The position numbers and the translations under genes were made by a program. 64,000 nucleotides of DNA, from assembly GCF_032393985.1 (NCBI RefSeq), contig NZ_CP135918.1, forward strand, positions 6,821,724 through 6,885,723, in the 5' to 3' direction. This DNA is from Fischerella sp. JS2. GTDB taxonomy: Bacteria; Cyanobacteriota; Cyanobacteriia; Cyanobacteriales; Nostocaceae. This document shows, piece after piece, positions 1 to 64,000 of the stretch. A model generated the notes under the pieces. The model was given only the letters and a program-made list of their open reading frames with translations, was not told the DNA's origin and did not search any database. The number at the start of each line of letters is the position of its first letter. Within the stretch, counting starts at the first letter, position 1.

Positions 1-197
1 GCAGAAATTTTGTTTAGGTGATCGCTGTAATATATTTATCTCCCAGTCTGGTATCGTTATTTGAGTATATTTCTTAACCTAAAGCAATGGGGAATTACTG
101 TCTTAGTAGCTTTTATGTGTATGGAGCAATTGTATTTTGTCCAACAGTCCAAATCAGTAGAAAATAACAAAATGTGGTTCTCAAATTAGAAAAGCAA

Positions 198-539
198 ATG
201 GCAATTTATCAAGTTCGGCTGGTCAATTCTGCAATCGGTTTAGACCGTATGATCGCAGTACCTGATGATCAATATATCCTTGATATGGCAGAAGAAGCTG
301 GTATCCGTCTACCATCTGGATGCAAACAAGGTGAATGTTCTGCCTGCGTTGCTAAGATTATTGATGGGGAAGTTGACCAAAGTGAGCAAAAGTTTTTGCG
401 ATCGCATGAAATAACGGCTGGTTACACTATCACTTGTGTTGCTTATCCTTTATCTGATTGCATATTAGAGACTCATCAGGAACAAGTTTTATATAAAAAT
501 TCGCTTTATTTTCAATCTGATGCAAGCAAGTCTGAGTAA
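198..539 (+). CDS. Plant-type [2Fe-2S] ferredoxin
   Basis: Small soluble electron carrier, about 113 residues. Four cysteines are spaced C-x4-C-x2-C-x29-C (residues 42, 47, 50 and 80 from the chosen start), which is the plant-type [2Fe-2S] binding pattern, inside SGCKQGECSAC and ITCVAY. The open frame extends upstream to a GTG at 174, but the ATG at 198 gives the usual N-terminus of this family (MAIYQVRL), so it was chosen. The C-terminus runs about 28 residues beyond the last cysteine, longer than photosynthetic PetF, so this may be an accessory ferredoxin serving a particular redox partner. The acceptor cannot be told from the sequence. It stands alone, with no obvious operon partner. Confidence 0.93.
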   Translation: MAIYQVRLVNSAIGLDRMIAVPDDQYILDMAEEAGIRLPSGCKQGECSACVAKIIDGEVDQSEQKFLRSHEITAGYTITCVAYPLSDCILETHQEQVLYKNSLYFQSDASKSE

Positions 540-920
540 GAAGTTTGAAAATAACTATTCTTTTAAGAAACGAGGTAGCTGGCAGTTGCGATGAAAAAAT
601 TTCACGAGCTTTGCCATGAAAACCTCACCCCGTCAAGAGAGGATACCCCTCTCCTTAGCAAGGAGAGGGGTAAAGGGTGAGGTTAATTTCAATTTAGAAG
701 AAAAAAATTAAGAAAATCTTAAGAAATAAGTTGTGATTTTATTGGAAAAAGTGAATTATTATTACCCACTTTAAACCTTTAAATTTATAAATTCTGTCTT
801 GTGATACCAGCCTAATGGCATAAGTAAAATCTACCCTGTTAGAGAGGTTAATAACTAACACATAGCTGAAGATGGTATTAGAACATAAAAACCTCTATTT
901 CTGCTTTTTAGGTGAAAACA
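540..920. other. Intergenic region with a fold-back repeat
   Basis: No gene is visible between the ferredoxin and the holin-family gene. The stretch contains the hairpin repeat at 621-684 and otherwise AT-rich sequence that presumably carries the promoter of the downstream gene. An AGGTG motif at 910-914 is the ribosome binding site for the ATG at 921. Confidence 0.6.
621..684. repeat. Nested inverted repeat (dispersed cyanobacterial hairpin)
   Basis: AACCTCACCC at 621-630 pairs with GGGTGAGGTT at 675-684. Inside it, CCCCTCTCCTT at 646-656 pairs perfectly with AAGGAGAGGGG at 660-670 across a 3-base loop. There is no T-run after the stem, so a dispersed fold-back repeat is more likely than a simple terminator. 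Degenerate relatives with the same CCCC/GGGG theme occur near 1875-1950 and 61541-61610. Confidence 0.75.
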
Positions 921-1322
921 ATGACAGGAAACTTGTTAGCTGCCCTAGTCACAGCTTTAAGCTTACTAATCGTCGATTTAGTTGTTCCTGGTGTTAATAT
1001 TGCTAACTTTCCAGCAGCTTTAATTGCTGCGGTAGCTATTGGTTTAGTTAATGGATCTGTTAAACCAGCTCTATCTTTCTTATCCTTACCACTGAACTTC
1101 TTATCTTTAGGAGCATTTTCACTCATTGTTAATGGTATCTGTTTCTCTCTTGCAGCATTTTTAGTGCCTGGTTTCTCGGCACATGGACTGATAGCTTTTA
1201 TTCTTGGTCCTGTAGTTCTGTCTTTAGCTAGCACCTTCATCAACAGATACTTTGCTGAGAGAAATTTGGCTCTTACAAGCAGTGAAGAAGCAAAACCCAA
1301 AGCGGAGTTGCCTTCTAGCTAA
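921..1322 (+). CDS. Phage holin family 4-type small membrane protein
   Basis: Membrane protein of about 133 residues with four predicted hydrophobic helices and the family pattern of paired Gly/Pro-rich segments: VVPGVNI near residue 26, LVNGSVKP near 47, LPLNFLSLG near 60 and LVPGFS near 86. This is the layout of Pfam PF04020 (phage holin family 4, superfamily IV). Despite the name, chromosomal members are ordinary inner-membrane proteins of unknown function, and there is no phage context here. A GTG at 912 also opens the frame, but AGGTG at 910-914 sits well for the ATG at 921. A nested hairpin and a Pmp3-type gene follow on the same strand, so the two may respond to a shared membrane stress. 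That link is inference. Confidence 0.85.
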   Translation: MTGNLLAALVTALSLLIVDLVVPGVNIANFPAALIAAVAIGLVNGSVKPALSFLSLPLNFLSLGAFSLIVNGICFSLAAFLVPGFSAHGLIAFILGPVVLSLASTFINRYFAERNLALTSSEEAKPKAELPSS

Positions 1323-1381
1323 TTATTAGCATCAAACTAGGACAGATGTGAACGCGATCGTGTCTGTCAAAAACACAAAAT

Positions 1382-1420
1382 CGAATTAAGTTAACTCCTG
1401 AGAAGGAGTACATAAATTCG
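1382..1420. promoter_or_regulatory. Nested stem-loop upstream of the Pmp3-like gene
   Basis: CGAATT (1382-1387) pairs with AATTCG (1415-1420), and inside it ACTCCT (1394-1399) pairs with AGGAGT (1404-1409) around a GAGA tetraloop. The inner right arm carries an AGGAG that resembles an anti-Shine-Dalgarno complement, but it lies about 74 bases from the next start. No T-run follows, so a structured leader or mRNA-processing site is more likely than a terminator. The role is not established. Confidence 0.35.
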
Positions 1421-1482
1421 GTTAATTTCGCAAGATTATCAACAGAAATAAACAAATTACAAACAACAGCAGTCGAAACACC

Positions 1483-1665
1483 ATGAAATTACTTCGTTAT
1501 CTCCTTGGATTCTTTTTACCTCCTCTGGGCATTTTCTTGACATATGGAGTAAGTACGACTTTAGTCATCAACATTCTCCTTACTCTTCTTGGTTGGCTTC
1601 CTGGTGCTATTCACGGTGTATGGGCGATCGCTAAATACGAAGAAAGATTAAACACCGTATCTTAG
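1483..1665 (+). CDS. Pmp3/YqaE-type stress membrane peptide
   Basis: 60 residues with two hydrophobic helices, at about 5-28 and 30-50. The first contains the family signature FFLPPLGIFL and the second ends in LPGAIHGVWAI, matching Pfam PF01679 (Pmp3, also known as YqaE or plant RCI2/LTI6). Family members are small membrane proteins induced by salt, cold or membrane depolarisation. A short charged tail (KYEERLNTVS) is expected to face the cytoplasm. The length is typical. A good terminator at 1717-1746 ends this transcript. Confidence 0.9.
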   Translation: MKLLRYLLGFFLPPLGIFLTYGVSTTLVINILLTLLGWLPGAIHGVWAIAKYEERLNTVS

Positions 1666-1716
1666 TTATTGACACTAAATTCCCAATCTAATTGCCAAGC
1701 CATGCTATATTAATAG

Positions 1717-1746
1717 AGCTCGCCTCGGCGGGCTTTATTTTTTATA
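1717..1746 (+). terminator. Factor-independent terminator after the Pmp3-like gene
   Basis: AGCTCGCC (1717-1724) pairs with GGCGGGCT (1727-1734), with one wobble pair, followed by TTATTTTTTAT. This is a short GC-rich hairpin with a T-rich tail about 50 bases after the stop codon. A closing loop of two bases is unlikely in reality, so the innermost pair probably opens. Confidence 0.75.
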
Positions 1747-2296
1747 TTTTAAAAAACTTCGTTTTTAGTATTACTCAAAAAACAATATTCCTGAGTTTTC
1801 TAAAAAGTCAGTAATCTTTTTTTTCATAAATTTAGTAGAACGACTATTAATAAACCTCTTGTACAATTATTTTTTACCCCACTCTAACCCTAAGCGTTTA
1901 AGGGGAGGGAACTAAATCTTCTCCCTGTTGACAGGGGATTGAGGGTGATTTTTAGGATTCATGCAAGAGGTCTAATACTTCTTTCTTATACCATTTCTTT
2001 GTGAAGCTGCGTTAAATTCTCTCTATATCTCTTCGTGTTCTTTGCGTTCTTTGTGGTTCGTTTTTATTAATTGCGCCAGCGCATTTTCATACAGAATTGG
2101 TATTAGATAAGCACGCTTCATCTTCATTTGTGTCTAGGAAAATGTAAGTTCATCTTGCATTTAGGTGTGAGTACGCTTAAATTAAAGTGCAAGACTGATA
2201 GTTTAAAGTCCATTTTAATTAACTGTCTTTTTCTCATAAAAAAATAGGATGAGCAATGCCCACCCTAGAAGTACTGGCGAATCATAATTGTTATTG
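1747..2296. other. Intergenic region with repeats, no gene
   Basis: No coding region is visible. The stretch holds a degenerate CCCC/GGGG fold-back near 1875-1950, the MITE-like element at 1985-2107, and a short palindromic word around 2245-2267 (TAGGATG facing CACCCTA) close to the 3' end of the minus-strand coiled-coil gene, which could help terminate that transcript. Confidence 0.55.
1985..2107. repeat. MITE-like element with imperfect terminal inverted repeats
   Basis: The left end (CTTATACCATTTCTTTGTG, from 1985) and the right end (CATACAGAATTGGTATTAG, to 2107) are imperfect inverted repeats, about 14 of 19 bases matching. Between them lies the phrase TTCTTTGCGTTCTTTGTGG, which resembles a dispersed noncoding repeat of filamentous cyanobacteria. 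There is no coding capacity and no clear target duplication. Confidence 0.5.
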
Positions 2297-3085
2297 TTAT
2301 TTACCAACTTTATCAACAGGTTCTTTTTCTTTTAACCAATCAGCAGCAGATAACAATAAATCTCTGAGTATTATTCTGATTTGACGCTCTTTTTTAGCTA
2401 GTGAAGTACCTGCTTCGCCAATCTTTGCTTCTAACTGATCATGTTTTTGTTGCACTTGAGCAACTGCTGCTTCTGCTTGGGGACGAGCTTGTTGGAACCA
2501 GTTTTTTGCATCATCTAAGTAACTTTTTACTTCTTCAGAACGTCCACCATAGCGTGCGGCTAAATTAGCTTTGACAATAGCTAACTGTGCTTGCAGCTGA
2601 GCATATCTTCTTCTCAGCAAAGCTAATTCGTCACTATTTTTGATAGTATCTATAGCAGAGTCAATAGCAGTTTTAGTCTCAGGAGAATTGACATTATTAG
2701 TTTCTTGGATCTCTGCTAAAATTCCATCAACTTCTTGCTGGATTTTATTTTCTTCCTCATCTAATTGAGATTGTAGCTGTTTCACTTGGGCTTGAGTTTT
2801 TGCAATAGACTCATGTCTTTTAGTATTTACAGCCTCTAGCGCTCCTTCAATTGAAGCTGTGACATTTTCTTTAAACTCGCTGCCTTTTGTTTGTAAGTTT
2901 TCAACTACAACTGAGACCGCATCTCTAACAATGGAACGAAGCTCAGTAGATCCTTCTTGGAATTCAGAAACTACTTGAGAAACAGCCGCTTTTACAATTT
3001 CACGAATTCGCTCTGCCCTCAACTGTCCGGTTTCTTTAGCTTGTTGAAGGTCTGTTCTAATTTGTTCTTTGATATTGTTAGGCAT
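2297..3085 (-). CDS. Long coiled-coil protein of unknown function
   Basis: 262 residues, almost entirely predicted alpha helix. Two alanine/valine-rich amphipathic repeats near residues 25-90 (REIVKAAVSQVV, RSIVRDAVSVVV) are followed by Gln/Glu/Lys-rich coiled coil from about 95 to 245. There is no signal peptide, membrane segment or cysteine. It resembles conserved cyanobacterial coiled-coil proteins without an assigned role; apolipoprotein-like or histone-like comparisons would rest only on composition. It is a single gene on the minus strand, divergent from the cytochrome gene with a 135-bp shared upstream region. The open frame is clean and codon use matches the neighbours, so it is very likely expressed. 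No function is assigned. Confidence 0.8.
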   Translation of the reverse strand: MPNNIKEQIRTDLQQAKETGQLRAERIREIVKAAVSQVVSEFQEGSTELRSIVRDAVSVVVENLQTKGSEFKENVTASIEGALEAVNTKRHESIAKTQAQVKQLQSQLDEEENKIQQEVDGILAEIQETNNVNSPETKTAIDSAIDTIKNSDELALLRRRYAQLQAQLAIVKANLAARYGGRSEEVKSYLDDAKNWFQQARPQAEAAVAQVQQKHDQLEAKIGEAGTSLAKKERQIRIILRDLLLSAADWLKEKEPVDKVGK

Positions 3086-3220
3086 TTTCTAGATAAATTG
3101 AGATTTAACTAATTTGGATAGAATTTCGTAGGCTGACTATGTCACACTATGATTGTGGCGTAAGATATTTTAAAGCAGTACTTCCTAAGGATAGAAAATC
3201 ACTAACCAAAGTAGTATTAT

Positions 3221-3562
3221 ATGTGTGGGAAAACAGTTATAAAATTAGCACTATTGATATTTACACTGTTGATAATTAGCTTTAATCAACCAGCGTTAGC
3301 CGCAGATACAACCAATGGCGCAAAAATCTTTGATGTTCATTGTGCTGGTTGTCATCTCAACGGTAGTAATATCGTCCGGCGAGGTAAAAACTTAAAGCTT
3401 AAAGCACTAAAAAAATATAGTATGGATTCAACAGAAGCGATCGCTTCCATAGTTGCCAATGGCAAAAATAATATGTCAGCCTACAAAGACCGTCTGAGTG
3501 AGCAACAAATACAAGATGTGGCCGCCTATGTTTTACAACAGGCTGAAAAAGGTTGGCGTTAA
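3221..3562 (+). CDS. Cytochrome c6-like protein (possibly c6C type)
   Basis: 113 residues. A signal peptide (about 1-27, ending QPALA before ADTT) predicts export to the thylakoid lumen or periplasm. The haem-binding motif CAGCH is at 41-45 and the likely axial methionine is Met85 in GKNNMSAY; DVAAYVLQQAEKGW is the conserved C-terminal helix of cytochrome c6. The stretch GSNIVRRGKNLK after the haem motif differs from the plastocyanin-replacing PetJ form and recalls the c6B/c6C subgroup, whose physiological role is less clear. That subgroup call is from memory and moderately confident. The gene is transcribed alone, divergent from the coiled-coil gene. Confidence 0.9.
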   Translation: MCGKTVIKLALLIFTLLIISFNQPALAADTTNGAKIFDVHCAGCHLNGSNIVRRGKNLKLKALKKYSMDSTEAIASIVANGKNNMSAYKDRLSEQQIQDVAAYVLQQAEKGWR

Positions 3563-3692
3563 TAAAGAGTTAGAATGACCGATAATTCCTCGCAGGAAGC
3601 CTCAAAATTAAACCTCCTGCATGAATAAACCCCCTCACGAATTCACCAACAACATCATTGATCTTTAGAACCAATCCAAAATCCAAAATCGC

Positions 3693-4712
3693 ATGACTCT
3701 ACCCACGTCAAGTCGTTTGCAATTTACTCCTGACTTAAATATCTGTCGCATCCTCAACGGGATGTGGCAGGTATCTGGCGCCCATGGACGTATTAACCCG
3801 ACTGCTGCAATCCAAAGTATGTTTAAGTATATGGATGCAGGCTTTACTACTTGGGATCTAGCTGATCACTACGGCCCAGCAGAAGATTTTATTGGCGAGT
3901 TTCGACGTCAGTTAATTGCAACTCGTGGTCAAGAGGCTTTATCTCACATCCAAGCTTTTACTAAATGGGTTCCTCGTCCTGGAAAAATGACCAGAAAAAT
4001 TGTTGAGGAAAACATCAATATTTCCCTCAGAAGAATGAATGTGACTTCGCTAGATTTGATGCAATTTCACTGGTGGGAATATCGAGACCCAAATTATCTC
4101 GAAGCCCTTAAATATATGGCAGAATTACAAACTGAGGGCAAAATCAAACATTTAGCTTTAACTAACTTCGATACGGAACATCTGCAAATTATTATTGATG
4201 CAGGGATCAAAATCGTTTCTAATCAGGTGCAATTTTCTTTAGTTGACCGCCGACCAGAAGTTAATATGATCCGCTTTTGTCAAGAGCATGATATAAAACT
4301 TTTTACTTACGGTAGTGTCTGCGGTGGCTTGCTATCAGAAAAATATTTGGCACAACCAGAACCTGGAGTTTTTCAACTTTCTACTGCTAGTCTAAGAAAA
4401 TACAAAAACATGATCGATGCCTGGGGTGGTTGGAAGTTATTCCAAGACTTACTTTCCACTCTCAAACAAATTGCTGAGAAGCATCAAGTCAGTATTGTTA
4501 ATGTGGCGGTGCGCTATATATTAGACAAGCCTGCTGTGGGTGGTGTAATTGTTGGCGCTAAGCTTGGGGTGTCGGAACACATAGCAGATAACGCCAAGGT
4601 TTTTACGTTCTGCCTTGATCCTGAAGATATACATAATATAGATGTCATATCTAACAAGTCACAAGATTTATATCACCTAATTGGAGACTGCGGTGATGAA
4701 TACCGCAGGTAG
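3693..4712 (+). CDS. Aldo/keto reductase
   Basis: 339 residues folded as a (beta/alpha)8 NADPH-dependent oxidoreductase. The family catalytic tetrad is visible: Asp55 and Tyr60 (WDLADHYG), Lys91 (TKWVP) and His126 (QFHWWEY). The C-terminal part carries a cofactor-binding pattern (GGVIVGAKLG). Substrates of family members are aldehydes, ketones or sugar-like carbonyls; nothing here fixes the substrate. Length is normal. It ends 9 bases from the convergent co-polymerase gene, so the two transcripts face each other, and it marks the left border of the polysaccharide island without clearly belonging to it. Confidence 0.92.
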   Translation: MTLPTSSRLQFTPDLNICRILNGMWQVSGAHGRINPTAAIQSMFKYMDAGFTTWDLADHYGPAEDFIGEFRRQLIATRGQEALSHIQAFTKWVPRPGKMTRKIVEENINISLRRMNVTSLDLMQFHWWEYRDPNYLEALKYMAELQTEGKIKHLALTNFDTEHLQIIIDAGIKIVSNQVQFSLVDRRPEVNMIRFCQEHDIKLFTYGSVCGGLLSEKYLAQPEPGVFQLSTASLRKYKNMIDAWGGWKLFQDLLSTLKQIAEKHQVSIVNVAVRYILDKPAVGGVIVGAKLGVSEHIADNAKVFTFCLDPEDIHNIDVISNKSQDLYHLIGDCGDEYRR

Positions 4713-4721
4713 CTTGATGGC

Positions 4722-6887
4722 TTAATAGGCTGAGTTTTGCTTATGATCGTTGCTAACGACACCTAAAACGTTCATGCGGGACGTTTTCAAACTATCTAAT
4801 GCTCGCTTTAGTACTGAAGAGTCTGTTTTTTCCATCCTCACTACTAACAAAATGCCATCTGTATGAGGTGCCAATAAACTAGCATCAGCTAGTCCAAGTA
4901 AAGGCGGAGCATCATAAATTACTAAGTCATAGCTATTTTCAAAGTCTTCCATCAATCGTTTCATCTTTTCTGATGAGAGCAACTTTGTTGGATCAGGCGG
5001 TATTGGCCCAGAAGTCAGTACAGAAAGTTGCTTCATAAACGGTGCTGGTCGAATTGCTTCTGTCACTGGTAAGTTGGTAGTAATTAAATTACTCAACCCC
5101 CAGAAGTTACTTAAATTGGCTAGCTCGTGAATCACGGGTTGGCGTAAATTAGCATCTACAAGTAAAACTCGCTGTTCCATTGCACAGGCGATCTCGGCCA
5201 AGTGGAATGCAACTGTAGATTTGCCATCTCCTGCAACAGCTGAAGTAATAACTATAGATCTAATTGGGCGATCGCTACTAAGTAGTTGAATATTTGTATG
5301 CAGTACGCGTAAAGCTTCTAAGAACTCTGTGCTGTAGCTACTAGTATCTTGAGGAGCGATCGCACTAGGTTCAGAGATATCTTTTGGTAAGGAATCTGGT
5401 ATTGCCTTTGCCAAAATTCTTGGTAAAGAAGTATGCTGTTGATTGATTTGTAGATGTTTCTCAAAAGGTATAGATCCTAGCAAAGGCTCTTTAATCTTTT
5501 GCTTGAGAACATAAGCACTATGATAAGTACTGTCCAATTTCTCTAGTAGTAAAGCCAGACCAATTCCTAAGACCAAACCACCCAACAATCCCGATATTAA
5601 ACTACGTTTGATGTTTACTGACGCAGGATTTTCTGGCTGAGTAGGCGCTTGAATTAATTGCCAAGGCAACTCAGCTTGTGCTACCTGAATTTCTAGAGTT
5701 TCACGGGTGTTGAGAAAACGATTCAAACTTTCAGTTGCAACCTGTAAGTTCCGTTGTAATTCAGTATATTGTCTTGTTAAAACAGGTAATTGCTTGCGCT
5801 TTTGTTCGAGTTGTTGCTCTACCTTAGCAAGTTCTTGACTCTGCACCTCTAAAGCCTGAAGTTGTGTTGTCGCCTCAGCCAGTTTTGTATCCATAAAGCG
5901 CTGTGCTTCTTGAGTCAACAATGGTAACAGGCTTTCCCGTTTTTGTTTTAAATTTTGGACAGTAGGGTTTTCCTCTTGTAAAAGAGTTGACTGAGTAGCT
6001 ATTTGGACATCTAATTCCCGCAACTTATTAAGTAATTCTTGATACAATTGTGCATCATTTAGTGCAGCCTGGGTTCCCTCTTTCCCTTGCAAGCTGGCTA
6101 AATTGTTGCGAGCTACAGCTAACTGCTGATCAATCTCTTGTCTTTTTTGAGATAAACTCTCAGCTTGAGCAGTTATTTGCTGCGCCTGTGTTTCTGGATC
6201 AACAAAATCGTACTTTTGACGAAATACCTGCTGTTCTTTTTGCAGTTGATCAACCCGCCTCTGCATCACTTGCAGTTGTTCTCTGACAAACTTTAGACCT
6301 TGGCGCAAACTAGTTTGTCGCTGTTCTAAGCTATATTTTAAGTAAGTCTTAGCAATTTGGTCTAGTATAGTTTTTACCTTAGTGGGATCATCACTCTGAT
6401 AGCGAACTTCTATAATCTTGGTTTCACCGAGACGAGTAATAGTCAGAGAATTTACTAAATAATTATAGTTAACGTCTGGATAATCTCTTTGTAATCTTCT
6501 GATAATATTTGTCATCAGTTCTGGACTCTTGAGAACCTGTATTTGGCTCTCATAATCTAAACTCGGGTTGGATGGACTAGAACCTTTGCTGGAATCAAGT
6601 TCTGGCAACTTTTTCTCATTATTGAGAGGTTCGACTAATATCCGAAAACTGCCTTCATACACTAGTTTTTGCTTTAGGGATGAGTATACTGTAGCTACCA
6701 TCACAACAGCTGCTACTGTGGCTATCACTAGTGCCCGTCGCCTGACAATACTTAAAAAATCTCGTAAATTCCAATCATCCCCTTGAGTTTCAGATAAAGG
6801 AAAAGGCGGAAAATGATTACTAAATTGCTGCGGCAAGAAGTTCTGATTTCGGTCAGAACTTGAAGATTGATATGATTGATTATCCAT
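4722..6887 (-). CDS. Wzz/BY-kinase polysaccharide co-polymerase (Wzc-like)
   Basis: 721 residues. An N-terminal Wzz domain with a first membrane helix near 50-70, a long periplasmic coiled coil (about 190-400) and a second helix near 430-450 are followed by a cytoplasmic BY-kinase domain. The kinase has Walker A AVAGDGKST near 550-558, Walker A' LLVDANLR near 575 and Walker B LVIYDAPP near 656. Proteins of this kind set chain length and gate export of capsule or exopolysaccharide through a cycle of tyrosine autophosphorylation. The C-terminal tail has only one tyrosine (the final residue, in NSAY) instead of the usual cluster. It is transcribed away from the rest of the island across a 1.9-kb gap. 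The matching outer membrane channel is not in the window. Confidence 0.93.
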   Translation of the reverse strand: MDNQSYQSSSSDRNQNFLPQQFSNHFPPFPLSETQGDDWNLRDFLSIVRRRALVIATVAAVVMVATVYSSLKQKLVYEGSFRILVEPLNNEKKLPELDSSKGSSPSNPSLDYESQIQVLKSPELMTNIIRRLQRDYPDVNYNYLVNSLTITRLGETKIIEVRYQSDDPTKVKTILDQIAKTYLKYSLEQRQTSLRQGLKFVREQLQVMQRRVDQLQKEQQVFRQKYDFVDPETQAQQITAQAESLSQKRQEIDQQLAVARNNLASLQGKEGTQAALNDAQLYQELLNKLRELDVQIATQSTLLQEENPTVQNLKQKRESLLPLLTQEAQRFMDTKLAEATTQLQALEVQSQELAKVEQQLEQKRKQLPVLTRQYTELQRNLQVATESLNRFLNTRETLEIQVAQAELPWQLIQAPTQPENPASVNIKRSLISGLLGGLVLGIGLALLLEKLDSTYHSAYVLKQKIKEPLLGSIPFEKHLQINQQHTSLPRILAKAIPDSLPKDISEPSAIAPQDTSSYSTEFLEALRVLHTNIQLLSSDRPIRSIVITSAVAGDGKSTVAFHLAEIACAMEQRVLLVDANLRQPVIHELANLSNFWGLSNLITTNLPVTEAIRPAPFMKQLSVLTSGPIPPDPTKLLSSEKMKRLMEDFENSYDLVIYDAPPLLGLADASLLAPHTDGILLVVRMEKTDSSVLKRALDSLKTSRMNVLGVVSNDHKQNSAY

Positions 6888-8798
6888 AATTTATAAAAAT
6901 TTGGTAATTATCCAGGTCTAACTTTGCTATATAAGTCTAAAGTAATCAAGGTATGAATATAGCTTTAATTGCAAGTAGAGTAGCTAAAGTTGTCATTTTT
7001 CTATGGTATTTAGCCACTCAGTAGAAAATAGCTGCCATAACACACAATTGCAATCATTTTTTCATTGTGAATAAAGTATATCATTGCTTTATCTTACTGA
7101 TGTGCTGCCTTACTTAAGCTTAATACTGTATTTGATAATGTACTTAGTCAGGTTTAGCCAGAACAAATATATATTTAATTTACTAATATTTATGTTGCAG
7201 TCAATATCAAACTATTCATATTAATTGTCATATATACAATCCTCTTTTATGAGTTTGGGAAAATTTTAAATCTGCATTTAGACTTACCAGGATTTTGCAT
7301 GGCTCTTTATTGTCAAATCTACGGGTAAGGAAGATTAATTACAAGGTGGGATTCAGACTGATAAAGCATCATTCAGTATGTTTTACACCACCAGAGTGAT
7401 AAAAGAGGAATAAATTGTATTAATTTTGAGATCAAGCTATTAAGCATATTGTTTAAACATTTTTGATGCTATTACTAAAGAGGTACTAACAATTTCTCTT
7501 GTAAGCAAGTATTTTTAATTACGTTAATACTACTTATTTAAAATATTAAAGTAATTTTCAATACATAACTACAAAGTTACTATTTTTTGGGATAAAATAA
7601 AAGTCTATAAAATAAGGGATTTTTAGAATTATGCTTGCAAATCAATTACTTTTGTAAGAATATAGGTATAATTTATTACAATATTATAAAGTATAATAAG
7701 ATCAACATATGAGCTTAAAAATTTTCAATACAAGAACTCATTGGAAACGTGATAACATACTCATGCAGATAGATGTTTTGCCAAACAAACACCAAAACAA
7801 TGACTTCCAGGAATGTAAAATATGAATCAATACATTTGTTCTTAATAAAGTTTAAAAAGATTTAGCTAAGCATCAAACTACTTAAAAGATGCACGCTACT
7901 AACATCGTTAAGAGAATGTTTTAGAAATCAATCAAATGGGTTAATAACAGCATCATATAAAAAACAGTTCCTATTCAACAAATTTTGTTTGCCTATGTCC
8001 TATGTTATTGATACTACATATACTAACTTTGATGGTAGTAGCTAACTAGTATTTTCAGCTTTAGTATAGAAATCGGTCAAGCAAAATGAACTTTGTGTTG
8101 GAAAAATATTCCAAATAGTACTTAATCTATGTCCTGTTGGAAGTAAACAACATATTTAGCTAGCAAAACTGTTTTCGTCCCCATTAACGACTTAATTTGA
8201 AGTCCAGTTTCATTCAACATATTATTTTGTATAGGATAAAATCTATGTTGCTAGTTTATTATTTTTTAAAACACGCTGACTTCTGAAATCGATTTCTCAA
8301 AAGCAGATTTTTTATGGATTAAAAACAGGAGATTGCTGTTCTGATTGATGATTTAAATTTTCGTTCAGGCAATTGATTCCTAATCGCAAATATCTAGTTG
8401 AGTTTGAATATTTTTTCTAGCTAGCTACTTGTGCAAAATTCACGCTAGTCTCTGTTTTGGGTGTCTATATATAGAAAAAAATATGCAAAACTTTACTTTT
8501 TAAAGATTAGTTGAAATTTACATAAAAATCATTATTTTTATGCAATTAACATTAACTTACCTGCTAATAAATGTCTATAATAAGAATCTACGAACAAATA
8601 CTGTTTATGTATAGTATTGACAAAAAATATTATCTTTACTAAATGTATAAAAGTATTTCTCAAGAGTAAACAAACAGTTTTTAATTGATCTGTTTATTTG
8701 ATATTTAAAAACTTAAGTTTACTGATGATAAAGATGTAGATTTTCATGAATTGAATAGAAGGTCATCTAGACTAAAGTTTTGGTACAGGATAGAGCCG
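6888..8798. other. 1.9-kb AT-rich gene-free region
   Basis: About 1.9 kb between the divergent co-polymerase and first glycosyltransferase genes. All frames are full of stops, base composition is clearly richer in A+T than the genes on either side, and no tRNA, repeat array or long inverted repeat was found by eye. It must contain the promoters of both transcripts and could hold a long untranslated leader, a small RNA or decayed sequence. One promoter-like pair near its right end is listed separately. Confidence 0.7.
8617..8645 (+). promoter_or_regulatory. Candidate promoter for the polysaccharide gene run
   Basis: TTGACA at 8617-8622 matches the -35 consensus and is followed after 17 bases by TAAATG (8640-8645), a weak -10; TATAAA follows immediately at 8646-8651. 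The distance to the ATG at 8799 would give a leader of about 145 bases. In such AT-rich sequence a chance match is quite possible. Confidence 0.3.
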
Positions 8799-10118
8799 AT
8801 GACACTCAGTAAATGGATTAATCAAAAACTATTTTTATATAGCTCTGCTTATTCGGAGGATAAAACTGAAGATTTGATAAAAACTGAGAAAACATTCAAA
8901 TTGTCAGTCATTACTCAATTTTTTCCTCCAGATTACGCAGCTACAGGACAATTGTTAGAAGAACTGACTAGGCAATTGGGAATTTTAGGGGTAGATATTG
9001 AAGTTTTTACAAGTCAGCCAGGATATGCTTTTCGAGCTTCTCATGCCCCAGCTGTCGAAAATTTAGGTAAAGTACAAGTACAACGATCGCGCACTGCTCA
9101 ACTTTGGCCAGGACGTATTCGAGGTAAAGCAGTAAATGGAGTTCTGTTTACTCTGCGCGCTGTACTTCATTTACTGAAAAATGGTAGTCGTTTCAACTTA
9201 TTGTTATTGACCACAGCACCACCATTTTTGCCAGTCATAGGATATTTAGCTCATAGTTGGTTGAAAATTCCCTATATCTGCATACTCTATGATCTATATC
9301 CAGATATTGCGATCGCTCTGAATGTGGTCTCAAAAGACCATTGGCTAGCAAAGCTTTGGCAGAAACTAAATAAATTAGTTTGGCAAAAATCCAAAGCAAT
9401 CATAGTTCTCAGTCCTGCAATGAAAATGCGAGTGACTGCTATTTGTCCACAGGTAGCCGATAAGGTTTTTGTAATTCACAGTTGGGGAGATCCTGATTTG
9501 ATAATACCCATAGCCAAAAAAGAGAACTGGTTCGCATGGAAGTACAACTTAGTAAATAAGTTTACAGTGCTTTACTCTGGCAACATGGGTCGTTGTCATG
9601 ACATGGACACCATCTTGGAAGCAGCCAAACTACTACAAGATGAACCAATTCAGTTTGTGTTTATTGGTAGTGGAGCAAAACAGGAAGAATTAATCAAGGA
9701 TGTAAATCGCTTAAGACTAAAAAATTTTGTCTTTTTACCTTATCAAGACAAAGAAGTATTACCTTACTCTTTGACAGCTGGTGATTTGTCTCTAGTGAGT
9801 GTGGATGCGGGTATGGAAAGCTTAGTGGCTCCCAGCAAACTTTATCCAGCCTTAGCATCCGGGCGACCAATAGCAGTTATTTGTTCACAGTATTCATATT
9901 TGAGACAAATGATTACAGAAGCCAATTGTGGTGACACCTTTGAAAATGGAGACAGTCATGGGTTGGCTGAGTTTATTCGCCTGCTGAGTCAAGACCAGGA
10001 ATTAGCAAAGCGTATGGGTAGGGCTGGTCGTCAGTATATGCGATCGCACTTTACACCTCAAATTGTATCTCGACAATATTTACAAGTTTTGCAGCAGAGT
10101 ATTAGCTTGGATAAATAA
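8799..10118 (+). CDS. Family 4 glycosyltransferase, WcaI-like
   Basis: About 439 residues with a GT-B two-domain fold. An N-terminal FFPPDYAATGQLLEEL motif and a GNMGRCHDM linker are followed by the C-terminal donor domain with PSKLYPALASGRP, in the position of the usual sugar-nucleotide binding segment. The layout resembles WcaI-type glycosyltransferases of colanic-acid-like pathways, which add a hexose to a lipid-linked oligosaccharide on the cytoplasmic face. The frame opens at a TTG (8751), but AGGA at 8787-8790 is correctly placed for the ATG at 8799, so that start was chosen. It is the first gene of the plus-strand run. Donor and acceptor are unknown. Confidence 0.9.
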   Translation: MTLSKWINQKLFLYSSAYSEDKTEDLIKTEKTFKLSVITQFFPPDYAATGQLLEELTRQLGILGVDIEVFTSQPGYAFRASHAPAVENLGKVQVQRSRTAQLWPGRIRGKAVNGVLFTLRAVLHLLKNGSRFNLLLLTTAPPFLPVIGYLAHSWLKIPYICILYDLYPDIAIALNVVSKDHWLAKLWQKLNKLVWQKSKAIIVLSPAMKMRVTAICPQVADKVFVIHSWGDPDLIIPIAKKENWFAWKYNLVNKFTVLYSGNMGRCHDMDTILEAAKLLQDEPIQFVFIGSGAKQEELIKDVNRLRLKNFVFLPYQDKEVLPYSLTAGDLSLVSVDAGMESLVAPSKLYPALASGRPIAVICSQYSYLRQMITEANCGDTFENGDSHGLAEFIRLLSQDQELAKRMGRAGRQYMRSHFTPQIVSRQYLQVLQQSISLDK

Positions 10119-10286
10119 ATAAAACTAAAAAATTTTGTTTTATTATCGAAGCATTTGTTCTTTAGAACTAGAAAAAATTGAATTAAGCCAAAGTAAATAT
10201 TGTTATTTATTTAGGAGCTGGGCTTCGATGGTCTTATGATCTCAGTCCCTCCAACGTAACCTTCTAATTAATCATGGGAGGCCGAA

Positions 10287-10715
10287 TTGCACAGAAGGTG
10301 TGACCGTAATCGGAAACGCTCGAAACGAAGAGCTATCTATTGTCCAATTCATGGATGTTATCTTAATAGTGTTAGTCAAAAATATCAGTTGTATGCAGAC
10401 CGGGCAGGACAATTACAACAAAGGGGTATACCTCGACGGAATGCATTAATGTTGGTAGCACACCAGACAGCAGTTCCCCTAAATGGAGAGTGGGTAGAAG
10501 CTTTTTGGTGTGAGCAATGTCAGTCAACTAAGTGGTATCACGTCTGTAAAGGCGAAAATAATACATACGAAATAAAAAATGTGCCACCAGAACTTTGGCA
10601 ACACGCAACAGGAGTGATAGATCCTCAAGGAAACCCTTCTGTAGGTGAGTTTACTCGCCGCCATGCACGATTAGTTAACCACAACAGCATCAAAGATTTT
10701 CAGTTTGTAGGATAA
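10287..10715 (+). CDS. Conserved small protein with zinc-ribbon-like cysteines
   Basis: 142 residues, very basic at the N-terminus (HRRCDRNRKRSKRR), then a CPIHGC pair near residues 19-24 and a second CEQC near 74-77 with a further Cys near 87. Paired C/H knuckles suggest a structural zinc site. No catalytic motif is recognised. The start is a TTG; GGGAGG at 10275-10280 lies 6 bases before it and is the best ribosome binding site available, while the nearby ATG at 10274 is out of frame and opens only a 9-codon frame. It may be an RNA- or DNA-binding protein judging by its charge, but that is a guess. It sits between a glycosyltransferase and the wbp genes and need not act in polysaccharide synthesis. 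Confidence 0.75.
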   Translation: MHRRCDRNRKRSKRRAIYCPIHGCYLNSVSQKYQLYADRAGQLQQRGIPRRNALMLVAHQTAVPLNGEWVEAFWCEQCQSTKWYHVCKGENNTYEIKNVPPELWQHATGVIDPQGNPSVGEFTRRHARLVNHNSIKDFQFVG

Positions 10716-10987
10716 ATCAAACTTAGTTGTTGGTAGTTAGTAGTTTTTTGTTGCTCGTTGTAGCCTTCAAACTAGTAATTCTAGTGCTTTTAAGCAGAAT
10801 TTTCTATCTCCGCAAAATGGAACAGATATTTGCTGATGTAATTTAGGTTTGACTAAATTAGTGGTTACTTATTTATTGACTATTAATCACTAGTTTTAAC
10901 ATAACTGAACAAAATAGATAAAATTTTCGGCTTTTAAATTAATTGAATAAACGAATACAATCAAATCCACTTTTGAGGTGATAAAAT

Positions 10988-12298
10988 ATGTTACTTAAAG
11001 AACTCAAAGATAAAATTAATAATAAACAAGCAAAAATTGGCATTATTGGGCTTGGATATGTAGGTCTACCAATATTAGTAGCCTTTGCTCAAAAAGGATT
11101 TTCAGTAATTGGTTTTGATATTGATCAGCAGAAAATTGACCAAATTAAGCAAGGTAAATCATATATTAAACATATTGCTTCAGAAACTTTAAAGCATGAA
11201 TTAATTGATGCCACAACTGACATGAGTCGTTTGGGGGAAGTGGATGCAATTATTATTTGTGTCCCTACACCTTTAAATACACATAGAGAGCCTGACTTAA
11301 CCTATGTGATTGAAACGACTTATACAATTGCCAGTCATTTGAAAATCGGACAGCTAGTGGTTTTGGAAAGTACTACTTATCCAGGAACTACAGAAGAAGT
11401 AATGCTGCCTATCCTTTCTAAAACTGGTTTTGTAGTTGGTCAAGAATTTTCACTTGCTTATTCTCCAGAACGTGAAGACCCTGCTAATGGCAAGTTTTCT
11501 TTAGTTAATGTACCAAAAGTAGTTGGTGGAACTACACCCTTATGTCTGGAACTTGCTCAGACTCTCTATAACCAAATTATTGTTAAAACAGTGCCAGTAT
11601 CTTCTACTAAAACAGCAGAAGCAACAAAAATTCTAGAAAACATTTACCGCGCTGTTAATATCGCCCTTGTTAACGAACTGAAGATTCTATTCCACAAAAT
11701 GGATATAGATATCTGGGAAGTAATTGAAGCAGCGAAAACTAAGCCCTTTGGTTTTCAAGCTTTTTATCCTGGCCCTGGTTGGGGTGGACATTGTATTCCT
11801 ATTGATCCGTTTTACTTAACATGGAAAGCTAGAGAATATGATGTTTCATTGCAATTTATTGAGTTAGCTGGTGAAGTTAATACTTTAATGCCTAACTATG
11901 TAGTTAATAGATTAATTTCTGCTCTCAATAGTCAATGTAAACCTCTCAAAAACTCTCAAATTCTCATCTTAGGAGTTGCTTACAAAAAAAATGTAGATGA
12001 TCAACGGGAAAGCCCTTCTCTCAAAATCATTCAACTTTTACAACATCAAGAAGCAAAAGTCGAATATCATGACCCTTATGCTCCTACCTGTTTTGGTCAT
12101 CGTCATTATCCAGAAATTAATTTAAAATCTGTACCTTTAACCAAAGATAATTTACGAAAATTTGATGCTGTCATTATTGCTACAGACCATGATAATGTAG
12201 ACTATCAATTAGTAGCTGAGCATTCATCCCTAATTATAGATACTCGTAATGTTTTATCAGCAAAAGGATTAAATGCAAACAATGCTGTCTGTGCGTAA
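10988..12298 (+). CDS. wbpA: UDP-N-acetylglucosamine 6-dehydrogenase (WbpA-like)
   Basis: 436 residues. The NAD-binding motif GIIGLGYVGLP is at 18-28, and the catalytic cysteine is Cys269 in GPGWGGHCIPIDP. The short HCIPIDPFYLTWKA form is typical of dehydrogenases that oxidise C6 of UDP-N-acetylhexosamines (WbpA, WecC relatives), as opposed to UDP-glucose dehydrogenase. The product would be UDP-GlcNAcA, first step of the WbpA-B-E-D-I route. The following genes are WbpB-, WbpD- and WbpE-like and nearly contiguous (10-bp gap, 14-bp overlap, 83-bp gap), which strongly supports the assignment. The AGGTG before ATAAAATATG is a fair ribosome binding site. Confidence 0.9.
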   Translation: MLLKELKDKINNKQAKIGIIGLGYVGLPILVAFAQKGFSVIGFDIDQQKIDQIKQGKSYIKHIASETLKHELIDATTDMSRLGEVDAIIICVPTPLNTHREPDLTYVIETTYTIASHLKIGQLVVLESTTYPGTTEEVMLPILSKTGFVVGQEFSLAYSPEREDPANGKFSLVNVPKVVGGTTPLCLELAQTLYNQIIVKTVPVSSTKTAEATKILENIYRAVNIALVNELKILFHKMDIDIWEVIEAAKTKPFGFQAFYPGPGWGGHCIPIDPFYLTWKAREYDVSLQFIELAGEVNTLMPNYVVNRLISALNSQCKPLKNSQILILGVAYKKNVDDQRESPSLKIIQLLQHQEAKVEYHDPYAPTCFGHRHYPEINLKSVPLTKDNLRKFDAVIIATDHDNVDYQLVAEHSSLIIDTRNVLSAKGLNANNAVCA

Positions 12299-12308
12299 TT
12301 AATCTTGA

Positions 12309-13343
12309 ATGGAGACATTTTTCATAAATATGACGCCTCTTGTTGATAAATATATAGCAGTAATTGGCTGCGGCTACTGGGGTAAAAATTTAGTTCGCAA
12401 TTTTGCTGAATTAGATGTTTTGCGGGTTGTTTGCGATGCTAATCAGGAAACCTTAGCAAAATTTGAAGAACAATATGGCATTGAGAGTGTAACTAACATT
12501 AATGAAGTCTTGTCAATGTCAGATGTAAAAGCAGTAGTAATTGCTACACCAGCAGCAACTCATGCCAGTTTAGTAATGGAAGCATTAGCTGCTGGTAAAG
12601 ATGTTTTTGTCGAGAAACCCCTGGCTTTAACTCTAGAAGATGCTCTAGCCATTCAAACTGCCGCTTACAAAAGCGATAAAATTCTCATGGTAGGCCATCT
12701 ATTGGAGTATCATCCGGCTTTAGTCAAACTCCGCAGCCTAGTAGCTGAAGGCAAAATTGGTCAACTGCAATATATTTATTCCAATCGTTTGAGTTGCGGA
12801 AAAGTCCGCACAGAAGAAAACGTACTTTGGAGTTTTGCCCCCCACGACATTTGTTCTATTTTAGGATTTATTGGCAAACTACCAATATCTGTTCAAGCTG
12901 TTGGTAGTTCTCGTTTGGGTGAAGTCGAAGATTTTTGCGTCATAAATCTAGAGTTTGAGCAAAACTTTAAAGCTCATATTTTTGTGAGTTGGTTTCACCC
13001 TTTTAAAGAACACAGGTTGGTGGTAGTAGGAGATGCTGGAACAGCTGTTTTTGATGATGTTTCGGTGAACGAAAAGTTAATAATTTATGAACAGAAATTA
13101 GAGTGGCAACATCATATTCCAGTTATTCACAAAGGAGGAAAAAATTCTATTAACCTAGAGCCAGCAGAACCCTTAAAGTTAGAGTGCCAACATTTTTTAG
13201 ATTGTATTACAACCAGGCAAACTCCTGTCACTAATATCCAGAATGGAATTGATGTTTTGACAGTTTTACAAGCTGCTCAATTATCGTTAGAATCTCAAGG
13301 CAAAGTAATTTATCTCAAGGAGAACCAACTTGTCGTTAGTTAA
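12309..13343 (+). CDS. wbpB: Gfo/Idh/MocA oxidoreductase, WbpB-like (UDP-GlcNAcA 3-dehydrogenase)
   Basis: 344 residues. Rossmann motif AVIGCGYWGKN near 17-27 and the family EKP motif with Lys103 (VFVEKPLALT). WbpB-type enzymes oxidise C3 of UDP-GlcNAcA to the 3-keto sugar that the aminotransferase WbpE then aminates; in characterised systems WbpB and WbpE act as a pair with 2-oxoglutarate recycling NADH. The frame could also start at the ATG at 12330, seven codons in; neither has a strong ribosome binding site. Its neighbours are the dehydrogenase upstream and the acetyltransferase overlapping its 3' end. Confidence 0.88.
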   Translation: METFFINMTPLVDKYIAVIGCGYWGKNLVRNFAELDVLRVVCDANQETLAKFEEQYGIESVTNINEVLSMSDVKAVVIATPAATHASLVMEALAAGKDVFVEKPLALTLEDALAIQTAAYKSDKILMVGHLLEYHPALVKLRSLVAEGKIGQLQYIYSNRLSCGKVRTEENVLWSFAPHDICSILGFIGKLPISVQAVGSSRLGEVEDFCVINLEFEQNFKAHIFVSWFHPFKEHRLVVVGDAGTAVFDDVSVNEKLIIYEQKLEWQHHIPVIHKGGKNSINLEPAEPLKLECQHFLDCITTRQTPVTNIQNGIDVLTVLQAAQLSLESQGKVIYLKENQLVVS

Positions 13344-13941
13344 TTCTCATTCCAAACAAGATTTAGATTATTTTGTGCATGAATCTGCCTATGTAGATCA
13401 GCCGTGTACAATTGGTAATGGGACACAAATATGGCATTTTAGCCATGTGATGCCAAATGTAGAAATGGGAGAAAAATGTAAAATTGGGCAAAATGTTTTT
13501 ATTGCTGCTGGTGTCAAAATTGGGCAGAATGTCAAAATTCAAAATAACGTTTCTGTCTACGATGGGGTGACTTTAGAAGATGACGTTTTTTGTGGGCCTA
13601 GTTGTGTATTTACCAATATTAATACACCACGTTCTGCTTTTCCTCGCAATACCAAAGACCACTATTTAAAAACTTTGGTGAAACAGGGTGCGACGATAGG
13701 AGCTAACGCCACAATTGTTTGTGGTCATACCATCGGACGTTATGCGTTTATTGGTGCAGGGTCAACTGTTACTAAAGATGTGCCAGATTATGCATTAGTT
13801 TATGGCAATCCAGCAAAACAAGTGGGTTGGATGTGTGAATGCGGTGCTAAATTAGAAAAATTTGACGATATGACTGTCTGTGAAGCCTGCGATCGCAAGT
13901 ATCAGTATAGTGGTGAAAATCAAATTACAAGGATTGTGTAA
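13330..13941 (+). CDS. wbpD: Left-handed beta-helix N-acetyltransferase, WbpD-like
   Basis: 203 residues of hexapeptide repeats (IGNGTQIW, IGQNVFIAAG, IGQNVKIQNN, IGANATIVCG, IGRYAFIGAG), the trimeric acyl-CoA-dependent transferase fold. A C-terminal tail after the GNPAKQVGW motif has two cysteine pairs (CECG near 167 and CEAC near 182), a small zinc-ribbon-like extension seen in many WbpD homologues. Expected reaction: acetylation of the 3-amino group of UDP-GlcNAc3NA. The start is a TTG at 13330, overlapping wbpB by 14 bases; AAGGAG at 13318-13323 lies 6 bases before it, which decides the start and indicates coupled translation. Confidence 0.9.
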   Translation: MSLVNSHSKQDLDYFVHESAYVDQPCTIGNGTQIWHFSHVMPNVEMGEKCKIGQNVFIAAGVKIGQNVKIQNNVSVYDGVTLEDDVFCGPSCVFTNINTPRSAFPRNTKDHYLKTLVKQGATIGANATIVCGHTIGRYAFIGAGSTVTKDVPDYALVYGNPAKQVGWMCECGAKLEKFDDMTVCEACDRKYQYSGENQITRIV

Positions 13942-14024
13942 TTGAAGAGCTATTGTCTCGTGTGTATTTGTGATTAAACTGGGAAAATTGACAAATTTGA
14001 TAAATTATTATTTATAAAAACTGC

Positions 14025-15161
14025 ATGAATAAAACCAACATCCCCCCATTTGATGCTACTGTTCAGTATCAAAAGATTGCAGATCAAATTGAGAAAAGTA
14101 TCTGTGCAGTTATGGCTGGAGGGCGTTACATTATGGGTCCTCAAGTCAAAGAGTTTGAAATCCAGTTTGCTCAATATCTGGGTTGTGAACAAGTCATTTC
14201 TTGCAATTCTGGTACAGACGCACTACATTTAGCTCTCAGAGCATTGCGAATCGGTTCTGGAGATGAAGTCATTACTACGCCTTTTACATTTATTGCTACA
14301 ACAGAAGCGATTGGTATAGTAGGGGCAACTCCAGTTTTTGTTGATGTAGATTTCAGTAGCTACAACATAGATACCAGCTTAATTGAAGCAAAAATAACAG
14401 AACGTACCAAAGCAATTTTGCCAGTGCATCTATACGGGCGTCCATGTAATATGACTGCAATTATGGAAATTGCCCGTAAGTATAATCTGAAAGTGATTGA
14501 AGATTGCGCTCAAGCTACAGGTGCAACATGGGATGGGAAAAAGGTAGGGACAATTGGGGATGCTGGTTGTTTTAGCTTCTTTCCTACCAAAAATTTAGGA
14601 TGTTTTGGCGATGGCGGTGCAGTCGCAACTTCCGATCCAGAAATTGCAGAACGGGTTGAGTATCTACGCAGACATGGTGGTAAGGTAAAGTATCATCATG
14701 AAGAATTGGGACTAAATAGTCGCTTGGATACTGTGCAAGCTACTGTTTTACTAATAAAGCTACCATATTTAGATCAGTGGAATGCAGCCAGAAGTGCGAT
14801 CGCAAATTACTACCTCAAACAACTAGCTCACGTCAAAGGCATAATTTTACCTGATGTAGTACAAGGTGGAAACTCTGTCTGGAATCAATTTACTATTCGG
14901 GTATTAAACGGTCAACGTGACAACTTGCAAAAAATCCTCAAAGAAAAAGGTGTGGCTAGCATGGTGTATTACCCCATTCCTCTACATCTGCAAGAAGTTC
15001 ATACTGACTTAGGTTACACTTCTGGTTCCTTCCCAGTTAGTGAACAACTTAGCTGTGAAGTCCTCTCCTTACCTATGTTCCCCGAACTGGAACCAACGGC
15101 ACAACAAATTGTAACTGAAACTGTTAGTCAAGCTTTAGCTGATATCTACTGTTTCCAGTAA
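14025..15161 (+). CDS. wbpE: DegT/DnrJ/EryC1/StrS aminotransferase, WbpE-like
   Basis: 378 residues. A PLP-dependent sugar aminotransferase with the lysine that forms the internal aldimine at Lys189 ([14 protein letters not shown]), the cofactor-contacting Asp160 (VIEDCAQA) and an [11 protein letters not shown] segment near 61-71 that binds the phosphate. In the Wbp pathway this enzyme transfers an amino group to C3 of the 3-keto UDP-GlcNAcA. Gene order A-B-D-E argues for that role over other 3- or 4-aminotransferases. Length is normal for the family. Confidence 0.9.
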
Positions 15162-15226
15162 ATTAAATTTACTTTGATAGCCTGTTTTTACACGCTTTTT
15201 TTATTAACTTCTGCTGAGTATATGTA

Positions 15227-15622
15227 ATGACAACAGAATCATTACCATCCCGTTTAAAAATACTTTCTTACACAACTTTATTTGTCAGTATTGCTTTTGG
15301 AATTGTGGGACAACTGCTCATGAAACACACCATGAGCAATTTGAATGCTGGATTTTTCTCCTGGACATTCATTCAACAATTGGCACTTGCTTTGACAACA
15401 TATAGCCTGGGTGTTGTGAATTGGGTATTTGCTTTACGAGTAGTGAAATTAAGTATTGCCTATCCTTTAACAAGTCTAAACTATGTAGGAATTTTATTTG
15501 GCTCTTATTACTTTTTTGATGAAAAAATTACTTCGGTTCGTATTATTGGTGTTGTACTAATTTTTATAGGAGTTTTACTAGTCGCATTGCCAATTCAAAA
15601 ATCAAAACAGCATCATCATTAG
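15227..15622 (+). CDS. Small four-helix EamA/SMR-type membrane protein (ArnE/ArnF-like), first of pair
   Basis: 131 residues with four hydrophobic helices (about 12-30, 45-65, 73-93 and 102-122). The sequence begins its first helix with FGIVGQLLMKH, the SMR/EamA pattern. Paired small proteins of this kind (ArnE with ArnF) flip undecaprenyl-phosphate-linked aminoarabinose across the inner membrane. The second partner begins 10 bases downstream, so the two are translationally linked and likely form a heterodimer. In this setting they may flip a lipid-linked sugar used to modify the polysaccharide. That substrate is inference. The C-terminus ends in three native histidines. Confidence 0.82.
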   Translation: MTTESLPSRLKILSYTTLFVSIAFGIVGQLLMKHTMSNLNAGFFSWTFIQQLALALTTYSLGVVNWVFALRVVKLSIAYPLTSLNYVGILFGSYYFFDEKITSVRIIGVVLIFIGVLLVALPIQKSKQHHH

Positions 15623-15632
15623 GTAACAGCAA

Positions 15633-15992
15633 ATGAACCTAATTCCTTGGTTAATTTTAATAACAGTGGTGATTCTAGGTACAGTTGGACAGTTATCACT
15701 AAAATATGCTTTCCAAGCTCCCAAATCCTCTAATTTAGAGCAAAAATCCTCTAAAAATTTGTTGCTTTCGCCCTTCTTTTGGATATGGTTTACTAGCTAT
15801 GTCATCGTGACTATTTTATGGCTGTTAGTCCTGCGAACAATTCCTCTGAGTCAAGCATTTCCAGCTCTTGGTTTAACGTTTGCCTTAGTGCCTTTAGCGT
15901 CTAATCGTTTTTTAGGAGAAAAAGTCGTTCTGAGTCAGTGGTTTGGTATTGCAATTATTATCACTGGTGTCATTCTTGTTGTACAGAAATAG
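15633..15992 (+). CDS. Small four-helix EamA/SMR-type membrane protein (ArnE/ArnF-like), second of pair
   Basis: 119 residues, four hydrophobic helices, with GTVGQLSLKYAF at the first helix echoing GQLLMK of its upstream neighbour, and LGEKVVLSQWFGI before the last helix, a hallmark of the EamA/SMR fold. A polar insertion (about 30-43) separates helices 1 and 2. It is 10 bases downstream of the first member, so a heterodimer is likely. Multidrug export of EmrE type is the main alternative, but the position directly after the Wbp genes favours a sugar-lipid role. Confidence 0.82.
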   Translation: MNLIPWLILITVVILGTVGQLSLKYAFQAPKSSNLEQKSSKNLLLSPFFWIWFTSYVIVTILWLLVLRTIPLSQAFPALGLTFALVPLASNRFLGEKVVLSQWFGIAIIITGVILVVQK

Positions 15993-16103
15993 CTAGAAAA
16001 ATTTTTAGGATATTATAGCCATTAATTCTCTGCATTCATCTAAATTATTTGGCTAGTTATTAATCTTTGTAAACGACATAAAATTAATACAAGAGAAAAA
16101 TAT

Positions 16104-17099
16104 ATGACAAATATTCCTAGAAAAATATTAGTGACTGGCGTTGCTGGTTTTCTTGGTTCCCATCTGCTCGATAAACTAATCGCTTGCGGTCATGAGGTGA
16201 TTGGTATCGATAACCTATCAATGGGAAAAATAGAAAATATTGGGCATCATTTAACCAATAAACAATTTCAGTTTCTGCAAAAAGATATTACTGAAAAAAG
16301 TACCTTTGATAACTTAGCTACAGATATTGATTGCATCGTTCACCTGGCCGCCTTCAAAATTCCCCGCTACGGCAAAGCCATTGATACATTGAAAATTAAC
16401 TATCAAGGTACAGATAATGTGTTGGAGCTAGCACGACAGTTAAATTGTAAATGTGTGTTGGCTTCCACCTCCGATGTTTACGGACGAAACCCCAAAATTC
16501 CCTTCAGCGAAGACGATGATTCTGTGCTTGGTTCGTCAAAAGTTGCCCGTTGGAGTTACGCTGTTTCCAAACTCTTTGATGAACATCTTGCCTTCGCCTA
16601 TCAAGATAGCTATGGTTTTCCTGTAGTCCTGCTCAGGTTTTTTGGTTCCTACGGCCCACGCCATCACCTCTCATGGTGGGGAGGCCCTCAATCAGTATTT
16701 ATTGAACAAGTATTAAATGATGGTGAAATTACCATTCATGGTGACGGAATGCAAACTCGTAGCTTTACCTTTGTCAGCGATACTGTAGAAGGAATATACG
16801 CCGCCACTATCAAACCAGAAGCTAATGGCGAAATTTTTAATATTGGCAGTAATCATGAAATAACCATTCTTGAACTTGCCCAAACTATTAAACGACTGAG
16901 TAATACTCCTGGTGAACTCAAACTTAAGTTCATTCCCTACGAATCTTTCACCGGTCGCAAATACGAAGATGTTAGACGGCGAGTTCCTGATAGTACTAAG
17001 TGTGAAAAACTTCTGGGTGTGAAAGCACAAGTAGGACTAGAAGAAGGATTATCTCGTACTATTTCTTGGCAGCGTAGTTTGGGTCTTTATAAATATTAG
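16104..17099 (+). CDS. Extended SDR NAD-dependent sugar epimerase/dehydratase
   Basis: 331 residues. Nucleotide-binding motif TGVAGFLGSH at 11-20, a STSDVYGR active-site serine/threonine segment near 121-128, and the catalytic pair Tyr152 and Lys156 (YAVSK). This is the extended short-chain dehydrogenase family that includes UDP-glucose 4-epimerase, UDP-glucuronate decarboxylase and related enzymes; the pattern does not fix which. It lies 4 bases before the FAD oxidoreductase gene, so the two are probably co-transcribed and could act in one sugar-modifying step. Confidence 0.88.
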   Translation: MTNIPRKILVTGVAGFLGSHLLDKLIACGHEVIGIDNLSMGKIENIGHHLTNKQFQFLQKDITEKSTFDNLATDIDCIVHLAAFKIPRYGKAIDTLKINYQGTDNVLELARQLNCKCVLASTSDVYGRNPKIPFSEDDDSVLGSSKVARWSYAVSKLFDEHLAFAYQDSYGFPVVLLRFFGSYGPRHHLSWWGGPQSVFIEQVLNDGEITIHGDGMQTRSFTFVSDTVEGIYAATIKPEANGEIFNIGSNHEITILELAQTIKRLSNTPGELKLKFIPYESFTGRKYEDVRRRVPDSTKCEKLLGVKAQVGLEEGLSRTISWQRSLGLYKY

Positions 17100-17103
17100 A
17101 AGC

Positions 17104-18399
17104 ATGAAGATAGGCATTATTGGTGGCGGGATAATGGGGTTATCACTAGCCTATCGACTGTCACAAAAAGGTCATAAAGTCACTGTTTTTGAAAGCAGTC
17201 AACAACTTGGTGGACTTGCCACTTATCACGATTTTGGTGCTTTTGTTTGGGATAGATTTTATCATGTGATTCTGCCATCAGATAAATATCTAATTCAGTT
17301 TATTAAAGATATTGGACTGGCAGATCAATTGCGTTGGCGAGCTACATTAACAGGGTGTTACATAAATAAAAAATTATATTCCATCAGTAACACCTTAGAA
17401 TTTTTCTTGTTTCCTCCCCTTACTTTTATAGGTAAGCTACGATTAGCTTTTACTCTGTTGTACGGTTCGCGGATAAATAACTGGCAAAGACTAGAAAAAA
17501 TTCCGGTAGAAGATTGGCTATTACGAATCTCTGGGAAGAATGCCTACGAAAAGTTGTGGAAACCGTTACTGCTAGCAAAACTGGGAGAAAACTACAAACG
17601 TGTCTCTGCGGTTTTTATTTGGTCTTACATCAAACGTCTATTTTCGGCGCGTGATTCCTCATTGCATAAAGAACAACTAGGTTATATTGCAGGTGGATAT
17701 AAAACGGTTTTTGATCGTTTGGCTAATTTAATTCACGCTGCCAGTGGCGAAATTCGTACAGGTGTGGCTGTGGAATATATTGCACCACACTCAGAAAAAG
17801 GGATTTGGGTAGAAAGTAACAGCAAAAAAGAACATTTTGATAAAGTCATATTTACAGCACCTGTAAATGTTTTGCAACAGGTAGCAGCGAAAGATTTAGT
17901 GCAGATTGCTGGGGATGGTGCAACAGTAGAATACCTGGGTGTAATCTGTATGGGACTGATTACCCGTAAAGCATTAGTTCCCTACTACATTGTCAATGTT
18001 GCTGATCAGCAAATTCCGTTTACTGGTGTGTTGGGAATGAGTAACCTAGTTTCTCGCCAAGAAACAGCAGGACTGCATCTAACTTATTTCCCAAAATATG
18101 TGCATTCTGATGATCCGTTGCTAAAAAAATCAGATGAAGAACTGCGTAACTTGTTCTTCCAAGGACTGCGTCTGATGTTCCCAGACTTGCAGGTTGAAAA
18201 TATTGTATCAGCACACATTAACCGGGCTATGAAAATGCAACCGTTACAGGTGCTGAATTATTCTCAGCTTGTCCCCAAAGTATTGACGGAACATGAAGAT
18301 TTTTATGTGCTGAATACCTCACAGTTTCTCAATGACACGCTTAATAACAATACAGTGGTACATCATGTGGATGAATTTGTGAGTCAGTTTCACTTCTAA
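17104..18399 (+). CDS. FAD/NAD(P)-dependent amine-oxidase-like oxidoreductase
   Basis: 431 residues. The N-terminal dinucleotide-binding motif is GIIGGGIMGLSLAYRL, followed by FESSQQLGGLA, the typical start of the protoporphyrinogen-oxidase/UDP-galactopyranose-mutase-like superfamily. A second FAD-contacting segment is near the C-terminus. Related genes occur beside sugar epimerases in exopolysaccharide clusters, but their reactions are largely unknown. The 4-base spacing from the epimerase suggests joint function. A mutase that converts pyranose to furanose is one possibility, but the length and motifs fit the general amine-oxidase family better. Confidence 0.85.
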   Translation: MKIGIIGGGIMGLSLAYRLSQKGHKVTVFESSQQLGGLATYHDFGAFVWDRFYHVILPSDKYLIQFIKDIGLADQLRWRATLTGCYINKKLYSISNTLEFFLFPPLTFIGKLRLAFTLLYGSRINNWQRLEKIPVEDWLLRISGKNAYEKLWKPLLLAKLGENYKRVSAVFIWSYIKRLFSARDSSLHKEQLGYIAGGYKTVFDRLANLIHAASGEIRTGVAVEYIAPHSEKGIWVESNSKKEHFDKVIFTAPVNVLQQVAAKDLVQIAGDGATVEYLGVICMGLITRKALVPYYIVNVADQQIPFTGVLGMSNLVSRQETAGLHLTYFPKYVHSDDPLLKKSDEELRNLFFQGLRLMFPDLQVENIVSAHINRAMKMQPLQVLNYSQLVPKVLTEHEDFYVLNTSQFLNDTLNNNTVVHHVDEFVSQFHF

Positions 18400-18526
18400 A
18401 AATTAAACACTGGGTATAATTTTGTCTTAATAAAATTTTCTTCTTGTTAAGAATGTAACATCACTTTGCATATCTAAGAATTTATTGTGACAAAGCTTTA
18501 ATCAACACCTTGCGACTTACACAACA

Positions 18527-21520
18527 ATGGCTAATCAAACTATTTTTACAAATCAGACACCTAGTAATCCAGATATTAGCGATGGTGTGGGCTATGAACT
18601 AGGAATGAAATTCCAAAGTAATAAAGCTGGTCAAATTACTGCAATTCGGTATTGGAAAGCAGCCAGTGAAACAGGTAATCATGTCGGCAATATTTGGGCA
18701 GTAACAGGTGGTAGCCCATTGGCGACTGTTACTTTTGCCAACGAAACAGGTTCGGGTTGGCAAGAACAAGCCTTCAGTACTCCCTTAGATATTCAACCCA
18801 ACACAGTATACATAGTTTCGGTTAACTGTAACAGTCATTTTGCTGTCACCAATAATGGCTTAGCATCTTCAATTACAAATGGAAATCTCAGTTCAGTTGC
18901 TGATAACGCTAATGGTGTTTTCGGTGCTGTGGGTACTTTCCCAAATAACTCCTACCAGAACAGCAACTACTTCCGTGATATAGTCTTTGCCCCTGTAATT
19001 ATTCCTACGATTACTAAGGTTAGTGGTGACAATCAAACTGGCACAGCAGGAACAGCCTTAGCAAATGCGTTGGTAGTAAAAGTCGATGATGGTAATGGTA
19101 ATCCTCAATCAGGAGTTACGGTTAACTTTACTGTTAGTAGTGGCGGTGGCTCGGTTTCGCCTACCAGTGCTGTTACCAATGCCAATGGAGAGGCTAGTAC
19201 TGTGCTGACTTTGGGAGCGCCACCCAATGGTGCGCTTATCCCCATCACCAATACTGTAAATGCAACTGCATCAGGTGTTGGTACAGTTACTTTTACTGCC
19301 ACTGGTAATCCACCAGGAGTTAATATTTATACTGTTTTTACCAATCAAACACCTGATAGTCCAAATGTCACGGATAATACTTCTTATGAATTAGGTATGA
19401 AGTTTAGTAGTACCAAGGGTGGTCAAATTAGTGCTATTCGCTACTGGAAAGCGGCCAGTGAAACAGGAACCCATGTAGGCAAAATCTGGACAGCAGATGG
19501 TCAGTCGTTAGCAACAGTTACTTTTGAAAATGAGACTGCTTCCGGTTGGCAACAGCAGGTGCTGAGTACACCAGTTAATATTGACCCAAATACGACCTAT
19601 GTAGTTTCCGTCAACGCCAATGCATACTTTCCCATCTCTTACGATGTCCTAGCAAACTCTATTGTTAACGGGGTAATTAGCTCAGTTGCTGACGGCAATA
19701 ACGGCGTTTATGGCACTGTAGGCTCTTTCCCAACTAATTCCTACCGTAATAGCAACTATTTTCGTGATGTGGTCTTAGCGGTTGGTAGTACAGTTAATAA
19801 GGTCAGTGGCGATAACCAGACTGGTTCTGTAGGAACTACTTTACCCGATCCTTTAGTGGTGCGAGTCGAAGATCCGGATGGTAATCCTCTTTCAGGAGTA
19901 ACGGTTAACTTTGCTGTTACCAGTGGCGGTGGTTCAGTTTCGCCTACTAGTGCTGTCACAAATAGTAGTGGTCAAGCTAGCACGGTCCTGACTTTGGGGT
20001 CAATACCTAGTGGTCCAAATAATGCAGTGATTGTTAGGGCTACGGCAGTCGGTATCGGTACTACTAACTTCCAAGCCAAAGCAACACCTACAAATCCCAA
20101 TCCTATTTATATAGAGAATGCCAAACCAGGAACTACTAATTGGCAGATACCTAACTCTAACTACGCTCAAGATGAAATTTCGGGTTATGCCACAGCTACT
20201 AGTGTTAATAAGGGTGAATCGCTACCAATTAAAGTATCCTTAGCCCAAGCTGGTAGTTTCAAAGTAGAAGTGTATCGTTTGGGATACTACGGTGGTTTGG
20301 GTGGTAGGTTGATATCAAGTAGTGATGCTATCAGTGGTAACACCCAAGATCCATGTACTTTAGACTCTAATACTGGCCGAGTTCAGTGTAACTGGTCTAC
20401 TTCTTATACCATTGCTGTTGGTTCTGATTGGACTACTGGGTTGTACATTGCTAAGTTAATTGACCAAACAAGCAATAAGCAATCAGCGATCTGGTTTGTA
20501 GTGCGTGATGATAGCAGTAATGCTGACATCGTATTTCAAAGTAGTTTTACTACTTTCCAAGCTTATAACGCGATGGGTCAATATAGCTTATACGCTTGGA
20601 ATAGTCTAAATGGGCAGAAGGCTGTGAAGGTATCCTTTGACCGACCCTTTATTCAAACAACTAGTAACGGCGCGTGGTATTACGACATGATGACTCGTTT
20701 TGAACGTCATATGGTGCGCTGGCTAGAATCTCAAAGCTACAATATCTCTTACGTGACTAACTTGGATGTACAAGGTAACGTACAGAGGTTACGGCAGCAC
20801 AAGGTATTTCTATCAGTAGGTCACGACGAATACTGGTCAACACAAGAAAGGGATACCATTGAACAAGCACGGGATGGTAGTCCGAAGGTAAATTTAGGAT
20901 TTTTCACTGCTAATGCCGCTTATTGGTGTATACGCTTTGAAGACTCTAACCGGACTATGGTTTGCTACAAAGATAATTCTGATCCCGTATCACCTACAAA
21001 TAAATTCCGGTTAATAAACCGTCCAGAAAATGCTTTGTTGGGTGTCATGTACACTGGCGATGATGTTTCTACATACAATACTTTTAACTTCAATAATCCT
21101 ACTTACTCTGGATATGATTTTGTAGTTAGCAATAGCAGCGACCCTTATTATGCTAATACTGGGCTGAGTAACGGTGATAAGTTGACCAGTCTGGTGGGTT
21201 TTGAGTGGGATGCAGTGATAAATAATGGTGCAACACCAAGCGGATTAGTAGTACTGTCTCAGTCGGTGGTGAGTCCACAGTCAACTGACCAAGATTTACC
21301 AGCTGGTACTAATTACAACGTCTCAAATGCAGTCCGCTACACTGCTGCTAGCGGGGCAAAAGTATTTTCTACCGGATCTATTCATTGGATGTTCGGTTTA
21401 GATAATGGCGGTAACAGTCCTAGTCTTGTAGATCCTCGTGCTAAGCAGATAGCTGTCAATGTATTGGCAGACTTAGGTGCTAAACCCCAAACTCCAGATC
21501 CAAACGTCATTGTGCCTTAA
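18527..21520 (+). CDS. Modular protein: (DUF4082 + Ig-like)x2 + N,N-dimethylformamidase-beta-like C-terminal domain
   Basis: 997 residues. Two similar modules are visible: a DUF4082-like jelly-roll domain (about 3-155 and 268-420; shared phrases YELGMKF, IRYWKAASET and SYxNSNYFRD) each followed by an invasin-type bacterial Ig-like domain (about 160-265 and 421-520; shared SGDNQTG and TVNFxVxSGGGSVSPTSAVTN). Residues 527-990 resemble the C-terminal domain of the N,N-dimethylformamidase beta subunit (LGYYGG near 580; GHDEYWS near 765). No N-terminal signal peptide is seen, yet Ig-like and DUF4082 modules are typical of extracellular proteins, so it may leave by a non-Sec route. Enzymatic activity is unproven. 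The next gene is a Tat-exported protein. Confidence 0.88.
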   Translation: MANQTIFTNQTPSNPDISDGVGYELGMKFQSNKAGQITAIRYWKAASETGNHVGNIWAVTGGSPLATVTFANETGSGWQEQAFSTPLDIQPNTVYIVSVNCNSHFAVTNNGLASSITNGNLSSVADNANGVFGAVGTFPNNSYQNSNYFRDIVFAPVIIPTITKVSGDNQTGTAGTALANALVVKVDDGNGNPQSGVTVNFTVSSGGGSVSPTSAVTNANGEASTVLTLGAPPNGALIPITNTVNATASGVGTVTFTATGNPPGVNIYTVFTNQTPDSPNVTDNTSYELGMKFSSTKGGQISAIRYWKAASETGTHVGKIWTADGQSLATVTFENETASGWQQQVLSTPVNIDPNTTYVVSVNANAYFPISYDVLANSIVNGVISSVADGNNGVYGTVGSFPTNSYRNSNYFRDVVLAVGSTVNKVSGDNQTGSVGTTLPDPLVVRVEDPDGNPLSGVTVNFAVTSGGGSVSPTSAVTNSSGQASTVLTLGSIPSGPNNAVIVRATAVGIGTTNFQAKATPTNPNPIYIENAKPGTTNWQIPNSNYAQDEISGYATATSVNKGESLPIKVSLAQAGSFKVEVYRLGYYGGLGGRLISSSDAISGNTQDPCTLDSNTGRVQCNWSTSYTIAVGSDWTTGLYIAKLIDQTSNKQSAIWFVVRDDSSNADIVFQSSFTTFQAYNAMGQYSLYAWNSLNGQKAVKVSFDRPFIQTTSNGAWYYDMMTRFERHMVRWLESQSYNISYVTNLDVQGNVQRLRQHKVFLSVGHDEYWSTQERDTIEQARDGSPKVNLGFFTANAAYWCIRFEDSNRTMVCYKDNSDPVSPTNKFRLINRPENALLGVMYTGDDVSTYNTFNFNNPTYSGYDFVVSNSSDPYYANTGLSNGDKLTSLVGFEWDAVINNGATPSGLVVLSQSVVSPQSTDQDLPAGTNYNVSNAVRYTAASGAKVFSTGSIHWMFGLDNGGNSPSLVDPRAKQIAVNVLADLGAKPQTPDPNVIVP
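18536..20070 (+). repeat. Internal tandem duplication of a DUF4082/Ig-like module
   Basis: The first module (about 18536-19320) and the second (about 19328-20070) are diverged direct copies about 790 bp apart, clearly similar at the protein level and in stretches of DNA such as GGTGGTCAAATTAGTGCTATT against the first copy. It is an in-frame domain duplication and not a mobile element. Confidence 0.8.
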
Positions 21521-21562
21521 ATCTTTGATGCCACTACGACTACTACGACAGGATCTAAAGTT

Positions 21563-22561
21563 ATGTATTTAAGAATTAGACGCCGAAGATTTGCACAGTT
21601 GATGATCTCTGGTGCCGCAGCTAGTGCGATCGCTAATTTAGCAGGAAAAGCTGTTGGGCAAGTTCCATCTGTTGAAATTTCATCCGATCAAATTCTGGGT
21701 GTACGCTTAAGCAAGCCGGATACTGTAAGTGATGTTAAAACCACCCCCAGTATCTCTTTAGTTACTGCCAATCCAGTCACTGGTGAGCAGACTACTCTAG
21801 TTGATATTCCTTCCACAAATGTTACCTCTAGAAGTGTTAACAATGATGCTAGAGATTCTACAACCACATCTGGAAACAAGACAAAATCTCTGGCTACTCA
21901 ACCGATAGAGCGAATTACTGCTTTTACTGTCTCATTCGATGGCAAATTAGTAGTTAGCTCTGTATTAAGTCAGCAGCAAGGTAATTTTAGCCGTCTGCTC
22001 ATACTTGATGCGAAGTCTGGTAAATTACAAACAGCACTGGAGCTAACTGGCTTTACTACCAAAAATGCTACATTAGAAAGTCTAGTAGCGACAAAAGAAA
22101 ATTACTTGGGTCTGGTCAGTCTAAGTGGTGGAATTACACCCTTTGAATTTGTAGGTGTTGAACCTACTTCAGGAGAAATATTTCCTGGTGCAAAACTTTC
22201 GCTACCAGACTTGTTTTTTGCCCAACGCTATAGTAATCTTGCCCTGGCTCCCGATGGTACAATTTATGCTACTAATTTGGGTTCACAGGGTTCTACTGTT
22301 TTGATTCAGATAGACCTAGCTGACCGCTCAGTAGTCACTGGAAAAGCAAAAATTAAATCTGTGGCAGTATTAAGATATAACAAAGAAAAATTAGAAAATG
22401 ATTTGTTAAGTTTAGCTATTTCTTCTAAAGGTGAAATTTATGCCTTAGCAAAACCAAAACGAGATGGAACAAATTCTTTATTTACCATTGATTCTAAGAC
22501 TGGAGAAATGACTTTTATCCGAGAATTTGCAGTAGATAAGATTGCATTTTCTCCGTTATAA
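21563..22561 (+). CDS. Tat-exported protein with beta-propeller-like repeats
   Basis: 332 residues. The N-terminus has a twin-arginine signal (RRRRFAQLMISGAA) ending in a predicted AxA-like cleavage site near residue 32 (GKAVGQ), so it is probably exported folded. The rest contains repeated short beta-strand blocks (ITAFTVSFDGKLVVSS, LALAPDGTIYATN, LAISSKGEIYALA), which suggest a beta-propeller. No catalytic motif is recognised. It follows the 997-residue modular protein by 42 bases and is closed by a terminator at 22607-22653, so the two form one transcription unit. Expected location is the periplasm or cell surface. Confidence 0.75.
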   Translation: MYLRIRRRRFAQLMISGAAASAIANLAGKAVGQVPSVEISSDQILGVRLSKPDTVSDVKTTPSISLVTANPVTGEQTTLVDIPSTNVTSRSVNNDARDSTTTSGNKTKSLATQPIERITAFTVSFDGKLVVSSVLSQQQGNFSRLLILDAKSGKLQTALELTGFTTKNATLESLVATKENYLGLVSLSGGITPFEFVGVEPTSGEIFPGAKLSLPDLFFAQRYSNLALAPDGTIYATNLGSQGSTVLIQIDLADRSVVTGKAKIKSVAVLRYNKEKLENDLLSLAISSKGEIYALAKPKRDGTNSLFTIDSKTGEMTFIREFAVDKIAFSPL

Positions 22562-22606
22562 GAACTTGTGGTTGACAAAGTTTTTTTAAAAATTGTTTCT
22601 AATCTA

Positions 22607-22653
22607 AAAAAATCCTCTTTTGCCGATTGTGTCAATGCAAGAGAGGATTTTTT
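22607..22653 (+). terminator. Factor-independent terminator (possibly bidirectional)
   Basis: AAAAAATCCTCTTTTGC (22607-22623) pairs with GCAAGAGAGGATTTTTT (22637-22653) with one mismatch around a 13-base loop, giving A-runs and T-runs on both sides. It follows the Tat-exported protein gene by about 45 bases and overlaps the false upstream TTG start of the next gene. Confidence 0.85.
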
Positions 22654-22680
22654 ATCCTAAAATTCTTGGGAGCAAAACTC

Positions 22681-23466
22681 ATGTATTTAGATAATGTAGA
22701 TGGTGACAGAAAAGAAAATCGATGCTCAGTTAGCATTATTGTTCCCTGCTTCAATGAATCTGAAGGTATTGCGGCACTCAAGACAAAATTGTTACCTGTG
22801 GTAGAAAAAATACGTGACTGTAGATTGGTAGAAATAATTTGTATAGATGACGGTAGTACTGACGATACTTATCTACAATTACAAAATTACCTTGGACAAG
22901 CCGCTGAGATCATCCGCCATCCCAAAAATAAAGGACTTTCAGTCGCAACCCAAACCGGATTAGGAGCAGCAAAAGGCGATATCATCTGTGTTATGGATAG
23001 TGACTGCACATATGATCCCAAATATCTAATTGACCTTTTAGATTTAATGCGTCCTGGTATAGATATCGTTACCGCATCTCCTTATCATCCTCAAGGTCGT
23101 GTTAAAAATGTCCCTTCTTGGCGTTTATTTCTTAGTAAAGGTTTATCACAAATATATAGAATAGTTTTGCCACAAAAACTTTATACCTATACTAGTATGT
23201 TTCGTGCTTACCGACGTGAAATTCTTGAGAAAATACCCATTACTTATCCAGGTTTTTTAGGGTTAGTAGAGATTGTTGCTGAAGCAATGTTGTGTGGATA
23301 TAAAGTAGTTGAATTACCTACAGAGTTAAGTAATCGCATCTATGGACAATCAAAACTACGCGTAGTGAAAGTAATTTGGAGTCATTTAAAGTATATTGGC
23401 AAGTTAACATTCAGACGTTTATTTGTGGCACAACCAAGTAGAGTTATCCTCTACAAATATAAATAA
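22681..23466 (+). CDS. Family 2 glycosyltransferase (DPM1-like)
   Basis: About 261 residues of a GT-A fold. SIIVPCFNESEGI at the N-terminus, IDDGSTDDTY, and the metal-binding VMDSDCTYDP (DxD) are all present, the classic set for dolichyl/polyprenyl-phosphate mannosyl- or glucosyltransferases and other family 2 enzymes. Without a following membrane anchor, a soluble enzyme that makes a polyprenyl-phosphate sugar is plausible and would supply substrates to the ArnE/F-like pair. The frame opens at a TTG (22627) that lies inside the terminator hairpin; GGGAG at 22668-22672, 8 bases before the ATG at 22681, decides the start. Confidence 0.88.
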   Translation: MYLDNVDGDRKENRCSVSIIVPCFNESEGIAALKTKLLPVVEKIRDCRLVEIICIDDGSTDDTYLQLQNYLGQAAEIIRHPKNKGLSVATQTGLGAAKGDIICVMDSDCTYDPKYLIDLLDLMRPGIDIVTASPYHPQGRVKNVPSWRLFLSKGLSQIYRIVLPQKLYTYTSMFRAYRREILEKIPITYPGFLGLVEIVAEAMLCGYKVVELPTELSNRIYGQSKLRVVKVIWSHLKYIGKLTFRRLFVAQPSRVILYKYK

Positions 23467-23492
23467 GTAGGTAAAACACAAATAAAATTATT

Positions 23493-24560
23493 ATGAAAAT
23501 AGTAACAATCTTAGGTGCAAGACCACAATTTGTGAAAGCGTCGGTAGTTAGTTGTGCGTTCCGTCAAGTAGGAATTGAGGAAATAATTGTTCACACAGGT
23601 CAGCACTTTGATGCGCGCATGTCTGATATCTTTTTCAAAGATCTAGATTTGCCACAACCGGACTATCATTTGAATATTCATAGCCTCAATCACGGGGCAA
23701 TGACAGGTAGAATGATGGAAAAAATAGAGGAGTTATTATTACAAAACAGACCTAATTGGATATGTGTTTATGGCGATACTAACTCTACGCTAGCAGGTGC
23801 ATTAGTAGCTGCAAAATTATATATTCCCTTAGCTCATATTGAAGCTGGACTACGCAGTTTTAATCGAGAAATGCCAGAAGAAGTAAATCGTGTGGTGACA
23901 GATCATCTGGCACAACTATTATTTGCACCAACTCCTCTTGCTATAGAATGTCTACAAAAAGAAGGAATTGTCCAAGGTATCCATTTAGTCGGAGATGTGA
24001 TGATGGATGCCATTTTGACTTTTAAATTAAAAGCCAACAATTCTTCTAATATTCTCAGTAAATACCAGTTAAATCCGCAGACATTTTATTTAGCAACTAT
24101 CCATCGTCCCAGTAATACAGATAATCGCGATCGCCTCAGTTCTATTCTCAAAAGTTTGACAGAACTAGATTTACCTGTGGTATTTCCCATCCATCCACGA
24201 ACACAGGCACAAGTTCAGAAACAGGGATTAGATTTTTATCTTGAAAGTAGCAAAATTTTAGCAATACCACCAGTCAGTTATCTAGATATGTTGGTGCTGG
24301 AAAGTAACTGTCAAGGTTTAATCACAGATTCTGGTGGTATGCAAAAAGAAGCCTATATCTTGGGTCGTCCTTGTTTTACCATGCGTAATGAGACTGAATG
24401 GAAAGAGACAGTAGAAGCTGGTTGGAACAAACTTGTGCAACCAGAGACTTTAAAAGAAGCGATCGCCAACTTTATTCCACCATCCCAATCACCTCTGTTT
24501 TATGGTGAAGGTAATGCTGCAACTAAAATTACAGAAGTTCTCCTCAATGAGAGAAACTAA
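23493..24560 (+). CDS. wbpI: UDP-sugar 2-epimerase, WbpI/WecB family
   Basis: 355 residues. Family landmarks are GARPQFVKASVVS, HTGQHFDARMSDIFF, VYGDTNSTLAGA, HIEAGLRSF and TDSGGMQKEA. The sequence is closer to WbpI (KASVVS and the FF-x2-L segment followed by HG-x-MTGRM) than to general WecB. WbpI inverts C2 of UDP-GlcNAc(3NAc)A to UDP-ManNAc(3NAc)A. This would complete the pathway whose first four enzymes lie 8-12 kb upstream, although intervening genes separate it from them. A plain UDP-GlcNAc 2-epimerase remains possible. Confidence 0.85.
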   Translation: MKIVTILGARPQFVKASVVSCAFRQVGIEEIIVHTGQHFDARMSDIFFKDLDLPQPDYHLNIHSLNHGAMTGRMMEKIEELLLQNRPNWICVYGDTNSTLAGALVAAKLYIPLAHIEAGLRSFNREMPEEVNRVVTDHLAQLLFAPTPLAIECLQKEGIVQGIHLVGDVMMDAILTFKLKANNSSNILSKYQLNPQTFYLATIHRPSNTDNRDRLSSILKSLTELDLPVVFPIHPRTQAQVQKQGLDFYLESSKILAIPPVSYLDMLVLESNCQGLITDSGGMQKEAYILGRPCFTMRNETEWKETVEAGWNKLVQPETLKEAIANFIPPSQSPLFYGEGNAATKITEVLLNERN

Positions 24561-24577
24561 ATAATTAAGTGATTTAC

Positions 24578-26146
24578 ATGATTAAAAATATGCAAAATCA
24601 AGAGACGTTGAAAGTGTCAAACCATCAACTTATCAATATGATTCCCTACATTATTATCATCGCTACAGTACTTGCTGCATGGTTTCCTGTACTTGGTGGA
24701 GGTCCACTCATTGGCGATGAACATGTTTTCACTTTGATATTTAAAGATGGTGTATTTGCCTATTTTAGTAGCTGGTTCTCATCTTGGGGAACAATGCGGC
24801 TTTTAGGTCAAGCAATCAATGGTTTTAACACAACTCACCCTACTTTCTGTTATTTTCTATTAGTTTTTACTCATATTTTCACAGTCTGTTTATTTTTTAG
24901 AGTTAGCCAAATTCTACTAAAAAGAACAAGTCTGTCATTAGTTTTAGCATTAATAATGGGTCTTTTCCCTTGGGGATATCAGTCAGTTGTACAGATTATG
25001 GGCTATACGACTATGCTGTCTACAACATTATTTCTGGGGAATCTATTACTAATACTAAATTTTGCCAAAAATGCTAAATCGCAACCATACATATTTATTA
25101 TTAGCTATCTTTTAACTTTCATTACTCAGTTAATATATGAAAATCTTGTATTTGCATTTATGCTCAGTGGTGTGGTTATCTGGCTTGAGCAATATCAAAA
25201 TAGATTTCGATGGAAATCTATTGTTCAAAATATTCAAACAAGAGTATCTGGGTTGGCTCCCTTTTTAGGAGGATTGACATTTCTGATTTTATCCAAATTG
25301 ACAGTTAATCTTAGTAATGTTAACAAGACTCTTGGGCGTTCACTCACTATAAATCCAGAAGCTGTTTTTTCAACTTATTATTATCAGTACACAAATATAT
25401 ATATTTTTCAACCTTGGTTGAACTCAGATACACGCAACTTGATTTTTTTTGCTTGGAACTGGATTAATATTATAGCGTTTATTCTTTTATTAAGTATTTT
25501 TATTGTCAGCTTATTTATATATTTCAAACAAAAAAGTCAATTTTTAGAAGATCACAAAAATTTAAGTAGCCAACTATTTGTTTACTTACTTTCATTAATG
25601 TTGGGAGGATCTTTTATTTTTGTTGTTGCTGGTGGTTATACTCTCGATACTCGGAAAAAATATGCTTTAATTCCACTGATGCTACTTGCATTCGGTTGGA
25701 TTTGGTGTAATTTATTTGAACACAGATTCAAGATTTCTCGCAAATTTATAGTTATCCTAATGACTTTAGGGTTGTTTGGTGTTAGCACTACTTGGGTAGT
25801 AGTAGGGACTTATCGTTACGAGGTAATGCGTCAAGATGCTTTAGCAGCCTTTCTAGCCACAAACAATATTGTTGGTGATATTCAACTTAAGCATAATCCT
25901 GATATTGAAGCTGCCTGGCCGACAATGGCTAGTACCGTGGGTTTTAGTATTTTTGATGATTGGGCAATTAATATTGCTCTCAGAGCCAAGCGTAATAGAT
26001 TATGTTGTAAAACGTTAATTGATATGAATTGGATTTTGCAAGATCCATATGCTGTTCATACCACTGCAAATTCCAATGCACCAAAATTAAGTTTTGATTC
26101 CAATAAATTCCGTTGGCAATTAGTTGATAGCCAAGTTAAAAAATGA
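24578..26146 (+). CDS. Multi-pass membrane protein of unknown function
   Basis: About 522 residues with roughly ten hydrophobic helices across its length and a C-terminal soluble tail from about 420. The N-terminal loop has GGGPLIGDEH, reminiscent of the acidic loop of GT-C membrane glycosyltransferases, but no family is firmly recognised. The GTG at 24569 is also in frame; the ATG at 24578 is preferred. Located directly before the ABC exporter with a 49-bp gap, it probably acts in polysaccharide synthesis, modification or transport at the membrane. Whether it transfers sugar, polymerises or exports cannot be decided from sequence alone. Confidence 0.72.
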   Translation: MIKNMQNQETLKVSNHQLINMIPYIIIIATVLAAWFPVLGGGPLIGDEHVFTLIFKDGVFAYFSSWFSSWGTMRLLGQAINGFNTTHPTFCYFLLVFTHIFTVCLFFRVSQILLKRTSLSLVLALIMGLFPWGYQSVVQIMGYTTMLSTTLFLGNLLLILNFAKNAKSQPYIFIISYLLTFITQLIYENLVFAFMLSGVVIWLEQYQNRFRWKSIVQNIQTRVSGLAPFLGGLTFLILSKLTVNLSNVNKTLGRSLTINPEAVFSTYYYQYTNIYIFQPWLNSDTRNLIFFAWNWINIIAFILLLSIFIVSLFIYFKQKSQFLEDHKNLSSQLFVYLLSLMLGGSFIFVVAGGYTLDTRKKYALIPLMLLAFGWIWCNLFEHRFKISRKFIVILMTLGLFGVSTTWVVVGTYRYEVMRQDALAAFLATNNIVGDIQLKHNPDIEAAWPTMASTVGFSIFDDWAINIALRAKRNRLCCKTLIDMNWILQDPYAVHTTANSNAPKLSFDSNKFRWQLVDSQVKK

Positions 26147-26195
26147 TTAATTAAAAATAAATATTTTGCTCAAGTAGTTGTAATAAAAATTCAAA

Positions 26196-28019
26196 ATGCT
26201 TAAAAATAAAGTAATCAATGCTGCCTATGAATTTATTAAGCCTCATAAATGGCTAGCTACTAAAGCTCTAATATTATCGGTTTTAGTATATGTATTAGAA
26301 GTCACTAGCACAGCGTTGGTACTACCTTTAACTCAAGTATTAGGTAACAATCAGGTAAATACACATACTCAATCATCTGGACTACTCAATAGTTTAGTTA
26401 ATTTATATACAAATATTCCAGAATCATGGCAACTGCTATCTGTCGTTTTAAGTTTATTTTTTATAACGATAATTAAAAATCTTAGCTCTTACTTCTCACA
26501 TATCAATATCAATGATTTCATGTTGAGGAGCGGTACTATACTTAGACAGAAATGTGTTGAACGTTTCTTGGAGTTAGAGCTTCCTTTCTATACACGTACA
26601 GGTTTAGGAGAACTTCTCAGCTATGTAAATGAACAGGCTCAACGCAGTGAGCAATTTTTTTCTCGATGGCTTGAATTATTACGAGAGATAGTAGCAGTCA
26701 CTTTACTTTTATGTTTTTTGATTATACTATCTCCAGCTTTAACAATCGTTACTGTTGTCAGTTTGACTTTAGTTGCTCTATCTCTACGAGCAGTGATTGC
26801 TGGGATTCGGGTTTATGGTCGCCGATCAGCTGATGCGATTGAAAATTTTTCTACTTTGATGACTGAGATTATTAGTGGTATTCGAGTCGTCAAATCATTT
26901 AATGCAGAATTAAGGGAACTACATCAAACCAAGCAAGCACTACAAGAACGTTATAAAGCAGAGTTAACAGCATTTAGATTCTATTCAGCTGTCGCACCTG
27001 TGACAGAAACAGTCGGAATTTCGGTTTTATTAATTATTTTGATTACAGGAGTAAGTCTGTTTTCTAATGCTGGAAATGTAACTTTACCTATTTTGCTGAC
27101 TTACACTTTGACATTATTACGAACCTTGCCAAGGGTAAATCATCTAAATGGTTTACGTTCAGAAATCTCCTTACTACAAGGAAGTTTTGAGGCCGTTCAG
27201 GAATTTTTGTCTAGTACAGCTAATTCTGAGTTACCAGATGGCCAGCAGCACTATCAAGGTTTGCAGTCAGAGTTAGTATTAGAAAACCTGACTTTTACTT
27301 TTCCGAACAACTCGGAACCAACATTGTGTAATATCAACTTTACAGTTAAGAAAGGAACAACGACCGCAATTGTTGGACCATCTGGAAGTGGTAAATCTAC
27401 ATTAGTAGACTTAGTAATGCGTTTTTATGACCCTGAGAGTGGGAATATTCGCATCGATGGAATCGATTTGAGAAACTTACAGATTGGTTCTTGGCGAAGA
27501 GCGATCGCGATGGTCAGTCAAGATACGTTTTTATTTAATGCTTCCATCAAAGAGAATATCGCTTATGGTCGCCCAGATGCAACCGAATCTGAGATCATCA
27601 TAGCTGCTAAAAAAGCCTATGCCTATGAATTTATTCAAGATTTACCACAAGGCTTTGACACAATAGTTGGCAATAGAGGAACTAGACTTTCTGGTGGTCA
27701 ACGACAGAGAATAGCGATCGCCAGAGCAATATTGTGCGACCCCGATATTCTGATTTTAGATGAGGCAACCAGTGCTTTAGATTCTAAATCAGAAAGAATA
27801 GTGCAACAAGCAATAGAAGAAGTCAGCCGCGATCGCACTGTCATTGTCATTGCTCATCGTCTTTCTACGATTGAGAAAGCTCATAAAATAGTAGTGCTTC
27901 AAGATGGCAAATTAGTAGAGCAGGGTACGCATCAAGAGCTATTAGTGAATCGAGGGACGTATTACTCGCTCTACCAATCTCAATCATTTTCAGATAATTC
28001 AATCATTAAAACTAGTTAG
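26196..28019 (+). CDS. ABC exporter half-transporter (MsbA type, HepA-like)
   Basis: 607 residues. An N-terminal six-helix membrane domain (about 20-330) is fused to an ATPase domain with Walker [10 protein letters not shown] at 394-402, signature LSGGQ at 498-502 and Walker B ILILDEA at about 518-524. This is a homodimeric lipid-type exporter. Its length and overall layout resemble HepA, the ABC protein needed to lay down the heterocyst envelope polysaccharide in Anabaena; that resemblance is from memory. In this island, where no Wzx flippase is seen, it may carry the polysaccharide or its lipid-linked repeat unit across the inner membrane. General lipid A-type export is less likely given the neighbours. 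Confidence 0.88.
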   Translation: MLKNKVINAAYEFIKPHKWLATKALILSVLVYVLEVTSTALVLPLTQVLGNNQVNTHTQSSGLLNSLVNLYTNIPESWQLLSVVLSLFFITIIKNLSSYFSHININDFMLRSGTILRQKCVERFLELELPFYTRTGLGELLSYVNEQAQRSEQFFSRWLELLREIVAVTLLLCFLIILSPALTIVTVVSLTLVALSLRAVIAGIRVYGRRSADAIENFSTLMTEIISGIRVVKSFNAELRELHQTKQALQERYKAELTAFRFYSAVAPVTETVGISVLLIILITGVSLFSNAGNVTLPILLTYTLTLLRTLPRVNHLNGLRSEISLLQGSFEAVQEFLSSTANSELPDGQQHYQGLQSELVLENLTFTFPNNSEPTLCNINFTVKKGTTTAIVGPSGSGKSTLVDLVMRFYDPESGNIRIDGIDLRNLQIGSWRRAIAMVSQDTFLFNASIKENIAYGRPDATESEIIIAAKKAYAYEFIQDLPQGFDTIVGNRGTRLSGGQRQRIAIARAILCDPDILILDEATSALDSKSERIVQQAIEEVSRDRTVIVIAHRLSTIEKAHKIVVLQDGKLVEQGTHQELLVNRGTYYSLYQSQSFSDNSIIKTS

Positions 28020-28037
28020 TTAATTTTAGGTTAATCA

Positions 28038-28250
28038 ATGAAATTGCTGCGAAATACTAAAACTTTTTTCTCAAATCCTGAAGTACCTTTAGAGTATTCG
28101 AGATCCTGGATAAGTAAACTTAGAAACTCTGGTAGAGCTACGCGATTTTATTCAAAATGGTATTAAATTAAGAGGTCTGACTATGAAATTGCTCAAGATT
28201 CTGAAGTTAGCCAAGTTATTTGGGAAAATTGGATTGCTAAACCAAAATAA
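28038..28250 (+). pseudogene. Probable gene remnant interrupted by an in-frame stop
   Basis: An ATG at 28038 opens 42 codons that read protein-like (for example FSNPEVPLEYSRSWISKL, then a basic stretch) and stop at TAA (28164-28166); the same frame then continues without a stop for 27 more codons (RSDYEIAQDSEV, VIWENWIAKPK) to TAA at 28248-28250. A frame that stays open on both sides of one stop, with sensible composition, suggests the end of a decayed gene. The original family is not recognised. An alternative is two unrelated short frames. It lies between the ABC exporter and the next glycosyltransferase, in line with their direction. Confidence 0.45.
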
Positions 28251-28312
28251 AGCTTTCTATTTTTTATATTCCACTTCTATAAATATTGTTATAAACCTCG
28301 AAATTAAACAAT

Positions 28313-29242
28313 ATGACAATGAGTAAACTTAGAACTCTAATTAAAACTCTGCAAACAGGGCAGTTTTGGTATTTGTTTCCACACTACTACTATTTAAGGA
28401 AGCGTTCTATAGATATAGAACAAACAATGCCAGTAACCACAGCTAACTACGGCACTCCAAATGTTACTGAAGTACATATGTTAACTGGTGCTAAACATCA
28501 TTTAGACCTTTTATATGCAGCCAAGTCATTTGTTTACCATTATCAAGCCCCTGTTAGCCTAGTTATTCATACTGATGTTAGTGTTAACGACGAAGTTATT
28601 CAAAGAATAAAGCGACATTTACCACAAGCAAAGATATTTATAAGGCAAGAGCGTGACCAGCTAGTTGAACCAGAACTAGAAAAGCGTGGATTGATACACT
28701 GCCAAGAATTTCGTCGCATTAATGTCTTTGGAGCAAAACTAATTGATGCTTTTATGTTGTCCCAATCTGACAAAATCATTCTGCTCGATACAGATTGCCT
28801 TGCTTTTAAGCCACTTCATAAATTGCGGGAGTTAGTAAATAATCCTCAGCCTATAAACGTCTTTGCAAAAGACCCTGAAAAATATCCCTATAGCATTTCT
28901 TCAGAAAAAATTAAACAATATTTTGGAGTAGATATAAAACCACATTTGTGTGCAGGTTTTTGCCTAATTAATCATCAATTAATTGACTTTGATATTGTGG
29001 AGAAATGGCTGTCAACACCAGGATATCCCATGCATCATCATTTTGCAGAGCAAACAATTACCGCAGCGCTTGCGAGTCAGAGTGATTTAGTGATATTACC
29101 TGATGATGAATTCAATACAGGACGCCTGTATGATGAAAAAACTTGCAGCTTCATCCACTACTGTGGTCACTATTTAAGCGGGACACGAATTGCAATGCGA
29201 AAAATAGGACAGTCAATAGTTCTTAAACAGCTACACGTATAA
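28313..29242 (+). CDS. Glycosyltransferase of family 8-like GT-A fold
   Basis: 309 residues. The metal- and sugar-nucleotide-binding LLDTDCLAF motif (DxD form), CAGFCLINHQLIDF and a C-terminal HYCGHYLSG histidine segment match the pattern of GT8-like transferases. No signal peptide or membrane helix is present, so it acts in the cytoplasm. It opens a further run of plus-strand glycosyltransferases. The donor sugar is unknown. The start is an ATG at 28313; a second ATG two codons on would give nearly the same protein. Confidence 0.75.
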   Translation: MTMSKLRTLIKTLQTGQFWYLFPHYYYLRKRSIDIEQTMPVTTANYGTPNVTEVHMLTGAKHHLDLLYAAKSFVYHYQAPVSLVIHTDVSVNDEVIQRIKRHLPQAKIFIRQERDQLVEPELEKRGLIHCQEFRRINVFGAKLIDAFMLSQSDKIILLDTDCLAFKPLHKLRELVNNPQPINVFAKDPEKYPYSISSEKIKQYFGVDIKPHLCAGFCLINHQLIDFDIVEKWLSTPGYPMHHHFAEQTITAALASQSDLVILPDDEFNTGRLYDEKTCSFIHYCGHYLSGTRIAMRKIGQSIVLKQLHV

Positions 29243-29281
29243 GCATAAAACATTAAATATACACATTAAATATACTTTTAT

Positions 29282-30469
29282 ATGAAACTTTGTTGGCTAA
29301 TTCCTGGCGATCGCGGTGGAGGAATTGCACCTGTTGCTTTGTCTTGTTGTCAGCAAGCTGCTAGGGCTGGATATGAAACAACATTGCTCATGCTTGTTCC
29401 ACCCACTTGGATCACTGGTGATAATTTCCGAGTAGCTTCTTTAGAATTGTACGGCTATGCCCCAGAAACACCACAAGTCTTGCTGCAATGGCTTAAGGAG
29501 AATCCACAAGATGTATTATTTTTTAATGCTTGTGGAGAATTTGAGGTAATTATTCCCTACTTACCCCCAAACGTCAAATGCGTTTTCGTCGTCCACGACA
29601 CTGCTCCTGGATATTGGCGTAAAGCCCTAGAAGAAGAAGACAATTTAGAGGCAATCATTGCTGTATCCGAAACTGTAGCTAGTAAATTTCGCCAGCAATT
29701 AAAACAAACTAACAAGTTGTCAGTCATTCATAACGGCACAGTCTTTCCAGAAAAACCTGATGCAAATCTTATACGGCAAGATGAACTGATATTTCTAGGT
29801 GGTGAAAATCCAACCAAAGGGGCTTTTGATGCCCTCAATTTGTGGAAACAACTGATGAAGTTGAGATTTGCAGGTAAGTTGCACTGGTTTGGTAATGTCA
29901 CACCAGAATTTAAAGCTAGGATTGAACAATTGCCTAATTCAGAACTGATTCATGTTTATGGTTATGTGCAACGTGACCTCATTTTTTCTACAGCAGCATC
30001 AGCAAAGGTTTTGCTGATGCTGAGTCGTGTTGAGCCGTTTGGCATGTCTACGATTGAAGCGATGAGTATGGGATGTGTGCCAGTTGCTTGGGATATTGAC
30101 ACTGGCACAAAAGAAATTGCTAAGGCTAATCAAACAGGATTGTTCGCACCATTAGGCGATTTGCAAGCCCTAGCCAAACAAGTACTATACGCTTGTGAAA
30201 ATTATTCAACTTTTAATGCAGCCGTAATTGAACAAGCACGATCCAATTTTAATGAAGCAGTCATGTGGCAAGGCTATGAAACCCTTATTCACCACATCTC
30301 TACTATGCAGCTAATTGAAAGGAGTAAAAAAGGTCAGCAACCGACTCCTTTCCAACCCCCTGTACATCGTTTTCAGCTCTTACCTCCGCGTCTGCGTTCC
30401 GCAATTAGAAGATTGATTGGGCGATCGCCTAATCTTGGCTACTGGCTGCGGGATATGCGTGGATGGTAG
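29282..30469 (+). CDS. Family 4 glycosyltransferase
   Basis: 395 residues, GT-B fold. The N-terminal PGDRGGGIAP loop binds the acceptor side, FLGGENPTKGA begins the C-terminal nucleotide-sugar domain, and SRVEPFGMSTIEAMSMG carries the EX7E-type motif (Glu-Pro-Phe to Glu-Ala). It retains a normal family length and lies 39 bases after the GT8-like gene and 35 bases before the next family 4 gene, consistent with an operon. It probably adds one hexose to the repeat unit. Donor and linkage are not predictable. Confidence 0.88.
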   Translation: MKLCWLIPGDRGGGIAPVALSCCQQAARAGYETTLLMLVPPTWITGDNFRVASLELYGYAPETPQVLLQWLKENPQDVLFFNACGEFEVIIPYLPPNVKCVFVVHDTAPGYWRKALEEEDNLEAIIAVSETVASKFRQQLKQTNKLSVIHNGTVFPEKPDANLIRQDELIFLGGENPTKGAFDALNLWKQLMKLRFAGKLHWFGNVTPEFKARIEQLPNSELIHVYGYVQRDLIFSTAASAKVLLMLSRVEPFGMSTIEAMSMGCVPVAWDIDTGTKEIAKANQTGLFAPLGDLQALAKQVLYACENYSTFNAAVIEQARSNFNEAVMWQGYETLIHHISTMQLIERSKKGQQPTPFQPPVHRFQLLPPRLRSAIRRLIGRSPNLGYWLRDMRGW

Positions 30470-30504
30470 GACACAGAACTAGCAGAAGCTTTCTCACTTA
30501 AACA

Positions 30505-31545
30505 ATGCAGATTTGTTTACACTCTGGTCAGTTTTTTCCTGTTATTGGTGGTATTGCCCAAGTTAGTTATACTTTGGCTAGTTACTGGGTTAAGCAAGGA
30601 CACTCCGTCATTGTTGTTACTGACACCCCTGCACCTGCTCACCAAGATACTACCTTTAACTTTCCAGTTATCCGTTGTCCAACTTTTGCAAAGTGGAATG
30701 CTTTACTAAACAACAGTGACATTATCGTCTCAAACGGTTATAGCTTCCGACACATAGTTCCGTGGCTGTTATTTCGTAAACCTATTATTTGGATACATCA
30801 AATTTACATTCCTGATTTAATTGTGTCTTATCAGAATTGGCGGTATATGCTTCGACCCATTATAGGACGAGCAATATTACCCTTAGCAACTAGTCATGTA
30901 TACATCAGCCGTGCTGTTGAACAAAAAATTGGCAGTAGAAAAGGAGTTGTAATTTATAACCCAATAGAAGATTGTTTTCGTCCTTTACCTAATATTGCAA
31001 TTAACAATGATTTTGCCTTTTTTGGCAGGATGGACAGTGAAAAAGGTGTTGATACCTTACTTGAGGCTTTGGCAATTTGTAAACAGAGGGGTAAGATTTA
31101 CCAACTAGATTTGTATGGGGAAGGACCTGCTGTGAATGATTGGCAGAAATTAGCCCAAACTTTGGAAATAGCATCTCAACTGCGTTGGCATTCTTTCTTA
31201 CGAGGTGAGACATTAGTGCAAGCAATGAATGCTGCTGGTGTTGTTGTAGTGCCATCGCGATGGCCAGAACCTATGGGCGTAGTAGCAGTAGAAGCAATGG
31301 CCTGCGGAAAAGCTGTGATTGGTTCACACGAAGGTGGTTTAGGAGAAGTTCTAGAAGGTTACGGTATGGTATTTGCAAATGGTAATGCCCAACAGTTAGC
31401 AGAATGTATGATGCAAGTCAGGGAGTGTCCAGATTTGCAAGAAAATTTGGCCAAGAAAGCATACATGCGATCGCATGACTTTGCTGTCAGCACCATCGGG
31501 AATCAATACCTACGATTCTTTGAGCAAATTTTGAATAACAGATAA
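30505..31545 (+). CDS. Family 4 glycosyltransferase
   Basis: 346 residues, GT-B fold with the glycine-rich GQFFPVIGGIAQV at the N-terminus, FFGRMDSEKGV at the start of the C-terminal domain, and PSRWPEPMGVVAVEAMACG as the EX7E donor-binding motif. Shorter than its neighbours, near the low end of the family. It follows the previous transferase by 35 bases. Another acting enzyme of the repeat-unit assembly line; specificity unknown. Confidence 0.88.
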   Translation: MQICLHSGQFFPVIGGIAQVSYTLASYWVKQGHSVIVVTDTPAPAHQDTTFNFPVIRCPTFAKWNALLNNSDIIVSNGYSFRHIVPWLLFRKPIIWIHQIYIPDLIVSYQNWRYMLRPIIGRAILPLATSHVYISRAVEQKIGSRKGVVIYNPIEDCFRPLPNIAINNDFAFFGRMDSEKGVDTLLEALAICKQRGKIYQLDLYGEGPAVNDWQKLAQTLEIASQLRWHSFLRGETLVQAMNAAGVVVVPSRWPEPMGVVAVEAMACGKAVIGSHEGGLGEVLEGYGMVFANGNAQQLAECMMQVRECPDLQENLAKKAYMRSHDFAVSTIGNQYLRFFEQILNNR

Positions 31546-31649
31546 TTAAAAGTGTCATTAAAACTCAGTTATTATCTTTTATATTTATTGGCTATTAATT
31601 TATAAGCTTTAGACTAGTCTGTATACATTTTTCTCCATTGAATTTTTTT

Positions 31650-32774
31650 ATGAAAATCCTCTTTTATTGTGGCGGATTTGCTCCATTAGGAGGAATTGAA
31701 ACATTCTGTAAAAACCTTCTGTGTTATCTTCAGTCTAAAGATTATGATTGTCGTCTAGTCTGTTGGGGACAAAAATCACCTCTTCTGGATGCAATCAAAC
31801 AAGCAAAAGTAAAAATTATCCATTCTCCTTGGCGATGGGGCTGTCAATGGCATATACCAGATTGGCTGCTTTTGCCTCTTGGTCTTCAACAAATCAAACA
31901 AGCTGATGTTATTATTCTGAACAAGCTCTTTCCTATTGGTATTTTAAAAATACTGAAATTACAAGCTAGTAATCATACAAAGTTCATTTACATAACGGCC
32001 TACCGACCAGCAGAAATATTTCATGATTCTGAAATCATAAAAATTATAGAGGCATTAAGTTTTTTTGATTTAATTCTAGTACAATCATCTATATTTATAG
32101 ATGATTTATATAAAATTGGCTATCAAGGAAAAATCGAATCTCTTCCACTCATACCTCACAAACCTCTTTTACCTAGACCGTTTCCCCCACTACAGGAATT
32201 AAAAATTGGCTTTTTGGGTAGACTTGTAGAAGATAAAAATATTCCTTTGTTGCTGAATACATTTAGCAAATTACAAAAAAAATATTTCCAATTTTATGAA
32301 TCTAAAATCCAACAGCAACAAACACTTAGCTTACATCTTTTCGGTGATGGACATTTGCGTGAGCAATTAGAACAAATAGCTGAAGATTTAGGTATAAAAT
32401 CATCCGTTATTTTTTATGGGAATATTCCTAATGATGAAGTAGAAACAGCAATAGCATCATGTCACATTTTTGCTTTTACTTCTCGCAGAGAAGGGCAATG
32501 TTTAGCAGCTTTGGAAATTTTGGGTGGTGGTAGACCAATTGTTGCTACAGCCGTAGGAGCATTCCCAGAGATTTTGTCTGATTCTCGTCTAGGCAGAATA
32601 GTAGAGTCTACTAACCCTAGCGACTTTGCTGATGCCTTAATGAAAATGGCAAAGTTAGTAGAGCTAAATGCAGTATGTCCAGAAACAATATATTCAGCTT
32701 ATCTAGAACGGTATGACCCAGAGAAAGTTGCTGAAAATTACGAAAACATTCTAAGTAATTTATGTAAACAATAA
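31650..32774 (+). CDS. Family 4 glycosyltransferase
   Basis: About 374 residues. CGGFAPLGGIETFCKNLL is the N-terminal acceptor-side loop, GFLGRLVEDKNIP opens the donor domain and TSRREGQCLAALEILGGG holds the EX7E motif. The open frame starts at a TTG (31638) four codons upstream, but the ATG at 31650 gives the canonical MKILFYCGG N-terminus and was chosen. The coding sequence is notably A+T-rich like the surrounding genes. Substrate unknown. Confidence 0.86.
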   Translation: MKILFYCGGFAPLGGIETFCKNLLCYLQSKDYDCRLVCWGQKSPLLDAIKQAKVKIIHSPWRWGCQWHIPDWLLLPLGLQQIKQADVIILNKLFPIGILKILKLQASNHTKFIYITAYRPAEIFHDSEIIKIIEALSFFDLILVQSSIFIDDLYKIGYQGKIESLPLIPHKPLLPRPFPPLQELKIGFLGRLVEDKNIPLLLNTFSKLQKKYFQFYESKIQQQQTLSLHLFGDGHLREQLEQIAEDLGIKSSVIFYGNIPNDEVETAIASCHIFAFTSRREGQCLAALEILGGGRPIVATAVGAFPEILSDSRLGRIVESTNPSDFADALMKMAKLVELNAVCPETIYSAYLERYDPEKVAENYENILSNLCKQ

Positions 32775-32853
32775 GTATGAATATTTTGGTAGCTTTTATA
32801 AAAAATTTATAGTGCTGTAATTAGCTGATCTAATTAAATTTAACTCTCACTTT

Positions 32854-34017
32854 ATGAACAAAAACAGCACAACAGCTAAATCAAATATTGCTCGTCTCAA
32901 TTCAATTGATTCTCTTAGAGGATTAGCAGCACTCATAGTTGTTATTTATCATGCTAGAGCCATGTTATGGATAGGATTGAGTGAAACATGGAGACAATAT
33001 GGATTATCCCTAGATATTAATAATTGGTTAGGATATGCAACAGCACCTTTTTCTCTTGGTGGATTAGCTGTTGCATTATTTTTTGTTCTTAGTGGTTACT
33101 GTATTCATCGTAAAAATGCATTAACTTTATCACAAAACCCTAATACGAAACTTGAGCTTAAACAATTTATAGCTCGTCGTTTGTGGAGAATATATCCCGT
33201 CTATTTTATCAGTCTTTGTATAACAGCAATAATTGATGCATATCTAATTACATATCACCCAACGTATGTTCACCCTGGTCAAGATAACTCATTTTTTGCC
33301 TTCATAATGAGTTTATTATCTCTGCAAGGATTAGCAGCAGCACCGTTTGGTAGCAATGGTGTTTTCTGGACTTTGGCGTTAGAATTGCACTTTTACGCAA
33401 TTTACCCCTTGTTGTACTATATATCTCGCAAATTTGGGGCAACGAAAGCTATCAGTGTTACTTTGATAGTCAGTGTAATTTACATACTTTTCGACATTAC
33501 TTTTGGTTTTTCAAACAAATTGCCTTATCGTAATAATGGTGTACCTATTTTCTTACCTTACTGGTTTACTTGGGGATTTGGATTTTATTTAGCTGAAATA
33601 GAAGCTGGTAGAGCTTCTATACCCAAAAATTTTTGGTTACTCTCCATCGTAGGAGCTATATTAACTGTTCCAGCACTACTATCAGGATATCAACCTCTTA
33701 GTTATTTCACCTCTACCTTAGTATTTGGAGGTTTAATATGGTGGAGTACAACATTTTCTGGGCAGTTATTTTGGAAAAATATTGTTGGTATTTGGCTGGC
33801 AAGAATTGGAACTTTTAGTTACTCATTGTATGCTATTCACGTACCCAGCATACTTATGTTCAAATTTTTGTTATCTCCTTCAGGAGAGAGTTTTAAGACT
33901 TTAATACCTACAATATTAGCTATTTTTGTATCAATCATAAGTGGATACTTGTTATTTTTATTAGTTGAAAGATGGACTTTAAAATATCCAAAGTTTTTGC
34001 AGAATTTTGTAAAATAA
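32854..34017 (+). CDS. Membrane O-acyltransferase (acyltransferase 3, OafA-like)
   Basis: 387 residues with about ten membrane helices. RLNSIDSLRGLAALIVVIYHAR at the N-terminus is the family signature with the conserved Arg and the His of the YHAR motif near residue 36; RRLWRIYPVYF follows. Enzymes of this family acetylate polysaccharide sugars using acetyl groups from the cytoplasm. It has no fused SGNH domain. Placed among the glycosyltransferases, it probably decorates the polymer, a modification that can change gelling and immunogenicity. Confidence 0.9.
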   Translation: MNKNSTTAKSNIARLNSIDSLRGLAALIVVIYHARAMLWIGLSETWRQYGLSLDINNWLGYATAPFSLGGLAVALFFVLSGYCIHRKNALTLSQNPNTKLELKQFIARRLWRIYPVYFISLCITAIIDAYLITYHPTYVHPGQDNSFFAFIMSLLSLQGLAAAPFGSNGVFWTLALELHFYAIYPLLYYISRKFGATKAISVTLIVSVIYILFDITFGFSNKLPYRNNGVPIFLPYWFTWGFGFYLAEIEAGRASIPKNFWLLSIVGAILTVPALLSGYQPLSYFTSTLVFGGLIWWSTTFSGQLFWKNIVGIWLARIGTFSYSLYAIHVPSILMFKFLLSPSGESFKTLIPTILAIFVSIISGYLLFLLVERWTLKYPKFLQNFVK

Positions 34018-34066
34018 AAATATTTTATTATCTATCCACTAAATAAATATAATTACTAAAATTTTT

Positions 34067-35311
34067 ATGAAAAATACTAAAGTTTTAGTAGCACAACTAG
34101 GTGCTAGAAAACACTATCAAGAACCTCTGTTATTTCATCGCTGGGGGATTTTAGATAGGCTTTACACCGATTTTTATTCTGGTCATAGTGGGTTTACCAG
34201 CCTCTTACGTAATCCTATAATTTACAATAATTTGCCCAGTTCTCTCAAAAAAGGTTTAGATAGATACGAGCCAGACCTCAAAGATGCAAAAATTACTCAC
34301 TTTCCTAAATTTGGCTATCAATATGTCCAAGCTTGGAAGAATACTTCACTTCAAAATGCATCACAAGTATGTGTCTGGGGAGGAAGGGAATTTTGCCGAC
34401 AGATAATTAAAAATGGTTTAGAAAACGTCAATGTTATTTATGGATTCAACAGCGCTTGTCTAGAGTTATTTGAATATGCGAAAGATAAAGGTATTCGCTG
34501 TATTCTTGATCAAACTTTTGCTGATTGGCAATTTGTGCATCCTATACTCCTGAAAGAGGAAGAATATTGGCAAGGATGGTCATTGTCACCCTTTACAGTT
34601 GGTGATCATGATTTAGAACTCTTGCAAAGAGAGCATTGTGAACAAGACTTAGCTGATCATATTATTTGTGGTTCTAGTTTTGTCAAAGACTCTCTTTTAG
34701 CTAGAGGTGTTGATGCTAACAAAATTTCTATAGTACCGTTAGGCAGACTGAAAGATGAAGTAACAGACCAATATCAACCAATTAACCAATCTCCCCAAGA
34801 ACGAGGAGACGGTCTAAGAATATTATTTGTAGGTACAGTTAGCCTTAGAAAAGGTATTCCTTATTTACTAGAAGCTCTCAGACAAATTAAAGGAAAAATA
34901 CCTTTTACTTGCAAAGTTGCAGGCGCTTTGGAAATTAAACCAGAGCGTGCTACTGAGTATAGCGATGTGTGCGAATTTATGGGAAGAGTACCCCGTTCAC
35001 AAATTACAGATTTATATGCTTGGGCTGATGTATTTGTGCTGCCTTCTCTGTGTGAAGGTTCAGCAATGGTAACTTATGAGTCTTTGATTTCTGGTGTACC
35101 TATCATTACCACTTATAATTCAGGTTCTATTGTCCGAGAAGGAATAGATGGTTTTATTGTACCTGTCAGAGATAAAGATGCGATCGCTAATAATTTACTG
35201 GAGCTTTATCCAAGAGGCAAGAACTATGAAAAAAGAGCTCATACTCAAGAATATTTAAAAAATCTCTTTCAAGAGTCTGAAGAAAAACTACGGCATATTT
35301 TAGTTAATTAG
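34067..35311 (+). CDS. Family 4 glycosyltransferase (longer form)
   Basis: 414 residues. The N-terminus (VLVAQLGARKHYQEPLLF) departs from the usual GGxxR loop, but the C-terminal half is typical: GTVSLRKGIPYLLEAL, then PSLCEGSAMVTYESLISG with the EX7E motif and GFIVPVRD. A family 4 assignment is safe; the acceptor is likely unusual. It lies 49 bases after the acyltransferase gene. Confidence 0.84.
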   Translation: MKNTKVLVAQLGARKHYQEPLLFHRWGILDRLYTDFYSGHSGFTSLLRNPIIYNNLPSSLKKGLDRYEPDLKDAKITHFPKFGYQYVQAWKNTSLQNASQVCVWGGREFCRQIIKNGLENVNVIYGFNSACLELFEYAKDKGIRCILDQTFADWQFVHPILLKEEEYWQGWSLSPFTVGDHDLELLQREHCEQDLADHIICGSSFVKDSLLARGVDANKISIVPLGRLKDEVTDQYQPINQSPQERGDGLRILFVGTVSLRKGIPYLLEALRQIKGKIPFTCKVAGALEIKPERATEYSDVCEFMGRVPRSQITDLYAWADVFVLPSLCEGSAMVTYESLISGVPIITTYNSGSIVREGIDGFIVPVRDKDAIANNLLELYPRGKNYEKRAHTQEYLKNLFQESEEKLRHILVN

Positions 35312-35463
35312 TTTTATTGAACTCGCATATTGATTTAAATTGCTAGTTAAAAAATAATTTTCTAAACCATGACGTGTATTTTTGGTGTATTACAAAAGAG
35401 AACTTATTTCAAATACTCTGTAATAATTGGAGTTATACCTATGTGATATAAATCCCCACGTTC

Positions 35464-36732
35464 ATGGCTCACACATATCTGAATCTACTAGTTATTACTT
35501 GCCTGTGTTTGATAGGCTGGGGAGTAATTCGCGTAGAGCGAATTTATCAATACCCATTCTTCATGGGTAGTATGTTTCTTTCTTTTGTGCTGCCTCAAGC
35601 TTTTGCCTTAACTGATAATCCTGGCCCAGTTAACCAAGTAGCTCTTGAAAGAGTATTGTTAGTATCGTGCCTATGTGCTGCTTCCTGTTTGATAGGTTAT
35701 GAATTTAAACCAAATAGAAAATGGTTGGCAAAGCTAAATATCATTGTCGATGAACGTAAATTATTTAGGGGAGGAATAGCCCTGATGGCGCAGGGCTGGT
35801 TTTTTAATTTTTTACTTTCTCGTACCACTCCTGACATCGCAGCAAATGGTAACTGGACAGGACCAGCCACTATATATCTTTTTCTAGCCCAAGTTGGCAA
35901 TATTGCTTTTGGGATTTTCCTATTACAAGCTTGGAAGCGTCCCAATGCTATCAATATTATTTGTACAGTTATCTCTGCCTCACCTCTTATAGATGCTGTT
36001 CTGAAAGGCCGTCGTCAACCCACAATGACATTGGCGATTATAATAGGTCTTTCATTGTGGCTTGTTCACCGTCGCATACCTCCTAGATGGTTAGTGATTA
36101 CAGGCATATCTGTAATGGCTTTTCTCATTCCTTTATTTGGTGCCTTACGTGGTGATTTTTGGAATTTAGTTTTTAGTGGAAATTGGCAAGCGGTAATTTC
36201 TTCGGCTCAAAATGCATTTGCCATACAACAAAAAGGCGAAATATTAGAACTCAGAAATGCAGCATTATTTATGGACGTTGTAGATAAAACTGGTTTGTAT
36301 GGCTATGGTGGTGGATGGTGGGATGGGATTGTATTTCAGTATGTACCTGGACAACTTGTAGGTTTTGAATTTAAAAAATCTCTGCAATTTAATTTTCGAG
36401 AAAAATATGATGAATTACTACTAAATCTATATGCCTATAGAATTCCCAACGGCACTACACCAACTGGTATCGCTGATTCTTTTACAGAATATGGATACTT
36501 TGGCTGTATCACTTTTGCTTTCATCGGTTACATCTTTAAAAATCTTTGGATATCTGCTGTTTACTATAAAAGTATTTTTAGTAGACTTTTGTATTTAGGA
36601 TTAATTAGCCCAGCAATGATCGGTCTAACACATGGTATAGGAGCATTTATACAACAGGCGATATTTCAAGTAATTTTTCTGAGTTTAGTTGTTCATTATT
36701 CCAAAATAAAACATCTATTTTTTTTACAATGA
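35464..36732 (+). CDS. Membrane polymerase/ligase candidate (Wzy-like)
   Basis: 422 residues with about ten to eleven hydrophobic helices and a periplasmic loop of some 60-80 residues after WGGG-type sequences (GYGGGWWDGIVFQYVPG near 275-292). The topology, a large loop in the second half and an RRQPTM-type basic motif near 185, is that of O-antigen or exopolysaccharide polymerases, which are very poorly conserved in sequence. No unmistakable family motif is seen, so the call depends on size, topology and neighbourhood. The window contains no other good polymerase candidate. Confidence 0.65.
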   Translation: MAHTYLNLLVITCLCLIGWGVIRVERIYQYPFFMGSMFLSFVLPQAFALTDNPGPVNQVALERVLLVSCLCAASCLIGYEFKPNRKWLAKLNIIVDERKLFRGGIALMAQGWFFNFLLSRTTPDIAANGNWTGPATIYLFLAQVGNIAFGIFLLQAWKRPNAINIICTVISASPLIDAVLKGRRQPTMTLAIIIGLSLWLVHRRIPPRWLVITGISVMAFLIPLFGALRGDFWNLVFSGNWQAVISSAQNAFAIQQKGEILELRNAALFMDVVDKTGLYGYGGGWWDGIVFQYVPGQLVGFEFKKSLQFNFREKYDELLLNLYAYRIPNGTTPTGIADSFTEYGYFGCITFAFIGYIFKNLWISAVYYKSIFSRLLYLGLISPAMIGLTHGIGAFIQQAIFQVIFLSLVVHYSKIKHLFFLQ

Positions 36733-36815
36733 ATGGAGAAATATCAGTTAAAATTTGAACACTAGAGCATTCCAATTCACTGTCAATATTTTTTAGTTAA
36801 ATATAGTTAAAGAAT

Positions 36816-37550
36816 ATGAAACGTTGGTATCAATTATCAAAAGATCCTAATTCATCTGAAGTAATGCAATTTCGGAAAGAAATTCTTACTAAAGCAAGAA
36901 AAGGAAAATTAATTAATAGTCGAATTGATTATCTATGTAATTTAGTTAAAGGAAGAAATGTTCTTGATATTGGTGTTGTAGAACATACTATTGAGGCAAT
37001 ACATAGCCCTGATTGGTTGCATAAAAATTTGTGTCAGCATGCTAAAACTTGTTTAGGTGTGGATATCCTTGAGGATGATGTAAAAAAATTACAATCAATG
37101 GGATTTAACATTATCTGTGCTGATATTACTCAATCACCACTAGAAGAAAAATTTGATGTAATTGTGTGTGGAGAAGTTTTAGAACATCTAGACACACCTG
37201 GAAATCTATTGGCAAGTGCTACCAAAATGCTATTACCAGAAGGACGATTAGTGTTATCAGTTCCTAATCCTTGGTATATCAATGTTGTCCTTAAAAATAT
37301 ATTGAATGGTTCACCATACATTGATAATGTCGATCATGTATGTTGGTTTGATCCTTGTACTTTGTGCGAGTTGGGAGAGCGACATGGTTTAATTCTAGAT
37401 AATTTTATAGGTGTTGCTGTGACTGCTCAGGAATTATCAAACTTACATACAAAAGTTTTTTTCGGTCTCACGCCATTTTTTATCAACTTAGGCATCAGAC
37501 CAGAGATATTTGCAAAGACAATGATTTATGAGTTTGTATTACCACATTGA
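36816..37550 (+). CDS. Class I SAM-dependent methyltransferase
   Basis: 244 residues. Motif I is VLDIGVVEHTIEA near 50, followed by GVDILEDDV, then DVIVCGEVLEHLDTPG and LVLSVPNPWY, the motif II-III region of Rossmann methyltransferases. A close relative (the gene at 41254) shares the PNPWYxxNVVLK and RHGL segments, so the two are paralogues. They probably methylate hydroxyls of sugars. Note that motif I has no typical GxGxG; DIGVVEH/DIGCVCH replaces it in both paralogues. Confidence 0.8.
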   Translation: MKRWYQLSKDPNSSEVMQFRKEILTKARKGKLINSRIDYLCNLVKGRNVLDIGVVEHTIEAIHSPDWLHKNLCQHAKTCLGVDILEDDVKKLQSMGFNIICADITQSPLEEKFDVIVCGEVLEHLDTPGNLLASATKMLLPEGRLVLSVPNPWYINVVLKNILNGSPYIDNVDHVCWFDPCTLCELGERHGLILDNFIGVAVTAQELSNLHTKVFFGLTPFFINLGIRPEIFAKTMIYEFVLPH

Positions 37551-37577
37551 CTCATTTACAATCTGGAAAGATAAGCA

Positions 37578-38732
37578 ATGAATAAGCGTTTACTTTTGAT
37601 TAGTTCCAATTCCAGTGATCGGGGTGGTGGGGAACGTTATTTAATATATCTCACTAAAGGTTTACGCTTACTTGACTGTGAAGTACATGTACTGCTCTCG
37701 ACAGCTAGTTATATGGATAATTGGGCAAAATTGCTGATTATTGAGGGAGCGCATGTACATCGGAAAAATCTTTTAGGATTGCGTTCCCGACCTTTGCGAT
37801 TTGTGCAATCTATTGTTGATCAAAATCAACAGTTAGAAATTGCCAAGTCATGCCAGCAGATTTCGCCTGATGCCATTTTAGTCAATCAGCAATATGACGA
37901 GGATGGACTTGATTATGTGGCTGGTGCTTTGATGTCTCAAGTCGCACCTGTAGGTGGCATTATCCATATGCCCATGACAGCCCATAAGCATCAACGTCTA
38001 TTAGGTAATTTTCGTGGCAAATTACTTCGTAAATGGTATAAAAAACATCCATATTCTTTAATTCTTGTTTCTAAAGATAGTCAGAAAGAATTTGAAAACT
38101 ACTACAGCTATCCACGCCCTACTAAAGTAGTTAATCATGGTTGTGAGTTTTCAGAAATTATTACATCTCATCCATCTCTTCCTAGCAAATGGTCAGAACC
38201 ATTACCGATTATTGGCTTCTCTGGTCAATTCGTTTTGCAAAAAAATCTTCAATTACTAATAGATGCATGGTTATGGACTATCAAACAGGGAATGAGAAGT
38301 CGTTTACTATTAATAGGTGATGGCCCAGAGAGACAAAATTTAGACAAATATTTGCGTGAAAACGCTCCTGAAAATACATGGTACATTACAGGTTGGCAGG
38401 AGCATCCAGAAGCATATCTATCAGTATTGGATATTTATGCGATGACAAGTCATTTTGAGGGTCTACCACTGGCACTAATAGAAGCAGCAGGAAGGGGAAT
38501 ACCTGCTGTAGTTACCAATTTTAATGGTGCGTCTGATATTGCTGAACATGCTTTGTGGGTGAGTGTTGCAACTGATGCTAGTCCTGAATCCTTTGGTAAC
38601 ACATTAATCAACTCGATTAATCAACTATCTTGGCTAAAACAGCAAGCTACAAATGGACAGCAAGATTTTCAGAAGTACTTTTCCTTACAGAGAATGGCAA
38701 GTGAAACCCTTGTTGCTCTTGGCATAGCTTAG
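37578..38732 (+). CDS. Family 4 glycosyltransferase
   Basis: 384 residues. SSNSSDRGGGERYLIYL is the N-terminal loop, GFSGQFVLQKNLQLLIDAW starts the donor domain and TSHFEGLPLALIEAAGRG is the EX7E motif (E-x7-E). Overlaps none of its neighbours; the next transferase begins 11 bases on, so the pair is probably translated together. Donor unknown. Confidence 0.88.
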   Translation: MNKRLLLISSNSSDRGGGERYLIYLTKGLRLLDCEVHVLLSTASYMDNWAKLLIIEGAHVHRKNLLGLRSRPLRFVQSIVDQNQQLEIAKSCQQISPDAILVNQQYDEDGLDYVAGALMSQVAPVGGIIHMPMTAHKHQRLLGNFRGKLLRKWYKKHPYSLILVSKDSQKEFENYYSYPRPTKVVNHGCEFSEIITSHPSLPSKWSEPLPIIGFSGQFVLQKNLQLLIDAWLWTIKQGMRSRLLLIGDGPERQNLDKYLRENAPENTWYITGWQEHPEAYLSVLDIYAMTSHFEGLPLALIEAAGRGIPAVVTNFNGASDIAEHALWVSVATDASPESFGNTLINSINQLSWLKQQATNGQQDFQKYFSLQRMASETLVALGIA

Positions 38733-38743
38733 GTAAAAAATCG

Positions 38744-39910
38744 ATGCATATAGTAGTCATTTTTATTAATATTGGCAGCTACCATGCTGCTCGATTACGT
38801 GCTGTCTATTCGGCTTGTCAACAAAAAGGTTGGAGTTTGACAGCAATTCAAGCTACAGACAACACTTTACAGCATCCTTGGGGATACTTGGAGCAGGAAA
38901 TTACATTTCCTCTGAAAACTATTTTACCCCAAGCTAGCACAGCCATTTATACAGAAGAACAAGCTGCTGCTTTACTACCTTCTTGTTTAGATAATCTCCA
39001 ACCAGATGTCGTTGTTATTCCTGGTTGGGGATTTAGTATATCACGTACAGCGCTTTCTTGGTGCCAGCGCCACAGAATACCAACAATTGTGATGAGCGAA
39101 ACTAAGTGGGATGATGAAAAGCGGCAGTGGTGGAAGGAAAAACTAAAATTTTGGTTATATATCAGTAAGTTTGATGCAGCACTGGTAGGAGGTGAAATGC
39201 ATCGTGACTATCTAATCAAGTTAGGTTTTCCTCAAGAGAGGATTTTTTTGGGTTACGATGCTGTTGACAACGATTATTTTGCAAAGCAAGCTCAGCTGGC
39301 AAGGTTTGATACTGCTGCTGCAAGGCGGCGACAACCAAAAATTCCTGCTAGACCATATTTTATAGTTGTGACTCGCTTGCTTAAACGCAAAAATGTTTAC
39401 CGCCTTGTGGAGGCTTTTGCTATTTATCGCCAACAAATAGGAGAAGCTCAAGCGTGGGATTTAGCAATATGTGGCAACGGAGAAGAAGAAGCAGCTATCC
39501 GTAATCTCATACTAGAAAAAAAATTATATAACTGCGTTCACTTACCTGGTTTTATTAATTACCAGGCAATAGGAGATTGGTACGGTTTAGCGAATGCCTT
39601 TGTACATCCTGCTTTACAAGAACCTTGGGGTTTAGTGGTGAACGAAGCTTGTGCTGCTGGTTTACCAATCGTATCCAGCCGCTTAGTGGGAGCTAGTTAC
39701 GAACTTGTCAAAGATAATGACAATGGTTTGTTATTCGATCCAGAGAGGACTCAAGAAATGACTCAAGCTTTATTAACTATTCATAGAATGCCTCCAGATG
39801 TAAGAAATAAAATGGGAAAATTGAGTCAAAAGATTGTAACTAAATTTAGTCCCCAGAGTTTTGCTGATGGTATTTTTAAAGCAATTTCTACTATAAAAAT
39901 TTTGAATTAA
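38744..39910 (+). CDS. Family 4 glycosyltransferase
   Basis: 388 residues. It has a VIFINIGSYHAARLRAV N-terminus and a RLLKRKNVYRLVEAF donor-domain start, with HPALQEPWGLVVNEACAAG as the EX7E motif. The unusual N-terminus resembles glycosyltransferases that act on nonstandard acceptors. It begins 11 bases after the preceding gene and 25 bases before the next one. Confidence 0.86.
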   Translation: MHIVVIFINIGSYHAARLRAVYSACQQKGWSLTAIQATDNTLQHPWGYLEQEITFPLKTILPQASTAIYTEEQAAALLPSCLDNLQPDVVVIPGWGFSISRTALSWCQRHRIPTIVMSETKWDDEKRQWWKEKLKFWLYISKFDAALVGGEMHRDYLIKLGFPQERIFLGYDAVDNDYFAKQAQLARFDTAAARRRQPKIPARPYFIVVTRLLKRKNVYRLVEAFAIYRQQIGEAQAWDLAICGNGEEEAAIRNLILEKKLYNCVHLPGFINYQAIGDWYGLANAFVHPALQEPWGLVVNEACAAGLPIVSSRLVGASYELVKDNDNGLLFDPERTQEMTQALLTIHRMPPDVRNKMGKLSQKIVTKFSPQSFADGIFKAISTIKILN

Positions 39911-39935
39911 TTAAATTCTAAATACTATTTAAGCA

Positions 39936-41147
39936 ATGCGAATTTTATTTTTTACACCTTATATCGGTTTTAATTATGGTGGAATTCCCAAGGCAGTGGA
40001 AGAATTAGCATCAGCAATTGGAAAGCTTGATGCTAGTGTTGATGTAGTTACCACAGATGCGAATAATTTAGAAAAGATTTCTGTTCCTTTGAAGAAGTGG
40101 ATAGATAAAAAAAACTATAGAATCATATATTTTCCATGTTGGAATCGTCAAGATTTTGTTATTAGTATTCCTTTAATTATTTGGTTATGTCAACACATTC
40201 ATGAGTATGATATAGTTCATTGTCACACAGTGTTTGCACCAATTGTTTTAATAGTTGATTGGATGTGTCAATATCGGCATATTCCCTATGTTGTAACTCC
40301 GCATGGAATGCTAGAGCCTTGGGCATTATCTTACAAAGCCCGGAAAAAGCAAATATATTATAATTTGTTAGAGAAAGCTGCCCTACAAAATGCTAATGCA
40401 ATCCACGTGATAGCAAGCTTAGAAGCTAGTAATGTCAGATCTCTGGGATTTCAGCAAATTGTTAATGTTCCTAACGGAATTCACCGCCAAGAATTTGAAT
40501 ACCTACCAGAACCAGAAATTTTTTATCAGCAGTTTCCGATTACACGTAACAAAAGTCTGATTCTCTTTCTTGGTCGCATTGATCCTAAAAAAGGTCTAGA
40601 CTTGCTTGCTCCTGCCTTTGCCAAAGTTCATGACAAGTTTCCTCAAACACACTTAGTTGTAGCAGGTCCTGATAACATCGGGTTCATGACGACGGTTCAA
40701 AGGTATTTTCGTCAAGCACAATGTTTAGATGCTGTAAGTTTTACGGGGATGCTGACAGGAAATCTAAAATCTGCGGCACTTGCTGCTGCTAATTTATATG
40801 TTGCTCCTTCTTATTCAGAAGGCTTTAGTATGTCCGTCTTAGAAGGAATGGCTTCAGGATTACCTTGTGTAATTACCAATGGTTGCAATTTTCCAGAAGC
40901 AGCAATAGCTCAAGCTGCTTATGTTGTTGATATCAATAGTGATGCGATCGCAGATGCTTTAATTCATTGCCTGAGTCATCCTCAACAAGCAAAAGCAATG
41001 GGCGATCGCGCTCGTGAATTTATCTTCCAAAACTACACTTGGGATCGCTCTGCTGAAAAATTAGTACAAGTTTATCAAGCTATTATTAGTAGGAATTCTT
41101 TGACGGAATATTTTGCTATAAGTAGTAATTCAGCTTCTAATGGATAA
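39936..41147 (+). CDS. Family 4 glycosyltransferase
   Basis: 403 residues. TPYIGFNYGGIPKAVEEL N-terminal loop, FLGRIDPKKGLDLLAPAFA donor-domain start, PSYSEGFSMSVLEGMASG EX7E motif and a DRAREFIFQNYTWDRSAEK C-terminal helix are all clear. A HIP1-type octamer occurs in the coding sequence. It closes this run of transferases before the second methyltransferase. Donor unknown. Confidence 0.89.
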   Translation: MRILFFTPYIGFNYGGIPKAVEELASAIGKLDASVDVVTTDANNLEKISVPLKKWIDKKNYRIIYFPCWNRQDFVISIPLIIWLCQHIHEYDIVHCHTVFAPIVLIVDWMCQYRHIPYVVTPHGMLEPWALSYKARKKQIYYNLLEKAALQNANAIHVIASLEASNVRSLGFQQIVNVPNGIHRQEFEYLPEPEIFYQQFPITRNKSLILFLGRIDPKKGLDLLAPAFAKVHDKFPQTHLVVAGPDNIGFMTTVQRYFRQAQCLDAVSFTGMLTGNLKSAALAAANLYVAPSYSEGFSMSVLEGMASGLPCVITNGCNFPEAAIAQAAYVVDINSDAIADALIHCLSHPQQAKAMGDRAREFIFQNYTWDRSAEKLVQVYQAIISRNSLTEYFAISSNSASNG

Positions 41148-41253
41148 AAATTATATAAGCTCTGAGTAGCCATCATAAACTAGTGTTGATGAAAATCTTC
41201 TTTTCCTTTTCCCTTTACCCCTTCCCCGATTTTAAAATTACTAGGAGATTAAT

Positions 41254-41925
41254 ATGCAAGTAAAAACAGATCCATCGAATATAAAAGGCGATTCCTTAGC
41301 TGCGAATTCTAAAGATTTCTCTAATAAAATAGCATTCAACGATCATAAGATTCGCTTTATTGTTAAATATAGTCAAGGTAAAGATGTTTTAGACATAGGA
41401 TGTGTATGCCATAATCCCGAAAGTTACAAAAGCAAATATTGGGTACATAAAGCCATCAAGGAAGTTGCTCGGAGTTTAATTGGAATTGACCTATATCAAG
41501 ATGGTGTAGAATATCTGCAAAAATTAGGGTTTAATGTTGTAACAGCAGATGCCCAATGCTTCGAGTTAGGAAAAAAATTCGATGTCATTGTTGCTGGAGA
41601 TATTATCGAACATCTTGAGGACTTTCATGGTTTTTTAAAGAGTTGTAAAAAACATATGCATAAAGATAGCAGACTGCTTATATCAACACCAAATCCTTGG
41701 TATTGGCGTAATATTATTAAAGCTGCTTTAAATAAAGAAGTAAATAATAATCCAGAGCATACATGTTGGCTTTGTGTCCGAACATTACGTCAACTTGTGA
41801 ATCGGCATGGGATGAACATAGGTGAGATTCAATTTGGGTCTACATATTTACGAGATAAAATAATACCACTCCCTCGCGGATGGAAACATACAAGTTTTCA
41901 TGCCGAAGTTTTCATTATGGATTAA
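41254..41925 (+). CDS. Class I SAM-dependent methyltransferase (paralogue)
   Basis: 223 residues, paralogue of the gene at 36816: DVLDIGCVCHNPES at the N-terminal fold, GIDLYQDGVEYLQKLGF, DVIVAGDIIEHLEDFHG, then STPNPWYWRNIIKAAL and NRHGM. AGGAG precedes the ATG at 8 bases. Like its relative it lacks the classical GxGxG loop. Probably a sugar O-methyltransferase of the same island; which hydroxyl is unknown. Confidence 0.8.
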   Translation: MQVKTDPSNIKGDSLAANSKDFSNKIAFNDHKIRFIVKYSQGKDVLDIGCVCHNPESYKSKYWVHKAIKEVARSLIGIDLYQDGVEYLQKLGFNVVTADAQCFELGKKFDVIVAGDIIEHLEDFHGFLKSCKKHMHKDSRLLISTPNPWYWRNIIKAALNKEVNNNPEHTCWLCVRTLRQLVNRHGMNIGEIQFGSTYLRDKIIPLPRGWKHTSFHAEVFIMD

Positions 41926-41956
41926 CTGAAATACTAAAATTTAAATAGTTTTGAGT

Positions 41957-42916
41957 TTATATTTTCCGCCTAGCAACGCACATTAATGATAATGCTGCTT
42001 CTGGTGTATTTGGATTAATTCCTGATAGTCTTTGAGCTACACGACATTTCCAAGAAGATTTACCATAGTTTCCGCGTAAGACTTCTACTCCTACAGTATG
42101 GTTATGAGGATATAATTCAACTTGAAAACCTAATGGTTTTAATATTTCATAGTAAAGCTCTGGTGTAACACCGTCACCTGGTTGATGATGTACTTCTGTA
42201 GCTATACTCCAGAATTGCTCCTCTGGTGTCGAATGTCCACCCCGTTTTAAGAGTCGATAGAATGGCAAACGTATTTGCCACAAAAGAAAACCTAAACCTC
42301 GAAAATTATAAGCACTACGTTGTGGATCGTGATCAGTAATTAAAAGTCCACCGGGACGAACTAAGCGTCCTGCTTCTCTTAAAACTTTTGCCATATCATC
42401 ACAGTGGTGCAAACAAGCATTAAGCATAACCATATCGGCAAACTCACAAACAAATGGCAGATTCTGGGCATCTGCCAGAATTGGCATGTATCCAAGTTTT
42501 TCAGCCATTTGTAAAGCACCATAAGAAACGTCTACACCCAAAAGTAATCTAGGTTCACCACAATTTTCTCTCAAAGATGCATATAAATTACCAGGTCCAC
42601 AACCAATATCCACAACAATTTTGTCACACCAACTACCAATGACTGCTTGCCAAAGGTCTATAAATTTTTCATCCCGATGACAAGCTTCAAAATAATTTTT
42701 TGCCCATTTTGAATGCCCGAAATAATAACTATTTGCCTGAATTGCGGGGGTAGGGTTTTGGATTTTACAACTCAGGATACCTGTTTGATCTTGAATAATC
42801 TCAACGTCTTTAAGCAAATATTGGGATAGATTTCCTGTTGGTTGGTTTAACATAAAACTTGAACAATCAACAGCTTGACAATTAACAATTGTATAATATT
42901 TTCCAAATAAAAACAT
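41957..42916 (-). CDS. Class I SAM-dependent methyltransferase (methyltransferase 11 type)
   Basis: 319 residues. IVVDIGCGPGNLYASL is a classical GxGxG motif I; GVDVSYGALQMAEKLG, then DMVMLNACLHHCDDMAKVLREAGRLVRPGG is the motif II-III region. It is on the minus strand and diverges from the oxygenase gene (75 bp between starts), so they likely share a regulatory region. The family modifies many small molecules and sugars. Location suggests sugar methylation but is not proof. Its N-terminal 90 residues precede the core and may form a substrate cap. Confidence 0.85.
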   Translation of the reverse strand: MFLFGKYYTIVNCQAVDCSSFMLNQPTGNLSQYLLKDVEIIQDQTGILSCKIQNPTPAIQANSYYFGHSKWAKNYFEACHRDEKFIDLWQAVIGSWCDKIVVDIGCGPGNLYASLRENCGEPRLLLGVDVSYGALQMAEKLGYMPILADAQNLPFVCEFADMVMLNACLHHCDDMAKVLREAGRLVRPGGLLITDHDPQRSAYNFRGLGFLLWQIRLPFYRLLKRGGHSTPEEQFWSIATEVHHQPGDGVTPELYYEILKPLGFQVELYPHNHTVGVEVLRGNYGKSSWKCRVAQRLSGINPNTPEAALSLMCVARRKI

Positions 42917-42991
42917 TTATAAAGATTATTTTTAAAGATAAAAAATATTTTGTTGAAGTAAAATATAGTTTTATCCTGATTAATCAAAAAT

Positions 42992-43831
42992 ATGAGGTTT
43001 CATAGAGAATATTTAACTAGACATGATTATGCTGTACATATTTGTAATAGACTAGAACAATGTAAAAATGAGTTACACCAAGAATTTCTTAAAAAAAACC
43101 AAATTAATAGCTGCTATATTGACAATATACTAGATGAAGTTTATGCCAAAGAAATTTATCAATCATTTCCTTATACAGAAGAATTATTACTTTTAAAAGA
43201 TATTCGAGAGTACAAATATGTAGGAATGCAAATGAATAAATATAGCCCTATTTTAGAAGAAATCATCTATGCATTCCAAGAGCCAAGAGTAGTTTCACTT
43301 ATATCTGAAATTACTTCTATAGAAGAATTATTACCAGATAAACATCTTTATGCGGGTGGAATTAGTTTAATGAATAAGGGTTGTTTCTTAAATCCCCATC
43401 TTGATAATTCCCATGATAAAGACCGCAAGAATTATCGTGTCCTAAACTTGTTATATTATGTTACTCCCGATTGGAAACAGGAATATGGTGGTAATCTAGA
43501 GCTTTGGGATCAAGGGTTAAAGAAAAACTGTAGAACTATACACAGTAAGTTTAATCGTCTTGTGATTATGATTACTAATAAAAGCTCCTTACATTCTGTA
43601 AGCAAAGTGAATCATCAAGGTCAACGTTGCTGTGTATCTAATTACTACTTTTCTCCCAAACCCGTGCAATCAAGTGAATATTTTCACGTCACATCGTTTC
43701 GAGGACGCCCAGAACAAAGATTCAGGGATATAGTCTTACAAGGTGATGCAATTTTACGTAATGGAATTCGTAAAATTTTCAAACATGGAATCAAAAAGCC
43801 TCATTATTATCAAAATGTAGATAGCGAATGA
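42992..43831 (+). CDS. 2-oxoglutarate/Fe(II)-dependent oxygenase
   Basis: 279 residues. The iron-binding facial triad is visible: His136 and Asp138 (NPHLDNSHD), His201 (SSLHSVSKV), with Arg212 (GQRCCVSNYY) in place to bind 2-oxoglutarate. The pattern follows the prolyl-4-hydroxylase-like family (2OG-FeII_Oxy). Substrate unknown: it might hydroxylate a polysaccharide sugar or an attached amino acid. The gene diverges from the methyltransferase at 42916 and is followed 16 bases later by the YdcF-like gene. Confidence 0.85.
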   Translation: MRFHREYLTRHDYAVHICNRLEQCKNELHQEFLKKNQINSCYIDNILDEVYAKEIYQSFPYTEELLLLKDIREYKYVGMQMNKYSPILEEIIYAFQEPRVVSLISEITSIEELLPDKHLYAGGISLMNKGCFLNPHLDNSHDKDRKNYRVLNLLYYVTPDWKQEYGGNLELWDQGLKKNCRTIHSKFNRLVIMITNKSSLHSVSKVNHQGQRCCVSNYYFSPKPVQSSEYFHVTSFRGRPEQRFRDIVLQGDAILRNGIRKIFKHGIKKPHYYQNVDSE

Positions 43832-43847
43832 GCAATTAATTTCAGTT

Positions 43848-44429
43848 GTGAAACAATTTTCTTGCTTCTGTAAAAAATATTGGATTCTAGCTTTAGTAGG
43901 ATTAATCCTCGCCTTGGTGTTTGTTATTCCAGTGCGTTTGATAATGGCCAAAACCCAAGCACCCCAACCGCAAGCGTTTTTGATATTAGGTGGCGATTCT
44001 GCCAGGGAAAATTTTACTGCCGAACTAGCCCCGTGGTATCCTTCTTTAGATATTTGGGTATCTTCGCCACCGGAGCCTGAGAAAACGTGGAAAACTTTTA
44101 TCAGTGCAAATGTTCCTAGTATACAACTACATATTGATCATCGTGCGGTCGATACCGTGACTAACTTTACTACTTTAGTTGATGACTTCAAAAAACAGCA
44201 TTTACAACACCTGTTTTTGATTACCTCTGACTATCACATGCCCAGAGCCAGAGCGATCGCTACTATTATTCTTGGTAGCCAAGGTATCGCTTTTACTCCT
44301 CTTTCTGTTCCATCAAACCAACCTAAAGAGTCCAATCTCCGTATTCTTCGTGATGTCTGTCGCTCCCTGCTTTGGATATTTACAGGTCGTACGGGAGCCA
44401 GCCTTCAATCTGCTGTTGATTTACCATAA
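43848..44429 (+). CDS. YdcF/DUF218-family membrane-anchored protein
   Basis: 193 residues. One N-terminal membrane helix (about 12-32) precedes the DUF218 fold: QAFLILGGDSARENF, the VDTVTNF segment and LITSDYHMPRARAI with the conserved HMxRA. The start is a GTG at 43848. Family members, such as YdcF and SanA, are periplasmic or membrane-associated and linked to cell envelope functions. It has lost some acidic residues of the usual family core, so it may be diverged. The next gene, a WcaF-like acetyltransferase, starts one base after its stop. Confidence 0.82.
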   Translation: MKQFSCFCKKYWILALVGLILALVFVIPVRLIMAKTQAPQPQAFLILGGDSARENFTAELAPWYPSLDIWVSSPPEPEKTWKTFISANVPSIQLHIDHRAVDTVTNFTTLVDDFKKQHLQHLFLITSDYHMPRARAIATIILGSQGIAFTPLSVPSNQPKESNLRILRDVCRSLLWIFTGRTGASLQSAVDLP

Positions 44430-44430
44430 T

Positions 44431-44970
44431 ATGCGTTTAGATTCTTATACCGTCGGTACTTATAGTCCTGGCGCACCTTACTGGAAGCAAGTTTTGTGGT
44501 ACTTTTTGGGATGTCCTTTAGTAGAAAGTCATTTGCTTCCCTTCTCAGCTTTAAAGGTTTGGACATTGCGGCGGTTTGGAGCGCAAATTGGTCAAAATGT
44601 CCGTATCAAACCGGGAGTACGAGTGAAGTTTCCTTGGCGATTGAGTATAGGTGATCACGTATGGATAGGAGAAAACACTTGGATTGACAACCTTGCCCTT
44701 GTTACCATCGAAAGTCATGTATGCTTATCTCAAGGTGTGTATCTCTGCACTGGCAATCACGACTGGAGTCATCCCGATTTTAAACTGATTACTGCTCCTA
44801 TTCACATTCAAGAAAGTAGTTGGATTGCAGCCAAAGCAGTCATAGGCCCTGGTGTAAGTGTTGGGCGGGGAGCAGTGCTAACCTTGGGATCTGTAACTGC
44901 ACACTCCTTAGAAGAGATGACAATTTACGCAGGAAATCCGGCTCAACCTGTTAAGAAAAGGAAGATGTAG
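44431..44970 (+). CDS. WcaF-like LbH acetyltransferase
   Basis: About 179 residues with hexapeptide repeats (IGQNVRIKPGVRV, IGDHVWIGENTWID, IAAKAVIGPGVSVGRGAVL) and the GNHDWSHPDF loop typical of WcaF-like colanic acid acetyltransferases. The open frame runs back to 44272, overlapping the preceding gene by 158 bases; the ATG at 44431 directly after its TAA is the sensible start. It likely O-acetylates a sugar of the polymer, and forms the right edge of the polysaccharide island. Confidence 0.88.
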   Translation: MRLDSYTVGTYSPGAPYWKQVLWYFLGCPLVESHLLPFSALKVWTLRRFGAQIGQNVRIKPGVRVKFPWRLSIGDHVWIGENTWIDNLALVTIESHVCLSQGVYLCTGNHDWSHPDFKLITAPIHIQESSWIAAKAVIGPGVSVGRGAVLTLGSVTAHSLEEMTIYAGNPAQPVKKRKM

Positions 44971-45037
44971 GTCTGGGAGGCTAGCAAAAAAATCAGTCAT
45001 TGGCTAACCTAAATCTAGTTGGTCACAAATTCGTATC

Positions 45038-45763
45038 ATGTACCAAATAGATCCTCCTCTTTCTCCCAAAGAAGTTCTACCAACCATGTATGATCTCAAG
45101 AGTGAAGATCCAGAGGAGCCTGGTTTGCCTGACGAATTTCATATATATCAACCCCAACTTTTACGGGAAACCTTTCGTCCGCCAACTTATTCTCCAGATG
45201 AAGTTTTTGTCGCCAGCGATTTAAATCTTTACTACGACTCTCGTCATCCTCTATGGTACAAGCGGCCTGATTGGTATGCAGTGGTTGGTGTCTCCAAGTT
45301 ATACGAAGGGAAAGACCTACGTTTAAGTTACGTGGTTTGGCAAGAAGGAGTCAACCCGTTTGTTGTGGTAGAATTACTTTCCCCTGGTACAGAAAAAGAA
45401 GATTTAGGGCAAAATCTTAGGGTAGTAGATCAGCCGCCAACAAAATGGCAGGTTTATGAACAAATACTGCGTGTTCCCTATTACATAGTTTTTGATCGCT
45501 ATACAAATACACTGCGAGCATTTATTCTCCAAGCAGACCGCTACACAGAAGTAAATTTGGCAGAACCACGTCTGTGGATGCCAACATTAGAATTAGGCTT
45601 GGGACTTTGGCAGGGTACTTACCAAGGTATCGATCGCTTGTGGTTGCGTTGGTATGATGTCAACGGTAACTGGATTCCAACCCCGGCAGAACAAGAACGC
45701 CAAAAAGCAGAACGCTTAGCAGCAAAACTGCGAGAATTGGGCGTTAACACTGATCAATTGTAG
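45038..45763 (+). CDS. Uma2-family endonuclease-fold protein (DUF820)
   Basis: 241 residues. PDEVFVASDLNLYYDSRHPLWYKRPDW-type motifs and FVVVELLSPGTEKEDLG contain the acidic PD-(D/E)xK-like residues of the Uma2 family, which is heavily expanded in cyanobacteria. The C-terminal tail is a charged coiled coil (EQERQKAERLAAKLREL), common in this family. Biological function is unresolved. No neighbour indicates a partner. Confidence 0.9.
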   Translation: MYQIDPPLSPKEVLPTMYDLKSEDPEEPGLPDEFHIYQPQLLRETFRPPTYSPDEVFVASDLNLYYDSRHPLWYKRPDWYAVVGVSKLYEGKDLRLSYVVWQEGVNPFVVVELLSPGTEKEDLGQNLRVVDQPPTKWQVYEQILRVPYYIVFDRYTNTLRAFILQADRYTEVNLAEPRLWMPTLELGLGLWQGTYQGIDRLWLRWYDVNGNWIPTPAEQERQKAERLAAKLRELGVNTDQL

Positions 45764-45875
45764 GGCGATCGCGAAACCTGATCTCCAAGTGCGGCATTTA
45801 CGGATTTGTTAGACTGAGAACACACCAGCATATTTCAGTCAAATCTCCAAACCAGCCAGCACAAAGAGAATATTC

Positions 45876-47348
45876 ATGTTCACAAATACGCTACTTCTCT
45901 CCCAACAACTCCCCACCCTGCAATACTCCTCCACGCCAGAACGATTCGATGAAACCTGGGAAGCTCCCCTAGCTACCCTTCTGGGACTAGGACGCGCTGC
46001 TGGCGCTGATTTTATCGAATTTTTCCTAGAGCGTGTCAACTATATCAGTTGTCTTGCGGAAGAAGACACCATCACCAGCATCACACCACGTCTTTCCACT
46101 GGTGCGGGAGTCAGAGTCTTTAAAGGACAAGCTGATTGCTACGTCAGCACTAATAACTTATCTTTTGCAGGTTTAAAAGCAGCTTTAGAAAAAGGACTTT
46201 CCATTCTGGGATTGCAGCTACCTGCACCTAACGCTCTCATCCCCGAAATTAATTTAGAACTACTAAGAGATTACGCTACTAAAAGAGGTAAAGATAGCTG
46301 GCTACCTCTGTGTAGTTCCATCCGCGAAATGGGAGAAATCCTCCTTGATGGTACTGCCCAACTCCAACGCAAAGCTAGTCATATTCAATCCCGTCGTGCT
46401 ACCTATTTCCGAGATTGGCAAGAAGTCCTAGTTGCTGCTAGCGATGGCACTTTTGCTCGTGACATTCGCCTCACCCAATCTGTAGGATTTAATCTCCTGT
46501 GTGCTGACGGAGTTCATCGTGCTTCCATTGGTGAACGTGCTGGTAACACCAGTGATCCCAACTTCCTCAAAACCTGGGATTATCAAGAAGCAGCAGAACA
46601 TATCTCTGAATCCGCAGGCAAAATGCTCTACGCAGATTACGTAGAATCAGGCACTTATCCTATCATCATGGCCAACCACTTTGGTGGGGTAATCTTCCAC
46701 GAAGCCTGCGGACACCTGCTAGAAACCACCCAAATTGAACGCAAAACCTCCCCCTTCGCCGATAAAAAAGGCGAAAAAATTGCCCACGAAAGCCTCACCG
46801 CTTTAGATGAAGGGCGTACCGAACAAGCCTTCGGTACAATTGATATGGACGATGAGGGTATGCCAGCCCAAAAAACATTACTAATTGAAAAAGGCATTCT
46901 CAAAAACTTCTTAGCAGATCGAGCAGGTTCCTGGCGCACCGGACATCCCAGAACAGGTAGCGGACGTCGCCAAAACTTCACCTTTGCAGCTGCTAGCCGG
47001 ATGCGTAACACATACATTGCACCTGGAGAATACACCACCCAAGATTTATTTGCCTCCGTTGATAAAGGCATTTATTGTAAAAAAATGGGTGGCGGTAGTG
47101 TTGGTGCTACAGGTCAATTTAACTTTGGTGTAGACGAAGCTTATCTCATAGAAAACGGCAAAATCACCAAGCCACTCAAAGGAGCAATTTTGATTGGTGA
47201 GGCTAAAGAAATTATGAATAAAATTTCCATGTGTTCTCAAGATTTATCCTTAGCACCCGGTTTTTGTGGCTCCGTCAGTGGCAGTATTTACACCACAGTT
47301 GGACAACCTCATATCAAAGTAGATTCAATTACCGTTGGTGGACGCTAA
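45876..47348 (+). CDS. tldD: TldD-type metalloprotease subunit
   Basis: 490 residues. The zinc-binding HEACGH motif is at 275-280 (HExxxH) in [13 protein letters not shown], with HxxxH plus downstream Cys as in TldD. The following gene is the PmbA/TldE partner. TldD and TldE form a heterodimer that degrades unfolded peptides and, in some clusters, removes leaders from modified peptides. No precursor gene lies nearby, so a housekeeping role is likelier. The gap to its partner is about 100 bases. Confidence 0.92.
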
Positions 47349-47397
47349 GAATTCTTTGTGTCTTTATGCCTTTGTGATTCATACATTTTTTCTTAAT

Positions 47398-47420
47398 CAC
47401 TAAGACACTAAGACACTAAG
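47398..47420. repeat. Short tandem repeat, 8-bp unit
   Basis: CACTAAGA occurs twice in full and once as seven bases between 47398 and 47420, in the gap between the TldD and PmbA genes. A simple tandem repeat of the STRR type found in heterocystous cyanobacteria; too short and lacking spacers to be a CRISPR. Confidence 0.8.
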
Positions 47421-47454
47421 CAAAACATAAAAGCAGTCAAATCTAAAATTGAGT

Positions 47455-48795
47455 ATGCCGAATATCAGCGAAATTGCAAATTATGCTAAGGACAGTGCAA
47501 ATAAACTTGGCATTAAAAAATTCGATATCTATGGCTCAAGCACAGATGCAACTAGTGTGCAAGTTGATCAAGGTGAGCCTAAGCAAGTCAAAGCCTCGAA
47601 CCTTTCTGGTGTCACTGTCCGGGTTTGGAATGACGAGAATACAATGGGGGTCACCAGCACCACAGATGTAGACCCCAAAGGACTAGAATTAGCTTTGAAA
47701 ACAGCTTATGAAGCCAGTTTCTTTGGTGTCAAAGAAAATGTCCCAGATTTTAGTCCAGAGGCTACTGTTGATATTGCTGTTCAACAACACGAAAAATCAC
47801 CACAAGCTCCAGTTTCTCAATTAATAGAAACTTTGCTCAAGGCTGAAAAAGAAGTTTTGGCAGCTCATCCGGCAATTCAAGGAGTACCTTATAACAATTT
47901 AGCCCAAAGAGATATTGATAGATTCTATCTCAATAGCGATGGTGCGATCAGAACCGAGTCTCACTCTTTGGCATCAATTTATCTCTACAGCAAAACAGAG
48001 GAAGATGGCAAAAAACCCCGCAGCGCTGGTGCTTTTAGAATCAACCGCAGTTTAGGAACTTTAGATGTTAATGGTTGTATTCAAGAAACAACAGAGAAAA
48101 CTATCAGCCACTTGAACTATGAAAAGGTCAAGTCTGGTAAGCATACAGTGGTTTTTTCACCTGATGCTTTTTTAAGTCTTTTGAGTGCTTTTTCTAATTT
48201 GTTTAATGCCCAAAATATTCTGGATAAACAGAGTTTATCTACTCCTGATGATCTAGGTAAGCAAATAGCATCTCCTTTACTTTCTGTGTACGATGATGCA
48301 TTGCACCCTGCTAATGTTGGGGCAGAATCTTTTGATGGTGAAGGAACTCCAACTCGCCGAATTTCTTTAATTGAAAATGGTGTTTTAACTGGATTTCTAC
48401 ACAGTGCAGGTACTGCCAAACGGATGAATGCCAAACCCACGGGTAATGCTAATATTGGGGCAAAAGTTACTGTTAGTCCTAACTTTTATCATGTTTTTGG
48501 CAACTCGCCTGCGGAACAAGAATTGAGTTTGGAAAATGTTGAAAATGTAATTTTTATCGATGATTTACAAGCTCTCCATGCAGGTGTAAAATCTTTGCAA
48601 GGTTCTTTTTCTCTGCCTTTTGACGGTTGGATTGTTAACAAGGGTGTGAAAACGAGTATTGAATCTGCAACTGTTGCTGGTGATTTTCTGCAAGTTCTCA
48701 AGTCAATTATTTTTGTGGAAAAAGAACTAGAGTTGACTCCCACAGGAGTTTGTCCACGCATTTGGGTTGATGGGCTTTCAATTACGGGAGAATGA
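47455..48795 (+). CDS. pmbA: PmbA/TldE metalloprotease subunit
   Basis: About 446 residues. TldD_N-like start followed by a long PmbA core; LSIASATVAGDFLQVL-type C-terminus. Unlike TldD it lacks the HExxxH motif, which is expected for the inactive partner. The TTG at 47449 is in frame two codons before the ATG at 47455, which was chosen. It follows the TldD gene in the same direction. Confidence 0.9.
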   Translation: MPNISEIANYAKDSANKLGIKKFDIYGSSTDATSVQVDQGEPKQVKASNLSGVTVRVWNDENTMGVTSTTDVDPKGLELALKTAYEASFFGVKENVPDFSPEATVDIAVQQHEKSPQAPVSQLIETLLKAEKEVLAAHPAIQGVPYNNLAQRDIDRFYLNSDGAIRTESHSLASIYLYSKTEEDGKKPRSAGAFRINRSLGTLDVNGCIQETTEKTISHLNYEKVKSGKHTVVFSPDAFLSLLSAFSNLFNAQNILDKQSLSTPDDLGKQIASPLLSVYDDALHPANVGAESFDGEGTPTRRISLIENGVLTGFLHSAGTAKRMNAKPTGNANIGAKVTVSPNFYHVFGNSPAEQELSLENVENVIFIDDLQALHAGVKSLQGSFSLPFDGWIVNKGVKTSIESATVAGDFLQVLKSIIFVEKELELTPTGVCPRIWVDGLSITGE

Positions 48796-49128
48796 ATATT
48801 ATGAATTATGAATTATGAAAAAATTCATAGTTCATGTGTGAGGTGAATTCAAGCCTCAACCAAATTTATGTTTTGGGAAACGAACACTATCTTGGAAAGC
48901 TTTGAAGTTCCCTCCGGGAAGCTGCGCGTAGGCGCGTAAGCGACTTCTCGTAAGAGTACGGAGGAAACCTCCGCACCCTAGCGGGAAGCCACTCCGTGTC
49001 TACAAACTTTCCGCCGATGCACACAGATGTACACCGATGTAAGTAGATAAATTTTCTGTTGATGGCTAGGTGGTAATTGGTATTTTTACTATTACCAATT
49101 ACCTATTCTCATTACCCATTACCAGAAA
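48796..49128. other. Intergenic repeat-rich region
   Basis: No gene is visible between the convergent PmbA and ArsR-ClpN genes. The stretch carries ATTATGA three times in tandem (48798-48818), a GC-rich dispersed repeat with CGGAGG/CCTCCG hairpin (48959-48973) set in phrases such as GAAGCTGCGCGTAGGCGCG, and a perfect 11-bp stem GGTAATTGGTA (49072-49082) with TACCAATTACC (49093-49103) about 25 bases from the end of the minus-strand gene. The last could terminate that gene. Confidence 0.7.
49072..49103 (-). terminator. Perfect 11-bp stem downstream of the ArsR-ClpN gene
   Basis: GGTAATTGGTA (49072-49082) is the exact reverse complement of TACCAATTACC (49093-49103), with a 10-base loop. It lies 25 bases beyond the stop of the minus-strand gene. 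It is AT-rich and lacks a U-tract in the right orientation, so termination is plausible but uncertain; the word also looks like a degenerate dispersed repeat. Confidence 0.45.
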
Positions 49129-49986
49129 CTATGTCAAAGTTCTTCGTAAACGTTGTTCCAATGAAACTAAATCTACTCCCAGATTTTGCAATACCTTAAT
49201 TGCTGCTCCTCCCCCTTCACGGAGAATTCCTAATAGCAAATGTTCTGTACCAATGTAATTTACACCAAGTTGTCGAGATTCTTCTACTGATAGTTCTAAT
49301 ACTCGCTTAGCTCTGGGGGTGAAGGGAACATCTACAGCTGTGTTTCCTAAACCTCTACCAATGATTTTTTCAACCTCAATTTGAGCATTTTCTAAGTTCA
49401 CACCTACGGAGGTAAGAAACTGAGATGCAATACCACTACCTTCACCAATTAATCCCAGTAAAATCTGTTCTGTTCCCACAAAATTATGTCCTAAGCGGCG
49501 AGATTCACCTTGAGCAATATTTATGGCTATAACTGCTTTTTGAGTAAATCTTTCAAAACCTTTGAGATGGAATCTACCTGATACAAATCCAGAGAGTTTT
49601 TCAAATATAGATTCAAAAAATTTTTCCAACATAAACTCTTCCTGCATTGATGTATTATTGACTGCATGAGAAGTGCGATCGCTACAAAGAAATTCACTTC
49701 TTGTTCTTCCTGTTGATAAAAAAGTTAATAAATCCTCCATAGTCTCAGCATTTGCTGAGTACCACAGAAATTGTTTCTCTTTACGACTATTAACTAAACC
49801 TTCAATCCGCAGTTTCTCCAAGTGATGCGATAGGGTCGAGTTGGGAATTTTGAGTTTCTCCTGAATCTCCCCTACAGTCATCCCGTTTGGATAAGCCGCA
49901 AACAGCAACCGCATTATTTCCAGCCGTGGTTCCGACCCTAATGCAGAAAAGATATCTGCATACCGAGCCGTTTCTTCGTTAGCCAT
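49129..49986 (-). CDS. ArsR-type winged helix fused to a ClpC N-terminal domain
   Basis: 285 residues in one continuous frame. Residues about 8-95 form an ArsR-family winged helix ([15 protein letters not shown], then [31 protein letters not shown]). About 40 residues of linker follow, then residues about 142-285 are a complete Clp repeat domain pair ([39 protein letters not shown], then [15 protein letters not shown]), closely resembling the ClpC N-terminus. No AAA+ ATPase follows. The HTH lacks the usual metal-binding cysteines. An inverted repeat overlapping a -10 element lies just upstream (50003-50031). Function unproven; a regulator that senses or is targeted by the Clp system is the natural reading. 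Confidence 0.88.
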
Positions 49987-50002
49987 ATTTCTAGAATAAT
50001 CG

Positions 50003-50031
50003 AAATATTATAGATGTCAACACTAATATTT
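50003..50031 (-). promoter_or_regulatory. Candidate operator/promoter of the ArsR-ClpN gene
   Basis: AAATATTA (50003-50010) and TAATATTT (50024-50031) form a perfect 8-bp inverted repeat with a 13-base spacer, 17 bases upstream of the ATG of the minus-strand gene. On the minus strand the repeat overlaps a consensus -10 TATAAT (50012 to 50007). TTGACA within the spacer is oriented for a second possible promoter. Such an operator is what autoregulation by an ArsR-type repressor would need. Confidence 0.6.
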
Positions 50032-50133
50032 TGCAGGAAGAGGTCTATCGTTTAAGTTTCATGTTTGATCAGCGATCGCTTTAATTATTCGCAACCACGG
50101 AATCCCTTTTTGCAAAATTCCTTGGACTGTTTC

Positions 50134-50388
50134 TAGAAAAATCACACGTTTGTGATTGTTGGTTATCCCTTCGTAAATCCCTCAGGACTAGATCACTCAA
50201 CTCAAGCGGTCACGGTAGCTATCGCTTCATTCACTTCTTTGGAAGTCAAACCGGAATAGCGATAGCTACCGTAAGACCGCACAGTCAAGAGTGGGCTAGT
50301 GATGCGTGGTTAGGCTGAACGCATGGACGGCGATCGCACCGTCCGAGTTGCAAGGTTAGATACCAAGGACAAACGTGTGATTTATCTA
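50134..50388. mobile_element. MITE-like element with terminal and internal inverted repeats
   Basis: The first 20 bases (50134-50153, TAGAAAAATCACACGTTTGT) match the reverse complement of the last 20 (50369-50388) at 19 of 20 positions. Inside, GCGGTCACGGTAGCTATCGCT (50206-50226) pairs with the arm at 50258-50280 except for a two-base bulge. There is no coding capacity. The right end covers the stop codon of the SWIM gene (50382-50384). No clear target duplication was found. A transposase-dependent miniature element or a composite terminator could both explain it. Confidence 0.55.
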
Positions 50389-52022
50389 CACTGACGAGCG
50401 TGTTGCATTCGTAGTGCCAGAATATGCTCACAAGGACCTTTATACAGCTTATTTTGCTGATGCCAATTGCAAGTACATTCTGCACAGATTATACGCTCGT
50501 CTGGATCAATCGTCAAAGTTGGATTGTAAATTTTTTCTTTGTCTTGAACATTACCTTCTAAGACGAGTATCCCCTCTCGGTCACTCACCTGTGTCACCTG
50601 CACAACATTTTGACTCAAAAATCTTGTGGCGCTTTCTTCCCGTTCATTAGCAAAGCGTAACCTTTCCATTGGTAAGGGTTCGCGACTGAGTTCCCTAACG
50701 CGATAGACTTTTTTGTTTAAGTCATATATCACACGTCCTGCCTGCGTATAAGCATTTAAAGCACCAAGCACAGCTGTACGACTCAAATGTAAACGCTGGG
50801 CCAGACTATCTGCTGTTTCTACCCAGTTTTCCCGCAGTCCATCGAAAATGATTTTCTGTGTCCACTCATCGACATCAGCACGAGGCGCCATTAAATCAAA
50901 GTTACCACTACCCGACCAGTCATTGGCAGTCCATCCCGATAAACCAAGGGTAAAAGACATATCACCCAAATCAGCGACGTAGAATGAAGGCATACCCGTA
51001 CCCAATAAGTGAACAGTAAATTTTGTGGCAATGGGAATCAGACGTTCGAGGATGTGGAGGCGACGACGTCCCCAGGTACGGATGGTTTGAGCTTGAGAAC
51101 CAGTATAAAGCGATCGCGGACAAACTACTTCAATATCCCACGGTTCAAATACCACACGCACAGGTTCACCAGGTTGAAGATGATAGCACAGACTGCGCGG
51201 TCCTTTCTTCTCTTTATGGCGACGTAGAACCAAACATATATTATGAATATCCATCGGGTGTAAATCAAACTGTGTCGCTGGTAAACACATCGCGGAACTG
51301 ACTTGTAAAAAACCCCTTACCCAGCTATCTGGTAAATCAATTTTGACTTCTTTATAAGCTGCTTCGTTAGTTGTTTGGACTTCAAAACCCGAAGGATCAA
51401 CTTGCAATTGAGTAGTTTTATAACTGCGGATTTTTTGAAATTCATCATAAAGTGCTGCGGAGTAATCAACATTTGTTGTTCCACAAGCAAATTCACTAAT
51501 GTTTCTAAATACTTCGTAACTAGCACCAAGACGTCCATAAGTTGATTCATCTACACTGAAGCATTCAAAAAAGACTTCATCGGGATGAACTGTAATTACT
51601 GGGTCAAAAACAAAATAAAAATCTAGTTGCTTTTGCCAAACAAACTGACGAAACTTTTCTCTAGCTTGATAATAAGGACGCCATCTTTCGTAACTACGCT
51701 GATTTAGCGCAGTCATTTCTGTTTGTAACTGTTTGATTTTGTCAGCGACATCTTGTCGCATAGCTGCAACTAAATCCCAGTCAATTTCATCTTGTTTAGC
51801 ACGCCATTCTTTATAAGCGGTTTTGTCTTTGGGTTTGTATCGTAAATCAGAAACTACAACATCATGCAAAGCACTAATAGCTTCACGAAAGGCAATATTT
51901 TGTTGTAGTTCACCAATGAAGTAAGTAGGCGGACGCTTGGTGTCTGGGGAAAAAGACATCTGGGTGTTACCGCCATTTTCTACTACTGCTGTGTTTCCTT
52001 TATATGAGTAGTTAAATTCCAT
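50382..52022 (-). CDS. SWIM zinc-finger protein
   Basis: 546 residues. The C-terminal SWIM motif CxCxnCxH is CTCNWHQQNKLYKGPCEH near 515-532, which binds zinc and usually nucleic acid or protein. The preceding ~500 residues have no recognised enzymatic motif and resemble a family of large SWIM proteins found next to WGR-domain and MoxR/VWA genes in many bacteria. It is co-directional with the HicB, HicA and WGR/HEAT genes upstream. The stop codon lies inside the MITE-like element. Confidence 0.85.
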   Translation of the reverse strand: MEFNYSYKGNTAVVENGGNTQMSFSPDTKRPPTYFIGELQQNIAFREAISALHDVVVSDLRYKPKDKTAYKEWRAKQDEIDWDLVAAMRQDVADKIKQLQTEMTALNQRSYERWRPYYQAREKFRQFVWQKQLDFYFVFDPVITVHPDEVFFECFSVDESTYGRLGASYEVFRNISEFACGTTNVDYSAALYDEFQKIRSYKTTQLQVDPSGFEVQTTNEAAYKEVKIDLPDSWVRGFLQVSSAMCLPATQFDLHPMDIHNICLVLRRHKEKKGPRSLCYHLQPGEPVRVVFEPWDIEVVCPRSLYTGSQAQTIRTWGRRRLHILERLIPIATKFTVHLLGTGMPSFYVADLGDMSFTLGLSGWTANDWSGSGNFDLMAPRADVDEWTQKIIFDGLRENWVETADSLAQRLHLSRTAVLGALNAYTQAGRVIYDLNKKVYRVRELSREPLPMERLRFANEREESATRFLSQNVVQVTQVSDREGILVLEGNVQDKEKIYNPTLTIDPDERIICAECTCNWHQQNKLYKGPCEHILALRMQHARQCR

Positions 52023-52060
52023 ATCTTTTATTATTAATGATTGACTATTTATTTTTGTAA

Positions 52061-52279
52061 CTAGCCCACTTGATAAATGATTGGACGATATTTAGGTTGG
52101 GGAATAGGTTTATCCTCAGTGCTAGCTGTCTCCAACCAAGCAGCTTTTGCAACCATTACTTCACGTAATGCTTCTTCTGGCGTTTCACCCCAAGCAGAAC
52201 AAAATTTCAAGTCTGGAATATCAGCAATATAACCTTCATCTTCTTCGCTGTAGAAAATATTGATGTGATAGTCTTTCAT
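52061..52279 (-). CDS. hicB: HicB-type antitoxin
   Basis: 72 residues with the HicB partial RNase-H-like fold: YHINIFYSEEDEGYIADIPDLKFCSAWGETPEEAL. The C-terminus lacks a DNA-binding ribbon. Its ATG overlaps the TGA of the upstream toxin remnant (ATGA), the usual hicA-hicB overlap. As the toxin is frameshifted, this antitoxin is possibly an orphan. Confidence 0.85.
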   Translation of the reverse strand: MKDYHINIFYSEEDEGYIADIPDLKFCSAWGETPEEALREVMVAKAAWLETASTEDKPIPQPKYRPIIYQVG

Positions 52280-52528
52280 GCTTCATCCTCCAAACTAAGA
52301 TTATACTGCTCGACTATTGATAGGAATTGACGGACTGGATACGGTACTGCTTTTCCATTCCTATTTTGAATGTTAATAATTTCTGGGACTTCTGGATGAT
52401 TATATATGATGACTACCGTTGATTCGTGACAGACTAAACCCAAAGGCTTCAATCAGTGTCACTAGTTCCGTAAACTGGATATTCTTTGAGCCTGATAAAA
52501 CTTTTTCCAACAGCTTACGCTTTTTCAT
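52276..52528 (-). pseudogene. hicA: HicA toxin gene broken by a 2-bp frameshift
   Basis: Reading from the ATG at 52528 gives a good HicA N-terminus (MKKRKLLEKVLSGSKN, then EAFGFSLSRINGSHHI with the conserved catalytic histidine pair) and stops at TAA immediately after. Another frame from the next bases continues with NHPEVPEIINIQ, GKAVPYPVRQFLSIVEQ and ends at the TGA overlapping hicB. The two halves join perfectly if two bases (one AT step of the TATATAT run near 52410-52416) are added: 253 instead of 255 bases. A sequencing error is possible but the break lies in a microsatellite, so slippage is likely. Confidence 0.72.
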
Positions 52529-52543
52529 TAAGTTATATCAAAA

Positions 52544-55500
52544 TTATTTCCTTATTTTTGATACTGTTTTTACCTGAATTGGCAAAGATATTTCTGGATA
52601 AATTTTGTGAATTTTCAACATAATTTGCATTGCTGCTGCCTTATCTCCTATTGCCATTGTTGCCGATTGCCGAGCCATAATTTCTGCTACTATTTTGGCA
52701 GCGGCTTCGCTTTTTTGGGCTTCAGCTTCTAAAAAGGCAAATATTCGCTTCTTAGCTATGCTACCGCGATTGACTCGACACAAGACACTAATAAAAAAGG
52801 GCATTAATTCTTGCAATCTTTCAGGATTGTTGGCAGCATACTTTTCCAGATAGTTGGTAGCGAATAACTGCATATCTGCCGATGGATGTTCGCTAAATTT
52901 CAAGAGATATTCTTCACCATTTTCTGTTTGAAAGTTACGGGTTAATAAATCACGCCCAAGTCTACGCGCTTCTTCTCGCACGCTATCACAAATACTTACC
53001 AAAACTTGAGGTGTAAATTCGTTGCTGCTGAATTCTGTTGTAAATATCTTGAAGGCGAAATCTCGGGAATCTTGCCATTTCGCTTCTAGTATCCGCACTG
53101 CTGCTAACATTTCTTGGGAATCTACACGCAGACGATTTAAGATTTGTAAAAACATCTGTTGTGCTGCTTCCCGTACTGATAAAATCTCGTGGTTGGCAAG
53201 TTTGGCGATTTCAGAAGTCGAAAATTCTGCCAACCAATTTTGGTAATTTGCACTTAGTATAAAACCACCCAATTCTTGGGCTGCTGAAGATTGGGCTTGA
53301 AGTAATTTTAAAGCTGTGTCTTTGCTGATGTTTGACATCCATCCCTGCAAATCTTCTCTTAGCAGACGCACTAAATAACTGTGAACGCTTTCATGTTGTT
53401 CTGGTATGAGCAGAATTTCGATCAAATCAGATGCAATTTGCATTGCAAAAGCAGGATAGGCACTGGCTAAACGACGGATGATTGGTTGGATAGCGTTGCG
53501 GATTTCTGCATTTGCATTCACCGCCATCGCCACTATTAAAGTTCTTTCTTCACCTATGAGTTTCTTGTCTGGCAATTGTCCAAATAATCTAATACCGAGA
53601 ACTCGCAATGATTCGTAAGGTGATGCTAAAAGTGATTCTATGATTTCTGGCGGTAAGTTTTCGACTCTAGTTTCATGATTGAGTAGAATACGAGCAGCTA
53701 GTTCTTGAATTTCCAAGATTGGATGTGCTAGAAGATCATTAATTACATTCAAGCCTAAGTTCCGCAATTGGGGTGCAAAGCTTACTAGTAAGGTTTCGCA
53801 AATATCTTTGACTAACTCAGTTGCAGATTCTGGTGTAAATGCTAATAACTCAGCAATAATGCAGCCGATGATGGTTTTGGATGTGCGATCGCTTAAAATT
53901 GATGATGCCAACAGTCTACGCGCAAAAGCACGAGTATCGCTTTGTTGACTAATAACTAGCGTTGTGATGAAGTTACTATCTTCTAAAAAGAACTCGCGTT
54001 GTTGTTCGATCCATTGGTAAGCTTGAGTACGAGCCTGTTCAGACAGACAATTAACTAAAGCCAGAATTAATTCTTTGTTGGGTGAAGCACAATTGTAGTT
54101 CAGTTGTGCAAGTTCAAAACCAAACTGCGCTGTCACTTCGTAAGGTTTATTAACCAGCCCAATGATGGTATCTATATTAATAGAACTCACAAAGCGATCG
54201 CACACTCTCAAAGCTTTAACGGCAAAATGATCAACAGGGCGACATTTACTTTGCAAGAGTAACTGTAACAGTGCTTGGGGGTGTTGTTCCCAAAGTTGAG
54301 GAAATGCTTCTTCTCTTGTAGTTGGTTCTGCATCCCCTGGTTTATAATTTTCCCGACAGCGCCAGGCTTTGGAATTAGGTTTTAATTCGTAACGGGGACT
54401 ATTTTCGTAGAGAATATGGTTAAAGGTTAAATAACCAGCGTAGGCATCCCACCATTTATGGTTGTATTCTATCTTTGTCCAGCTTGCGTTTAAGTATTCC
54501 CAGCGATGAGAAGCCGATTGCCAAACTCTTTGGGCATCCTGGTCTGAATACTGGAGTAAAATGTCTACAGCCATGTTTACATACTGAGAGTCTCCCTCCT
54601 CACCCAATTGTTTGAGAGTCCGCCACACCCGCCGTCGCAAATATTCACGAGTTTTATCGCTGTAGGCACGATTAGAGTCAGGGCTGTTGAGATAATCTTG
54701 TCTTTTAATATAGCTTCTGGTGGCAGAGTCCCATTTATACATTTGCCACCATTGGCGACGAAACATATGTCGTTCTTTTTCTAAGCGATAAGCAAAGATA
54801 CCAAATACTTCACTATCATGGCGGTATTCTGCCATTTTGAAGATGTGACGCAGACGTTGGAAGTAGTTTGGTTTCAAAGGTGCTTTGCGTAAGATTTCAA
54901 TTAAAGCTGGACGCACGTACTGGTTATCGATTTGATATATTCTGTCAAGTACTGCAAAACCTTTATAGTCACTGCGTTGGAGATAGGCGCGGAGTTCGGT
55001 GGCAAATGCTGCTGCTGAACCATTTTGTGCTAGCTTTTGCAATTCTGGCGGGAGAAAATCTATCATCTGTGTCTGCAAAGCCGCTTTGGTTTGTGCATCT
55101 GCAAGCTTGAGGAGTGCTTCAAAAGCGATGCGACTGACAAATTCTGGACTGGAAGCACTTTGATAAAGTGTGATGAGTGCGGGAATCGCATTTTGATCGC
55201 CACAGTAACCCAAGGTCCAGGCAATGCAATAATCTCTCATGGGTGCGCCTGTACCAATCAGTTTTAGTAGCAAAGGCGCAGCTTCACTAATTTTCAGTTC
55301 TCCTGCCCGCCATATTACCCGCTCTAACTTCCATTTGCGGGGTTGGTTGTTTACAAGATGGTTGAGAATTACTTGTTTTTTAGCATCTTTACTGGGAGGA
55401 GGCGTTGTCTCAACTGAGGTAGCACTACTTGGGGTGGCGGAGACTTCACGATATCCCTTTTTCGTCTTTTCCCCTACCAGCTTGTCAAATTCTCGCTGTG

Positions 55501-55684
55501 CTGTTTCTAAAGGTACAGCCTGAGTGGTTTTTGTACCTTCTTTCAGGTTATTGCCACGGCGTCCGTAGCGAAAGTTGACTAAATATCGCCCTGCATCTAT
55601 TTGGCACAGATCCACTTCGTAAATTTTATCGGATGTCCCTTCTTGATAGTGTAGGGTTGTACGTTTGATTAGTTTCATACCCAT
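52544..55684 (-). CDS. WGR-domain protein with HEAT repeats
   Basis: 1046 residues. The N-terminus (about 5-80) has the WGR-like pattern KLIKRTTLHYQEGTSDKIYEV and YLVNFRYGRRGNNLKEGTKT. From about 110 to 1000 there are many helical repeats of about 35 residues that read as HEAT/ARM-type (LLKLIGTGAPMRDYCIAWTLG, ELAARILLNHETRV, VREAAQQMFLQIL). WGR domains are usually nucleic-acid-binding modules of DNA-repair-related proteins. It lies 15 bases upstream of the broken hicA and in the same direction, with the SWIM gene beyond. A scaffolding role on DNA is a reasonable guess only. Confidence 0.85.
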   Translation of the reverse strand: MGMKLIKRTTLHYQEGTSDKIYEVDLCQIDAGRYLVNFRYGRRGNNLKEGTKTTQAVPLETAQREFDKLVGEKTKKGYREVSATPSSATSVETTPPPSKDAKKQVILNHLVNNQPRKWKLERVIWRAGELKISEAAPLLLKLIGTGAPMRDYCIAWTLGYCGDQNAIPALITLYQSASSPEFVSRIAFEALLKLADAQTKAALQTQMIDFLPPELQKLAQNGSAAAFATELRAYLQRSDYKGFAVLDRIYQIDNQYVRPALIEILRKAPLKPNYFQRLRHIFKMAEYRHDSEVFGIFAYRLEKERHMFRRQWWQMYKWDSATRSYIKRQDYLNSPDSNRAYSDKTREYLRRRVWRTLKQLGEEGDSQYVNMAVDILLQYSDQDAQRVWQSASHRWEYLNASWTKIEYNHKWWDAYAGYLTFNHILYENSPRYELKPNSKAWRCRENYKPGDAEPTTREEAFPQLWEQHPQALLQLLLQSKCRPVDHFAVKALRVCDRFVSSINIDTIIGLVNKPYEVTAQFGFELAQLNYNCASPNKELILALVNCLSEQARTQAYQWIEQQREFFLEDSNFITTLVISQQSDTRAFARRLLASSILSDRTSKTIIGCIIAELLAFTPESATELVKDICETLLVSFAPQLRNLGLNVINDLLAHPILEIQELAARILLNHETRVENLPPEIIESLLASPYESLRVLGIRLFGQLPDKKLIGEERTLIVAMAVNANAEIRNAIQPIIRRLASAYPAFAMQIASDLIEILLIPEQHESVHSYLVRLLREDLQGWMSNISKDTALKLLQAQSSAAQELGGFILSANYQNWLAEFSTSEIAKLANHEILSVREAAQQMFLQILNRLRVDSQEMLAAVRILEAKWQDSRDFAFKIFTTEFSSNEFTPQVLVSICDSVREEARRLGRDLLTRNFQTENGEEYLLKFSEHPSADMQLFATNYLEKYAANNPERLQELMPFFISVLCRVNRGSIAKKRIFAFLEAEAQKSEAAAKIVAEIMARQSATMAIGDKAAAMQIMLKIHKIYPEISLPIQVKTVSKIRK

Positions 55685-55825
55685 TTCACCACAGCTGATG
55701 ACTCTCTATTGTGGCTTGATTTATACAGAGTTGCCATAGGGTGAGTGTTTACAGTTGCCATCGCACCTACGGAATCTGGGCTATATATTACCTAATTGAA
55801 TGCACAGAATTTTTGTATCCTAGTT

Positions 55826-56926
55826 TTACTCCTTGGGCTGGGGAATTAGCAACCTCGGACGCTGGGGCGAAGATAGTAACTCATACCACAACTGCTCATA
55901 ACGCTTAACCATGACATCAACAGTAAAATTATGCAGTGCTACCTCTCGCCCACGCTGACCAAAGCGCAAACGAAGTGCTGGATTGTCTCGCAACTTTTGT
56001 AGGGCCACAACAAGCCCTGTAAAATCATTCTTGTTGATTAAGAACCCTGTTTCGCCATCAATCACTGCTTCCGCAACACTACCCACACAAGTAGCAACCA
56101 CAGGTAGCCTTGCTAGCATTGCTTCTACAATTGCTAGGGGAAAACCTTCGGATCTAGAAGGCATGGCAAAAATATCAAATTGCGCTAGATGATCTTGAGG
56201 ATTATCTACCCACCCAGGAAGAGAAATGCGATCGCTTACTCCTAAGTCATCTGCTAGTTTTTTCAGTGCTGTACGTTGCCCACCTTCGCCTAAGATAACT
56301 ACTTGTACTCCTTCTAGTTGTGCAATTGCTTGCAGCAACAGATCGTGACCCTTCATGGCATCAAGCCTACCAATGCTACCAATAACTAAATGCTTTCTAC
56401 GGCTAGGAGATACAACAGATGCGGAATGATTATTCGGCACACAATTGGGGATGGAAATTAATGTACCACGACCGAGGGCGTAAAAGTCCTCCATTTGTCT
56501 GGCGCTTGCCTCACCTACTGCTACATGGGCATCTACTCGCAGCGACAGCACCCGAGTACGCCATAGCTTGATCGCATCTGTAGTACGTAGTGGTAGTTGG
56601 TCAACACGCACCACCCGTACTTTGGGTAAAGTAAGTGCAGTAAATATACCCGTAGCACACTGCCAAGGGGTGCAGGTATTGATGTGTACAATGTCGGGAG
56701 AAAGATAATGTAGCACTTGTAAATGTGCTATCAGGGATTTCACTCCAACCCCAGGCAATACCACTCGCTTTACTTGTGGTCTTTTAGCAGCTATTGTATC
56801 TACAACCAATTGGCAAGTCCCAACCACCATTACATCAATTTCACTAGACACATTTGTCACCAAGTGTCCAAGGCTAATTTCTGCTCCTCCAATCCCAGCA
56901 GAGTCTGTATATGTTACAACCCGCAT
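55826..56926 (-). CDS. Family 4 glycosyltransferase
   Basis: About 366 residues. N-terminal SAGIGGAEISLGHLV loop, GSIGRLDAMKGHDLLLQAIAQ donor-domain start, PSRSEGFPLAIVEAMLARLP as EX7E motif and HNFTVDVMVKRYEQLW C-terminus. The frame opens at a TTG (56932) but the ATG at 56926 gives the expected MRVVTYTD start. It stands apart from the polysaccharide island, with its own repeat-rich upstream region. It may make a glycolipid or another glycan. Confidence 0.88.
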   Translation of the reverse strand: MRVVTYTDSAGIGGAEISLGHLVTNVSSEIDVMVVGTCQLVVDTIAAKRPQVKRVVLPGVGVKSLIAHLQVLHYLSPDIVHINTCTPWQCATGIFTALTLPKVRVVRVDQLPLRTTDAIKLWRTRVLSLRVDAHVAVGEASARQMEDFYALGRGTLISIPNCVPNNHSASVVSPSRRKHLVIGSIGRLDAMKGHDLLLQAIAQLEGVQVVILGEGGQRTALKKLADDLGVSDRISLPGWVDNPQDHLAQFDIFAMPSRSEGFPLAIVEAMLARLPVVATCVGSVAEAVIDGETGFLINKNDFTGLVVALQKLRDNPALRLRFGQRGREVALHNFTVDVMVKRYEQLWYELLSSPQRPRLLIPQPKE

Positions 56927-56961
56927 ACTCAAATTATTTGTTGGTTGTTGGTTGTTGATGG

Positions 56962-56991
56962 GTACAGACGCGATGTTCCTCGCGTCTGTAC
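56962..56991. repeat. Perfect 11-bp fold-back repeat
   Basis: GTACAGACGCG (56962-56972) and CGCGTCTGTAC (56981-56991) are exact reverse complements separated by 8 bases. It resembles hairpins scattered through heterocystous cyanobacterial genomes. No gene-specific role is evident. Confidence 0.8.
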
Positions 56992-57253
56992 ATTAGTAGT
57001 GAGTGGTGAGTCAGCAACGGGAACGCAGGGGGTTCCTCCCCCAACCCCAAAGGGGACCCCGAGCCCCCATAAGCGACTGACGAACCCGTAGACGCGCAAG
57101 CGTCTTCTCACAAAAGTAGGGTTAGTAGTTGTTCACTGCTCCACCCTTACCTTAAGCTTATGAGCGCACGGCAGATGACGCCACGTGCTTTATGCCGGGA
57201 GAAGAGTCCACCGCACTGCCTCGTCTACACACTCCTCACACCCTCTTCCTAAA

Positions 57254-57281
57254 TTTTGAATTTTGAATTTTGAATTTTGAA
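57254..57281. repeat. Heptanucleotide tandem repeat (STRR type), TTTTGAA x4
   Basis: Four head-to-tail copies of TTTTGAA (57254-57281). Short tandemly repeated heptamers are a feature of filamentous heterocystous cyanobacteria and support the organism call. It lies beyond the 3' end of the PucR-type gene (minus strand). Confidence 0.9.
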
Positions 57282-57301
57282 TTGTTTTCTCCCCACCTCC
57301 C

Positions 57302-58519
57302 CTATCCCCCTCTCGCAGGAATGCTAAATTTCCGCAGCAGTAAAGCCAAACGAATTTGTACCGCATCATCAAAGCGACGGGGGTTAAGCCCGGTTAACAA
57401 GTTAACCTTATCTAATCGATAACTCAAAGTATTTCTGTGGATAGAAAGCCGATTTGCTGTAGAAGAGGGACAGCAGTCTTCAGCAAAGAAAGTATCAAGG
57501 GTAGCAAGCAATTCTGGTTCATAGTTAAGGGGACTGAGCAAATAGGCAGCTAATTCTATTTTTGTTTGCTCATCCCCAACACCGACAAAGGCAGCAATTC
57601 CCAATCCATCTAAACAATGTACTTGGTTGCGATCGCCAAAACGACAGCCAAGGGACAAAGCAGCCCGTGCATCTTCATATGATTGGGCAAGTCCCCGAAT
57701 CCCTGGGTGATAGCGACCAATCCCAATATTGAGGGACATACCTGTTTCATCCTGCAAGTAAGTCAATAAGGCTCTAGCTGCTCGCTTCAAAGCTGTGAGA
57801 TTTGCCCAAGAAGAACTACACTGCTCTGGTATATCTCCGTGATTTGCCCAACTACCCAAGTTTTTTGTATCACTTGCCTTCAAGACAGCTACTTCACCAT
57901 TACCAATATAGGCACAAATTGTGTCTTTAGGAAGATGGAAAAAGCTTACAACACTACGAATAACTTGATTTGCCCATCGTCTTATTTCTATCTCAATTTT
58001 TTCCGGCTGAATCTGATGGAAAAGGTCATTTTTGCTTATGGAATCAGCAGCACTAATTAGAATAACTGCACGGGGCGGAGTCAAATCTATTCCTAAAAGT
58101 TTGCTATGACGAATAACTGTAGTTTCTTCATGAATAAAGCCATGAAGTAGGTCGTAGATAAACTTATCCTTTAACTGGTGTTGATTAAGCAATGTATCAA
58201 TAACTGTAGTTTGACTAATGACAAGTTCTACTAGTTCCTGCACCAGCCGGGAAGAAATTACTTCGCCATTGTGCGGTTTGCAAACAATGACTTCACCAAC
58301 TTGTGTATTAAATGATAAGGGTACTCGCAAGTAGTTAAAAGCAATATCTTTATAGATATAGTTGAAAGAAGACTTAATTAACTTAGGGTTGCTACTAGCA
58401 ATCACAAAAGCATCTTGGTCTAAGACAAAAACTTCGGCACACAATAGCTGAGCTATACGTTCTGCAACCATTGTGGCTACTTGCTCAAATTGTGTAGTGG
58501 TGTTCAATAAGGTTTTCAT
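57302..58519 (-). CDS. PucR/CdaR-type transcriptional regulator
   Basis: 405 residues. The C-terminus (about 345-400) is the helix-turn-helix of the PucR family: CCPSSTANRLSIHRNTLSYRLDKV, with LLTGLNPRRFDDAVQIRLAL after it. The middle (about 230-320) is a GGDEF-like fold and the N-terminal region is a sensing domain of unknown ligand. Family members regulate purine, sugar-acid or amino-acid metabolism. No target operon is visible next to it; the nearest genes are the glycosyltransferase and a YdcF protein. Confidence 0.87.
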   Translation of the reverse strand: MKTLLNTTTQFEQVATMVAERIAQLLCAEVFVLDQDAFVIASSNPKLIKSSFNYIYKDIAFNYLRVPLSFNTQVGEVIVCKPHNGEVISSRLVQELVELVISQTTVIDTLLNQHQLKDKFIYDLLHGFIHEETTVIRHSKLLGIDLTPPRAVILISAADSISKNDLFHQIQPEKIEIEIRRWANQVIRSVVSFFHLPKDTICAYIGNGEVAVLKASDTKNLGSWANHGDIPEQCSSSWANLTALKRAARALLTYLQDETGMSLNIGIGRYHPGIRGLAQSYEDARAALSLGCRFGDRNQVHCLDGLGIAAFVGVGDEQTKIELAAYLLSPLNYEPELLATLDTFFAEDCCPSSTANRLSIHRNTLSYRLDKVNLLTGLNPRRFDDAVQIRLALLLRKFSIPARGG

Positions 58520-58868
58520 TTAATGAAACTCAAGGTTACTGTCAAATTAACTCATTACCAAAATGGCTACATGTTTTAGGTATAAAAAATGCCAAAACTA
58601 TAACAGTAATCTTTGACATAAGTTGCAGGAAAATATTTGTAAAATAAAGCTATGAACAGCTAACTAGACTTTAGATAGAAAAGCATCTTTCTTAAGTTGT
58701 AAATGCATTTAGTAATTTTGGTAACAAAATTAACCATAGGGATTTTGTCAACAAATAACGTTCACAGAAGGTTTTTAGTTTCCTCTATTAAAGGGTACAG
58801 GGGAGTCAGTGCGACCTTAGAGGGAACCTCCGTTGTAGCACAAGCGCGTGTATAAGAACGAAGTATAA
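58520..58868. other. Intergenic region, no gene visible
   Basis: About 350 bases. Contains the promoter region of the minus-strand PucR-type gene and, near 58800-58860, a degenerate GC-rich dispersed repeat (GAGGGAACCTC-like hairpin) next to the end of the YdcF gene. No other structure seen. Confidence 0.55.
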
Positions 58869-59477
58869 TTACAGTCTCAGTAAAAGATAGATGAAATAAC
58901 CACACGTTTCTCTAAGAAGAAACTTAAGCTTACTTATGAAACTTCGATAACGAGTTGTTGGTGTTGCAGATGGATATGCATCCATTCCTAAGTCTTCTGC
59001 CATCAATACTGCTCGTTTTAAATGCAAGGGATCACTAACAATGAGAAACTTGGATAAATGCTGAGACAATGCAATTTTCTTTGCGTACATGAGGTTCTGG
59101 TGAGTGTTTTGAGAAGTAGTTTCGGTTAAGATATTTGCTTTTTTGACCCCATGTGCCATTGCATAGCGTTTGCCAACAATTGCCTCGGCGATTTCTTTGT
59201 TTTTGCCAATTCCACCTGTAAAAATGATATTGTGAACCTTACCACGTTTGTAGAGATTAATTGCATGGTTAATTCTTTCTCGAAAAACTGGTGAAGGTTT
59301 TTCTCCCCACACTTCTGCTCCTAAAACAATAGCTGCATCAGCACTAGTAACCTTGGTTTTGCTGCTGTAAACATAGATGCTTAATGCAATTGTCACGAGT
59401 ATTGGCAGAACTCCAGGCATAAGACTAAGTAAAACGATCGCTATACATGGCTTTTTAATTTTGTCACTCATGAACAT
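58869..59477 (-). CDS. YdcF/DUF218-family protein
   Basis: 202 residues. One N-terminal membrane helix (about 10-32), then the DUF218 fold: ADAAIVLGAEVWGEKPSPVFRERINHAINLYKRG, IIFTGGIGKNKEIAEA, TSQNTHQNLMYAKKI and IVSDPLHLKRAVLMAEDLG with the conserved HLxRA. More canonical than the copy at 43848. Likely anchored in the inner membrane with the active part outside. A SanA-like envelope role is the best guess. Confidence 0.9.
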   Translation of the reverse strand: MFMSDKIKKPCIAIVLLSLMPGVLPILVTIALSIYVYSSKTKVTSADAAIVLGAEVWGEKPSPVFRERINHAINLYKRGKVHNIIFTGGIGKNKEIAEAIVGKRYAMAHGVKKANILTETTSQNTHQNLMYAKKIALSQHLSKFLIVSDPLHLKRAVLMAEDLGMDAYPSATPTTRYRSFISKLKFLLRETCGYFIYLLLRL

Positions 59478-59841
59478 AATTCGTTAACTGAAATCTTCTG
59501 CTGTCTGTCCTTTACCCTTTTTATAGTCGGGAACAGGGAATAGGGAACTCTTAACAGGAAAAATTCCACTTTCATGCTTGGCAGTGAGACTTGTTTCATT
59601 GGGACTGCCCTCTGCCTTCTTCAATTATCCCTATTTTATGCAACGCCTTTATATTCACTCTTTGAGGTGATGCTTGTCATCCTGCTTTCAGGTGACTCTG
59701 CTGACGCAGTTATGTCCTACCTTAAGCCTACACCTATCAAAGTTGGTGTGGCGAAGTACTAGTAGATTAGACTGAATATCTTGATATAGCAACGTATAAA
59801 TTTAATTTGCTAATCAAAGAGTAAAGACGGCAAGAGCAAAA
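59478..59841. other. Intergenic region with short repeats
   Basis: GGGAACA, GGGAATA and GGGAACT follow each other at 59529-59549 (heptamer repeat). A 16-base word TTTCATTGGGACTGCC (59594-59609) recurs at 61681-61696. A 62-codon frame at 59574-59762 overlaps this repeat and is judged noncoding. Confidence 0.6.
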
Positions 59842-60162
59842 ATGCAATTTATTAACTCTGAGTCTGAGGAAGAAGACGAAGAAGACGAAGAAGTATTAGA
59901 AAATACTAGCAAATATAAAAATCAATCTTTTTCTACAGGAAAACACAGTCATGAGCACAGTTATAATGGACACAACCAATGTGATAACATGGACTGTGAT
60001 AGCAGTTTACAAGACTGTAGTTCGTGTCCTGAGATTAGCTGTTACTTTGCCAATACTATTAGTGATTTAGGGAATTGCAATTGTAATTTGCCTGAGTGCG
60101 GTTCTTTTGATTGTAGCGGGGCTGATTGTGGTTCTCTCGATTGCGGTAGCTGTGGTAACTAG
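59842..60162 (+). CDS. Acidic, His- and Cys-rich small protein of unknown function
   Basis: 106 residues in three parts: a strongly acidic stretch (about 6-20, SESEEEDEEDEEVLE), a histidine patch (HSHEHSYNGH, 35-44), and a C-terminal half with twelve cysteines (47-104) ending in the repeat CGSFDC and CGSLDC. Composition suggests metal binding (zinc, copper or cadmium) or a disulphide-rich secreted peptide, although there is no signal peptide. It resembles no recognised metallothionein. The neighbour downstream is CysA for sulfate uptake, which might or might not be related. Expressed status is inferred from the composition and ATG only. Confidence 0.7.
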   Translation: MQFINSESEEEDEEDEEVLENTSKYKNQSFSTGKHSHEHSYNGHNQCDNMDCDSSLQDCSSCPEISCYFANTISDLGNCNCNLPECGSFDCSGADCGSLDCGSCGN

Positions 60163-60267
60163 GACAAGCAAGCAGGAAGTTATAAAAATCGTTTTGTATA
60201 AATTTTAATTTACTTTCTTATGTAGTTATTGATTTCATCCTAGTCTAGATAATTAAAATTTTTACAT

Positions 60268-60292
60268 TCATAAAAGTGTTTCACTTTTATGA
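60268..60292. promoter_or_regulatory. Perfect 11-bp inverted repeat before cysA
   Basis: TCATAAAAGTG (60268-60278) and CACTTTTATGA (60282-60292) are exact reverse complements with a 3-base loop, about 60 bases before the GTG start of cysA and 105 bases after the Cys-rich gene. It could terminate the upstream transcript or act as an operator. AT-rich stems are weak as terminators. Confidence 0.5.
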
Positions 60293-60353
60293 TATATATG
60301 AAATACACAAACCCTATCAAACAACCGTAGATTAGTTGTAGAGGTTCCTAGCA

Positions 60354-61370
60354 GTGGGCATAGTAGTTGAAAACGTATCTAAGCAGTTTGGCAGTTTCCA
60401 AGCGGTTGATCGGGTGAGTCTGGAAATTAAAAGTGGCTCTCTGGTCGCTTTATTGGGGCCATCAGGTTCTGGTAAATCAACATTGCTAAGGCTCATCGCT
60501 GGTTTGGAAATGCCAGATAGTGGGAAAATAATTTTGACTGGCAAAGATGCCACCAATCAAAGTGTGCAGGAACGCAATATTGGGTTTGTGTTTCAGCATT
60601 ATGCATTATTTAAGCACATGACAGTGCGGCAAAATGTTGCTTTTGGTATGGAGATTCGCAAGTTGCCAAAAGCAAAGGTGAAAGCGCGGGTAGAACAATT
60701 ATTAGAATTGGTACAGCTGAGTGGACTAGGCGATCGCTATCCATCGCAACTATCAGGTGGACAACGCCAAAGGGTAGCCTTAGCTAGAGCGCTAGCAGCA
60801 GAACCGAATGTATTATTATTAGATGAACCTTTTGGAGCGCTGGATGCTAAAGTCCGTAAAGACCTACGCGCTTGGTTGCGGCGCTTGCATGATGAGGTAC
60901 ATGTCACAACTGTTTTCGTTACCCACGACCAAGAAGAAGCGATGGAAGTTTCTGATGAAATCGTGGTGATGAATAAAGGACGTGTAGAACAAGTTGGAAC
61001 ACCTGCGGAGATTTACGATCATCCCGCGACAGCATTTGTGATGAGTTTTATCGGGCCTGTAAACGTATTGCCGAGTACTTCAAATATTTTCCAAAATAAT
61101 GGTTTTGATTCGGCACATCCAGAAATGTTCCTGCGTCCCCAAGATGTAATTATCGAAACTTCCCCTAACGGTACTACCGTAGCTGCAAGGGTAAGCCGCT
61201 TAATACATCTAGGTTGGGAAATTCAAGCAGAATTGACTTTAGATGATGGACAAGTGGTAACAGCACATTTGACACGCGATCGCTTTGATGAATTGAATTT
61301 GGAACCACAGCAAAAAGTGTATGTGAAGCCGAAGGATGCTAGGTCCTTTCCGCTTTATTATTCGATTTGA
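60354..61370 (+). CDS. cysA: Sulfate/thiosulfate ABC transporter ATPase CysA
   Basis: 338 residues, the normal CysA length. Walker [10 protein letters not shown] at 35-43, signature LSGGQRQR at 133-140, Walker [13 protein letters not shown] at 154-165, [12 protein letters not shown] after it, then the C-terminal TOBE regulatory domain with VLPSTSNIF. The start is a GTG at 60354. The permease and binding protein genes (cysT, cysW, sbpA) are not adjacent, so the gene is separated from its partners. Sulfur limitation is the expected inducer. Confidence 0.92.
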
Positions 61371-61699
61371 AGAAGAAAGGCAGAAGGCACACAGAGGTTA
61401 GAAGGTTGAGAACAAGAATTCTGACAGAAATTCAGTATAGGTAAATAACTGTCACTAAGCAGGTATACTTGTTTACTTTTTTATTTCCTCCTTCTTTTAT
61501 CTTCTGCCTTGAAAGTAACCTCACAAGAACAGCCCCTTCACCCCTAATCCCCACTCCCTTAGGGGAGTGGGGCCCCCGAGTTCCCCAGAGGGGACCCCCC
61601 TTTCCCCTCTGTTGCGAGTTCACCAGAGGAGTGTCCGATAGGACGGAGTAAGGTTTTTTCATACTTAGTGATGAAATTTTTTTCATTGGGACTGCCTTT
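61371..61699. other. Intergenic GC-rich fold-backs
   Basis: No gene is visible between the convergent cysA and purT. CCCCACTCCC (61549-61558) and GGGGAGTGGGG (61562-61572) form a hairpin; a second, TCCCC aga GGGGA type, is near 61581-61594. They look like dispersed repeats. The 16-base word shared with 59594-59609 lies at the right end. Confidence 0.65.
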
Positions 61700-62908
61700 T
61701 TAATAAATCTTCTGCCCTTTTTCTTTGGTCAACTTGACTTTACTTGCAGCTGTTGTGGCTTTTTCCCGTGCTTGTTGAATATTGCTGCCTTTTGCTAAAG
61801 CAACTCCCATGCGACGATAAGGATGAGCAGTTGGTTTGCCAAATAGTCTGATGTCAACATCTTTTTCTGATAAAGCCTCAGCTACACCTGTATAAGCGAT
61901 CGCATCTAATTTTTCTGAAGCTAAAATCACCGCACTTGCCGCAGGTCCTAACTGCTCTATCTGAGGAATTGGTAAGCCTAAAATTGCTCGTAGATGCAGT
62001 TCAAACTCATTCAAATTTTGCGAAATTAATGTTACCATTCCCGTATCATGCGGTCTAGGTGAAAGTTCTGAAAAGATTACCTCGTCTTTAGTAATAAAAA
62101 ATTCCACACCAAAAATTCCCGCACCCCCTAAAGCATCAGTAACTTTTTTGGCTATTTCCTGTGCTTGTGCTGTCATCTGTTCAGAAATTCCTGCTGGTTG
62201 CCAAGATTCTTGATAATCTCCTCTTTCTTGCCGATGACCGATAGGAGAACAGAAAATTGTGGGTGCATTCCATTGTTTAATGGTAAGTAAAGTAATCTCA
62301 ATTTCAAAATTAATAAATTCTTCTACGATTACCTTTTGAGTATCGCCTCTAGAACCTGCGATCGCACAATTCCACGCTTTTTCTACTTCCGCTTTTTCTT
62401 TGACAACTGACTGACCTTTACCAGAAGAAGACATTACAGGTTTGATCACATTGGGAAAACCAATTTCATCAGATATAGCAATTAACTCTTCTAGGGTAGA
62501 AGCATAACCATATTTTGCAGTTCTGATGCCTAATTCTTGGTGTGCCAGTTCCCGGATGCGATCGCGATTCATCGTATAGTTCGTTGCTGCTGCGGTGGGG
62601 ATAACTGTAATTCCCCTTGCTTCAAATTCCAGTAACTTTTCTGTTCTAATTGCTTCAATTTCCGGTATGATGAAATCTGGTTGATATTTATCAACTATTC
62701 TTTCCAAATCATCAGCACTTAACATCGAAATTACTTCTGCACAATCAGCAACTTGCATTGCTGGGGCATTGTCGTAGCGGTCAACAGCAATGACATAATT
62801 GCCAAGACGCCCAGCAGCAATTACAAATTCTTTTCCTAGTTCTCCAGAACCTAGCAACATTAATTTTTGTGGCAGTTTTATCGAATTATTTATAAATTTA
62901 TTCATCAT
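61700..62908 (-). CDS. purT: Formate-dependent GAR formyltransferase PurT
   Basis: 402 residues with an ATP-grasp fold. LMLLGSGELGKEFVIAA at the N-terminus, FPNVIKPVMSSSGKGQSVV as the ATP-binding loop, GVEFFITKDEVIFSELSPRPHDTGMVTL as the metal-binding and catalytic part, and RLFGKPTAHPYRRMGVALA near the C-terminus are all PurT signatures. It uses formate and ATP to formylate GAR in purine synthesis, a folate-independent alternative to PurN. Two adjacent ATGs start the frame; either gives the same protein within one residue. Confidence 0.95.
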   Translation of the reverse strand: MMNKFINNSIKLPQKLMLLGSGELGKEFVIAAGRLGNYVIAVDRYDNAPAMQVADCAEVISMLSADDLERIVDKYQPDFIIPEIEAIRTEKLLEFEARGITVIPTAAATNYTMNRDRIRELAHQELGIRTAKYGYASTLEELIAISDEIGFPNVIKPVMSSSGKGQSVVKEKAEVEKAWNCAIAGSRGDTQKVIVEEFINFEIEITLLTIKQWNAPTIFCSPIGHRQERGDYQESWQPAGISEQMTAQAQEIAKKVTDALGGAGIFGVEFFITKDEVIFSELSPRPHDTGMVTLISQNLNEFELHLRAILGLPIPQIEQLGPAASAVILASEKLDAIAYTGVAEALSEKDVDIRLFGKPTAHPYRRMGVALAKGSNIQQAREKATTAASKVKLTKEKGQKIY

Positions 62909-62946
62909 CTATCTCTACATAGTCCACGCTTGTGCGGTTAACTATT

Positions 62947-63441
62947 TTAATCTAATTTTGAAGAGCTAAACATTGCACCACCCGAAAGTAAATCCTGGCG
63001 TTGTTGATTGCTTAAACCAATTCCTTCACCAAACTCACATTTATTAACTAAAGCTTTTAACCATATAGTCTCGTTGAGCGTAGTTCCTCGCAAATCTGCA
63101 TGTGTAAGATCTGCACCTGTAAAATTGGCAAAAATTAGGTCTGCATCAACTAAACTACTTCCTTTTAAATTTGCACCTGATAAATTTCCTCGGATAAAGT
63201 TTACTCCTTCTAAATCTAAGCCAGATAAATCTGCTCCCACCAAATTAGGAAATTTTAGTTGATTAGGATGGTCAAAAAATCGGCTGACACAAATGATATT
63301 TGCTTCATTGAAATGCATTTTAGTTAAAAAATCATAACGTGCTATTCCTAGTTGTTTGAGGATTTGCCAACGTTGCTGAGAATTTTGTTCCAAAAAATAA
63401 ATGGTTAGCTCACGGGATTTTAGATTGGTGATATTTAGCAT
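62947..63441 (-). CDS. Pentapeptide-repeat protein
   Basis: 164 residues. From about residue 70 to 130 the sequence runs in A(D/N)LxX pentapeptides ([34 protein letters not shown]), which fold into a right-handed beta-helix. The N-terminal 60 residues are not part of the repeat. Function unknown; the family is very abundant in cyanobacteria. It is 38 bases upstream of purT on the same strand, so co-transcription is plausible. Confidence 0.9.
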
Positions 63442-63670
63442 TTTTATTTAAAATTGAAAAAAGTTTTGATTTTCAAATAACTCAAAATATATCACGAAAA
63501 TTCTCAATAGACCTGGTATTTACAACTATCATTTAGGCTTAAGGTATATTAAAACAGTGGCAATTGGTAATTATTAGTTTTATTCTCTGTTACCCATTAC
63601 CTAGCGAAAGTGAATTCACGATAGATGTCATTTGTAACTTAAATTAGTTGTTTAATTAATAAAATAAAGC

Positions 63671-64000
63671 ATGAAAATTAAAAAAATACTTATTAACTTT
63701 AGAGGTCGTTTACTGCTACTAAATACATTCTTCTTGATCGGTTTGCTCAGTGGATTAACTTTCTTTTCAGTTGATATTTTTAGAGCAAGAGTCATAGATA
63801 TTGATGAAGCAAATCAACTTTTAGAAGCAAAAAAACAAAAAGAAAATAATTCTTTTGGGGTTACTAAAGTACTTTTTTCCCAAGGATCTAGTGACAAAGG
63901 AATAGATTTGAGATGTCTATCTTGGTCTTCAAAATTTTTGTACAGTGGTTGGAGTGACAATCCGAAAGACCATGATTATTTTATCGATCATTACATACCT
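63671..64000 (+). CDS. Start of an unidentified gene, cut by the window end
   Basis: At least 110 codons open from the ATG at 63671 to the end of the window. An N-terminal hydrophobic helix (about 15-35, LLLLNTFFLIGLLSGL) is followed by a polar region with a KKQKENNS stretch, probably extracytoplasmic. No family is recognised from this part. A+T-rich coding use resembles the glycosyltransferase genes of the island. Confidence 0.65.
   Translation, partial: MKIKKILINFRGRLLLLNTFFLIGLLSGLTFFSVDIFRARVIDIDEANQLLEAKKQKENNSFGVTKVLFSQGSSDKGIDLRCLSWSSKFLYSGWSDNPKDHDYFIDHYIP

Follow-up and report, generated by a model that had tools for sequence, protein, structure and literature searches.

What does a protein that joins an ArsR-type DNA-binding domain to the N-terminal domain of ClpC respond to, and which genes would it control? 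The question is raised by a gene of Fischerella sp. JS2 that lies in the window studied here, by which we mean the whole stretch of 64,000 nucleotides that was analysed. The reading that we favour, and hold to be reasonably probable, is an autoregulated sensor of ClpC ligands that is also a sponge repressor, with a logic like that of mycobacterial ClpC2.

A winged helix and a ClpC N-domain in one frame

The fusion gene occupies 49129..49986 on the minus strand, as a single uninterrupted open reading frame that encodes 285 aa plus the stop, and the call is supported by Pfam, NCBIfam, conservation of the frame and dN/dS. Its first part, residues 1-92 (49711..49986, minus strand), is the ArsR-type winged helix of the ArsR/SmtB family, with Pfam matches at residues 17-67 to HTH_20 (2.6e-11) and HTH_5/ArsR (5e-11; 42.7 bits against a cut-off of 22) and an NCBIfam match to HTH_metalloreg (6.9e-20; 70.6 against a cut-off of 55). 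The two modelled strands 65-70 and 73-78 are taken as the wing, and the modelled helix 49-61 (49804..49842, minus strand) would be, by analogy with the family, the recognition helix. In the alignment of 32 fusions, which includes the window protein and excludes L093, 10 of the 12 positions from 49 to 60 are invariant, N49 and L52 being almost so. The linker that follows, residues 93-143 (49558..49710, minus strand), sits where unfused ArsRs have an 'ECC' motif; it contains low-confidence helices at 96-101 and 115-134.

The C-terminal part, residues 144-285 (49132..49557, minus strand), is a complete ClpC N-domain. Pfam finds Clp_N (2.3e-30) in two stretches of the C-terminal half, and residues 144-280, starting at the first FERFT, align end to end with the N-domain of Arabidopsis ClpC1 (PDB 5gui; 8.3e-57) and are 70% identical to the ClpC of the same genome. 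In agreement, 5gui is the best Foldseek match of the structure model (TMt 0.91), which was built from 32 sequences with a mean pLDDT of 76.9 and comprises the winged helix, the linker and a Clp_N fold with its two repeats. The prediction covered the monomer without DNA, and because pLDDT stays below 50 for residues 94-143, the model does not fix the arrangement of the two halves. The frame terminates after Clp_N: no AAA family is among the Pfam matches of the protein, its Clp models match the N-domain region only, and the AAA+ modules of a ClpC ATPase are absent. Thus, the earlier note was right in describing one frame with an ArsR domain and both Clp_N repeats but without AAA+. Besides the fusion, the 7.02-Mb genome encodes four longer Clp_N proteins (open frames of 851, 854, 891 and 929 aa). 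The double Clp_N fold is shared with the N-domain of ClpC and with plant ClpT1 and ClpT2; unlike these, the fusion is joined to a DNA-binding domain and has no ATPase. ClpT belongs to the plastid protease as one of its subunits, and is not known to bind DNA.

The architecture was seen mainly in cyanobacteria. Full-length matches to the fusion occur in 10 of 60 genomes searched, its own genome counted, and a broken copy in G018. An HTH profile found matches in 32 of 192 genomes of the family, and in 31 of these both domains share one frame (G110 carries a full fusion), the match in G174 being split over two frames. A phylum sample of 386 genomes gave at least 6 HTH matches, 5 being fusions, a count that may be low since up to 13 candidates were scored per genome. 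From a scan of a genome collection we kept the best 80 of 256 relatives: 31 are one-frame fusions, L093 has the domains in separate frames (it was counted for operator and tree, and excluded from one-frame counts), and 48, mostly from Acidobacteria, are ArsR only. Fusions among these best 80 of 256 come from Fischerella, Tolypothrix, Scytonema, Calothrix, Nostoc, Chlorogloeopsis, Stenomitos, Gloeocapsopsis and other genera, the closest named relative being a Fischerella (L075, 94% identity). Chlorogloeopsis fritschii PCC 6912 (L080) and Calothrix NIES-3974 (L094) are among the carriers. The sole fusion in this set labelled as non-cyanobacterial (L107) lies on a contig of a Gracilibacteria MAG, which is perhaps misbinned. 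Plasmid spread was considered and rejected: 2614 plasmid records match, and 0 reach 80% query coverage.

By the Nei-Gojobori method, pairing with three close relatives gives a dN/dS of 0.04-0.09 in the HTH, 0.06-0.10 in ClpN and 0.18-0.46 in the linker. With four relatives at greater distance, where computable and with some sites saturated, the values are 0.07, 0.06-0.21 and 0.16-0.53, respectively. Both domains are under purifying selection. The earlier note had allowed that the frame might match neither family or might hold two genes; the Pfam matches, the 31 of 32 one-frame family members and this selection speak for a genuine fusion. The gene is dispensable, given its patchy spread in the family (32/192) and the fact that three relatives (G018, G174 and L093) have the domains in separate frames. 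Among the papers listed by a literature search, none describes an ArsR-ClpN fusion; a single one mentions ClpN, in connection with vWA systems (PMC7159879).

A conserved palindrome at the start codon

Which DNA would the winged helix bind? The earlier note pointed to a perfect 8-bp inverted repeat over a TATAAT. The repeat, AAATATTA-N13-TAATATTT, is indeed there at 50003..50031 (minus strand), with perfect arms that cover TATAAT. With up to 2 mismatches allowed, the chance expectation is 0.19 such repeats, and 18 of 100 shuffles contained one or more. Its role as operator was rejected: among the best 80 of 256 collection loci it is intact in 1 of 32 relatives, so it is probably not the operator.

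A better candidate operator is TATTTCGATTATTCTAGAAATA at 49986..50007 (minus strand), a conserved palindrome of the form TATTTC-N10-GAAATA that spans the probable -10 and the start codon, its last A being the A of ATG. Upstream of the 32 collection relatives (best 80 of 256, L093 included) it is perfect in 19, has a single mismatch in 10 and has 4 mismatches in 3; the arms are fully paired in 30/32, and the last A coincides with that of ATG in 28/32. The promoter is likely TTGACA (probable -35, 50015..50020, minus strand), 16 nt and TATTCT (probable -10, 49993..49998, minus strand, inside the candidate operator and with conserved spacing), and not TATAAT. In these 32 relatives TTGACA, 7 nt upstream of the palindrome, matches at 6/6 positions in 21 and at 5/6 or better in 25. 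Only 6 nt separate the end of TATTCT from ATG, so the predicted transcript would have no leader or almost none. Conservation of the element as coding sequence (YFDYSRN) was rejected: in L018 and L098 a stop codon separates the element from ATG, L107 has it at a shifted position and L097, L102 and L103 have two copies of it, which places the conservation at the level of DNA.

The element also follows the gene across genomes. Sites with 0-1 mismatch were found in 32 of the 192 family genomes, all before the fusion gene, and 31 of them lie within 60 nt upstream of an HTH match, the remaining one preceding the broken gene of G018. By genome, 31 have gene and site, in one (G073) the site before the gene has 3 mismatches, one has the site only (G018, whose broken gene fell below the HTH cut-off) and 159 have neither (Fisher 1.8e-33). 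Two frame-split genes, L203 of G018 (about 5113-5867) and L205 of G174, keep their operators at 1 and 0 mismatches, respectively. No 2-mismatch sites were listed across the 192 genomes; of those with 3 mismatches, one is the site of the G073 gene itself, others are extra copies that adjoin the gene in G023 and G110, and the rest look like background. A very diverged further fusion (L074) is without the operator, and L147, whose CC position is unreadable (X), has an operator-like palindrome upstream with 5 mismatches. Since sites with 0-1 mismatch are linked to the gene and otherwise absent, the pattern points to a private operator, that is, to the autoregulation that the earlier note had suggested, as far as sequence conservation can indicate it.

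The further suggestion that the fusion could bring transcription under control of the proteolysis system was weakened as far as a wider regulon is concerned. A search of the 7.02-Mb genome with TATTTCGATTATTCTAGAAATA at up to 3 mismatches returned no second copy beyond its own site, the palindrome by itself shows no enrichment (it was found in 3 places, and in 2 in a backward control), and the family genomes add no 0-1-mismatch site away from the gene. A wider regulon has therefore no support in the own genome, the 192 family genomes or the palindrome control, and it is possible that targets have diverged by more than 3 mismatches. Among 33 loci the commonest neighbours are pyrB upstream (15, named by eye), a pentapeptide-like cluster (11) and converging tldE and tldD (11 and 10). 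pyrB and tldE/tldD were set aside as operon partners and attributed to shared synteny, several contigs being short, and read-through from the same-strand upstream pyrB is possible. The window also contains, at 50382-55684 on the minus strand, consecutive genes for a SWIM zinc-finger protein, a HicB-like protein and a WGR and HEAT-repeat protein (1046 aa), and at 45038-45763 on the plus strand a putative Uma2-family nuclease upstream of the TldD/TldE pair.

Another idea of the earlier note is that the fusion is delivered to the protease. In this reading the ClpN half would hand the repressor to ClpCP, and protease activity would end repression. The fusion of a repressor with a protease domain by itself suggests such a fate, regulatory proteolysis by ClpC is established, and CtsR in Bacillus is removed by proteolysis. 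Nevertheless, the N-domain is a receptor and not a known degron, and neither the own genome nor the 192 family genomes show a regulon to release. We regard delivery to the protease as possible in principle but improbable.

Descent from an arsenical repressor

If the fusion acts at its own promoter, what signal would it read? The 'ECC' cysteines that follow the HTH are present in 48 of 48 unfused relatives scored (best 80 of 256), whereas 'CC' is found in 0 of the 32 fusions. Some Cys occurs in that stretch in 13 of the 32, the fullest Cys column of the fusion alignment reaches 9/32, and the only conserved HTH histidines, H54/H55, lie in the recognition helix. The metal or metalloid ligand site of the ArsR/SmtB family is thus missing, in agreement with the earlier note, which saw no metal-binding cysteines in the HTH. 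The family also includes members without a metal site.

The DNA site appears to be older than the fusion. A matrix built from the fusion sites has, upstream of 47 of 48 unfused arsR genes, a match that is equalled by 0 of 200 mononucleotide shuffles (best 80 of 256; L125 is the exception, and L147, for which a first, weak HTH stretch had been taken, was left out of this scoring and of the tree). Scores at the unfused genes range between 34.6 and 2.0 bits. The match suggests that the unfused relatives share the operator class of the fusions. Around 49 unfused loci we found a methyltransferase of one cluster in 43, an LMW-phosphatase-type protein in 31 and an SBF-type carrier in 13; Pfam, run on one example of each, gave Methyltransf_31, LMWPc and SBF, and we read them as arsM, arsC and acr3. 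A cyanobacterial unfused gene (L073) adjoins an ArsP_1 permease (Pfam). The nearest unfused relatives therefore look like arsenic-operon ArsRs; no arsenic genes were recognised among the recurrent neighbours at the 33 fusion loci.

Among the matches listed, the winged helix is 58-68% identical to that of unfused relatives, and the fusions are nested in this radiation with the same class of operator; they differ in lacking the vicinal cysteines and in carrying ClpN. In an HTH tree of 81 rows and 89 columns, in which columns are few, the bootstrap had not settled and L073 and L074 form long branches, the 32 fusions fall on one side of a branch (98/98), adjacent to arsRs of Blastocatellia. The tree supports one clade. 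Together with the shared operator class and the loss of CC, it argues for a single origin from an arsenical repressor whose metalloid site was apparently lost and whose DNA site and operator were retained when a ClpC N-domain was added.

A rival reading is that the protein still senses metal or arsenic, and that ClpN passively serves dimer formation or stability. The HTH matches a metalloregulator model (HTH_metalloreg), its operator class is common to arsenic-operon-like ArsRs, and the cysteines of those 13 fusions fall in the relevant stretch; against it stand the absent CC, the lack of a well-populated Cys column, the position of the two histidines and the strong purifying selection on ClpN. 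We consider a retained metal sensor very improbable.

The ClpC N-domain as candidate sensor

With the metalloid site gone, the ClpC N-domain is the best candidate for the sensor, and the earlier note's proposal to this effect is supported by the absence of CC in all 32 fusions. In 20 genomes (the own one and 19 best-match relatives) 1 of 135 positions of the N-domain of ClpC itself varies, and the fusions retain on average 63% of its residues. The cyclomarin contacts of the ClpC N-domain described in parts of PMC5347014 and PMC10030653 are F2, F80, K85 and E89; among the 32 fusions F2 is kept in 17 (26 with Y), F80 in 28, K85 in 31 and E89 in 26. Retention of seven residues named in the literature exceeds that of random positions (p = 0.023). 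For the five residues of the groove taken separately it does not (p = 0.11), and groove residue 14 varies freely among fusions. Such retention of contact residues is compatible with ligand binding, and is not proof of it.

Two glutamates of GTE motifs that align with the pArg-pocket glutamates of Bacillus and Staphylococcus ClpC (described in part of PMC12583610) are kept in 32/32 and 32/32 fusions; they may be structural. Their invariance can also be taken in favour of a sensor of proteolysis load, in which ClpN binds a free adaptor (e.g. ClpS) or an idle substrate and thereby signals the workload of ClpCP. This would be the same circuit with another ligand, and the protein may hold clients rather than absorb a poison. 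ClpC N-domains dock adaptors and substrates, according to passages of PMC12583610 and PMC5347014, and ClpC2 has been proposed to answer unfolded proteins and is mildly heat-induced, as stated in portions of PMC10030653 and PMC12913811. No sequence feature of the fusions singles out an adaptor, and their patchy distribution is easier to reconcile with a threat that varies than with an adaptor present everywhere, so that we see a load sensor as rather unlikely.

For the circuit that we prefer, a sensor of ClpC ligands that doubles as a sponge, the precedent is mycobacterial ClpC2, a parallel absent from the earlier note, in which, as set out in part of PMC10030653, ClpN stands behind a dimer domain, the protein represses its own promoter, cyclomarin releases it and the protein sponges cyclomarin. 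Similarities, drawn from parts of PMC10030653 and PMC12913811, are an ATPase-less ClpC N-domain placed C-terminally behind a small domain, a palindromic operator over the own promoter at the start codon (here a conserved sequence element), a probably leaderless transcript, F80- and E89-type contacts mostly kept in the fusions, and a proposed role as ligand sensor and sponge. The differences are a winged helix of ArsR type versus a four-helix bundle (the N-terminus of ClpC2 was compared by description only), TATTTC-N10-GAAATA versus CGTCAAC-n5-GTTGACG as operator, and cyanobacteria versus actinobacteria. According to PMC10030653, the N-terminal four helices of ClpC2 form the dimer domain, and it is the ClpN part that is held to touch DNA. 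Since the DNA-binding half is of another kind, the likeness of the circuits is taken as convergence and not as membership.

In the proposed circuit, the winged helix, presumably a dimer as in its family, would bind TATTTC-N10-GAAATA, which overlaps the -10 and start codon of its gene, and the bound fusion would keep its own transcription low. Its ClpC N-domain would bind the ligands of ClpC's own N-domain, whether adaptors, exposed hydrophobic peptides or peptide toxins directed at ClpC. Ligand binding would weaken DNA binding and derepress the gene, and the extra fusion protein would titrate ligand off ClpC, protecting it, until free repressor builds up again. We base this reading on the co-occurrence of gene and operator, the conservation of the element as DNA, the operator class shared with unfused ArsRs, the loss of ECC, the absence of a visible regulon, the kept contact residues and the precedent of ClpC2. 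The more specific version, a sensor swap by which a former arsenite repressor with a ClpC N-domain became a decoy for cyanobacterial ClpC against peptide toxins or overload, is plausible, and we would stop just short of calling it probable.

Cyanobacterial XRE-ClpN proteins are counted as further support for the sensor and sponge reading. We classed by eye 16 further Clp_N regions of non-ATPase length, with Pfam run on L186, L187, L188, L189 and L197: 5 are short XRE-ClpN, 4 are XRE-ClpN-Uma2, 1 is caspase-ClpN and 6 are ClpN alone or with other tails (L201 is perhaps a cut ClpC). Like the fusion, XRE-ClpN proteins place a DNA-binding domain before a ClpC-type N-domain, and the short form has tandem upstream palindromes; unlike it, they have an XRE helix-turn-helix, another palindrome, GTCAAG-n5-CTTGAC, and in some cases a Uma2 nuclease-like C-terminus. 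All five short forms (L196 in G052, L197 in G012, L198 in G007, L199 in G006 and L200 in G054) have two such palindromes upstream, with 0-2 mismatches and about 35 bp apart. The motif resembles the clpC2 operator CGTCAAC-n5-GTTGACG given in part of PMC10030653. The Uma2 forms (L186, L188, L190 and L191, about 380-430 aa; Pfam-confirmed for L186 and L188) have n5 palindromes in 0/4 and an n4 version with 1-2 mismatches in 3. Two other arrangements were seen: in G027 a caspase domain (Peptidase_C14) is joined to a ClpC-type N-domain in a 557-aa protein (L189:1967-3637, minus strand), and at L193:1550-2005 a ClpN 71-74% identical to that of the fusion is accompanied by neither an HTH match nor an operator within the 3.5 kb analysed.

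Taken together with XRE-ClpN and ClpC2, the fusion would make the ClpC N-domain a sensor module that unrelated DNA-binding domains have recruited repeatedly. If this is true, sensing of ClpC binders arose more than once, in unrelated bacteria and with unrelated DNA-binding domains, and the fusion would be a clear case of a repressor that switches its signal while its DNA site stays. It would also supply a ready-made transcriptional readout for compounds that bind the ClpC N-domain, which in mycobacteria is a target of antibiotics. Furthermore, the fusion could help to find ligands of the highly conserved ClpC N-domain of cyanobacteria.
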